Origin: Verrucomicrobiota bacterium
GTDB lineage: Bacteria; Verrucomicrobiota; Verrucomicrobiia; Limisphaerales; JACDHS01
Direction of reading: 5' to 3'
DNA: 38,055 nt
Assembly (NCBI GenBank): GCA_013820875.1
Contig: JACDHS010000040.1
Span: 1-38,055 of the forward strand
Shown here: positions 1-38,055 of the stretch, in pieces
Position numbering within the stretch: the stretch's first letter is position 1
Layout of the letters: the number at the start of each line of letters is the position of its first letter
The notes under the pieces: generated by a model
Told to the model about the DNA's origin: nothing
What the model saw: only the letters and a program-made list of their open reading frames with translations
The model's database searches: none
Translations under genes and position numbers: made by a program

Positions 1-545
1 CAAGAACCATTCGGAGTCGATGAGATCGGAGGGGTATACGATGGATGCGTTTTGCATCCGCTATTACTATGCACGTAATTCCAAAAGTACAATAACGTTA
101 AAGTAGATTTTCCATACACGCTCTTAGGACCAGAAGGCAACAGCCGGTCGACAACCCTTTCGCGGCTCGGGAGACTTTTTTGACGAGGGCGAGCGTATCC
201 GGAAATTACTTTTGGCAATCTCTATAGTTCACCCACTTTTAATCGCCCCCGTTTACGTCGGGGAGTGATTTTAAACGGGGATGCGCTTCGTGAAAGGTGG
301 AGGGTGACCCTTCCTCCAAAGTATAAAACAAAAGAACATCAGCACTTTATCAAGCTGGACTCCCCAAAATTAATGAGAAAACCGGTTCCGATTTCGCCCG
401 TTTTCCAGAATTTGGACGAAAATCGAAAGCGAAAAGGTCTAAATTCCAGGCTAGACAAGTATCTGTAGCTCTGACGCTTGGCATTGGAGTTGCGGAGAAG
501 GTTTTTATTATTGATTCGCAACGTTAATTCGCAAAGGAGAGAAAC
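1..545. other. Intergenic region with a hairpin, no convincing gene
   Basis: I see no convincing gene here. A 67-codon GTG-initiated frame at 265-468 has no family resemblance and a basic, low-complexity composition, so I do not call it. A 9-bp inverted repeat (CCCCGTTTA at 247-255, TAAACGGGG at 272-280) encloses a 16-base loop containing GGGG, which could pair alternatively with the CCCC of the left arm. It lies about 265 bases before the next gene and could be a leader structure or the end of an upstream transcript. The region ends with a strong ribosome binding site for the gene at 546. Confidence 0.5.
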
Positions 546-824
546 ATGAAATTCGCACTGGAAGTTGGAAACGAGATGGAGACATTCAAGCTGGAATATT
601 CTTTCAACCAGATCCTTGGCAGTATGGTCATCAAGGTGAATGACAAAGAAGTGAAGAAGTCCACGCGCATTTTCAGTGGGCCGACGCGGGAAGTTCACGA
701 TCTGTATCTTGGTGAGAAACAGCCTTTGTCCGTCCGGATCGAAAAGCAGCGCAGGTTATTGTTTGGCCAGGTTAATCGCGTGTTTGTAGATGGACGCCTC
801 GTCCGGTGCTTCCAGGGAATATGA
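546..824 (+). CDS. Small basic hypothetical protein, 92 aa
   Basis: I do not recognise the family. The start is well supported: AAAGGAGA at 533-540 sits five bases before the ATG. The protein has no signal peptide or membrane segment, so it is probably cytosolic. It alternates short beta-type stretches (KFALEVGNEMETFKLEY, GSMVIKVNDKEV, LSVRIEKQRR, NRVFVDGRLV), which suggests a small all-beta fold. The GSMVIKVNDKEV and RVFVDGRLV pieces look like two related hairpins with a turn at ND/DG. It stands alone, with about 330 gene-free bases after it. Function unknown; that it is a gene is fairly sure from the binding site and codon use. Confidence 0.7.
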   Translation: MKFALEVGNEMETFKLEYSFNQILGSMVIKVNDKEVKKSTRIFSGPTREVHDLYLGEKQPLSVRIEKQRRLLFGQVNRVFVDGRLVRCFQGI

Positions 825-1156
825 TTAGGGAACGACACCGCGAGAGTGACGGACTTTCCAACGCATAAAGAAGTCTTCGCGAGTATCGTCTGAAAGCCAG
901 ATTCTATTCTCCTCCCAGTTTCGCGAATCCAAAAAACCTTTTGCCCAGGATGGGCAACGGAAATAAGCCGGTGGCCAGCGAAGCGCCGCCACCAGACAGA
1001 CGCCCCACAAGTAAATCGCCCTTCGCGGCGGGGCGAGGAATCACGTCGTGACGCTCTCCCGGTTCGTCGGGTGGCTACCGGGGATGGGTTGCTTGTGCCG
1101 AAATTGTTACGGCAAGAGCCTATTGCGTGGTTCGCTGAATTGCGAAATACTATCTC
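825..1156. repeat. Intergenic region with paired palindromes (REP-like)
   Basis: No gene is supported; the opposite-strand frames here overlap real genes and are rich in Arg and Trp. The notable content is two adjacent hairpins. TTGCCCA/TGGGCAA (941-947 and 951-957, loop GGA) is perfect, and GGTGGC/GCCACC (970-975 and 988-993) follows 12 bases later. Paired compact hairpins in an intergenic space are the usual layout of REP-type dispersed elements, but I cannot count copies elsewhere in the genome. No transposase of the RAYT type is present in the window. Confidence 0.4.
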
Positions 1157-2362
1157 ATGCACATCAGGACAATTGTCCTTCTTTTTTCGGTTGGGTTGAA
1201 TCTCGTGCTGGGCATCGGTTGGGGCGTTTATTATTTCAACAATTCTGTTTATTCGCGTCGCCCTGTTATTCGGCAGGTCACTGCCACAACCACAAACCAG
1301 GCGAGCGTTACCAATTCCCTGGGCAGTCCGCAAAAGTTGGATTGGCGCGCTGTCGAATCAGATGATTACGCCACTTACATCGAAAACCTGCGTGCGATTG
1401 GTTGTCCGGAGAATACCATTCGCGACATCATTATTGCGGATGTGAATTATCACTATGCCCAGCGGCGCGATCGGCAAACGCTCACGAAGGATTTCAGTTG
1501 GTGGCGGTCTGATTCAGAGGGCAGCGAGCTAAGTCAAAGACAGCAGAGCCTCGAAGCTTTGGAGAGGGAACGGCGGTTGTTGTTAACCGAGTTGCTGGGG
1601 CTGGATTGGGAGACGCGCGAAACGGAGGACGATCCTGCGGTGAGTTCCGGAATTTATCTCGCCGGGCCTGTGCTCGGAAACTTGTCTGAAGAAAAGAAGG
1701 AGTCTGTTTATGGCATCGCCGCCCGGGCCCGGTCGCAAATACAGGATTATATCGAGACACAAGAGTTTCTCGGGCAACCAGTGGATCCGGTGCAACTAGG
1801 GCGGTTGCGCCAGGAGATGCGGACGGAACTGGCGCAAGTCTTGAATCCACGGCAGATGGAGGAGTTTCTTTTGCGTTACTCCGAAACGGCAGAAGAAATG
1901 AGACGCGAAATGCGCGGGCTGGATTTGAGCCCGGATGAATTTCGCAATATTTTCCGGATTCGCGATCCGCTGGAACAGGAATTGGCGATGCTCGGCGGCG
2001 CTGCCAGTACCGGTGCGGCGGGACGTGTCAGAACGTTACAAGACCAGATGGATGCCGCTATCCGGCAGGCCATTGGGCCGGAGCGTTACATCGAGTATAA
2101 ACTCAATGAGGATCCTGCCTTCCAGGAAACCCGCGCCCAGGCAGACCGGCTTGGAGCTACTCCGGAAGCCATGTTTTCCATCTATGAAATCAACCAGGAA
2201 ACGCGTGAGGAGGAGCAGCGTATCCGCAACGACGCCTCGCTTTCTCCTGAGCAAAGAATTGAGGCCCTGGCCGTGACGCAAGCGGAACAGCAAAAAGCCC
2301 TGCAACGCATTCTTGGCCCAGAAGGATTTCAGCGCTGGCAAGACTTGCAGCAGGTGAAATGA
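1157..2362 (+). CDS. Membrane-anchored coiled-coil hypothetical protein, 401 aa
   Basis: The N-terminus is a single hydrophobic segment (about residues 3-26, LLFSVGLNLVLGIGWGVYYF) after a short basic start, so the protein is probably inner-membrane anchored with the rest in the periplasm. The remainder is charged and mostly helical, rich in Glu, Arg and Gln. It includes a repeated theme in which an ExYxE or LLRYSET helix is followed by LxPxEFRxIFxIRDPLExEL or LGATPEAMFSIYEINQETREEE. These two halves (roughly 215-290 and 315-395) look like an internal duplication. Such proteins are frequent in Verrucomicrobiota as hypotheticals; I know no function. The ATG has no clear Shine-Dalgarno sequence. 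The gene is convergent with the permease gene that follows. Confidence 0.75.
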   Translation: MHIRTIVLLFSVGLNLVLGIGWGVYYFNNSVYSRRPVIRQVTATTTNQASVTNSLGSPQKLDWRAVESDDYATYIENLRAIGCPENTIRDIIIADVNYHYAQRRDRQTLTKDFSWWRSDSEGSELSQRQQSLEALERERRLLLTELLGLDWETRETEDDPAVSSGIYLAGPVLGNLSEEKKESVYGIAARARSQIQDYIETQEFLGQPVDPVQLGRLRQEMRTELAQVLNPRQMEEFLLRYSETAEEMRREMRGLDLSPDEFRNIFRIRDPLEQELAMLGGAASTGAAGRVRTLQDQMDAAIRQAIGPERYIEYKLNEDPAFQETRAQADRLGATPEAMFSIYEINQETREEEQRIRNDASLSPEQRIEALAVTQAEQQKALQRILGPEGFQRWQDLQQVK

Positions 2363-2426
2363 ACCTGATTTAAATAGCCGCCAAAAACACAAAATAGAAG
2401 TCCTTGTCTCGCATGATCCCTTTTCC

Positions 2427-2502
2427 ATTAGCGATTATTAGCGAAGATTAGCGGTTGAACTGCGGTTTTCAGGCCCCTTCTGATTTTGCGTTCTTTCGCG
2501 GC
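2427..2502. repeat. Three ATTAGCG repeats and a dispersed 19-mer
   Basis: Between two convergent genes, ATTAGCG occurs three times at exactly ten-base spacing (2427, 2437, 2447). The inverse-oriented relatives AACCGCT(A/G)ATCT are seen near 20045 and 25250. The 19-mer TTTTGCGTTCTTTCGCGGC at 2484-2502 recurs exactly at 31346-31364 in the same orientation, again in gene-free DNA. This looks like shared intergenic repeat material and not a regulatory site, since no gene starts nearby. Confidence 0.6.
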
Positions 2503-2539
2503 GATTAACTGCCTTTTAAGGATCTTCCGTTGGCAAATT

Positions 2540-4363
2540 TTACCGGCCATTCACAGCGGGTTGAGCTATGGAAGCGGGAGTAATCACATTTTTCTTATCC
2601 GGATAAAAAGGCCAGAATGCCGGCACCAGGAAGTAGATGAGAACACAGAGTATGACGGTTAGGCCCAATCCATTTTTCACGAAATCCGAAAAACGATACT
2701 TGCCCGGCCCGTAAACGAGGATGCACGAAGGTTCCAACGGAGTTATCAGGGAAACGGAAGCCGCCAGCATGATCGAAATCGCAAAGCTGCGCTGGTCCAC
2801 TCCCATCTCGTAGGCGGCACTCATTGCAACCGGCAACACCACGAGAGCCGCTGCCGCATTGGACATCGGTTGCGTCAGAAAAATGGTGAGAATAAAGAAT
2901 CCTGCCATGACCCCTCTCGGCCCCAGTGGACCTAGAAAATAAACAATGTTGTGCGCGAGCCATTCTGCGGCCCCGGTTTTTTGCATCGCCGTTCCAAACG
3001 CAGTCATTCCGCCAATCAAGATCAACAGGCGCCAATCGATGAACTCATAGGCTTCTTCAACGCGAATGCATTTTGTTAAAATAGTTCCAATAGCCGCGCC
3101 AAGAATGGTGACTGAGAGCGGCAGCCAGCCCATGCCGCCGATGAGAATGGCAATTCCAAACAGCGTCATCACCACCAGTCCCTTGCGTTTGCGATAAAGC
3201 GATGGGTCCAGTTCCTCGAGCAGGGAAATGTTTGAGCCAGCTTTCACTTGGGCAATGCGATCCGGCGGACCTTGCACGAGCAACAAATCGCCCATGCGCA
3301 GGTGTACCGTCCTGATCTTCTCGCGTAGTGAATGCCCGTGCCGATACAAGGCGAGGGCGGTGAGTCCATATTTCTGGCGGAAGTCTGACTCCTTCAAGGT
3401 GCAGCCGATTAGATCGGAATTGGGTGGAATAAGAACCTCCGCAATTTTGATGTCTTCACTTTGCAATGCGGGGTCATCCAGCTTGAACTCAGGTTTAATT
3501 TCGATTCCCGCTGTTTTCTTGACCTTCAAGAGGTCCTCCACTTTGCCCTTCACGATCAAAATATCTCCCATCTGAATTCGCATGGAACGGGTTGGAATCA
3601 TTTTCTTTTTCCCTCGAATGATGGCGAGTATCTGGAACTCCATTTTCGCAAGGTCTGATTCAAAAACCCTTTGGCCGATCAGATGCGAATTCTCCAGGAC
3701 AATGATTTCGCTCAGGTATTCACGAATCTCATATTCCTTGGTGAGACTTTCGTCTTTATAATCCGGCACTAATCTCCTCCCGACCAACATCATGTAAGCG
3801 ATGCCTGTCCCGAGAAAAATGAGTCCCACCGGCGTAATCTCGAAGAGGCCAATGGGTTCGAGGCCGACGTTTTTGATATAGCCACTCACTGCGACGTTCG
3901 TTGAGGTGCCGATCAGCGTGCAGGTTCCGCCCAGGATGGACGCAAACGCCAGTGGCATGAGAAGGCGCGACGGGTTGATCTTCTTCTTTTTTGCGAGACC
4001 TATCACCGGGGCAATAAAAAGCGCGGTAATGGTGGTGTTGTTCATGAAGGCCGAAACTGTTCCCACCAAAGCCATCATCAGGAACAGCAGCCAGCCCTCA
4101 CTTTTCCCGGAAAACCTCAGTAGCAGCCCGCCGAGCGCATCCACCAGTCCGGTCCGCTGCAACGCTCCGCTCATGATGAAAACAGAAGCAAGGATGATGA
4201 TAATATCCGTGCTGAATCCCGAGAAAGCTTCGTCCGGGGTCAGGATTCCCAGAATGATCAACGCCATCAACAGGAGTAGCGTCGTGATATCTACTGAAAA
4301 GAGTTCTTTCCAGAACAACACGATCGCGAATACCAGCAGCGCTAAAACGATGGCGATCTCCAT
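2540..4363 (-). CDS. SLC13/DASS-type anion permease with two RCK_C domains
   Basis: A 607-residue inner-membrane transporter of the divalent anion:sodium symporter (SLC13) superfamily; substrate (sulfate, phosphate or dicarboxylates) cannot be fixed by reading. Hydrophobic helices fill residues 1-200 and 395-600. The first half carries an NNT motif (FMNNTTITALFIAPV, near residue 107) and the second a matching SNA motif (QPMSNAAAALVVLP), the two substrate-site signatures of the family. Between them lie two soluble RCK_C (TrkA-C) domains of about 80 residues each (about 210-290 and 300-380), with ILIVKGK and LLLVQGPP ending strands. These domains usually bind nucleotides or ions and regulate transport. 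The start ATG has no Shine-Dalgarno sequence. An 8-bp microsatellite lies about 110 bases upstream of the start. Confidence 0.93.
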   Translation of the reverse strand: MEIAIVLALLVFAIVLFWKELFSVDITTLLLLMALIILGILTPDEAFSGFSTDIIIILASVFIMSGALQRTGLVDALGGLLLRFSGKSEGWLLFLMMALVGTVSAFMNNTTITALFIAPVIGLAKKKKINPSRLLMPLAFASILGGTCTLIGTSTNVAVSGYIKNVGLEPIGLFEITPVGLIFLGTGIAYMMLVGRRLVPDYKDESLTKEYEIREYLSEIIVLENSHLIGQRVFESDLAKMEFQILAIIRGKKKMIPTRSMRIQMGDILIVKGKVEDLLKVKKTAGIEIKPEFKLDDPALQSEDIKIAEVLIPPNSDLIGCTLKESDFRQKYGLTALALYRHGHSLREKIRTVHLRMGDLLLVQGPPDRIAQVKAGSNISLLEELDPSLYRKRKGLVVMTLFGIAILIGGMGWLPLSVTILGAAIGTILTKCIRVEEAYEFIDWRLLILIGGMTAFGTAMQKTGAAEWLAHNIVYFLGPLGPRGVMAGFFILTIFLTQPMSNAAAALVVLPVAMSAAYEMGVDQRSFAISIMLAASVSLITPLEPSCILVYGPGKYRFSDFVKNGLGLTVILCVLIYFLVPAFWPFYPDKKNVITPASIAQPAVNGR

Positions 4364-4473
4364 ATTAATTTATGCGGCTCACTGTCGACGACTCTCCTGA
4401 CTTTTGAAATCGGGGAACAACTTAGCTGGAACGGTTGAGAAGGAAACCATGAAAACGCGGCGGGGAAGGGGGG

Positions 4474-4576
4474 GATGGAGTGGTGGAGTGGTGGAGTGGT
4501 GGAGTGATGGAGTGATGGAGTGATGGAGTGATGGAGTGATGGAGTGATGGAGTGATGGAGTGATGGAGTGATGGAG
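4474..4576. repeat. 8-bp microsatellite, about 13 copies
   Basis: A perfect tandem array with an eight-base period: a partial copy, then three copies of TGGTGGAG (4481-4504), then nine copies of TGATGGAG (4505-4576). The two versions differ by one base and are segregated in blocks, as expected from recent slippage. It lies about 110 bases upstream of the start codon of the permease on the minus strand, so copy number could change promoter spacing or leader length. A minus-strand frame through it encodes a Ser/His/Pro repeat, but that is a by-product of the period and not a credible protein. Confidence 0.95.
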
Positions 4577-5205
4577 AAGTTCCCCCGATTTACCAATCGA
4601 GCCTCAGATCTGCCAGAGACACAAACATTCGTGATTCCGATTCCACCGAAAATAGCGAGGAAGCCAGGAGATTCGAACCTGTGATTCCTTTTAATTGAGT
4701 CTGGATCTGCCGAATGCGGCGATTCGCTTCGTCACCCCATCTGATTTTTTGGAAGGGGACATGAAATTACCGCAGCCTTGATCTACGCTGTGACTTTAGG
4801 TGCGACTCGCTGAAATAGTCAGAGCCTTCTGACGTCGGCTGCTACGAGAGTTGGTCGGTCGCCCATTTCGTAACCCCGCAGGCGTGCCCCCCCCCAGTTT
4901 TCTCGTCAGTATAAGCAAGTAACCTGGGATATGGGTAGCCAGCATCGGGGAGTCGCTCTCTTCGACGCGAAACGGGGTCTGTTCCAAGTTGAAACAGAGG
5001 CCGTTCTTTTGGTGTTTTGTCTTTGTAAGTCGCTGCGGAAGTGTAGTTGGTGTGTTTTAAGAAACGAGCCGGGGAGCCTTCCCCATCCATTAGTCCAGTC
5101 GGCCTCGTTGAGCCTTAGCTCCACCTCTCCCTTTCAATCCCGCCTCACGCTTCGAATCAATTTTACTCTGCCCTCTGCATCCGCTAAACAGTGCCTCCAT
5201 TTCAA
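4577..5205. other. Gene-free region with tRNA-like fragment and C9 tract
   Basis: No frame here resembles a protein. On the minus strand, 4652-4684 reads like the T-arm and 3' side of a tRNA (CAGGTTCGAATC, then CTCCTGGCTTCC), and a tract resembling an anticodon loop (ACTCAATTAAAAGG) lies just before it. No D-arm or matching 5' acceptor strand is present, so this is not a working tRNA. A run of nine C is at 4887-4895. The promoter of the Tex gene must lie at the right-hand end, but I cannot define it. Confidence 0.4.
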
Positions 5206-7479
5206 ATGAACGAAGCCTACATTTCGAAGATTTCCAGGGAACTGAACATCCAACCCCGCCAAGTCATCGCGACCGGGAAATTGCTTGCTGAAGGTGCGAC
5301 CGTTCCATTCATCTCGCGATATCGTAAGGAAGCCACCGGGATGCTCGATGAGGTGGCGATTGCCGGGATTCGTGATCGCCTCGCTGACCTGGTCGCGCTC
5401 GATCAACGCCGCGAAAGTATTCTGAAATCCCTCGAAGAGAGATCGCTTCTGACGGATCAGTTGAAAGCCGCCGTCGGCAAAGCGGAAACGCTCAACGAAC
5501 TCGAAGATATTTATCTACCATACCGTCCCAAGCGGCGGACCCGCGCGATCATCGCGAGGGAACAAGGTTTGGAGCCGCTGGCCGATCTCATCTTCACTGG
5601 GCAAAGCACCGTGGATCCACTCGCAGAAGCCAAAGCTTTTGTCAGCGTCGAGAAAGGTGTGGAGAACGAAGAGAAAGCGTTGGCCGGAGCACGGGACATC
5701 ATCGCTGAGCGCGTCAGTGAAGATCAACAGGCGCGTGCCACCATGCGTGAGTTGTATGCGAAGAAAGCGATTGTTCGTTCCAGGGTCATGACCGATAAAG
5801 TGGAGGAGGGGGCGAAGTTTAAAGATTATTTCGATTGGAGCGAGCCGGTAGCAACGATCCCGAGTCACCGCCTGCTCGCCATCCGGCGCGGTGAAACGGA
5901 AGGCTTTCTGATGATGCGCATCACGCCGCCGGAAGAGGAAGCTGTCCCTTTGCTTGAACAACTTTTCCTGAAGGGCAGGGGGCCAGCGGCGGAACAGGTG
6001 CGTCTTGCCGTGCAGGATTCCTACAAACGGTTGCTCGGCTTTTCGATCGAAGCTGAAACCCGTATTGAATCGAAAAAGAAGGCGGACGAAGAAGCCATCC
6101 GAGTTTTTGCGGATAACATTCGTGAACTGTTACTCGCACCAGCCCTCGGCCAGAAGAATGTCATGGCGATTGATCCCGGTTTTCGTACCGGCTGCAAGGT
6201 AGTCTGCCTCGATAAACAAGGAAAGTTGCTGTTCAACGAAGTCATTTATCCTTCGCAATCCGATTATCGCGTGAAGGAAGCGGCGGACATCGTCAAAGCA
6301 CTTTGCGTGAAGTATCAGATTGAAGCGGTGGCAATTGGCAACGGCACAGCCGGTCGTGAAACCGAGACTTTTGTTCGTGCCCTGGGTTTGCCGAAGACTA
6401 TCACGACCGTTATGGTCAATGAGAGCGGGGCCTCGATTTATTCTGCGTCCGATGTGGCCCGTGAAGAATTTCCGAATCACGACATCACGGTACGCGGCGC
6501 GGTTTCGATTGGACGTCGCCTGATGGATCCATTGGCTGAACTGGTGAAGCTGGATCCGAAATCGATTGGAGTCGGCCAGTATCAACATGATGTGGAACAA
6601 ACCGCGCTGAAGCGCAGCCTTGATGATGTAGTGATGAGTTGCGTGAATGGCGTCGGGGTGGAGTTGAACACTGCGAGTAAACAGTTGCTCACCTACGTCT
6701 CCGGCCTCGGGCCGCAACTCGCCGCCAACATCGTTTCGTTCCGCGACCAAAATGGCCCGTTCCGTTCACGTCAGGATTTGTTGAAAGTGCCGCGGCTCGG
6801 GCCGAAAGCGTTCGAGCAGGCGGCGGGTTTCTTGCGCATTCGAGATGGAGAACATCCGCTCGATACCAGTGCGGTGCATCCGGAAAGTTACGGTATTGTT
6901 GATGCGATGGCGAAGGATCTCAGTTGCACTGTGAAAGATCTGCTGCGCGATCCAGTGATTCGCCAGAAGATCAATCTATCGAAATATGTTTCTGAAACAG
7001 TGGGTCTTCCGACGCTTACCGACATCGTTTCCGAACTTGCAAAACCGGGTCGTGATCCGCGCGAAAAGTTCGAAGTGTTCAGCTTCCAGCAAGGGGTCGA
7101 AAAGATCGAGGACTTGAAACCGGGAATGAAGCTCCCCGGCATCGTTACCAATGTGACGGCGTTCGGCGCCTTTGTGGATATCGGAGTTCACCAGGATGGA
7201 CTCGTTCACGTGAGCCAGCTTGCGGATCGTTTTGTGAAGAACCCTGCCGAAGTGGTGAAGGTGCAACAAAAGGTGCAGGTCACCGTGACGGAAGTGGATA
7301 TTCCTCGAAAGCGCATCGCACTTTCCATGCGGGCGAACCCGGAAATCGGCAGTGAAAAGGCGAGTTCCACTGGACCGCGCTCCGCTGGTCCGAGGCCCGC
7401 CGCCCCGCCGAAGGCTGCTCCCAAGCCGACCAATGATTGGTTCAGTGCTGCGATGGATAAAGCGAAAAACCGGAAGTGA
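5206..7479 (+). CDS. tex: Tex-family RNA-binding transcription accessory protein
   Basis: A 757-residue cytosolic protein matching the Tex family end to end. I chose the ATG at 5206 because MNEAYISKISRELN aligns with known Tex N-termini; a GTG at 5191 would add only five residues. Seen in order: the Tex N-terminal domain with PFISRYRKEATGMLDE; the YLPYRPKRRTRA motif; an RNase H-like YqgF domain beginning MAIDPGFRTGCKVV (about residue 318); a helix-hairpin-helix segment at VNGVGVELNTAS (about 485) followed by PFRSRQDLLKVPRLGPKAFEQAAGFLRI; and a C-terminal S1 domain (about 640-710, GIVTNVTAFGAFVDIGVHQDGLVH). The tail is Ala/Pro/Lys rich. Tex proteins bind nucleic acid and act in transcription and RNA quality control. 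It is monocistronic as far as I can see. No Shine-Dalgarno sequence. Confidence 0.97.
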   Translation: MNEAYISKISRELNIQPRQVIATGKLLAEGATVPFISRYRKEATGMLDEVAIAGIRDRLADLVALDQRRESILKSLEERSLLTDQLKAAVGKAETLNELEDIYLPYRPKRRTRAIIAREQGLEPLADLIFTGQSTVDPLAEAKAFVSVEKGVENEEKALAGARDIIAERVSEDQQARATMRELYAKKAIVRSRVMTDKVEEGAKFKDYFDWSEPVATIPSHRLLAIRRGETEGFLMMRITPPEEEAVPLLEQLFLKGRGPAAEQVRLAVQDSYKRLLGFSIEAETRIESKKKADEEAIRVFADNIRELLLAPALGQKNVMAIDPGFRTGCKVVCLDKQGKLLFNEVIYPSQSDYRVKEAADIVKALCVKYQIEAVAIGNGTAGRETETFVRALGLPKTITTVMVNESGASIYSASDVAREEFPNHDITVRGAVSIGRRLMDPLAELVKLDPKSIGVGQYQHDVEQTALKRSLDDVVMSCVNGVGVELNTASKQLLTYVSGLGPQLAANIVSFRDQNGPFRSRQDLLKVPRLGPKAFEQAAGFLRIRDGEHPLDTSAVHPESYGIVDAMAKDLSCTVKDLLRDPVIRQKINLSKYVSETVGLPTLTDIVSELAKPGRDPREKFEVFSFQQGVEKIEDLKPGMKLPGIVTNVTAFGAFVDIGVHQDGLVHVSQLADRFVKNPAEVVKVQQKVQVTVTEVDIPRKRIALSMRANPEIGSEKASSTGPRSAGPRPAAPPKAAPKPTNDWFSAAMDKAKNRK

Positions 7480-7498
7480 AATGGGCGCCAATGCGTGA

Positions 7499-7515
7499 GC
7501 CATTCTGAGAATGGC
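7499..7515 (+). terminator. Possible weak terminator hairpin after tex
   Basis: A near-perfect palindrome GCCATTCTGAGAATGGC lies 20 bases after the tex stop codon. It can form a six-bp stem with a five-base loop. A T-run (TTTTTT) follows only about 20 bases later, so it is not a textbook intrinsic terminator and could simply be a 3' end-protecting hairpin. Confidence 0.3.
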
Positions 7516-7735
7516 AGCAGGTGTGTCAGGCAGTTTTTTATTAGGGGTTGAACCGCATCGCTCCGGTTTAGTTCCTCGTCATTTGATCGAGAGGTTGCCT
7601 CTTCCCCCCTGCCTCATTTACCGGATTCCACCATTGACCGGTGGTTGCGCCTCCGCATTGCGAGTGTGACTGCTCGCCACGACGGTTGAACTTCAAGAAG
7701 GCGACATGCGTCGTCTCAACAGGAACAAAGTTCAT

Positions 7736-7741
7736 AGGAGG
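7736..7741 (+). promoter_or_regulatory. Shine-Dalgarno site fixing the start at 7746
   Basis: AGGAGG four bases before the ATG at 7746. The reading frame is open for another 35 codons upstream, but this site together with the signal peptide that begins at 7746 decides the start. Confidence 0.85.
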
Positions 7742-7745
7742 AAAA

Positions 7746-8318
7746 ATGAAAAAACAATTCGCAGTATTCGCAGCGATTGCGTTCGCGAGCGTGTCATTCA
7801 TGCACGCTCAGGATGCTAGTTCGCAAGATGCATCCGCCATTCCGGAAAGTCCCGACCAAGAATCACTCGAGCCGAGTGAAGGTGTATTGATCGAGGAACC
7901 AAGTGGTGCTGAGGTCGAGGTGGAGGTGCCTGCGCCGTCGCCAACGCCGCCCGATTTTCCGGAGTTGCCGGTTGATCCAACCGCGGCCGCGACAGAATCG
8001 CAAACCAACGTCACTATCACAATCAGCCAGACATTCACCAATGCGCCGAACGCGATCACCATTGTTGGATCTGTGAGCAGTCAAGAAGAGAAACAGAACG
8101 TCGAGCAAGCATTGCAGGAGGTATTGCCAGACAAACAAATTAACAATCATCTGACCGTTTCAGCGCAACAAATTGAAGAACCGGCTGGCGCTGAAAGTCC
8201 TCAGGATGAACCGGAACGAGAAGAGCAAGAGAATGAAGAGGATGAATCCGAAGTAGAGATTGATGTAGAGAGAGAATTCGAGTTGCAGGATCAAAATAGC
8301 AGCCAGTCTGAACCGTAA
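7746..8318 (+). CDS. Acidic exported protein with BON-like segment, 190 aa
   Basis: The protein begins with a clear Sec signal peptide (MKKQFAVFAAIAFASVSFMHAQ, cleavage likely after HAQ). The mature part is extremely acidic: a Pro/Glu/Ser-rich linker, a central segment (about residues 80-140) and a Glu/Asp-rich tail of about 45 residues. The central part reads TNVTITISQTFTNAP, then ITIVGSVSSQEEKQNVEQALQEVLP, then INNHLTVSAQQ. That strand-helix-strand pattern, with GSVSSQEEK before the helix and a terminal NHLTV strand, resembles the BON (OsmY/nodulation) domain found in periplasmic proteins. I infer a periplasmic or surface role, without a known partner. It has one of the best ribosome binding sites in the window, suggesting strong expression. 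Confidence 0.8.
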   Translation: MKKQFAVFAAIAFASVSFMHAQDASSQDASAIPESPDQESLEPSEGVLIEEPSGAEVEVEVPAPSPTPPDFPELPVDPTAAATESQTNVTITISQTFTNAPNAITIVGSVSSQEEKQNVEQALQEVLPDKQINNHLTVSAQQIEEPAGAESPQDEPEREEQENEEDESEVEIDVEREFELQDQNSSQSEP

Positions 8319-8364
8319 CATTCGGATGGTGAAACATCAGAAACTGACAGCAGCCGCAAGGTAA

Positions 8365-8394
8365 CCCTCTCCCTTCTAAAACAAAGGGAGAGGG
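8365..8394. repeat. 11-bp perfect inverted repeat
   Basis: CCCTCTCCCTT and AAGGGAGAGGG are separated by eight bases (8376-8383). The hairpin lies between the convergent ends of the acidic exported protein gene and queA. There is no T-run on either side, so intrinsic termination is unlikely, but it could protect both 3' ends. CT/GA-rich palindromes of this type are common dispersed elements in other bacteria. Confidence 0.6.
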
Positions 8395-8498
8395 AAGTTC
8401 CCGAACTCCCGGGGGCGATCATTTCGGGCAGCAAACCGTGAGGCACTCTTCCATGAGTTGCTGCGCGCGAGACGGGCGTATACCGAGCGTCAGAAATG

Positions 8499-8521
8499 TA
8501 GAACAGGCATCCTGCCTGTTC
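8499..8521. repeat. Palindrome with ACAGGCATCCTG core, copy 1
   Basis: GAACAGGC and GCCTGTTC (8501-8508 and 8514-8521) flank ATCCT. The core ACAGGCATCCTG is also seen at 30063-30074 and, on the minus strand, at 31109-31131. All three copies are in intergenic DNA or at gene ends, which points to a dispersed palindromic repeat family. This copy lies just beyond the stop codon of queA. Confidence 0.65.
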
Positions 8522-8525
8522 CGTT

Positions 8526-9596
8526 TCACACGATAAACATCGCATCGCCGTAGCTGAAAAATCGGTAACGTTCGCGGATGGCTTCGGCATAGGCTGATAA
8601 AACCATTTCCCGACCACGCGATTCCGTCGGAGCAGCGAAGGCGCTGACAAGCATCAGTAACGTGGAGCAGGGGAGATGAAAATTTGTGACCAGCGCGTCC
8701 ACGATTTTGAATTCGTGCGGTGGGAAAATGAAGATGTTTGTCCTGCCCGAACCTCCCGCCATTTTTCCAGAATGATTTTCGGCGACACTTTCCAGCACCC
8801 GCACCGAAGTGGTTCCCACCGCGATGACCCGGCGGTTTTCTTTTTTTGCCAGATTGATTTCCTGCGCAGTCTCTTCGTTCACCTCGAAACGTTCCGTGTG
8901 CATGATGTGTTCGGAAAGGTTTTCGGCTTTCACTGGCGCAAAGGTGCCAAGCCCCACATGCAGCGTGACGTAGCAGACCTTCACGCCGTGCTCTGAAATT
9001 TGCTTCAAAAGTTCCGGCGTGAAATGAAGTCCCGCAGTCGGAGCGGCCACGGAACCGGCCGCCTGCGCGTAAACCGTTTGGTATCGCTGCAAATCCTCCG
9101 CCTGCGGTTTGTCACGCTCGATGTAGGGCGGCAACGGAAGTTCTCCCAACGCATCAAGATGGTTGAGAATGTCGTCGGTCCCCTTGAACTGAAGCCGGCG
9201 GTGTCCTTCCGAATTAACCTCCTGGACCACAACAGAAATCCCGCTTGGCTCTTTGTGAGCGTCTAAAATTTGAATCTCCATTCCAATCCGCGCTCGTTTC
9301 CCTGGACGCATCATCGCCCACCAGTCGTTTGTGCCATTCTCTTCGATGAGCAGGATTTCGAATTGTCCGCCGGTTTTCGGATTCCGCGCGCGCAGACGTG
9401 CCGGAATGACTTTCGAGTTATTCAGGACCAGGACGTCGCCGGCTCGCAAGTAATCGAGCAGTTGTGGGAATTGTTTATGCGAAAGGGCACCGGACGCGCG
9501 ATCCAGAATCAGGAGGCGCGATTGATCCCGCTGCTGAACCGGAGCCTGGGCAATCAGTTCAGGGGGTAGTGAATAATCAAAGTCCACAGTTCGCAT
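8526..9596 (-). CDS. queA: S-adenosylmethionine:tRNA ribosyltransferase-isomerase
   Basis: QueA transfers and isomerises the ribosyl group of S-adenosylmethionine onto preQ1 (7-aminomethyl-7-deazaguanine) at the wobble base of tRNAs for Asp, Asn, His and Tyr, making epoxyqueuosine. The 356-residue length equals that of well-known QueA enzymes. Signatures seen in order: FDYSLPPELIAQ at the start, RDQSRLLILDR, DVLVLNNSKVIPARL, VAAPTAGLHFT, VTLHVGLGTFAPV, HTERFEV, RRVIAVGTTSVRVLE and NIFIFPPHEFKIVDALVTNFH. No other queuosine gene is in the window, so this is a standalone gene. It is divergent from the metallophosphoesterase gene, and its ATG lacks a Shine-Dalgarno sequence. Confidence 0.98.
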   Translation of the reverse strand: MRTVDFDYSLPPELIAQAPVQQRDQSRLLILDRASGALSHKQFPQLLDYLRAGDVLVLNNSKVIPARLRARNPKTGGQFEILLIEENGTNDWWAMMRPGKRARIGMEIQILDAHKEPSGISVVVQEVNSEGHRRLQFKGTDDILNHLDALGELPLPPYIERDKPQAEDLQRYQTVYAQAAGSVAAPTAGLHFTPELLKQISEHGVKVCYVTLHVGLGTFAPVKAENLSEHIMHTERFEVNEETAQEINLAKKENRRVIAVGTTSVRVLESVAENHSGKMAGGSGRTNIFIFPPHEFKIVDALVTNFHLPCSTLLMLVSAFAAPTESRGREMVLSAYAEAIRERYRFFSYGDAMFIV

Positions 9597-9760
9597 CGGC
9601 GCAGAAGGTCAAACCTCAGCACGTTAAAGTCAAAGTTGGAATGGCTCATGTAACCTGGAGCCAGAATTGGAATAGCCGCGAAAGAATGCAAAACAAAGAG
9701 GAAGCAGCGACATGCGGTTTTGATTGCAAAGATCTTATAAAATTGTTCAGCATTCCCCCC

Positions 9761-10813
9761 ATGATCCCCAAGAACGTTCCGAAGCAATCAACGCTGCATG
9801 ATGGAATTTCAAGACGACGATTTATTCAGGCTGGAACTGCTGCGCTCGCATTTGGTGCGGGTCTGAAAATGGGGGCAGACCAGAAATCGAAATCGCCCGG
9901 CACACAAGGGAAACCGTTGCGCCTCGGGATCATTTCGGATGTGCATCATGGTTTGCAGCCGGATGCGATCAAGCGTCTTGAAAGTTTTATTCAAGCCATG
10001 GAGGCAGAAAAGCCTGACCTGATTATCCAGTTGGGAGATTTTTGTTATGCGCGACCGGAATCGCGGGAGTTCGTAGAGGTGTGGGAACAATTCAAAGGAC
10101 CGCGTTACCATGTGCTCGGCAATCACGACATGGACCGCACTACCAAGCAGGAAACGATGGATTTCATTGGGATGCGTGCGCCGCACTATTCCTTCGATGC
10201 CGGGGATTTCCATTTTGTGGTGCTCGATTGCAATTACATCCTGAACGATGGGGAATATGTAAATTACGCGAATAGAAATTATTTCATCGAGCAAGCGCGG
10301 CGCGACCGGATCAATCCCGAACAGGTGGAATGGTTGCGCGCAGACCTGGCTGGGACGCAGCGTCAAACATTCATCTTTTCGCACCAGGCGTTTGATGAAA
10401 ACTGGAGTGGTTGGTCGGTGCCCAATCGGTTGGAGGTGCGCGCGGTTATTCGAGAGGCAAACCAAAAAGCGATGGACCGCACTGGCGCCCCCCACGTGAT
10501 CGCCTGTTTTTCAGGTCATCATCACATTGATGAGGTGAGCGAAATCGAGGGGGTGCAATACATGCAGATGAATAGCGCCTCGTATTATTGGACGGGCGGA
10601 AAGTTCGGCAGTGAAGGGCCTCGCGCTGTTTACAGCAAACCGCTCTACGCATTGGTGACGCTGGATCCATCCGGGCAGATTGGGGTTAAAGGGCAAGCGG
10701 GAGAGTTCCATAAACCGACTCCTGCGGACACTGGTTTCCCTGCAGCAAAACGGCTGACTGCAGCGATCATTGACCGCACGATTAAGTTTCCAACGGCCGG
10801 CCAAAAAGGATGA
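9761..10813 (+). CDS. Tat-exported calcineurin-like metallophosphoesterase
   Basis: A 350-residue exported phosphoesterase. I chose the ATG at 9761 because it puts the twin-arginine motif (SRRRFIQAG, residues 17-25) and its hydrophobic stretch in the normal place; the frame is open further upstream and overlaps queA, and an ATG at 9686 is possible. The dimetal active-site blocks are present in order: SDVHHG (Asp60, His62), LGDF (Asp93), LGNHDMD (Asn121, His122), IFSHQ, and CFSGHHH near the C-terminus. Substrate unknown. A Tat signal suggests folding and metal loading in the cytoplasm before export. It is convergent with the next gene, only 24 bases apart. Confidence 0.92.
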   Translation: MIPKNVPKQSTLHDGISRRRFIQAGTAALAFGAGLKMGADQKSKSPGTQGKPLRLGIISDVHHGLQPDAIKRLESFIQAMEAEKPDLIIQLGDFCYARPESREFVEVWEQFKGPRYHVLGNHDMDRTTKQETMDFIGMRAPHYSFDAGDFHFVVLDCNYILNDGEYVNYANRNYFIEQARRDRINPEQVEWLRADLAGTQRQTFIFSHQAFDENWSGWSVPNRLEVRAVIREANQKAMDRTGAPHVIACFSGHHHIDEVSEIEGVQYMQMNSASYYWTGGKFGSEGPRAVYSKPLYALVTLDPSGQIGVKGQAGEFHKPTPADTGFPAAKRLTAAIIDRTIKFPTAGQKG

Positions 10814-10837
10814 GGGTAACGGGTGTGGCTGGCGACT

Positions 10838-11638
10838 TCAGTTCTCTCCGACTGTCTGGAAGAATTTATGTTCTGAACGTTCCAATTCCTGCTCCAGTTG
10901 GGCGAAGTTGATCCCTCGTGGCAGAAAAAAGTTTGTCCATGATGGATGTTGCGGCATGCGCTGCAATGCTTCACAAAGGACTTCGAATCCTTCCACTCCG
11001 TAGCCCGTTGCAAGGGATGTTTTTAGACCGGCTCGGAAGGAGTCGTTCCATTCACGCGGGTTTAGCAGGGTATTGATCGGCCGGGCGCGATACCAATCCT
11101 CCAGTTCTGCACTGTGGCTGTCGAAGTGCCCCAGCGTGTGGTGAGAAAGTTGCATCGCCAATACCAAGGCAACCATCTGGTTGAAATTACTTTGCTGCTC
11201 GTTGAGTATTTCATTGCTCCAGTATTTCGACTCGGCGATGCCGGGCAGGTCGCGCAATGGGAATGTTCCCGATTCATTTGCGAGTTGACCGAGATAATCC
11301 TGGAAGAAACCGGGCTTGAATTTATCGATCGCCCTGGCATGAGAGAGGTTGTTCACGAGATCAATGAAACCTTTGGATATCGCGACATAACGTTCGGCGT
11401 CTGCGCCATTTCTAATCACGACCGGTCTTATCCACGGCACTGTGTCTTCTGCGAGCGTGATAAAATTTGGTGAAAATAGGCGTTGATCTGCCGAATCCAT
11501 TGCTTGCCACAAATCAATGCCTATTCGACTGATTGCTCTGCCATCGGTTTTATAATCGGCGCCGAGCGTCGAAATTAAAGCAACTCCGAACAGAATGACG
11601 ACTGCGAGAGGGCTGAGATATACGAACGTTTTCCTCAC
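10838..11638 (-). CDS. Exported hypothetical protein with LSHHTLGHF motif
   Basis: The frame is open far upstream, but a strong AAAGGAGG five bases before a GTG at 11638 decides the start and gives 266 residues beginning with a basic stretch and a hydrophobic segment (FVYLSPLAVVILFGVALIS), a signal peptide or anchor. The mature part is helical, with a striking histidine cluster (MQLSHHTLGHFDSHSAELEDWY, about residues 165-186). It is reminiscent of, but not the same as, HExxH-type zinc helices, as the Glu is missing. The motif might bind metal; no family is recognised. Function unknown. Confidence 0.72.
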   Translation of the reverse strand: MRKTFVYLSPLAVVILFGVALISTLGADYKTDGRAISRIGIDLWQAMDSADQRLFSPNFITLAEDTVPWIRPVVIRNGADAERYVAISKGFIDLVNNLSHARAIDKFKPGFFQDYLGQLANESGTFPLRDLPGIAESKYWSNEILNEQQSNFNQMVALVLAMQLSHHTLGHFDSHSAELEDWYRARPINTLLNPREWNDSFRAGLKTSLATGYGVEGFEVLCEALQRMPQHPSWTNFFLPRGINFAQLEQELERSEHKFFQTVGEN

Positions 11639-11643
11639 AAAAA

Positions 11644-11651
11644 CCTCCTTT
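11644..11651 (-). promoter_or_regulatory. Shine-Dalgarno site fixing a GTG start at 11638
   Basis: On the minus strand, AAAGGAGG lies five bases before GTG at 11638. It is much stronger than anything near the other in-frame starts and places the start exactly at the signal sequence. Confidence 0.85.
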
Positions 11652-11808
11652 AAACGTTTTTCTAAAGTGGCTGAATGGGCTTGAGATAATTTACCCCACC
11701 CAGAATGTGGTTCAACCAAAGGTTTGGAATAATGAGGGTTGTTGAAGGCCGGTCCGTCTTTTGAACAGGGGGAGTGAAGACACTCAGGATTGTTTCCCTC
11801 CGCGCTTC

Positions 11809-12618
11809 CTATTGCTCTTCTTGTTGAACGATTGTGTTGGTTCCAGTCAGACTTTGCTCCCGAAGCCTGGTGATCCACTCGGTATTGATGCCGCCGTTTG
11901 GTTTTCCCAGATTGTCGAGTTTGGTATATTTCTCCGGGTAGGCCTGCCAGGCAGCGGGATAATCATTCAACTCCGCTTTGTTCCCGAGGAATCGGAACCC
12001 AGTGCTCCCGCCGTCGGCGTCCACCTCGATGTAGGACTCCACTCCCTGGTCCCAGTAAAGTCCGCCGGGATTACCGTGTCCGGGTCCGGTTGAACCAGCC
12101 GGTCGGTACTTCACGAAATCGATTTGTTTATTGAGATGCATCAGATGGAGGTTGTCTCCTCTGTTGCTAAGACTAAAACCGTTCGTAGTCGGAGACGTGT
12201 TACAGAAAAGACTCGATTGCGTGTAGAAACGGAGAACGAAGTTATTTGTGTTTGTGTCGTCGGTTCCCGAACCATCATAGATGACGATTAATGTGCCGCT
12301 CCGAACGGAATTTAGGAAGCCTTGCCCGAGATCGTTCAAGGTGCATTGATCTTCTGTGGCTTTGTTCCATGTATCGCGGTCTGAAATTTGAAGCCCGTTA
12401 AGGTTCGCTTTGTCGGCAACCACCAGAAGTTCCACCGCCTCGAAGTGGCCCGGGCCACGTCCCTTTGGGCTGAAATAAACTTCGTTGATAATGATGTCTC
12501 CAGGCTCAAGCGCCGGCGAGGAAGAGAGGCTCAAGAAATAGATCAGGCCAAGAATGATTTTCTGTATCCCTATGTAAACCGTTCTCATTAATAATGAAAA
12601 AATTGCTATAATCCGCAT
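11809..12618 (-). CDS. Exported lamin-tail-domain protein, 269 aa
   Basis: A secreted protein with a lamin tail domain (LTD), an immunoglobulin-like fold that bacteria use in surface and extracellular proteins. After a signal segment (about residues 20-38, IILGLIYFLSLSSSPA) the LTD begins with the typical PGDIIINEVYFSPKGRG. It continues with EAVELLVVADKANLNGLQISDRD, GTLIVIYDG and FSLSNRGDNLHLMHLNKQIDFVKY, the usual strand order. The last 70 residues are a charged tail of unclear structure. Start choice is uncertain: ATG at 12618 or the ATG at 12588, which lies closer to the hydrophobic segment; neither has a Shine-Dalgarno sequence. There is no enzyme domain, so the role is structural or adhesive by inference. 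Confidence 0.8.
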   Translation of the reverse strand: MRIIAIFSLLMRTVYIGIQKIILGLIYFLSLSSSPALEPGDIIINEVYFSPKGRGPGHFEAVELLVVADKANLNGLQISDRDTWNKATEDQCTLNDLGQGFLNSVRSGTLIVIYDGSGTDDTNTNNFVLRFYTQSSLFCNTSPTTNGFSLSNRGDNLHLMHLNKQIDFVKYRPAGSTGPGHGNPGGLYWDQGVESYIEVDADGGSTGFRFLGNKAELNDYPAAWQAYPEKYTKLDNLGKPNGGINTEWITRLREQSLTGTNTIVQQEEQ

Positions 12619-12758
12619 TGAGTGACGCAGTTGATTGGCAGCTTGGGTGCCAAACCTTCTGGTCTCACGATTGCGAAATGATGTTCCCGGTCTTCAGAAT
12701 CGCATGAGTCAAGTAAGGCGAGAAACTGTTCACAGTGCAATTTGAATCCGGAAATGTA

Positions 12759-13217
12759 TCACGTTGGTTGGTTCAACTTGCCGGTGATTTCCACCTCGCC
12801 TGTGTGTCGCCAGAATTTGCGGAGCAATGGAAGTGGACATTCGTGATAGCAAAGGCGGGTGGAGACGCTAAGCGTGCTGTCTAAGGCTTCGATCATGGCT
12901 GCAAATGAAAGCACGTCAACCTGCGGTGAGAACCCAATCTTGTATCCGCTATGGTTCTCGGTAGGAAGCAGGGAGACACTGACCCAAATTGTTTGGTCTT
13001 CCCACAATGTGAAACTCACTTGTGTGAAGTAATAAGTGCTTAGCCAAATCGTGAGTCTTTCCAAACAACAGCCATCATCAAAATCATGGGTTCCCACCTC
13101 GGCTTGGTAGAGATGCCCCCATTTTTTTATGGGATCGTAGAGCATGCCAAGCTCAATCGTGAAGTCTTGAAGAAATTCCGAGCGACAGAATGGGATAACT
13201 TGTTCGATGTCACTCAT
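12759..13217 (-). CDS. Cytosolic hypothetical protein, 152 aa
   Basis: I do not recognise a family. No signal peptide or membrane helix is visible. The composition is normal for a globular protein: aromatic-rich beta stretches (LTIWLSTYYFTQVSFTLWEDQTIWVSVSLLP), an acidic middle and a Cys/His pair region (CYHECPLPLLRKFW). It lies 64 bases downstream of the lactate permease gene in the same direction, but a shared transcript is not shown. It might be an immunity-type or stand-alone small protein. Confidence that it is coding comes mainly from length, amino-acid balance and absence of a better frame. Confidence 0.6.
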   Translation of the reverse strand: MSDIEQVIPFCRSEFLQDFTIELGMLYDPIKKWGHLYQAEVGTHDFDDGCCLERLTIWLSTYYFTQVSFTLWEDQTIWVSVSLLPTENHSGYKIGFSPQVDVLSFAAMIEALDSTLSVSTRLCYHECPLPLLRKFWRHTGEVEITGKLNQPT

Positions 13218-13281
13218 TAAATCGGGTGTTTGGAATTCTACGGTTTCGAGAACAACTTACAAATATTTGTACAGGAGGGGT

Positions 13282-14832
13282 TTATAGAGAAGCCAGCAGA
13301 AGCGCAAGCAAGCCGCCCAATGTCGCATATATAAGGCAGGCTGGAAGAGTTTTGCGGAGCACAACTCCCTCTTCTCCTTTCAAACCTACGGTCGCCCCGC
13401 CTGCAATGATATTATGAGGGCAGATGATGTTGCCCACAGCAGCCCCGAATCCCTGTGCCCCAACTATCTTGTCCACGGGTAAGCCAACGTTCTGCGCGGC
13501 CGATTGCTGGAAATCGGTGAAGAGGATGTTCGACGTCGTGGCGGACCCGGTCACAAAGGTTCCAAGAACACCAATAAATGGAGCGAAAAAGGGCCAGGCT
13601 CCTCCCGCAATGCCAGCCACGGCGACCGCAGTGAGTTCGATCATGCCGGAATGGACCATGATGCGGGCAAGTCCAAGCATCGCGGCAAGAGCGATTGTGA
13701 CGGTTGTTAGTTGCTTCAGTGTCTGGCCCAGGGCGGAGTGGATCTGATCCCGCGAAGCGCGCAGGCAAAATACGGCAGCAATAAAAGCCAGCCAGAGCAG
13801 GGTGCCTGGATGGTAGAACGGTCGGAAAGCGCCCCGGAATGTGTCGCCCAACGCCCACTTCCATTCGACAGCAAATACCAGGTCGCGAACCGGCGAAAAC
13901 AAACGTGTCAACAGGACCAATCCAATCAACGCCAGGTAAGGTCCCGCAGCGCGCAGAAGTGATAGGCCGGATGTTTCCAGTGTGGGAACTATTTCCCGGG
14001 GTTCAGTTCGCTGACGAATGAGCAGCGTTGCACCGATGAACAGTGTCCCGCCAATGAACGCTCCTCCGAGCGTCGGCAATTCCGGTCCCACAAAGCGCGA
14101 GATGATAAAGAAGGGCACCAGGAATGCCACTGCTGCAAACGCCGCCCATGCCCAGATGGATTTACCTTTGTTCTCCGGCCTGTCGGTTCGCGTCACGAGG
14201 AAAACCAGGATGGCCAGCATTACCCAACCCAACAACGAATGATAAATACCGGTTGCCCGGGCCAGTTCAGCGCCGGAAAGGCCGGTCGCCTCAACTTGAG
14301 GAATTATCGGTGTGCCGACCGCGCCAAAGGAGACTCCGACGGAATGACCAATCAAGGCCAAAGCCACCGCTTGGACTGGCTTGAAACCCGCACTGACAAG
14401 GAAAGGCGCTGCCAGCGCAATGGGGGCTCCGAACCCAGCCGCTCCCTCCATGAAAAGCGCGAAGAACCAGGCCACAAGCAATGCCGCGATTTTCGGATCA
14501 GTTGAGATTTTCCCAAGGGACTGCCGGAGTACCTCAATCCCACCTGTGATTTTCTGGAGATTATAAAGACAGATCGCCGGGCCAATGATCCAGAGAATGG
14601 TCGCCGTCGTAAAAAGCGCTTCGATCAAAGCTCCGCCGACAGCGGAAGGAATTCCCAATTGCGGGTAAACACGTTGACCATAGCCGAACACCCCGAGCGC
14701 CAGCACCAATGCCGCGAGTAATCCCACCGCTCCGGCCCGTGCCGCGGGCCAATGCAAAATCAACATCAGAACAACAATCAGCAGCAGCGGAAAAGTCGCG
14801 AGCAGGGCCATGAACAATTCGGGTTGCAGCAT
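13282..14832 (-). CDS. lctP: L-lactate permease (LctP family)
   Basis: A 516-residue inner-membrane lactate (2-hydroxy acid) transporter of the LctP family, with about 12-14 hydrophobic segments. Family hallmarks: LWIIGPAICLYNLQKITGGIEVLRQSLGKISTDPKIAALLVAW early on, FMEGAAGFGAPIALAAPFLV, LIGHSVGVSFGAVGTPI, FVTGSATTSNILF and PHNIIAGGATVGL close to the C-terminus. The length is slightly under the usual 530-560 residues, with no sign of damage. No lactate dehydrogenase or LldR regulator gene is next to it, so its exact substrate (lactate or glycolate) is inferred from family. The neighbour upstream is divergent; the intergenic space of about 125 bases should hold both promoters. Confidence 0.95.
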   Translation of the reverse strand: MLQPELFMALLATFPLLLIVVLMLILHWPAARAGAVGLLAALVLALGVFGYGQRVYPQLGIPSAVGGALIEALFTTATILWIIGPAICLYNLQKITGGIEVLRQSLGKISTDPKIAALLVAWFFALFMEGAAGFGAPIALAAPFLVSAGFKPVQAVALALIGHSVGVSFGAVGTPIIPQVEATGLSGAELARATGIYHSLLGWVMLAILVFLVTRTDRPENKGKSIWAWAAFAAVAFLVPFFIISRFVGPELPTLGGAFIGGTLFIGATLLIRQRTEPREIVPTLETSGLSLLRAAGPYLALIGLVLLTRLFSPVRDLVFAVEWKWALGDTFRGAFRPFYHPGTLLWLAFIAAVFCLRASRDQIHSALGQTLKQLTTVTIALAAMLGLARIMVHSGMIELTAVAVAGIAGGAWPFFAPFIGVLGTFVTGSATTSNILFTDFQQSAAQNVGLPVDKIVGAQGFGAAVGNIICPHNIIAGGATVGLKGEEGVVLRKTLPACLIYATLGGLLALLLASL

Positions 14833-14958
14833 TGCTTCGTCGATCCAACGTCACTCAAATCGATTCCGCAACTCGATATTCCTCCTGAATGAAAACTTTG
14901 AGGTGTGGGTTTGCACGAACAGCCTTGACCTAAGGCGCGGATATTCGCTCAATGCGTT

Positions 14959-15786
14959 GTGAGTTCTCGTCATTTTTCGCTGGCATTAAGGATGTTCTTG
15001 TTCGCAGGTCTCCTCACCCTTGTTTATGGATGTGGAACGATCCAGCCAACCATGCCAGTTCCCGCGCCTCAGACGATTCGGGTGATGACTTATAATCTTC
15101 ACCACGGACGCGGGCTGGATGGCAAAGTGGACATCGCGCGTCAGGCGGAAGTCATCAAGCAGGAAAGAGCCGACATCGTAGCCTTGCAGGAAATGGACCG
15201 CGTGGTTGAGCGAAGCGGTCGGGTGGATCAGATCGGGGAGCTTGCCAGGCTGACCGGAATGAATTTTTTCTGGGATAAAAACATCAACTTCCAAGGGGGC
15301 GAGTATGGCAACGGGCTGCTCTCGCGCTTCCCCATCCTGCAGCAGACCAACACGCATTATAAAATGATACATCCCAATGAACAACGTGGGTTGATGCAGG
15401 TGGTTCTCGATGTCAACGGGCGCAAATTGCTCGTGATGAACACCCACATTGATTACCGCGGTGACATTGACGAAGAGCGGCTGATGAACGTCAAAGAAAT
15501 CAAAGAGGCAGCCGATCGCGCGCGCGATATACCGCTCATTATCATGGGCGACTTCAATGACGATCCATGGACTCGCACGCATCAACGCATGAGGCAGGAG
15601 TTTGTTGACGTTTGGGAACTATTGGGAGAGGGGATCGGCTACACCTACGACGGCCCAGATCGTTCGAAGCGACTGGATTACATTTATATCCGCCCGAGTG
15701 AAGCTCTACAGCCGGTGAGAATTTGGGTCACTGAGTCCACCGCTTCGGATCATCGGCCTGTGACGGCGGAATTTATTCTCAAATAA
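14959..15786 (+). CDS. Exported endonuclease/exonuclease/phosphatase-family hydrolase
   Basis: A 275-residue member of the endonuclease/exonuclease/phosphatase fold. Active-site blocks in order: MTYNLHHGRG (Asn), DIVALQEMD (metal-binding Glu), GNGLLSRFPI, VMNTHIDYRGD (His), IIMGDFNDDPW (Asp, Asn), LDYIYIRP and SDHRPVTAEF (Asp-His pair). All catalytic residues are present, so it should be active. The start is a GTG at 14959 followed by a hydrophobic segment ending in LTLVYGCGT; Cys25 could be lipidated, although Tyr at the -2 position is unusual for a lipobox. Substrate cannot be told: phosphodiester, inositol phosphate or DNA are all known in the fold. It is probably extracytoplasmic. Confidence 0.9.
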   Translation: MSSRHFSLALRMFLFAGLLTLVYGCGTIQPTMPVPAPQTIRVMTYNLHHGRGLDGKVDIARQAEVIKQERADIVALQEMDRVVERSGRVDQIGELARLTGMNFFWDKNINFQGGEYGNGLLSRFPILQQTNTHYKMIHPNEQRGLMQVVLDVNGRKLLVMNTHIDYRGDIDEERLMNVKEIKEAADRARDIPLIIMGDFNDDPWTRTHQRMRQEFVDVWELLGEGIGYTYDGPDRSKRLDYIYIRPSEALQPVRIWVTESTASDHRPVTAEFILK

Positions 15787-15848
15787 TAGATAATCGTAAG
15801 CGAGGGCGATCCTCTGAGAATAAATTGGCTATTCGGTCCTGAACGAAA

Positions 15849-17723
15849 TCAGCGCTCACCTGCATGGGCAATCAGGTCTGCCCACAGTTTGTTTCCATTC
15901 ACTCCATTGGCCATGATAACAATTCCGTTTCCCGTGGGCGGATGAAAATCGGCATAGCATCGAAATCCGGTGCCGTTGGATCCTGAATGGTAAACGCGTT
16001 TTCCGTTCTCCCGCATCTCCACTCGCCAACCCAATCCGAAACGCGCCTTTCCACCTTCCTCATTGGGCAGCGACTCAGCATCATTCCCCTTGGAATTCGA
16101 GGAAACGGTCAGCATCGCGTCCAACGTTTTCGCGTTCAACGAATGTTTGCCGGAACGATCCTTCCGCATCATCTCGATCAGGAACAACGCGTAATCCGCT
16201 GGGGTGGTGTAGAGGGTGAAAGCGCTGTTTGCCGTCCGGTAGATGGAACGTTCCCGCTCCGGAATGCGACCCTCGCTGGTGTGTCCGGATGCCGCCATGG
16301 AATCGTAGGAATCCCTCCACACATAGCTGCTGTTGGTCATTCCCAATGGTTCCAGCAAACGTTTTTGCATCAGTTCCTCCGTCGGCAAGCCCGTGAGCTT
16401 TTCAACTGCTCGTTGCAGAAACAAAAAACCTTCACCTGAATACCGCTCTTGTGTTCCTGGTTCAAAATGAACCGGTAAAGGGCCGTCGCGCCGCCATCCG
16501 CCCGGTCGCCAGTTGGGAAAGCCGGTCGTGTGAGTTAACACCATCCGGGCAGTGATCCGTTTGTGCAACGGTTCATCTGTAATATAGGGTCTACCTAAAA
16601 TCTCGACCAACGGTGTATCCAGATCCAGCAAACCTTCCTGCACCAATTGAAGTGCCACATAGGCGAAGACCGGTTTTGACATTGAAGCCGCCTCGAAAAC
16701 TGTATTTGCGTTGACCTGATCGGTTTGCCCGTGGGTTTTGATTCCATACTGACCCAGCCAGGCGAGTTTGTGATTGCGGACCACCGCGATGGAAACACCC
16801 GGCACGTTCCAGGCCGCCATTAACTGTGGGGTCAGACTTTCACAAATCTCCGGAACAGATTTTCTCTCGAAAGAAACGTTCCCTTTCTTGAGCTGATCAG
16901 ACGCTTCGGAAGCGAAGTCATAGGTGTCGCCGGGTTGGAGAATAACCGTTTTAAAAATCGGTTTCGACTCACCAGGATTTGAGACACGAAGCACCGTGAC
17001 GGTGTGGTCTCCTATCACGCGAAAAGTTTTCCCATCAAAAACGACCGCGGTGTCCTCATCGATACCGACTCCTGCGTGAGTTGGATTCTTCTCGATGGCA
17101 GCTTTGAGTCGTTCGAGCCGGTTTCGCTGGGTGAAATGTTGATCAACGATTACTTCGGGCCAGAAGCCAAGGCCGTGGGAGATAATCGGAATCTGAGCAC
17201 CGGTATCCGCATCGCGACGACTGCTCGCGAGCATCACCTTCGACATGATGGCAGCGCCGGCACTGGTTCCGCCGATGGGCACGCCAGAGGCGACTCTTGC
17301 GCGAACGGCATCCGCCACACCCGCTTCATCCAGGGCCCGCATCAGTTGGCGCTGAAGTCCACCTGGCATCCAGATGGCGTCGCTACGCTGGATCGCCTTC
17401 AACGCTTCTGGCGGTTCGCTCAAATCCAGCACGGTAACCTTCCCGGCCCCGAGCCGGCGAAACGCTTCCGCATTGTCTTTGGCGCGATTCGCCAGGTCCG
17501 CTTCACGCGATGCTTGCGGGATGATGAGCACATGCGGGCTGGCGGCTTTGCTTAAGGAAAGCAATTGCTCACGCATTTCATCGCTGACCTTTCCTCCTCC
17601 AACGACAATCAGCTTTCGGGCCGGTGAATCTGCCGGATTGGCCGCGAGGTTTAATGGCAGAAAAAGACTGAACAATAATATCCAAAGCTGGCGGATACTC
17701 ATAATGCTTGTCGTTACATGCAT
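15849..17723 (-). CDS. Exported cyanophycinase-like/beta-lactamase-like fusion
   Basis: A 624-residue two-enzyme protein with a signal peptide (residues 8-28, IRQLWILLFSLFLPLNLAA). Residues 35-270 form a peptidase S51 (cyanophycinase-type) domain: LIVVGGGKVSDEM, IPQASREAD, DAIWMPGGLQRQLM, the nucleophile elbow GTSAGA (Ser154) and VDQHFTQRNRLERL. Residues 290-624 form a serine beta-lactamase/D-alanyl-D-alanine carboxypeptidase-type domain: SMSK (Ser347, Lys350), MVLTHTTGFPNW, ERYSG (Tyr428) and HSGSN (579-583), replacing KTG. Both catalytic sets look intact. Cyanophycinases degrade aspartate-arginine polymer or related peptides; the partner family cleaves esters or amides. Start may be ATG at 17723 or 17702. 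Confidence 0.92.
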   Translation of the reverse strand: MHVTTSIMSIRQLWILLFSLFLPLNLAANPADSPARKLIVVGGGKVSDEMREQLLSLSKAASPHVLIIPQASREADLANRAKDNAEAFRRLGAGKVTVLDLSEPPEALKAIQRSDAIWMPGGLQRQLMRALDEAGVADAVRARVASGVPIGGTSAGAAIMSKVMLASSRRDADTGAQIPIISHGLGFWPEVIVDQHFTQRNRLERLKAAIEKNPTHAGVGIDEDTAVVFDGKTFRVIGDHTVTVLRVSNPGESKPIFKTVILQPGDTYDFASEASDQLKKGNVSFERKSVPEICESLTPQLMAAWNVPGVSIAVVRNHKLAWLGQYGIKTHGQTDQVNANTVFEAASMSKPVFAYVALQLVQEGLLDLDTPLVEILGRPYITDEPLHKRITARMVLTHTTGFPNWRPGGWRRDGPLPVHFEPGTQERYSGEGFLFLQRAVEKLTGLPTEELMQKRLLEPLGMTNSSYVWRDSYDSMAASGHTSEGRIPERERSIYRTANSAFTLYTTPADYALFLIEMMRKDRSGKHSLNAKTLDAMLTVSSNSKGNDAESLPNEEGGKARFGLGWRVEMRENGKRVYHSGSNGTGFRCYADFHPPTGNGIVIMANGVNGNKLWADLIAHAGER

Positions 17724-18052
17724 GGGCAGGCCGAATCTATTTCAATGCCTTTGGCTGAACGAGCGGAAAGTTTAAACCAACAGACTCGGGCGGGTCCGAG
17801 GTAGGGCGCGTCACTCCGTGCGCGCCGCCGGTTGGAACGGCGAAGTTGATGGTTTTGCCCTCGCAAACCAATGGCTGAAAATCGGCGACCGGCCGATGGC
17901 TTGGGCTGAGGAATCTGTCCCCAGTCGGACGCAATCCCGTGAAATCCAATGGGCGGAAGAAAGCGATTTCTCTCACTGCACGTTCAGGTGGATACATTCC
18001 TTATTCAGGCGACTGTTCTTGCGGGATACCAGCTTCAACAAAAGGATAAAAA
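17724..18052. repeat. Divergent intergenic region with two hairpins
   Basis: This space separates the fusion gene (minus) from the small membrane protein gene (plus) and should contain both promoters. It also holds two adjacent palindromes: CTCGG/CCGAG (17785-17789 and 17796-17800, loop of six) and GGCGCG/CGCGCC (17805-17810 and 17821-17826, loop of ten). A GC-rich block of this kind between divergent genes may be a dispersed repeat or a regulatory structure. A plus-strand frame through this region (17818-18480) overlaps the better-supported gene at 18053 and is not called. Confidence 0.45.
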
Positions 18053-18328
18053 ATGGAAACCACGGAATCGAACATTTCAACACAGCCATCAACTCGAAAC
18101 TATACAGAGAAAGAGACCGACACCACAATTCAACGACAGGCAGCAAAACTGCCATCGGATGCTTTCATCTATGCAGCGGGTGCATCCATTGCCGTGTCTC
18201 TCACGCTGAAACTGATGCGCCGCGACAAGGATGCAGTGTTTGTCGGGCAATGGGCGCCGACCTTTCTATTGCTTGGGATTTTCAACAAACTCGTCAAGCT
18301 GTTCGGAACGGAGTCGCGCCGCGCCTGA
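18053..18328 (+). CDS. Small two-helix membrane protein, 91 aa
   Basis: A 91-residue protein with a polar N-terminal tail rich in Thr, Glu and Ser (residues 1-33) and two hydrophobic segments (about 37-54, DAFIYAAGASIAVSLTLKLM, and 61-82, AVFVGQWAPTFLLLGIFNKL) joined by a basic turn (MRRDKD). It should sit in the inner membrane with both ends on the same side. The start is supported by AAGGA at 18042-18046, six bases before the ATG. Proteins of this size and layout are common hypotheticals in Verrucomicrobiota and Acidobacteriota; no role is known. It is convergent with the DUF6600 gene, 21 bases apart. Confidence 0.8.
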   Translation: METTESNISTQPSTRNYTEKETDTTIQRQAAKLPSDAFIYAAGASIAVSLTLKLMRRDKDAVFVGQWAPTFLLLGIFNKLVKLFGTESRRA

Positions 18329-18349
18329 GTTGGATTTGGAATAACACCT

Positions 18350-19954
18350 TCAATTCCGGGAGCGTCGCTGCTGTCTCTCCTGTTGCTCCTGGGGAACAGG
18401 GATTTCTTGATTCGGCCCGACCGCGCGCCATGCCTTCAAGGCAGGAGCCGGTTGGGCGGGAGGTGTTGCTGGTGCAGTAGGAACCGCCGGTGAAACCCGG
18501 TGCTGCGAAACGTCTCTTCGTTCAGCATGGCGCCGGTCCGCATAGCCCGGATTCGCGGGCGCCGAGGGAGTCGCCACTTGCACCGGTGCCACGGACGAAA
18601 ATGGTTTCACCGGATTTTCTGTTCTTCCCCGATTCATTGGGACGATCGGATTCATTGGTGGCACAATCGGATTCATCGGACTCGCCACGGGGTTCTGGGT
18701 CATTGGGACGACCGGTGTCATCGGGCTGACTGCTGATTCAGGAGTCGTCCGTGAACTCCTTGAGTAGCTCCCTTGCGGAGCCGGAGTTACAGGTGGGGCA
18801 TGTGTCCTGGGCGCAGCCGGGAGATTAAAAGAGGGTGAAGGCGATCTCGTCCTGGAGTGCGGAGCCAAGACGAACGGTTGCACGGGGGTGAATGCGGTGG
18901 ATCTGCGCGATGCATCACCCTCAAGATCAACGCCTCCTTTGAAAATCGGCACAGGAGTAAGGTGCCTCCCCGTTGCAGCAGAGACGCGGTCAATCGGAAT
19001 GCCCCTGTTCGCGACACTGCGATTTCTACCGGGCGCAAAATCATTCACCACCTTGCAGTGTCTGTAGAAGTCTTTGACCTTGGCCGGGGGCAGGCGGTGC
19101 GACCGAACGTTATGAACGAAAATGTAACGGACATTCACAAATGTGTAAGAGTGTTGCGACAGACCGAAATCGTAATTACTTACCAACGGCTGCTCAACAA
19201 GGTGACGATCCGCCAGGGCGTTTGGCGGCAAAGGAGCCCAGCCCATGTAATCATCGTGATGACGCCATGTGACCCATGACGGCGCCCAGACAGTGTCCGG
19301 AAACCAGACCCAACCGAGCTTCTCCATCTGGAGCCAGCGACCATAATGAAACGCTGCCCAGCCCCATGGATAATCAGATGCCCAATACCACCCATGATCC
19401 GTCCAGGCCCATCGGCCACCATCCACATACGGGCGCCACTCTGAGTTGGTCGCCGCCTCTCTTGGTTGCCATGCCCAACCCCATTCAGGAAGCTGAAACC
19501 AGGTGCCGTAAGGAGCCAGTGCCTGGTAAAATTGTGTCACGGCCGGCTCCGAATCATTAATGGCCGCGGGTGACATCGCTGGTTGATTCGCGAGAGCGGC
19601 GGGCGCGCCCTGGAGCGCAACGGCAACCTGGTTCGTCACAGATGTTTGGCGCAAGGCATGGTCGCGCTGGAGCATCGCGGTCGTCACCTCGGATGGAACC
19701 CCCTCGCTTTGCAGGTAAATGAGATCATCCGCGCTCAGGTCAAAGAGATTGGTCGCGTTCCCGATGAAGCCGAGCAGAACGTCCTGTTCCACACCTGCAT
19801 TCAGCAGCTTGATAATTTCGAGTGTTCCCGGGGAAAGTTGAGAAGGCGTTTCTGCTGCGGGCGCCTCCGCCGCGCCCCGGCTTTCAATCGTTGGCACAGT
19901 CAAAAGCCCACCGAAGACAATGGCCCATAAGAAAAATTTCATCGGCAACTTCAT
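18350..19954 (-). CDS. Exported Trp-rich DUF6600-type protein
   Basis: A 534-residue exported protein. A signal peptide (MKLPMKFFLWAIVFGGLLTVPTIES) is followed by a helical region (about 35-130) and then a block with the spacing typical of DUF6600: WFQLPEWGWAWQP, WRPYVDGGRWAWTDHGWYW, PWGWAAFHYGRWLQ and LGWVWFPDTVWAPSWVTWRHHDDYMGWAPLP (about 145-260). The C-terminal half is a Pro/Ala/Arg-rich low-complexity tail with repeated MNPIVP motifs (about 415-435) and basic patches, ending QERQQRRSRN. Such proteins are probably envelope or surface proteins; function unknown. A purine-rich site (AGGAG) lies about 13 bases before the ATG, rather far. Confidence 0.85.
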   Translation of the reverse strand: MKLPMKFFLWAIVFGGLLTVPTIESRGAAEAPAAETPSQLSPGTLEIIKLLNAGVEQDVLLGFIGNATNLFDLSADDLIYLQSEGVPSEVTTAMLQRDHALRQTSVTNQVAVALQGAPAALANQPAMSPAAINDSEPAVTQFYQALAPYGTWFQLPEWGWAWQPREAATNSEWRPYVDGGRWAWTDHGWYWASDYPWGWAAFHYGRWLQMEKLGWVWFPDTVWAPSWVTWRHHDDYMGWAPLPPNALADRHLVEQPLVSNYDFGLSQHSYTFVNVRYIFVHNVRSHRLPPAKVKDFYRHCKVVNDFAPGRNRSVANRGIPIDRVSAATGRHLTPVPIFKGGVDLEGDASRRSTAFTPVQPFVLAPHSRTRSPSPSFNLPAAPRTHAPPVTPAPQGSYSRSSRTTPESAVSPMTPVVPMTQNPVASPMNPIVPPMNPIVPMNRGRTENPVKPFSSVAPVQVATPSAPANPGYADRRHAERRDVSQHRVSPAVPTAPATPPAQPAPALKAWRAVGPNQEIPVPQEQQERQQRRSRN

Positions 19955-20265
19955 ACGCTCTTACAATCTCCTCTTCATTTGACCCCAGCGAAAGGAGTCT
20001 CATTCAGAAAATGACTGGTGTATAAATCTAAACAACTGCAGTGAACCGCTGATCTTCGCTCATGAAGCGCTAATGGAGAGGCGGTTACGCGAGACAGAGA
20101 GGTTTCTCGCTGTTTTCGGTGGAGTTCACGTTCCTAAAAGCCTTGAGACTCTCCCTCACCCCGCCCGCGCACCGCACAGCGGTCATCGACTCTATAGTTC
20201 TGGTTTCCCTTCTTTCTTTGTCTTTCAACTGCCGGATTTGAATTTAAAATAATTCGTTCAGCTTT
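19955..20265. other. Gene-free region between DUF6600 and macrodomain genes
   Basis: I see no gene. The right part holds the AACCGCT-type motif near 20045 and 20270, related to the repeats near 2450 and 25250, and a small perfect palindrome ACCGC-ACA-GCGGT (20171-20183). The region should contain the promoter of the DUF6600 gene at its left end, but no clear promoter elements could be assigned. Confidence 0.4.
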
Positions 20266-20814
20266 TTAACCGCTAAACCCCGGTAATATGCGTCGGGCCG
20301 CATCGAGATAAATGGAGTATGTGTCATGGCCGTAACAGACGAAATTAATCCTTTCGGGGAGGTCGTGTTGCTCGATGAATTTCAACGTTTCGTTTAGCGC
20401 GATGTCGGCCGCTCTTTCGATGGGAAATCGGTAGAGTCCGGTGCTGATGCAGGGGAATGCGATGGATCGTATACCGCGGCTTTCTGCAAGCACTAGAGAA
20501 TTCCGATAACAGCTTGCGAGCAATGCATCTTCATTGCTGCGGCCACCGTGCCATATGGGGCCGACAGCGTGGATAACCCATTTGGCTGGAAGATTGTAAC
20601 CAGCAGTTATTTTGGCCTGACCGGTTGGGCAACCATTGAGTTTCCTGCACTCTTCCAGCAGTTCTGGGCCTGCTGCCTGGTGGATCGCCCCATCAACACC
20701 TCCTCCGCCCAGTAGTCTTTCGTTGGCTGCATTTACAATTGCATCCACCTTTTGCCGGACGATGTTTCCTTCCTGTATTTCTATTCGCTGATGTAACGTT
20801 TCTAAAGTGGGCAT
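20266..20814 (-). CDS. Macrodomain ADP-ribose-processing hydrolase
   Basis: A 182-residue single-domain macro protein close to the YmdB/MacroD type, which removes O-acetyl groups from O-acetyl-ADP-ribose or ADP-ribose from proteins. Diagnostic features: [34 protein letters not shown] at the N-terminus (the Asn of NAAN and the glycine loop bind ADP-ribose), [29 protein letters not shown] and the closing strand [15 protein letters not shown] set the start at the ATG at 20814, just before the conserved domain; an upstream TTG at 20850 is possible but would extend into the terminator of the preceding gene. No ADP-ribosyltransferase or antitoxin gene is adjacent, so it is a housekeeping-type gene by inference. 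Confidence 0.93.
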
Positions 20815-20856
20815 TTCTTGCAATAACGGCTTGGTTGTTGGTTGTGTCAAAAAGCA

Positions 20857-20882
20857 AAAGCTCGCTCCGAAGAGCGAGCTTT
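20857..20882 (-). terminator. Intrinsic terminator with UUCG tetraloop
   Basis: On the minus strand, an 11-bp perfect stem (AAAGCTCGCTC/GAGCGAGCTTT) closes a TTCG tetraloop with a C-G pair and is followed by TGCTTTTTG. This is a textbook rho-independent terminator placed 20 bases after the stop codon of the large glycosidase-like gene. It separates that transcript from the macrodomain gene downstream. It is the clearest terminator in the window. Confidence 0.93.
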
Positions 20883-20901
20883 CGTTGTGAGTGATTACTG
20901 A

Positions 20902-23900
20902 TTAGTTGCTCGTCCGGTTGTCATGCGGAGCAATGATTTGGATGTCTCGTGTCGAGCTGTTACCAGAGGCATCAACACTCTCAACCGTCACAGTGTAGAT
21001 GCGGTCCGATTTGCTGCCTTCACGTTCCGCACGAAGGTTGCATGTCATATCTCCAGTGATTACCCAATCATTGACGGTGTTACCATCTCCGGTGCCGTTA
21101 TCCGGCTGGTTTGATGTGATTGCGATGATGCGCGTTGCTGGCGCGGGATCGCACGAGTCGGAAACCACTGCCGTCAATGTCACAGGGAGAAGTTTGTGAT
21201 TCACTGGCGTCAGGTAGTAAATATCCGAGATCAGACTGCTGATGTCCGGGGCGGTTGTGTCAGCTACCTCCACAGTGGTTTCAACGGAATCAATCCCGCC
21301 GAATCCATCATCCACCGTGAGCGTGATTACATGCGTGCCGCGAGCGAGCGTTACCGAAGGGGACACACCGCTGGCAGTTCCGAAGGAGCCGGTCCACCTG
21401 TAGGTCAACGCATCGTTGTCAGCATCGGAAGAACCGCTGCCATCCAGCACGACTGCAGCTTCACAATTCGCGTCTGTGGATGCGTCGTTCACAACGGCAT
21501 GGGCGATCGGTTTTGTATTTGGTGTGGTGACGGTTGCTGCTGGTGAATCAGCGGATCCTGCAAAGTTCGACATGCGAACTACATAAGAATAGCTGGTGTG
21601 AGCGCTTGCCGTTTCATCCACATAGCTGGTGGCGTTTGCTCCCAGCGTCGCGATTTCGATGGAGCCTTCTCCTGAGTCACGAAGAACGCTGACAGCCTCT
21701 TCGTTGGACGCATTATCCGTCCAGGTTACAATGACGCGTGTTGCGCTCAATGCCGTGGCAAACACCTGGCTCGCTGCCGCTGGCAGGGCAGCCAAAGTGG
21801 TCGCGCTGGCAACATTGGAGTTATCCGAAGGGCCACCTGCATTTTGGGCGCGGACTTGATAGAAGTAGGTCGTTACAGGACTCAGGCCTATATCCGAGTG
21901 GCTGATGTCTCTGGCTGGAACAGTCGCAACGTCTTCAAATGGACCTGCAGCGGAACTGCTGCGCGAAACGACAAACACCATTTCAGGACCACCTTCATTG
22001 TCGGCCCAGGCCAGGTCGATTTGCGAGAAGCTGCTGGCTGTCGCCGTTAATCCAGACGGCGCACTGGGAGCCAACGGCAGAGTCGTGGCGCTGGCTTCAC
22101 TTGAATTGTTCGATGGTCCTCCAATTCCGACAGAGCGAACGACATAGAAGTAGGTATTATCTGCGCTCACCGAGGTGTCGCTGTAGGAGGCAACACCCGC
22201 TGGGAGGGTTGCAAGATCATTGTAAGGACCGCCTTCAACCTGCGAACGACCGACAACAAAGTGCGAACCACTCGAACTGGTGTCCCATGACAGGTCAACC
22301 TGCGTGGCGCTGACTACCGTTGCAATCAATTCAGACGGAGTGGCAGGAGGCGCTGGTGGCGGAACGTAGGCGAGGCGAATGCCATCCACCATGACAACCC
22401 CGTTTGTAGGGGTCGCAAAACCATCTGTAATCCGTATGGAAGCGGGGCTTCCAGCAGTGAAACCGAAGGTGCCGATCAAGCTCCATTTCGCGCCGTTAAT
22501 CTGCTGATTAACCAGCACTGTTTGTGTCCCGAGCGCGTGAGTGATGATATGTGGAGCATTCAAAGCGCGATTGCTTCCCTGCACATGCCACTCATAGACC
22601 TGGTATTCTCCGGAAACCGGGATCGACAGAGTATATGTAGCAAAATTAGCGCCCGTGCCACGGCTGCGGAAACGATAATCGGGACCGAATCTACCTGCGG
22701 CGGTTCCTGTGCTCCATGTGCCTGTGAACGCTGCCGCGGGGTTATCCATGATAATGTCTTCCACCTGTTGATCGGGAAGATACGTGAACCGGATGGCGTC
22801 GGCCATTGCCACACGGCCTGCTGTGGTGTCGCCAAAAGCGTCCGTGACCTTTACATTCCCGCCTGCGCCAGCCTGGAAATAAGAGGTGCCAATATAATTC
22901 CATTTGCCGCCGTTGATCTGCTGATTTACAAAGTAGGTCTGCGTTCCTGCAAGAGAAGTGACGACTACTGGCACGTTCGTGGCGCGATTGGCCCCTGCCG
23001 GATGCCATGCGAACACCTGGTAATTGCCCGAGACAGCAAATTGCGGTGTGAATTGCAGATAAGCTGCGCCGGTGCCTCTGCCTTTAAAACGGTAGTCGGC
23101 ATCATATTTTTCAGTGCCAAATGCTCCAGCGCTCCAGGTGCCAACCACAGTGGCGTCAACGTTATCTATGATGAGGTCTGACTGGGCCGGAGGCGTGCTG
23201 AATTGTTGATTGGCTGAAGAGGCTTCGTTGCCAGCGGCATCGCGGGAAATCACGCGGAATTGATAGGTAGTCGCCGGGCTTAAGTCGTTCAACGCGATCG
23301 TATGATTGGCCACTCGTGTCGTGTCCGTGATGGTTTCGCCGTAGGTAGAGGTGGCGCCATACTCAACGGTGCTGTCGGATAATTCATCGGTGCTCCATGC
23401 GATGACACACGCGTTGGAAGTTACCGAAACCAGCCGAAGGGCGGAAATGACTGGTGGCGTGTTGTCGGGAATGAATGGCATGTCAATCGTGAGATCGACG
23501 TTGTGAATGCCACCAGCGATCACCATGACGCTCGATGGGGAACTGGCAGCACCGCCGGAAGCGGCTGAAACCGTGTAGGTTCCTGGTTCCACTTCGAAGA
23601 AAGCAAACTTCCCGTGAGCTTCAGATTTTTGAGTGCGATTCGCTCCGCCGCTCACGGTTACAGTTGCATTGTAGATCGGTTCGCCATTGTCCTGGCGCGC
23701 TACAGTTCCTTTGACTAAACCTTTCGTCGGATTGGCCAGCCAGGGAAGAGCAGGGGCGGCTTCCCAGGTAGGTTGATAATTGTCACGGATATAACCGAGT
23801 GTTTCAGCCTGGTTCACAGTGCCAGCATTCGGGGTGCGATAGCTGAACAGGGCCGAACCGAGAAACGGTTTGGCCCGGACATATTCCAGTTGCGTTAAGG

Positions 23901-24882
23901 TGTTTTCCTTTGTGTTCAGATAAGAACCCAGGCCGACATAAGCACGACGAACCCCTTGATTGTTGAAAACATCATTCACGCGAGTGGTGAAAATGCTGTT
24001 GTCAGTCGAATAAACCATCGGGAAAGATATATCGACGATACCTTCGTTATTCCATGCTGCCCAATCCTGGAAACGCGCGTTCAACGCGTCCGTGCGGCTG
24101 CCGAAGACGGAAGCTGAGAGCATCAAGGACGGCTTGATCTCAAGCAGCTCAGAATTGATCCCGCGCAAGAAGTCGGTGACCTGACGGCGGCGCCAGTTCG
24201 AGAATTGCGAATTGGAAGCAGCAGGTTGTCCGGTGAGTCCGAACTCCGCGTTGTAGCGGGCGATCGCGACATCATTGTAGCCGGAATCCTGTTGCGGATA
24301 GCGAATGTAATCCCAATGAAATCCATCAATGTCATACCGGCTGACAATATCTCTCGCCATCTTGTAATTCCAGGCCATGGCATTTGGATTGCCGGGATCC
24401 AGGTAATAACCTTCCGCAAACTGTGTGGAACCGCCGGAAGTCTTGCTCAGATATTCCGGATGGACATTATAAACGTGTTCGGCTTGAGGCGGGCTTTTTG
24501 TTGTATCGCTCCAGATCAGGAAGGCCGGCGCCCAGACATGCACTTCAATTCGTGGTGAACCGTTATTACATGCATTGATGATTTCCTGCAGCGCATCGTA
24601 GTTCGCTGCCAGGGCAGTGGTGCGAGGTTCCAGGTTGGGCGCCTGCGGAATGTAAAAAGCGTCACCGCGCCGGCGCATCTGCACAATGACAGCATTAAAG
24701 TTATAAGTTCGACAGTCAGCGACCAATTGCGATACCTGGCTGGAACTCAAAAAGCCGTTTCCAAAGGCATCTACCCATAAAGCTCGCATTTCATCAGCTC
24801 GAGCCACACTGCTGAATATTTCCGCTGCAGCCACAAAGGAAGCCACGGCAGCGGACCATTTAAGGAAGGATGGTTTTTTCAT
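20902..24882 (-). CDS. Secreted multidomain GHL10 glycosidase-like protein
   Basis: A 1326-residue exported protein. Signal peptide: residues 1-29 (ends SSVARA). Residues 31-370 are a family 10 glycosyl-hydrolase-like (GHL10/DUF187) barrel: MRALWVDAFGNGF, FNAVIVQMRRRGDAFY, VHVWAPAFLIW and the hallmark DGFHWDYIRYP (185-196). Then come, by reading: a carboxypeptidase-regulatory-like domain (388-468), a fibronectin type III domain (475-563), two golvesin C-terminal-like domains (about 570-700 and 708-840, each with DYRF(K/R)(G/S)RGTGA and QQINGxKW), three fibronectin domains (850-1115), and a PKD-like domain (1118-1205) with ADNDALTYRWTGSFG. The protein probably binds and acts on polysaccharide outside the cell. 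The family activity is poorly defined. It is transcribed alone and ends at a strong terminator. Confidence 0.93.
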   Translation of the reverse strand: MKKPSFLKWSAAVASFVAAAEIFSSVARADEMRALWVDAFGNGFLSSSQVSQLVADCRTYNFNAVIVQMRRRGDAFYIPQAPNLEPRTTALAANYDALQEIINACNNGSPRIEVHVWAPAFLIWSDTTKSPPQAEHVYNVHPEYLSKTSGGSTQFAEGYYLDPGNPNAMAWNYKMARDIVSRYDIDGFHWDYIRYPQQDSGYNDVAIARYNAEFGLTGQPAASNSQFSNWRRRQVTDFLRGINSELLEIKPSLMLSASVFGSRTDALNARFQDWAAWNNEGIVDISFPMVYSTDNSIFTTRVNDVFNNQGVRRAYVGLGSYLNTKENTLTQLEYVRAKPFLGSALFSYRTPNAGTVNQAETLGYIRDNYQPTWEAAPALPWLANPTKGLVKGTVARQDNGEPIYNATVTVSGGANRTQKSEAHGKFAFFEVEPGTYTVSAASGGAASSPSSVMVIAGGIHNVDLTIDMPFIPDNTPPVISALRLVSVTSNACVIAWSTDELSDSTVEYGATSTYGETITDTTRVANHTIALNDLSPATTYQFRVISRDAAGNEASSANQQFSTPPAQSDLIIDNVDATVVGTWSAGAFGTEKYDADYRFKGRGTGAAYLQFTPQFAVSGNYQVFAWHPAGANRATNVPVVVTSLAGTQTYFVNQQINGGKWNYIGTSYFQAGAGGNVKVTDAFGDTTAGRVAMADAIRFTYLPDQQVEDIIMDNPAAAFTGTWSTGTAAGRFGPDYRFRSRGTGANFATYTLSIPVSGEYQVYEWHVQGSNRALNAPHIITHALGTQTVLVNQQINGAKWSLIGTFGFTAGSPASIRITDGFATPTNGVVMVDGIRLAYVPPPAPPATPSELIATVVSATQVDLSWDTSSSGSHFVVGRSQVEGGPYNDLATLPAGVASYSDTSVSADNTYFYVVRSVGIGGPSNNSSEASATTLPLAPSAPSGLTATASSFSQIDLAWADNEGGPEMVFVVSRSSSAAGPFEDVATVPARDISHSDIGLSPVTTYFYQVRAQNAGGPSDNSNVASATTLAALPAAASQVFATALSATRVIVTWTDNASNEEAVSVLRDSGEGSIEIATLGANATSYVDETASAHTSYSYVVRMSNFAGSADSPAATVTTPNTKPIAHAVVNDASTDANCEAAVVLDGSGSSDADNDALTYRWTGSFGTASGVSPSVTLARGTHVITLTVDDGFGGIDSVETTVEVADTTAPDISSLISDIYYLTPVNHKLLPVTLTAVVSDSCDPAPATRIIAITSNQPDNGTGDGNTVNDWVITGDMTCNLRAEREGSKSDRIYTVTVESVDASGNSSTRDIQIIAPHDNRTSN

Positions 24883-25347
24883 TTATCCGTTATTTTAGTT
24901 TACTAACAAGAGACGAAATGTTCCGGAAGCATAGGGCGTGCCTGATGAGAATACGGAACAGCAGGCCTTGAAAATAGCGTAGCAGACCCCGATAGAACCC
25001 CCGTAAAAGCCGGGTAAAAAGTCTAGGGGGCTCAGTGCTCTTGGTTTCCCAAATTTAGGAAAAGCAAGAGGCGCTTATTCGCAAGTATGACAGTTGAACG
25101 GATGCTGTCTTTCCTGCTGCCCTGAAACCTGCCATTCCCTTTCAGGGCCGCCTCAAAAAAGGACATTTGAGCGAAAAGGTTGGACTGACTGACCACCGAA
25201 TTGATCACCTTCAATATACACAATCTCATTCTAAAATTGGGCAGTTATTTAACCGCTAATCTGCGCAAACGAATGCTAAACTTCGGGGCGCTTTTCATTT
25301 TTATGTATTGTCGTTTACGACGAAGGGTAAATCGCAAATGATGAATC
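24883..25347. other. Divergent promoter region, 465 bases
   Basis: Separates the GHL10 gene (minus) and the ceramidase-like gene (plus). No protein is supported; a 65-codon minus frame at 25032-25229 has no family resemblance. In the GHL10 leader (24967-25033) several complementary G/C blocks occur: CCCCG, CCCCC, GCCGGG and GGGGG, interspersed with A-rich stretches. They could fold into a leader structure. I cannot match them to a known riboswitch. An AACCGCTAATCT repeat motif is at 25250. Confidence 0.45.
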
Positions 25348-26769
25348 ATGGCTCTGACCCGGTGTATTATTTTGGCCTGTCTTGTAGTGTTCGTCCTCCT
25401 GCTGCAAGGGAATGTTCATGCCGATACCAACATTGCTTCCGCCGGATGGGCTGAGGTGGAAATCACTCCTCCGCTGGGGATTGCACTGGGCGGACGCGGC
25501 GGCAATTACACTTTGGCCAGCCACGTTATCGATCCGTTGCACGCCCAGGTTCTTTATCTCAAGGATGGCAAAGGAACCGGGTTTGTCCTTGTCTCAATGG
25601 ATTTGATTGGCCTGCCACACAGTTTGAGCGATCAACTCCGGCAATCACTGGTCCATGAGCTTGGGGTGAATTGGAATCTCGTTCTGCTGAATTTTTCCCA
25701 CACGCACAGCGGACCGAATATGCTTCGCGAGCTTATGGCGGGAGTGGGGCCAGCTCCAGAGGTCGAGGTGCATTATTTTGAATTTTTGCGAGAGAAAGTT
25801 CTCTCGGCGGCTCGTGTTGCCAAAAAGAATCTTGTTCCTGTTTCGAAAGTTGAGATTTTCGAAGGCCATTCCCATGTGGCAATCAACCGGCGTGGCAGAA
25901 ATAAACAAGGGAACATCAGCATCCTTCCCAACCCCAGGGGGCCAATCGATGACAAACTTTGGATCATGCGCATTTCGCCGGTTGGAAACAGACCCGAGGC
26001 ACTTGTCTTTTCGTATGCGTGCCATCCTGTTATTGTTTACGGCTACGCTTTCGCTGCAATCTCCGCCGATTTCCCCGGTATCGCGCGAAAGATCATTCGC
26101 GAGAAAAATGCGAAGATTGGTCATGTTCAGTTTGTGCAGGGGCTCGCGGGTAATGTGCGTCCACGCGCCGTGGCTGACCTGGAACAGATGACCTTTCGCG
26201 GTGCCAGCCCGGAGAAGCTGACCCAGGCTGGGACGGACCTTGCAAACGACGTTCTCGCTGCACTAACGAACAAGTGCGACGTGCTGAAACTGGATTTTGC
26301 CGGTGCGAGTGATCGTCCTTTCATGGCCCGCGGGAATCCGCCGTCACGGGAGGTTTACGAGAAGATGAAAGCTGACGAGAAGAATCCCAACACCCGTTCG
26401 GTCGGGGAATTCTGGTTGAAACGATATGATTCAGGGGAAGGTTTTGCGAAAGGGGAAGCATGGCCGGTTGGCTTGGTGCGCCTCGATCAAAACCATTTCA
26501 TCGCCTATCTCGCGGGTGAACCGGTGGTGGAATGGCGCGGCAAAATTACCGACTGGCTCGCGCCGCGAAAAATTGTGACGTTCGGCTACAGCCAGGAGGC
26601 AAGCACCTATCTGCCGACCGAAGAACTGTTGGCCGAAGGCGGTTATGAAGTGTTGGAATCCAACCGGGCGCGAATGAGTTCACCCGCTCCGTTTGCCTCC
26701 GGGATCCATGAATCGATGCGGCAGAGTTTTTTGCGGCAATTGGCGTTTATCGAAGCGCCGGTGGAGTAA
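25348..26769 (+). CDS. Exported neutral/alkaline ceramidase-family protein
   Basis: A 473-residue exported protein with the N-terminal catalytic domain of the neutral/alkaline (non-lysosomal) ceramidase family. A signal peptide (residues 1-25, ending VHAD) precedes AGWAEVEITPPLGIALGGRGG, the usual opening. It continues with VLVSMDLIGLP, NWNLVLLNFSHTHSGPNM (zinc-site and nucleophile region), SHVAINRR, FSYACHPVIVYG, SADFPGIARKII and FVQGLAGNVRPR. Full ceramidases are around 650-760 residues and carry an extra C-terminal immunoglobulin-like domain that is absent here. Known members hydrolyse the amide of ceramide, but short bacterial homologues in this phylum may act on other amides. It overlaps the DUF1080 gene by 23 bases at the 3' ends. 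Confidence 0.88.
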   Translation: MALTRCIILACLVVFVLLLQGNVHADTNIASAGWAEVEITPPLGIALGGRGGNYTLASHVIDPLHAQVLYLKDGKGTGFVLVSMDLIGLPHSLSDQLRQSLVHELGVNWNLVLLNFSHTHSGPNMLRELMAGVGPAPEVEVHYFEFLREKVLSAARVAKKNLVPVSKVEIFEGHSHVAINRRGRNKQGNISILPNPRGPIDDKLWIMRISPVGNRPEALVFSYACHPVIVYGYAFAAISADFPGIARKIIREKNAKIGHVQFVQGLAGNVRPRAVADLEQMTFRGASPEKLTQAGTDLANDVLAALTNKCDVLKLDFAGASDRPFMARGNPPSREVYEKMKADEKNPNTRSVGEFWLKRYDSGEGFAKGEAWPVGLVRLDQNHFIAYLAGEPVVEWRGKITDWLAPRKIVTFGYSQEASTYLPTEELLAEGGYEVLESNRARMSSPAPFASGIHESMRQSFLRQLAFIEAPVE

Positions 26770-27472
26770 GCTGCGCCTGGATCCGCTTCATCCGTATATT
26801 CTTAATGCTCGCGGACGTTTGCCATGTGGCAATCCCCAGTGGCGCGGACAGATCGATGTCGCCGAAACGCATTGAAATCTTGCGGCCTTTGATTTCCACG
26901 TCGATGACCTGTTCGTCATCAATCCAGGTCGTGATCTTTTCAGGAGTGACGCGCACCCGGATTTTGTACCACTGGTTTTTGTCAAAGGAGCGGAACTTTG
27001 TCGTATCATTCTCTGAGGCATCCATGCCGTCGATGCTTGAGATGCCAACCAATCCTCCGCCCCAACCGCCGACGATCAGGGTGCAAAAATTCGTCTCGAC
27101 CGGAAAGGTCAGGCCGCAAAAGAAATCGGTGCCATCGCGTCGCATTGCTTCGAGCGAAATTTCGTAATTCGTTTCTGGCAAACGCCCGGCATTGGTCCAG
27201 TTGATGCCGGTCAGTTCCGAGCCCATGTCGATCCGGATTTCTCCATTCTCGACCGCGACTGAGCCGGTTCCGCCGAATTTTGTTTCTGTCCAGTTTTTCA
27301 ATGTTTTGCCATCAAAGAGCGGGATGGACGGCGGTGGAGGCGGAACCAGGTTCGGCAGTGGCGGTGGTGATGGCGGCGCCTTTCTCGCAGGCGCTGGGTT
27401 CGTGTTCTGGCCGAAGGCCGTTACCGAAAAGAGACTCGCGATCAGGAGAAGAATAAAACAATCCGATTTCAT
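26747..27472 (-). CDS. Exported DUF1080 (3-keto-disaccharide hydrolase-like) protein
   Basis: A 241-residue exported protein of the DUF1080 family, now associated with 3-keto-glycoside hydrolysis in some members. A signal peptide (residues 1-22, FILLLIASLFSVTAFG) and a Pro-rich linker (PAPARKAPPSPPPLPNLVPPPPPS) precede the jelly-roll domain: IPLFDGKTLKNWTE, GSVAVENGEIRIDMG, LPETNYEISLEAMRRDGTDFFCGLTFPV, FRSFDKNQWYKIRVRVTPEKITTWIDDEQVIDVE and APLGIATWQTSASIKNIRMKRIQ. DUF1080 proteins are very abundant in Verrucomicrobiota. No partner enzyme (GMC or Gfo/Idh oxidoreductase) is encoded next to it, so its substrate remains open. Convergent overlap of 23 bases with the ceramidase-like gene. Confidence 0.92.
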   Translation of the reverse strand: MKSDCFILLLIASLFSVTAFGQNTNPAPARKAPPSPPPLPNLVPPPPPSIPLFDGKTLKNWTETKFGGTGSVAVENGEIRIDMGSELTGINWTNAGRLPETNYEISLEAMRRDGTDFFCGLTFPVETNFCTLIVGGWGGGLVGISSIDGMDASENDTTKFRSFDKNQWYKIRVRVTPEKITTWIDDEQVIDVEIKGRKISMRFGDIDLSAPLGIATWQTSASIKNIRMKRIQAQLTPPALR

Positions 27473-27532
27473 TTCTGGAAATATGGTTTAAGCGTAGCCG
27501 TGATAGATTGAAACGCGGCGTCTGACAATAAC

Positions 27533-28498
27533 GTGTTTTCCTTTTTTACAAAACTAATTGATCGGGTGGTGATTAACCTGGCCTGTGCCGCACAGCCGGA
27601 GGCCTGCACCTTCCAGCCGCATTGTGAAGAGGCGCACGAACTCCTTTCGCATCCGGATTTGCTCAGCGCTCCCGTATCAGCACCGGAAAAGGTGAAGTGG
27701 ACTTCCGAGCAAGAGTTTGAATTCCCTTCTGCCGTCACTTCGCCATGGCCGGAAAACGATGTGGTGTATGCAAAACTCCAGAAATGCGGCGAGCATTGGC
27801 AAGAGAAACCAACTGTTGTGCTGGTGCATGGCTGGAACGACGAAATCGGCTACGCCTTGCGACATCCCTACCAGGCGCGGCTGTTTTTAAAAGCCGGGAT
27901 CAACGTGGCAATGATCGAATTGCCGTACCACTTGAAACGCCGGCCGCGTCGTGCCGGCGCAGTGAACGATTTTCTCTCTGAAGATTTGCGATGCACCGTT
28001 CTCGCTGCGAAACAGGCCGTCATGGACATCCGCGCCTTGCTCGCATGGTTGCGCGAGCAGGGGTGCAGCGAGACGGGACTCATGGGGGTTTCGCTGGGTG
28101 GCTGGTTGACTGGCCTGGTCACGACGCACGATGCGAATGTCAGCTTTGCGGTCATGAATGTGCCGGTCGCACGCATGGATCGTGTCGTGAAGGAATTGGC
28201 CTTTACAGAACCGATCCGGCGCAGCTTGAAGTTGGCTGAATCGAAAAATCTGACTGTTGATTTCGACGGCTTGAACCTCCGTGCGTTTCGACCGAAAGCT
28301 CCAGTTGATAAGATATTGATCATTGAAGCGGTGGACGATTTGTTCGCCTGCAAAGAGGCGATCGAGGAATTCTGGGCTGCCTGGGGAAAGCCAGAAATCT
28401 GGCGGGTCCGTCACGCGCACATCACCGGTCTCTTTTCACCGTTCCTGCTTCGAAGACAGGTTAAATGGGTGATTGCAAAGACGAAGGTTGAAAAATGA
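27533..28498 (+). CDS. Alpha/beta hydrolase, 321 aa
   Basis: A 321-residue alpha/beta-hydrolase-fold protein. The oxyanion-hole region is VVLVHGWND (residues 95-103) and the nucleophile elbow is GVSLGG with Ser187. A plausible acid is Asp268 or Asp269 (IIEAVDDLF), and the histidine is in RVRHAHITG (His294 or His296), so the triad is complete. I see no strong signal peptide, and residues 1-90 have a compact Cys-containing stretch (NLACAAQPEACTFQPHCEEAHELL). The start is a GTG at 27533. It is divergent from the DUF1080 gene with only 60 bases between starts. Substrate unknown; esterase or lipase-like by fold only. The 3' flank carries a hairpin at 28526-28547. Confidence 0.85.
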   Translation: MFSFFTKLIDRVVINLACAAQPEACTFQPHCEEAHELLSHPDLLSAPVSAPEKVKWTSEQEFEFPSAVTSPWPENDVVYAKLQKCGEHWQEKPTVVLVHGWNDEIGYALRHPYQARLFLKAGINVAMIELPYHLKRRPRRAGAVNDFLSEDLRCTVLAAKQAVMDIRALLAWLREQGCSETGLMGVSLGGWLTGLVTTHDANVSFAVMNVPVARMDRVVKELAFTEPIRRSLKLAESKNLTVDFDGLNLRAFRPKAPVDKILIIEAVDDLFACKEAIEEFWAAWGKPEIWRVRHAHITGLFSPFLLRRQVKWVIAKTKVEK

Positions 28499-28525
28499 AA
28501 GTTGAAGTAGCGCTTCCAGTAGCAC

Positions 28526-28547
28526 CGCACCTTGCGTGCAGGGTGCG
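28526..28547. repeat. Hairpin between convergent genes
   Basis: CGCACC (28526-28531) pairs with GGTGCG (28542-28547), and the pairing extends inward through one G-T pair to a CGTG loop, about nine pairs. No T-run follows on either strand. It may be a transcript-end hairpin or a member of the dispersed palindromes seen elsewhere in the window. Confidence 0.5.
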
Positions 28548-28580
28548 AACCGATTTGGTTGAATAAAATCGTCCTCCGCA

Positions 28581-29234
28581 CTAGGCAGTATCTGCAATGT
28601 GACTTTTCTTTTTCAACCGCCGGCCTGCCACTCGTTTTGAAATGAACGGGCTGCCATCCAGGTAAAAACGCAACGGCAACTCTGCGGCTTTCGTGATTCC
28701 GATCCGAGTTGTTGTCACAACCGGACCGCGTTCTTTACGGAACAATTCAAGCGTTGGATTGTTTGCAATCAAGAGTGGTGAGTTCGCATTGCACAGGTCA
28801 CCGCCATCGAGGTCTCTTTCGATATTCATGGCCATGCAAAGTTTTCCCGGGCCATTGGTTAAGCTCCAACTTTCTTCCACCGGACGAAACTGTCGCATGA
28901 TCTCTTCCCCAAAATGCACTTCCACGGCTCGCACCAGCACGGCTTCGGCGAAACCTTTCGGACGGCAAACGACGTTGAAACAAAAGTAATTTCCGTAGAT
29001 GTAATAAATGTAGCCATGCCCGTGTTCGCCCCACATCGAACGATTCCTCGGAGTCTCGCCGACGGCCGCGTGACAGGCGGGATCGTTCTGGCAAAGGTAC
29101 GCTTCGGTTTCCACAATCGGTCCGCCGCAGATTCCGTGCGGCGTTCGGCGGATTAGCCAATGCCCCAGGAGCGCAGGCGCGACGGCGCTGGCTGACGCTT
29201 CGTAAAAATCTTTCGGCAAGGGGACAAACTTCAC
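28581..29234 (-). CDS. 3-methyladenine DNA glycosylase (AAG/MPG family)
   Basis: A 217-residue enzyme of the alkyladenine DNA glycosylase family, which removes alkylated purines by base excision. It resembles the human enzyme at the key places. The catalytic Glu corresponds to Glu44 in IVETEAY, with the base-stacking Tyr46 two residues later and His55 nine residues after that. ETPRNRSMWGEHGHGYIYYIYGNYFCFNVV follows, then AEAVLVRAVE and the closing NGPGKLCMAMNI. The start is a GTG at 29234. It lies 21 bases downstream of the EIIA gene on the same strand, so the two are probably co-transcribed. It acts on chromosomal DNA. No other repair gene is in the window. Confidence 0.95.
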   Translation of the reverse strand: MKFVPLPKDFYEASASAVAPALLGHWLIRRTPHGICGGPIVETEAYLCQNDPACHAAVGETPRNRSMWGEHGHGYIYYIYGNYFCFNVVCRPKGFAEAVLVRAVEVHFGEEIMRQFRPVEESWSLTNGPGKLCMAMNIERDLDGGDLCNANSPLLIANNPTLELFRKERGPVVTTTRIGITKAAELPLRFYLDGSPFISKRVAGRRLKKKSHIADTA

Positions 29235-29255
29235 TCGAAAAAAGCCAGGCTGAAT

Positions 29256-29774
29256 CTAAATCGAATGTGTCGGCGCGGGACGGAACTGGGCATTTGCCTC
29301 CGCCTCTTGGATAAGTGACAGCGCCTTCTCGTTTTTATCTGCGATAAGCAGATGTTTCCGAAGAATCGGGTTGCGGAGTAAACGACTGAGCCGCGCCAGG
29401 ACGGCAAGGTGCTGTGTCACGGTCGGCGAGATGATTAGAAAGAAGAGTTTCGTGGAATCCCCATCCAGTGCCCCGAAGTTAATTCCCTCTTGATGCCGGC
29501 CAAAGACCATGACCGGCCGTTGTACCAACCCAACGAGAGCATTGCGGGCATGGGGAATAGCCACTCCATCGCCGATGCTGGTGCTATGGAGTTGTTCCCG
29601 TTCTTTCAAAGCGCGCAGCAAAGTGCTCCGCGCCTCGGCATTCCCGGAGAGTTCCGGAATCAACCCCACCAATTCTTCAAGAACATCATCCCGGCGTGTT
29701 CCCGTTAAACGTAATTTGATTCCTCCATTGCGCAGCAGGTCAGTCAGAAAGAAAGGAGAAGACTCCAGATTCAT
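29256..29774 (-). CDS. PTS EIIA-like (PtsN-type) phosphoacceptor protein
   Basis: A 172-residue EIIA domain of the fructose/mannitol/nitrogen (PtsN) type. The phosphorylatable histidine is His75 in GDGVAIPHARN, followed by RPVMVFGRHQEGINFGALDGDSTKLFFLIISP and the helix HLAVLARLSRLLRNP, typical of EIIA(Ntr). No EIIB, EIIC, HPr or EI gene is present in the window, and there are no membrane helices. A regulatory PtsN-like role, not sugar transport, is therefore more likely, but not shown. The N-terminal part lacks an HTH or other partner. It probably shares a transcript with the DNA glycosylase gene downstream. An ATG start is used without a Shine-Dalgarno sequence. Confidence 0.88.
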   Translation of the reverse strand: MNLESSPFFLTDLLRNGGIKLRLTGTRRDDVLEELVGLIPELSGNAEARSTLLRALKEREQLHSTSIGDGVAIPHARNALVGLVQRPVMVFGRHQEGINFGALDGDSTKLFFLIISPTVTQHLAVLARLSRLLRNPILRKHLLIADKNEKALSLIQEAEANAQFRPAPTHSI

Positions 29775-29888
29775 GAGGGGAGTGTAGAAATGCTCTCCGC
29801 GGATTAGCTAGGAAAATATCAGGCCAAGGTTCATCGGACGACGGGTTGCAGCCCGGTTGAAGCAGTTTATTTTCTAGGAAGGAGATTT

Positions 29889-30083
29889 ATGAAAGACAAA
29901 CCGCAAGAGCTCAAGCAGCCGGTTCCGTTCACACCCGGAATTACCAAAGCCATGGTGCGTCAACACGCGTTGAGATTGTATCGGGATAAACTGCGTGAAC
30001 ATCCGCTGTCACTCGAAGATTGGGTGCTTGCAGAAAAAGACCTGGTGAACGAACGGGATTCTACAGGCATCCTGCCATCCTAG
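29889..30083 (+). CDS. DUF2934-like small protein, 64 aa
   Basis: A 64-residue cytosolic protein with AAGGAG four bases before the ATG, one of the strongest sites here. The pattern ITKAMVRQHALRLYRDKLREHPLSLEDWVLAEKDLV, a helix, a short turn and a second helix with DWxxAExxL, resembles the DUF2934 family of small bacterial proteins of unknown function. The last seven residues (STGILPS) and the TAG stop codon are encoded by the ACAGGCATCCTG palindromic repeat, so the C-terminus seems to have been set by repeat insertion. It is convergent with the next gene, 25 bases away. Confidence 0.8.
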   Translation: MKDKPQELKQPVPFTPGITKAMVRQHALRLYRDKLREHPLSLEDWVLAEKDLVNERDSTGILPS

Positions 30084-30092
30084 AAGGATGGC
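30061..30092. repeat. Palindromic repeat containing a stop codon, copy 2
   Basis: ACAGGCATCCTGCC (30063-30076), as in copy 1, is followed by a perfect 8-bp stem GCCATCCT/AGGATGGC (30074-30081 and 30085-30092) with loop AGA. The TAG stop of the small gene at 29889 spans the last stem base and the loop (30081-30083). The element lies between two convergent genes and could act as a transcript-end hairpin for both. Confidence 0.65.
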
Positions 30093-30108
30093 GCCCGTCC
30101 CGCGAAAA

Positions 30109-30609
30109 CTAGCTGCCGAATTGCAGGCGTGGTTCGTCCTGCAACATTTGCTTCAGGGTAAGCCAGCCTGTCTCGTTCATTGAATAGAAAGCGTTGAGGT
30201 AAACAGCCACTTCTTCGTGTGGATATTTGGCCAGCAGTTTGTCCACAGCCTCTTTCAACTTCGCGTCTTCAACGCTGGCAGGTAAATCATCCACCACACC
30301 CTCTTTGTGCTCGATGCCCAGGCTGGTAAGAAAGTCGATCAGCATGTCGCGGTGTTGCTTGAGCAACCAACCACGAATCAAATTTGCTGCGGCAAGATCC
30401 ATGCGCGGCTTCGTCAGCATGGCAATGATGTCTTTATTTCGTTCAGCGCGCGGCTTGCGTTCGAAAAAAACGGGGCGGAGCTTTCTCGCGTCGGCCACTG
30501 CGTTGACAGTGAGCTTGTAAAGGTCGCGATCGTTGTCGTAAGCGTAATCAAGAATCTGCGACGCCAAGACAGGCGACATAAAACCAAAAAGTTCGTGTGA
30601 GGTCAGCAT
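30109..30609 (-). CDS. Helical hypothetical protein, 166 aa
   Basis: No family is recognised. The protein is helical and basic-acidic, without signal peptide or membrane segment, so likely cytosolic. I chose the ATG at 30609 (MLTSHELFGFMSPVLASQILDYAYDNDRDLYKLTVNAVA) because the 28 additional upstream residues look unlike the rest; the frame is open to 30693. Visible features: LYKLTVNAVADARKLRPVFFERKPRAERN, a helix pair AAANLIRGWLLKQHRDMLIDFLTSLGIEHKEGVVDDLP, and a C-terminal NAFYSMNETGWLTLKQML. The long charged helices suggest a helix bundle. It is transcribed away from the repeat-rich region at 30.7 kb. Confidence 0.7.
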   Translation of the reverse strand: MLTSHELFGFMSPVLASQILDYAYDNDRDLYKLTVNAVADARKLRPVFFERKPRAERNKDIIAMLTKPRMDLAAANLIRGWLLKQHRDMLIDFLTSLGIEHKEGVVDDLPASVEDAKLKEAVDKLLAKYPHEEVAVYLNAFYSMNETGWLTLKQMLQDEPRLQFGS

Positions 30610-30716
30610 TTTACCAAATGAATTGCCGTTAAAAGCTTCGGGCGCTTGCCGCAAAGCGGTGACATAAATGCGCAAGTCACAGCATGAAAGCAAGTCGCTT
30701 CTCGTTACCGTGGCTT

Positions 30717-30859
30717 GTAGCGCAGGTTTTTAACCGTTTTTAACCTGCTGTATCGCGGATTTTCAATCCGCTTGCCGTAGGATCTGTGAATGCGTGCGGC
30801 AGTTCTCACGACTTGCGGATTGAAAATTCGCGATACAGCAGACTAAAAGTCCGCGCTAC
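30717..30859. repeat. Long imperfect inverted repeat
   Basis: The inner arms are 27 bases each (30745-30771 and 30815-30841), complementary with one mismatch, around a 43-base loop. The outer arms GTAGCGC/GCGCTAC (30717-30723 and 30853-30859) continue the pairing after an unpaired stretch. The left side also holds a smaller hairpin GCAGGTT/AACCTGC (30722-30728 and 30742-30748), which competes with the long pairing. There is no open frame for a transposase, so this could be a nonautonomous element or a large RNA/cruciform structure. Confidence 0.85.
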
Positions 30860-30867
30860 GACGTTGC

Positions 30868-30979
30868 AAAACGGCCTGAACGTGTGCAGACGGTTTCCGG
30901 ATGATCCGAAAATGGCCTGGAACGTGTGCGGACGGTTTCCGGATGATCTGAAAACGGCCTGGAACCTATCCAGACTACG
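30868..30979. repeat. 42-bp tandem repeat, about 2.7 copies
   Basis: Unit 1 (30868-30908, 41 bases) and unit 2 (30909-30950, 42 bases) share AAAA(C/T)GGCCTG and the block GACGGTTTCCGGATGAT; unit 3 (from 30951) begins the same way and then degenerates. Differences between units are few, so the duplication is fairly recent. It directly abuts the inverted repeat. The period is the same as that of the array at the end of the window, but the sequences are unrelated. Confidence 0.85.
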
Positions 30980-31108
30980 TTCTGGGCGTCTCAAACTGAA
31001 AAAAACCTCATTTTTTCACAATTTGGCCGGATGACGCTCTCGGAAGATCCGTCTAAGTTTATCGCAGCAATAGAAGTTCTCAACGGCTGGCTTCTTCTCC
31101 TTCCTCGA

Positions 31109-31131
31109 AACAGGCCAGGATGCCTGTTCTA
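31109..31131. repeat. Palindrome copy 3 (minus orientation)
   Basis: AACAGGC (31109-31115) and GCCTGTT (31122-31128) flank CAGGAT. Read on the minus strand this is TAGAACAGGCATCCTG, matching copies 1 and 2 over the core. It sits in the gene-free island. Confidence 0.65.
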
Positions 31132-31345
31132 CATTGTTTGCGGCTTCCTCTGTAGTGGATTCCATGATTTTTCCGTTTGACCCTTCGAATGGCAACCGAT
31201 TACGTATCCTATTCATGTTCATGCCTGTTATGACCCGCATTGTCTTTTTACGTCGGTTTACGTGATGCTGATGATTCGCCAATCTGGCGGTTATCCTGAA
31301 ACGCCGAATAACTTTGAACCTTAAACATGAAACCTTGAACTCTCT

Positions 31346-31364
31346 TTTTGCGTTCTTTCGCGGC
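31346..31364 (+). repeat. Dispersed 19-mer, second copy
   Basis: TTTTGCGTTCTTTCGCGGC, identical to 2484-2502 and in the same orientation. Both copies are in gene-free DNA. It lies about 50 bases before the lipoprotein gene start, so overlap with that gene's promoter is possible. Confidence 0.7.
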
Positions 31365-31417
31365 TAATAAACGACTGCAACTTTTTGCTATTTACGCTGT
31401 TTGATTTGGGAGCGGGT

Positions 31418-31786
31418 ATGAGAACACTGTGGCATCTCTGGTTGTTGATCGGGTGTGTGGGCATCCTGCTGGGCTGCGAGCCCAAGGGGGATGAATTGGC
31501 GGACCTCAAAGATGGGCAAAAACTTCACCAGGATTGCGTGCGGTTGATGGAACAATTTCCTTCCGGCGAAATCTCCAAACAAATCTGGCCACGTTCCATT
31601 CGGGAACTGAAACCAATTCGCGTCACGCGGGAACCAAACAATATTCGTATTTTAATAAAGCAGGAACGTGGCAAGTTCACGGTGGGTTACGATGTTTTTG
31701 CCAACCTGCAGTTATCGCCGCCCACGCAAGGCGTCTGGGTGCAGAAAACCAAAACCAGGGGCGTTTACATCTTCAAGCAATATTGA
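31418..31786 (+). CDS. Small predicted lipoprotein, 122 aa
   Basis: I chose the ATG at 31418, which begins a compact lipoprotein signal ([20 protein letters not shown]); the frame is open to 31385. The lipobox LLGC places the lipidated cysteine at residue 20. The mature part starts [13 protein letters not shown], has a helical segment ([13 protein letters not shown]), and then short strands ([29 protein letters not shown] and GVYIFKQY). No family is recognised. Only 11 bases separate it from the pseudopilin gene that follows, so they are likely co-transcribed and may act together at the membrane. A purine-rich stretch (GGGAGCGGG) lies shortly before the ATG. Confidence 0.8.
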
Positions 31787-31797
31787 GCGCTGTCTCC

Positions 31798-32631
31798 ATG
31801 AAAACGGGATTAATCAAACAACGAGGGTTCACCCTGATCGAACTACTGGTGGTGATCGCGATTATTGCGATCCTGGCGGGGATGCTTTTGCCCGCGTTAT
31901 CGAAAGCCAAAAGCCGTGGCCAGCGAACCAGTTGTCTCAACAACCAGAAGCAGATGAACATCGGCAGTCAATTGTATGCCGATGACGACGACCTTCGCGC
32001 GTTCTCTGGTGTGGCGAATTTCAAGGAGGACGATTTGAACTGGCTGTTCCCGAATTACGTTCCGAGCCTCAAGGTATTCACCTGTCCCGCGACGCGGAAC
32101 AAAATTGAAGATGTCCGTGAGCCGATACCGGCGATGTATCCGACCAGTGCCAGTGAGAATTGGACTGGCCAGAGTTACAGCGAACGATTGCACGGCAACA
32201 GCTTCATCATTTCCGATTTGCAACAAGTGGCGCCGGGTGGCCGGTTGGGAGATTTCGGCGGCTCGAGTTACGAAGTGTCAGGGTTCCTGAACGGCGCCTG
32301 GTCGAAAGGATTAAACAATGTGCGGAAAACTCAGAACACGGTGAGTGCTTACACCTACCAGTTGGTGGATGATTCCTATCCGGAACGCAGTATTGCCGGA
32401 CAAAAGGCCAGCCCATCCGACATCTGGATTTTCTACGATGCCGACGAGCCGGGCTTCATGGATTCCACCAGACCAAACAACGATTTCCCAGATGCAGGCG
32501 ATAACCACGGCGCAGACGGCGCGAACGTCGCTTTCGTGGATGGACACGTGAGCTGGGTATCACGAAAAAATTTCCTGGAAAGCTGGTGGCGCGGCACGGA
32601 CGAAGATCACACCCGGGTGAGTGGGGAGTAG
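31798..32631 (+). CDS. Prepilin-type protein with C-terminal DGH motif
   Basis: A 277-residue pseudopilin-like protein. I chose the ATG at 31798 because it begins immediately before the type IV prepilin signal: [25 protein letters not shown], cleaved after Gly10, with Glu15 at position +5. The following helix ([30 protein letters not shown]) is standard. The C-terminal part holds [23 protein letters not shown], the H-x-x-DG / DGHV signature that is widespread in Planctomycetota and Verrucomicrobiota prepilin-like proteins of unknown function. It needs a prepilin peptidase, which is not in the window. It probably enters the inner membrane and a pseudopilus or stays membrane-anchored. Follows the lipoprotein gene by 11 bases. 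Confidence 0.92.
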
Positions 32632-33122
32632 CCGGGGGGAAGTGTTCAGTTCCCCAGCATCCAGCATCCAGCATCCGAACGGTCAAAATATTTTCAGACC
32701 AGCCATTTCAGGCTCATTGACCATGCTCGGGAGTGCTGGTCGTTCGGGTAAGTGCGGTTGCGGTTGCGCTTCGAGAGTTCTTATTTTTTGTTCGGCCACC
32801 CGTATCAAATTTTGTAATGCGACAACAGCTGCTTCGCTCCTGAGGATCACCTGTTTTAGATTGGTTACTTGTCGGCTGGAATTTTCGAAATTTGTGGTCT
32901 CTGCATTCATCGCGCAGATCATAAATTCTTCAACGTTCTTGCAAACCGGAAAAGGTTCTGCGTCACAGGCGTAAGCAGATGTAGGGGATACTTGTTTCAA
33001 CGGGGAAGCGATTTTCCGAACGATACGCTACTGAAGATGCAAAAGTGTATTGATGATCGAACTGCTCACTCGTTTAAACTTGGCTATTGAGTCGGGTTTG
33101 CTCGGGAATTAGTCTCGCGGGC
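32632..33122. other. Intergenic region before the MFS gene
   Basis: The only coding candidate is the small minus-strand frame listed separately (32683-32922). The sequence otherwise shows CCAGCATCCAGCATCCAGCATCC (32656-32676, a seven-base period repeat CAGCATC or similar), and nothing else that I can identify. The MFS promoter should lie at the right-hand end. Confidence 0.4.
32683..32922 (-). CDS. Possible small coiled-coil protein, 79 aa
   Basis: Uncertain gene. The frame is open from 33000, but the ATG at 32922 gives MICAMNAETTNFENSSRQVTNLK, then an amphipathic helix (VILRSEAAVVALQNLIRVAEQKIRTLEAQ, heptad-like) and a Pro-rich end (PHLPERPALPSMVNEPEMAGLKIF). The helix looks like real protein, and no better frame is present on the plus strand. 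There is no ribosome binding site, and no family resemblance. If real it may bind a partner by coiled coil. Confidence 0.4.
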   Translation of the reverse strand: MICAMNAETTNFENSSRQVTNLKQVILRSEAAVVALQNLIRVAEQKIRTLEAQPQPHLPERPALPSMVNEPEMAGLKIF

Positions 33123-34748
33123 ATGCCGGAACCGAAAAAGCTCACTACAGTCGAATGGTTGATCATCTTCGTCGCGATCATCGGGTTTGCTTTCGACATT
33201 TATGAATTGCTGATGCTCCCGTTAATTGTTGGTCCGGCATTGCAGGAACTGCTGGGCGTAGCACCGGGGTCGGAGCTTTTTCAGGTCTGGGTGGCACGCC
33301 TTTTTTATATACCAGCTTTGGCGGGTGGTGTTTTCGGATTGCTCGGTGGTTACCTGGCCGATCGTCTCGGGCGACGCCGTGTCCTGACATGGAGCATTTT
33401 GCTTTATGCGTTCGCCGCATTTGCCGCCGGTTTTTCCACGTCGGTCGAGATGCTTCTGTTCTTTCGTTGCCTGGTTTTCATCGGGGTCTGCGTGGAGTTT
33501 GTGGCCGCGGTGGCATGGTTGGCTGAGCTCTTTCCGAATCACCAGCAGCGGGAAAGAATTCTTGGGACGACCCAGGCATTTTCGTCGATTGGCGGTCTGC
33601 TCGTTGCGGTAGCGAACGGATTGCTCATCAAGTATGCGATGGATCTACCGGCGATCAGCGTGCCTGACTGGTTACGTTTTGGAGAGATCAAGGATACGCA
33701 AGCTCCGTGGCGCTACACCTTGATGTCCGGCGTTATTCCAGCCATTCCGCTGATCATCATTCGTCCTTTTCTGCCGGAATCTCCGGCCTGGGCCGAGAAG
33801 AAAGCCAAGGGCACTCTGCGCCGTCCGAGTCTTGCCGAATTGTTTCGCCCTGAGTTGCGACGCGCCACCCTGGTGACAACCCTGATGTTTGCCTGCTCGT
33901 ATGGCGCTGCCTTTGGAGCGATTCAACATATCCCGCGGATGATCCCGGGTTTGCCGGAAGTAAAGGCGCGGGCGAAAGCTGCGGTTGATGCGGCAACTGA
34001 AGGTGTTCCGGAAGGCGAGCGCGCACAAATCGCGAGACAGGTGACAGGCAGAACGAACCAGGCCGTTGCGGCGAATGTGACGAAAATACAGGAATTGGGA
34101 GGATTGTACGGACGCGCCTTAATGGCATCGCTCGTCGTGGTGTTCCTCGCTTCCGGGCGTATTCGATGGCAGGTTCTGGTGGCCTGGAGTTGGCTGGTGG
34201 CATGGCTTGTGATGGAGATTCTCGCCAAGACCGAGAGCACCATTTTCGATCATGTGAAACGTGGAGGCATTGGAATGGTGATTGGCCTTGTTGCGGGTGG
34301 GTTCGCATGGCTGATGATCGGCCAATTGCGAAAAGTGATGAAAGCAGGCGCGCGAAGTGCGATTCGCCTTTGCCAGATTCCGGGGCTTATCGTTATGCCT
34401 GTTGTTTTTGGCTACTGCGCTGTGACGAGCCTTGATTTGTTGTATGTCGGAATCTTTGTTGCTGGATTACTGACCGTAGCCCAATTCAGTTTTTGGGGAA
34501 ATTATCTGCCGAAGGTTTATCCGGTTCATCTTCGCGGCACAGGAGAAAGTTTTGCGGCGAACATTGGTGGCCGGTTGATTGGAACTTCTTTTGCGTGGGT
34601 AACAGTAACGCTGGCAACCACCACGGACGTTGCCTATGCCCCAACCAAACTTGCCTACACTGCCGCAGCCGTTGGTTTTGGCGTCTATTTGGTGGGATTC
34701 ATCGCGTCATTCTGGTTGCCGGAACCGAAGGAAGAATTGCCGGATTGA
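33123..34748 (+). CDS. MFS transporter with large TM7-TM8 loop
   Basis: A 541-residue major facilitator, inner membrane, with about 12 hydrophobic segments. The ATG at 33123 starts MPEPKKLTTVEWLIIFVAIIGFAFDIYELLMLPL, typical of the sugar/acid porter N-terminus. The MFS motif A is GYLADRLGRRRVL (about residues 80-92), and the family end LPESPAW precedes a large central loop. A second signature, YLPKVYPVHLRGTGESFAANIGG, is typical of the aromatic-acid/sialic-acid type porters. Between TM7 and TM8 a hydrophilic segment of about 70 residues (AKAAVDAATEGVPEGERAQIARQVTGRTNQAVAANV) is inserted; in MFS topology this side faces the periplasm. Substrate unknown. It stands alone between the two prepilin genes. 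Confidence 0.9.
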   Translation: MPEPKKLTTVEWLIIFVAIIGFAFDIYELLMLPLIVGPALQELLGVAPGSELFQVWVARLFYIPALAGGVFGLLGGYLADRLGRRRVLTWSILLYAFAAFAAGFSTSVEMLLFFRCLVFIGVCVEFVAAVAWLAELFPNHQQRERILGTTQAFSSIGGLLVAVANGLLIKYAMDLPAISVPDWLRFGEIKDTQAPWRYTLMSGVIPAIPLIIIRPFLPESPAWAEKKAKGTLRRPSLAELFRPELRRATLVTTLMFACSYGAAFGAIQHIPRMIPGLPEVKARAKAAVDAATEGVPEGERAQIARQVTGRTNQAVAANVTKIQELGGLYGRALMASLVVVFLASGRIRWQVLVAWSWLVAWLVMEILAKTESTIFDHVKRGGIGMVIGLVAGGFAWLMIGQLRKVMKAGARSAIRLCQIPGLIVMPVVFGYCAVTSLDLLYVGIFVAGLLTVAQFSFWGNYLPKVYPVHLRGTGESFAANIGGRLIGTSFAWVTVTLATTTDVAYAPTKLAYTAAAVGFGVYLVGFIASFWLPEPKEELPD

Positions 34749-34870
34749 TTCAACGGCAGAGGGACCGTCCCCGCCGATGTAACCATTCAACAGTGCAACG
34801 AGTTACTCTCCCAGGAATTCGTGTCAATTCCTGCAATTCGTGTCTATAGTTCCATAGCTATCCAGTAGGA

Positions 34871-35479
34871 ATGGACTTAACCTCTAAAAATCGCCGCCGC
34901 GGCTTTTCGTTGATCGAACTGATGATCACGATGGCGCTCATATTGATCATGGCTGCGATGCTGGCGGGGCGGGGGAGCGGTTCACGCCAGAATCGCGATC
35001 TCGCCAAATGCGAAAAAAACCTGCAAAGCATCTTTACCGCACTGACCATCTATTCCTCCGACAATGCCGGGCGTTACCCTTTCGTCTCCAACGCAAAAAC
35101 TTCCGAGGAACCGCTCAGCCTTTTGGTGCCACGCAGCACCACTGTTACCGAGATGTTCATTTGTCCCGGCACCAAAGATTCCCGGTTGCCGGAAGCGGAA
35201 CCATTTGCGAAACGCCGCATCAGCTACGCCTATTACATGGGTTGGAACAAAAACGCGCCGGACCTCGCGCCGCTGGTTTCGGATCGACAGGTCAATCCCC
35301 AGCCGAAACGAGTCGGTGACAAATTGTTTTCCGGCGATGGCAAAGATCCCGGTGGCAACCACCATAAATACGGTGGCAACGTGTTGTTCAATTCGGGCGA
35401 AATCCAAACCAGCGGAACCAACGTGACAATTGATTTGTTGTTTCCGACGAATGTAGTTTTTCTGAATCCGAAATCCTAA
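34871..35479 (+). CDS. Prepilin-type (GspG-like) protein, 202 aa
   Basis: A second pseudopilin-like protein. The processing site is RRRG|FSLIELMITMALILIMAAML, with cleavage after Gly11 and Glu16 at +5. The stem helix continues to about residue 60, then a globular domain with DNAGRYPFV, a C-terminal NHHKYGGNVLFNSGEI motif and a final strand pair. The pattern of short Cys-less strands and the NHxxxGGNVLF motif is a variant of the H-x-x-DG region, with Asn in place of Asp-Gly. It is followed after nine bases by the propeller protein gene, so the two form a likely operon. No cognate secretion ATPase or outer-membrane secretin is in the window. Confidence 0.88.
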   Translation: MDLTSKNRRRGFSLIELMITMALILIMAAMLAGRGSGSRQNRDLAKCEKNLQSIFTALTIYSSDNAGRYPFVSNAKTSEEPLSLLVPRSTTVTEMFICPGTKDSRLPEAEPFAKRRISYAYYMGWNKNAPDLAPLVSDRQVNPQPKRVGDKLFSGDGKDPGGNHHKYGGNVLFNSGEIQTSGTNVTIDLLFPTNVVFLNPKS

Positions 35480-35488
35480 ACAACCATT

Positions 35489-37642
35489 ATGGAAGTCAAA
35501 GTCCTCTGCGGGTGCGGTGCGAAATTCGCGTTCGATGTCGAACCGGTAAATGGCCAGATGCCGGTGGCTATCTATTGTCCGAAATGTTCGGCCGACGTCA
35601 CTGCTTTTGCCAATCAAATCATTTCTGAAAAGCTTGGCGCCCCTGCGTCCGCCCAGGTTCCACGGGCCGTTCCCGTGGCGGTCATTCCCGAAGCGAAGCC
35701 GCGCCTGAAAGCTTCCGGCGCCGACGCAGTTTCTGCTGCGACTCCGGCCCAACCAGTCGGCGCTGAGGCGAATCCTGCTGCCAGCGTTTGCAATCGACAC
35801 ACGCGAAGCGCTGCCGCGGCCAACTGTTTTGTCTGCCAGAAACCGATCTGCTTGGAGTGCATGGGACAATTCGGTTACCTCTGCTCGATCAACTGCAAGT
35901 ACCAGGCGGAACAACGCGGGATACGGATCCCCCAATATCAATTCCAGAAAACCGTGGTGGCAAATCGATGGTGGCAAAAAGTCGGTCAAATCAGCGCGGT
36001 GATTGCCTTGCTGGTCGTCCTCCTGATTTCCGGATTCATCTGGTATCTCTACTCGGGTTCCCAGCCTAAAGGATTCTATTCCCTGAAATTCTCCGAAAAC
36101 AAAGCGCCGCTCCATGCGGAGTTCCTGGGTAAAAACGAACTGCTCCTGTTGTTCCCGGAGAAACTGGTGGTGCATGACATCAAAGGCAAAAAAGATGTCT
36201 GGACAGCTTCCTTCACGGAGAAGGCGGATACTTCGAATGAAGAGGACGAGCCTTCCGTGGGAACTTTCCGGCGGCCACGCTTCACCCGTTGGGGTGTTGA
36301 GCCGAAACTTTATTTGACGAAAAATCTCGCCTGGATCGCTCTCCCCAAACAAGTGCTTTCTTTTGACATCAGGACCGGCGCCAAAACACAGACGATTGAT
36401 CTTCCGGGAGAAATGGCAAGTTTCAGAGCGACTGAAGAAGCTTTATTTATCACCTCCTATTCCGGGCCGCGGAAATCAGCGATGACCCGGATCGATCTCG
36501 CCTCCGGAACCGCAAAAACCCAGGAGACCGTTCCCACCCCGGTGGAACGCCAAATGTTTGCCGAGGAATTCCCCGCAGGCGTTTTGCCGACTGCCGCTTT
36601 CCTGCTGGAATCCTCACTCGCATCGGACGACGAAAAGAAGCGGGCATTGAAAACAGTTTACAGCAAATTCATTTCTGCCGGCGTCAATGCCATTGAGATG
36701 CAGGTGCGAATGGTGGAACCAAAACTGGTTTATGTCGAAGCGATGAAAAAGGCTGGCCCCTCCGCCTTGAACGCCACCACATCCGCTTCCACCAGCGCCG
36801 GGTTGGTGGCCGAAGAGATTTTCAATGACCTCAAGCGCAGCAAAACCGGCGGGGTGAAACAGGTGGATGAAAGTGTTTACCGCGTGACGTTGCGACGTCT
36901 GTTACAAGAAGCGGAGCCTTGGTCAGGCGAAGTCACCGGCCCTCCCGCAGTATTTGCGTTGAAAACCGTGGATGTGTTGGTCGGCGGAAAGATGGCCTAC
37001 GTCTTCGACAAGCAGAACAAAAAGTTGTTTGAAGCCAAACTGACGTTTCCCGTCGCCGATTGGTTGATGTTTTCCGCCGGTGAATCGCCCTTCCTGGAAT
37101 TGGACAAGACACTTTATTTCTTTGACCAGGGAATTCTAACCGCGTTCGAGTTGCCGACCGGGACTGTTCGCTGGCGTTTGCCGAGCGTCGGCATCACAAA
37201 AATTCAGTCCGACGGCAAAGGTCATCTTTACGTCAATTCCACCACTGCATCACCCGAAGACATTCAATATTCCGAGCAGGTCAAGATTCGGGATGTCATC
37301 AGCCCGGTTCTGCTGAAGGTTGAGGCGAAAAGCGGCAAAACCTTGTGGCGCAGTTCCAACCTCATGGATTGCGAGCTCTCCGGGAAATATGTCTATGCCA
37401 TGAACCTGCAAATTGGGGGTGGCATTGGCCTGGCCCAGGGCTTGAGCGACGCGCTCGGTTCCTACTCGCCGTCATCACCTGGTGCGGAGCATTTCCGCAT
37501 TTTCCGAGTGGATCCCGGCACCGGAAAACGGACCTGGCAATATTACCACAACTCTACGCCCTACGAGATCGACTTCGAAGCCAACCGCATCCTGCTCCGC
37601 CTCGAAAACGAGGTGCGAATCTTGAAATACATGACGTTTTGA
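35489..37642 (+). CDS. Zinc-binding, membrane-anchored beta-propeller protein
   Basis: A 717-residue protein with three parts. Residues 1-40 hold a small zinc-ribbon-like unit (Cys7, Cys9, Cys30, Cys33). Residues 101-136 hold a B-box-like Cys/His cluster (Cys101, His104, Cys113, Cys116, Cys121, Cys124, Cys132, Cys136). A transmembrane helix at about 168-188 (ISAVIALLVVLLISGFIWYLY) follows, so both zinc units are cytoplasmic. The C-terminal domain (about 195-717) is a PQQ-like beta-propeller outside the membrane, with repeating blade strands such as KLVVHDIKGKKDVWTASF, LTAFELPTGTVRWRLP and LKVEAKSGKTLWRSS. Such architecture suggests sensing or scaffolding across the membrane. No catalytic residues are obvious. 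It is probably co-transcribed with the pseudopilin gene. Confidence 0.85.
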   Translation: MEVKVLCGCGAKFAFDVEPVNGQMPVAIYCPKCSADVTAFANQIISEKLGAPASAQVPRAVPVAVIPEAKPRLKASGADAVSAATPAQPVGAEANPAASVCNRHTRSAAAANCFVCQKPICLECMGQFGYLCSINCKYQAEQRGIRIPQYQFQKTVVANRWWQKVGQISAVIALLVVLLISGFIWYLYSGSQPKGFYSLKFSENKAPLHAEFLGKNELLLLFPEKLVVHDIKGKKDVWTASFTEKADTSNEEDEPSVGTFRRPRFTRWGVEPKLYLTKNLAWIALPKQVLSFDIRTGAKTQTIDLPGEMASFRATEEALFITSYSGPRKSAMTRIDLASGTAKTQETVPTPVERQMFAEEFPAGVLPTAAFLLESSLASDDEKKRALKTVYSKFISAGVNAIEMQVRMVEPKLVYVEAMKKAGPSALNATTSASTSAGLVAEEIFNDLKRSKTGGVKQVDESVYRVTLRRLLQEAEPWSGEVTGPPAVFALKTVDVLVGGKMAYVFDKQNKKLFEAKLTFPVADWLMFSAGESPFLELDKTLYFFDQGILTAFELPTGTVRWRLPSVGITKIQSDGKGHLYVNSTTASPEDIQYSEQVKIRDVISPVLLKVEAKSGKTLWRSSNLMDCELSGKYVYAMNLQIGGGIGLAQGLSDALGSYSPSSPGAEHFRIFRVDPGTGKRTWQYYHNSTPYEIDFEANRILLRLENEVRILKYMTF

Positions 37643-37787
37643 TCACCCGCAGGGGTGGGGGCAGTTATCCCCACAAAAGGATTGGAATATCACTGAGACA
37701 ACAATGCGGATTGAGCTCCGTTGGAAATTCTCCGCGCCCCAATGGGGAGCGATATTCGAAGCAAAAACCTGGTTTTGGGCGCAAAAT
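37643..37787. other. Spacer after the propeller gene
   Basis: No gene. The stretch from the propeller stop codon to the repeat array contains no hairpin with a T-run that I can see. A minus-strand frame (37665-38045) starts inside the repeat array and ends here; it is judged a by-product of the repeat. Confidence 0.4.
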
Positions 37788-38055
37788 GACAAAAAAAGGG
37801 ATTTTTGACACCCAACACACCTTGCTGAAGGTCAAAAAAGGCTTTTTGCGACCCCCGCAAGGTTTGCGAACAGTCAAAAAAGGGATTTTGGGGAGTGCGC
37901 AAAGCTTGCGGACAGTCAAAAAACCCTTTTTCGACACCCAACAAAGCTTGCGGAGTGTCAAAAAAGGCTTTTTGCGACCCTCGCAAGGTTTGCGGACAGT
38001 CAAAAAAGGGATTTTGAGGAGTGCGCAAAGCTTGCTGACAGTCAAAAAACCCTTT
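37788..38055. repeat. 42-bp tandem array with 126-bp higher-order period
   Basis: Units begin at GTCAAAAAA at 37831, 37873, 37915, 37957, 37999 and 38041, exactly 42 bases apart; a diverged 43-base unit begins at 37788. Three unit types (A: GGCTTTTTGCG; B: GGGATTTTG; C: CCCTTTTT) repeat in order A-B-C-A-B-C, so the higher-order period is 126. The two A copies differ at two bases and the two B copies at two. Each unit has an A6-N3-T-tract dyad and a GCAA-N3-TTGC dyad. The array is cut by the window edge. Minus-strand frames remain open because 42 is divisible by three. Confidence 0.95.

Follow-up and report, generated by a model that had tools for sequence, protein, structure and literature searches.

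Dispersed intergenic tandem arrays with a common 41–43-bp unit in a Verrucomicrobiota genome and its sister genus

The tandem array at the right end of the window, i.e., the whole 38,055-nucleotide stretch of DNA analysed here, belongs to a dispersed, non-coding element that occupies intergenic DNA in about 14–15 copies, and sequence comparison indicates that at least 27 mutually unrelated sequence families of arrays have a unit length of 41–43 bp in common. In our best reading, these arrays are mobile satellites without coding function, and their unit is held to approximately four helical turns either by the process that amplifies them or by DNA architecture. In its more specific form, to which we assign roughly even odds (a probability of about 0.5), the dispersed element consists of two fixed ends and a variable number of ~42-bp hairpin-forming modules, and it would be repeatedly made and spread by a process that is strict about length.

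The array at the window's right end and its dispersed copies

The array and its surroundings comprise the following features, together with a second array of the same unit length further upstream:

30868–30965, + strand: further array of 42-bp units, 2.4 copies, AAAACGGCCTGGAACGTGTGCAGACGGTTTCCGGATGATCCG (Tandem Repeats Finder; family linkage)
37761–37788, + strand: left end of the dispersed element, GCAAAAACCTGGTTTTGGGCGCAAAATG (13 genome places with at most 3 mismatches; aligned flanks)
37789–37830, + strand: degenerate first 42-bp unit, ACAAAAAAA / ACAAAAAAAGGGATTTTTGACACCCAACACACCTTGCTGAAG (unit comparison)
37831–37956, + strand: first 126-bp block of three 42-bp units, classes A-B-C (Tandem Repeats Finder and unit comparison)
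37957–38055, + strand: second A-B-C block, truncated where the contig stops (Tandem Repeats Finder; comparison with other copies)

The GTCAAAAAA anchors lie at 37831, 37873, 37915, 37957, 37999 and 38041, exactly 42 bp apart. For this array, Tandem Repeats Finder (TRF) reports a period of 42 with 72% matches and a period of 126 with 2.0 copies and 92% matches; the A-B-C-A-B-C order of six units described in the sequence-only reading is therefore real, and the 126-base block holds as the higher-order unit. The conserved start and the T-tract three bases downstream of the anchors are likewise present as described. The GCAA-N3-TTGC dyad had been attributed to every unit, but it is exact only in classes A and B; in class C it reads ACAA...TTGC. 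The array is interrupted by the end of the contig at 38055, and on comparison with two other copies (C72 and C167) we predict about two further units and the right end, CCCCAAAATCCCTTTTTTGCCGGTGCGCARACCCT, beyond that position.

The array at 30868–30965 is unrelated to the end array and belongs to the same family as the arrays at L125:16008 and L130:16876. The spacer in which it lies also holds a long inverted repeat, CTGTATCGCGGATTTTCAATCCGC...GCGGATTGAAAATTCGCGATACAGCAG (30735–30845). An 8-bp tandem array (GATGGAGT × 12.9) occupies positions 4474–4576 of the window.

A search of the genome for the anchored 42-mer, using the pattern GTCAAAAAANNNTTT, returned 49 matches versus 1 for the reversed control, far beyond chance. 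BLAST with the window array found about 15 loci, 75–95% alike over the query and set in unrelated flanks. Both ends of the element recur genome-wide, with 13 matches to the left end and 14 true matches to the right end. The left end is common to other copies, and the DNA upstream of it is unrelated in most of them; one subgroup has about 170 bp of additional left-side similarity. A sequence of the form GCGCAA...AAAAAAGGGATTTT is imperfectly common to the left end and the reverse complement of the right end. The lengths from end anchor to end anchor are 87, 172, 214, 298, 339/340 and 382 bp, which are 42-bp steps apart from one indel, and copy number thus changes between loci by whole units (multiples of 42), as in the VNTR class. 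Across loci, units in the same position are 79% identical; identity is 56% where the positions differ and 67% between units separated by three places in a single locus. Therefore, the ABCABC array was dispersed as a whole.

The element resembles MITEs in being short, non-coding and dispersed, with ends that may be similar and inverted, and differs from them in its variable internal tandem array. Moreover, no clean target-site duplication was seen when the aligned flanks of the copies were inspected by eye, and neither an empty site nor a mobilising gene, such as a matching transposase, was identified for it. Across all collections searched, the family is confined to the source genome: its exact pattern is absent from 84,980 species, a set that may omit records near the source genome, and of 292 further genomes in the order only 4 gave matches, all weak and short. 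A plasmid origin was rejected by search and a viral origin by exact-pattern search. The proposal of a unique centromere or terminus site is unsupported because this family alone has ~15 copies and dozens of others exist beside it. A CRISPR array, already dismissed in the sequence-only reading, is rejected here as well, since there are no unique spacers and the variable parts recur at each third unit and between loci.

The same reading had also raised a decaying repetitive gene, i.e., a minus-strand coding sequence with a 14-residue repeat, and a 126-aa open frame does exist on that strand. However, several frames on both strands have few or no stops by composition alone, the frame is not conserved across copies and is broken by stops in several of them, and no Pfam match above a cut-off was obtained. 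Other families, moreover, use 41- and 43-bp units. Because of these sister families, the broken frames and the absent domains, coding is excluded, and we leave it next to no probability.

The unit length across the genome and the sister genus

In an unbiased 568-kb sample of the source genome, TRF assigned a 41–43-bp unit to almost all of the longer arrays. We tallied arrays with TRF at permissive settings, keeping those of at least 80 bp with a period of at least 20, in 565 kb from the source genome and in 266 kb from a sister genus (G001). The unit is 41–43 bp, or a multiple of that length, in 29 of 32 arrays in the source genome (565 kb) and in 11 of 12 in the sister genus (266 kb), compared with at most 3 of 13 in the controls (1.5 Mb). 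The controls were other genomes of the order, with G017 left out, and 80 named loci, mostly from Planctomycetota, Verrucomicrobiota and Acidobacteriota; one of the 123-bp control arrays has no 41–43-bp substructure. In G017, from a different family of the same order, 126 kb yielded a single 42-bp array (L240:1331–1476), with a TGTTCCGGAACA palindrome. The named loci closest to a protein encoded in the window, at 68% identity, belong to a Pedosphaerales MAG and to a second Verrucomicrobiota MAG.

A lag-identity scan made without TRF agrees with the tally, with lags of 41, 42 and 43 and their multiples prominent in the source genome and lags of 41 and 42 in the sister genus; we interpret its flat baseline as runs of N. 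Other intergenic DNA, in which decayed arrays might persist, gives weak peaks at lag 42 in the source genome, where the signal is confounded by leftover coding period 3, and at lags 41–42 in the sister genus. Array density in the source genome is ~50 per Mb, which extrapolates to roughly 280 arrays in 5.7 Mb. Contigs often start or stop inside arrays (L141, L152, L155, L157, L162, L170 and the window end), so short-read assemblies probably undercount them.

Linkage by common 12-mers sorted the arrays, mostly from the source species and the sister genus, into 27 families, with A and B merged. The consensus sequences of 8 source-genome families have no match in the sister genus, which carries its own 41-bp arrays. 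Unit lengths of bacterial minisatellites normally vary by locus. Here, one narrow length recurs in dozens of unrelated sequences and in a sister genus that has none of them, which indicates that the conserved quantity is the length itself. The mycobacterial MIRUs provide a point of reference, being related in sequence and varying in unit length between classes. The present arrays are like MIRU-VNTR loci in that they are dispersed intergenic minisatellites that change by whole units, but their sequences are unrelated and they have a single unit length in common.

A second large family has 41+41+42-bp units and AAAAAAGTCTTTTTTG and GTCAGGACTGAC dyads (L119, L120, L122, L123, L124 and L033). In a 43-bp family (GGTTGGCCAACGAGGTGTC...; L143, L162, L173 and L125:3745), a left arm of ~150 bp is conserved and the left end carries an inverted unit.

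A single length could also have been inherited, if all families descended from one ancestral 41–42-bp array whose sequence has since become saturated while its length was kept by concerted evolution. Satellites generally keep a stable unit length, and an A5-6-N3-T5-6 core, recognised by eye, is common to families A, B and L140/L147. However, pairwise alignments of family units score hardly above those of shuffled units (none of 406 pairs reached a score of 30), and the GC content of the arrays spans 0.29 to 0.68. We therefore consider such common descent quite unlikely.

Helical rhythm, hairpins and gene context

The sequence-only reading had equated 42 bp with about four turns of DNA, placing the A-tracts on the same face. 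Several observations bear on this idea. (i) Identity by lag, averaged over family units, shows side peaks near 10–11, 20–22, 31 and 51–53. (ii) The fourth harmonic of W/S (AT versus GC) composition is raised over block shuffles and amounts to 1.94 versus 1.12 in random intergenic segments (p 0.00125; post hoc), with a periodogram peak at 10.3 bp. This rhythm rests mainly on the source genome; the 10 families of the sister genus, taken by themselves, give a lower value of 1.59. (iii) A wedge model, checked against a phased A-tract control, predicts strong intrinsic curvature for the window array, whose end-to-end ratio is 0.71; shuffles give 0.88, and the median over the window is 0.93. By the same model, significant curvature is confined to about 11 of the 27 families. 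(iv) Units of exactly 41 bp are prevalent in the sister genus, which at 10.5 bp per turn speaks against the units lining up strictly on one face; a 10.3-bp rhythm would fit 41 bp. Thus, the idea of helical phasing is strengthened by the fact that arrays of unrelated sequence have both a 41–43-bp unit and a 10.3-bp W/S rhythm in common, whereas strict same-face phasing does not hold as a general rule, because many arrays are 41 bp and would drift at 10.5 bp per turn and because A-tract curvature appears in only some families.

These signals could reflect DNA architecture, in which the arrays would be helically phased binding or wrapping sites of an abundant, sequence-tolerant nucleoid protein and selection would hold the unit at four turns. 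The common unit of unrelated sequences, the W/S rhythm, the curvature predicted for the window array and some other families, and the intergenic position of the arrays without gene-orientation bias all favour this explanation. On the other hand, with 10.5 bp per turn each unit of the many 41-bp arrays would be out of phase by a further ~34 degrees, only part of the families are curved, the rhythm was recognised post hoc, and there are no arrays of 31 or 52 bp, although these would be equally phased. On balance, selection for DNA architecture seems to us possible but rather unlikely.

Self-complementarity is widespread among the units: 40 of 60 arrays reach z > 2 against shuffles, with a mean z of 2.5 (same-family arrays are not independent). 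Hairpins are predicted on both strands, with about 18 of 27 families at a z of −2 or below, and the window array folded as single-stranded DNA has a z of −8.15. Several families are not hairpin-like (e.g., L143, L163 and L151:12083). In the window-array family the dyads are conserved, yet only two of about 20 pairs covary, and covariation as proof of a hairpin in this family was set aside as weak. By a simple home-made gene caller, 51 of the 58 arrays lie clear of any predicted gene. The genes flanking the arrays (n = 32) are convergent in 9 cases, divergent in 9 and co-directional in 14, near the expectation from spacer length and without orientation bias.

Strong predicted hairpins might suggest a structured RNA or a transcription signal, such as a terminator, a stability element or a small-RNA array. 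However, folding occurs on both strands, there is no gene-orientation bias, and covariation is scant; furthermore, the window array has no match in Rfam, and no terminator or promoter site was found in it. An RNA or transcription signal is thus very improbable. If the arrays act at all, they would act at the DNA level, through bending, wrapping or hairpins, and not as protein or oriented RNA signals.

Related systems and possible origin of the arrays

The closest known systems are the REP/BIME elements, which are multiplied by RAYTs (REP-associated tyrosine transposases), and the LTRR (long tandemly repeated repetitive sequences) of heterocystous cyanobacteria. Like BIMEs, for which a rolling-circle birth has been proposed (PMC2817692), the present arrays consist of extragenic palindromic units in high copy that are tandem, dispersed and species-specific (PMC2817692, PMC3733652). 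GTAG/CGTC REPs are known, Verrucomicrobia included (PMC3733652), and Y1 transposases occur in the source genome. However, there are just 7 Y1 matches for at least 16 source-genome families, and an array is present at 1 of the 7 Y1 loci, the same as in random windows (9%). A cognate RAYT between two inverted repeat copies was not found; three RAYT-like Y1 genes (L197, L198 and L199, around 1501–1845) have their own REP-like inverted flanks of 17, 30 and 57 bp, which lie outside all array families. The GTAG and CGTC tags are absent from the family A unit consensus and were seen by eye in only a few other families. The arrays also differ in that their units run head-to-tail rather than alternating and in that many unrelated families have one 41–43-bp period. 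Multiplication by RAYTs accordingly has little to recommend it as the source of these arrays.

LTRR arrays likewise have short units, are intergenic and genome-dispersed, and have hairpin potential, but one sequence family has been described (PMC2408588), in contrast to the at least 27 unrelated families with one unit length here. In the text consulted, no description of BIMEs (PMC2817692), GTAG/CGTC REPs (PMC3733652) or LTRR (PMC2408588) speaks of many families of unrelated sequence that keep to a single unit length. More generally, we found no description in the literature of a fixed 41–43-bp period, nor of such a pattern common to a sister genus with different sequences.

Returning to the preferred reading of mobile, length-restricted satellites, we propose that short hairpin-bearing segments may repeatedly become tandem arrays, which would then be spread by a mechanism that is blind to sequence and strict about length. 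Candidate mechanisms are rolling-circle copying of a ~42-nt circle and hairpin template switching, and approximately four helical turns would be the length tolerated by the mechanism itself or by the later packing of the DNA. It is not obvious why either mode of birth would fail to give other lengths, such as 31 or 52 bp.

In a broader and more tentative formulation, which we consider less likely than not, a process that ignores sequence but measures DNA by a ruler of ~four helical turns may create or maintain hundreds of intergenic arrays in this bacterial family. Their sequences would turn over completely between genera while the 41–43-bp unit stays fixed, and the underlying system, either chromatin-like wrapping or a minicircle-based amplification, would be previously undescribed. 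The conservation of length poses a testable question, namely whether the unit length is set by the making of the arrays or by the folding of the chromosome; whichever proves right, something would be learned about a bacterial order that is still uncultured.
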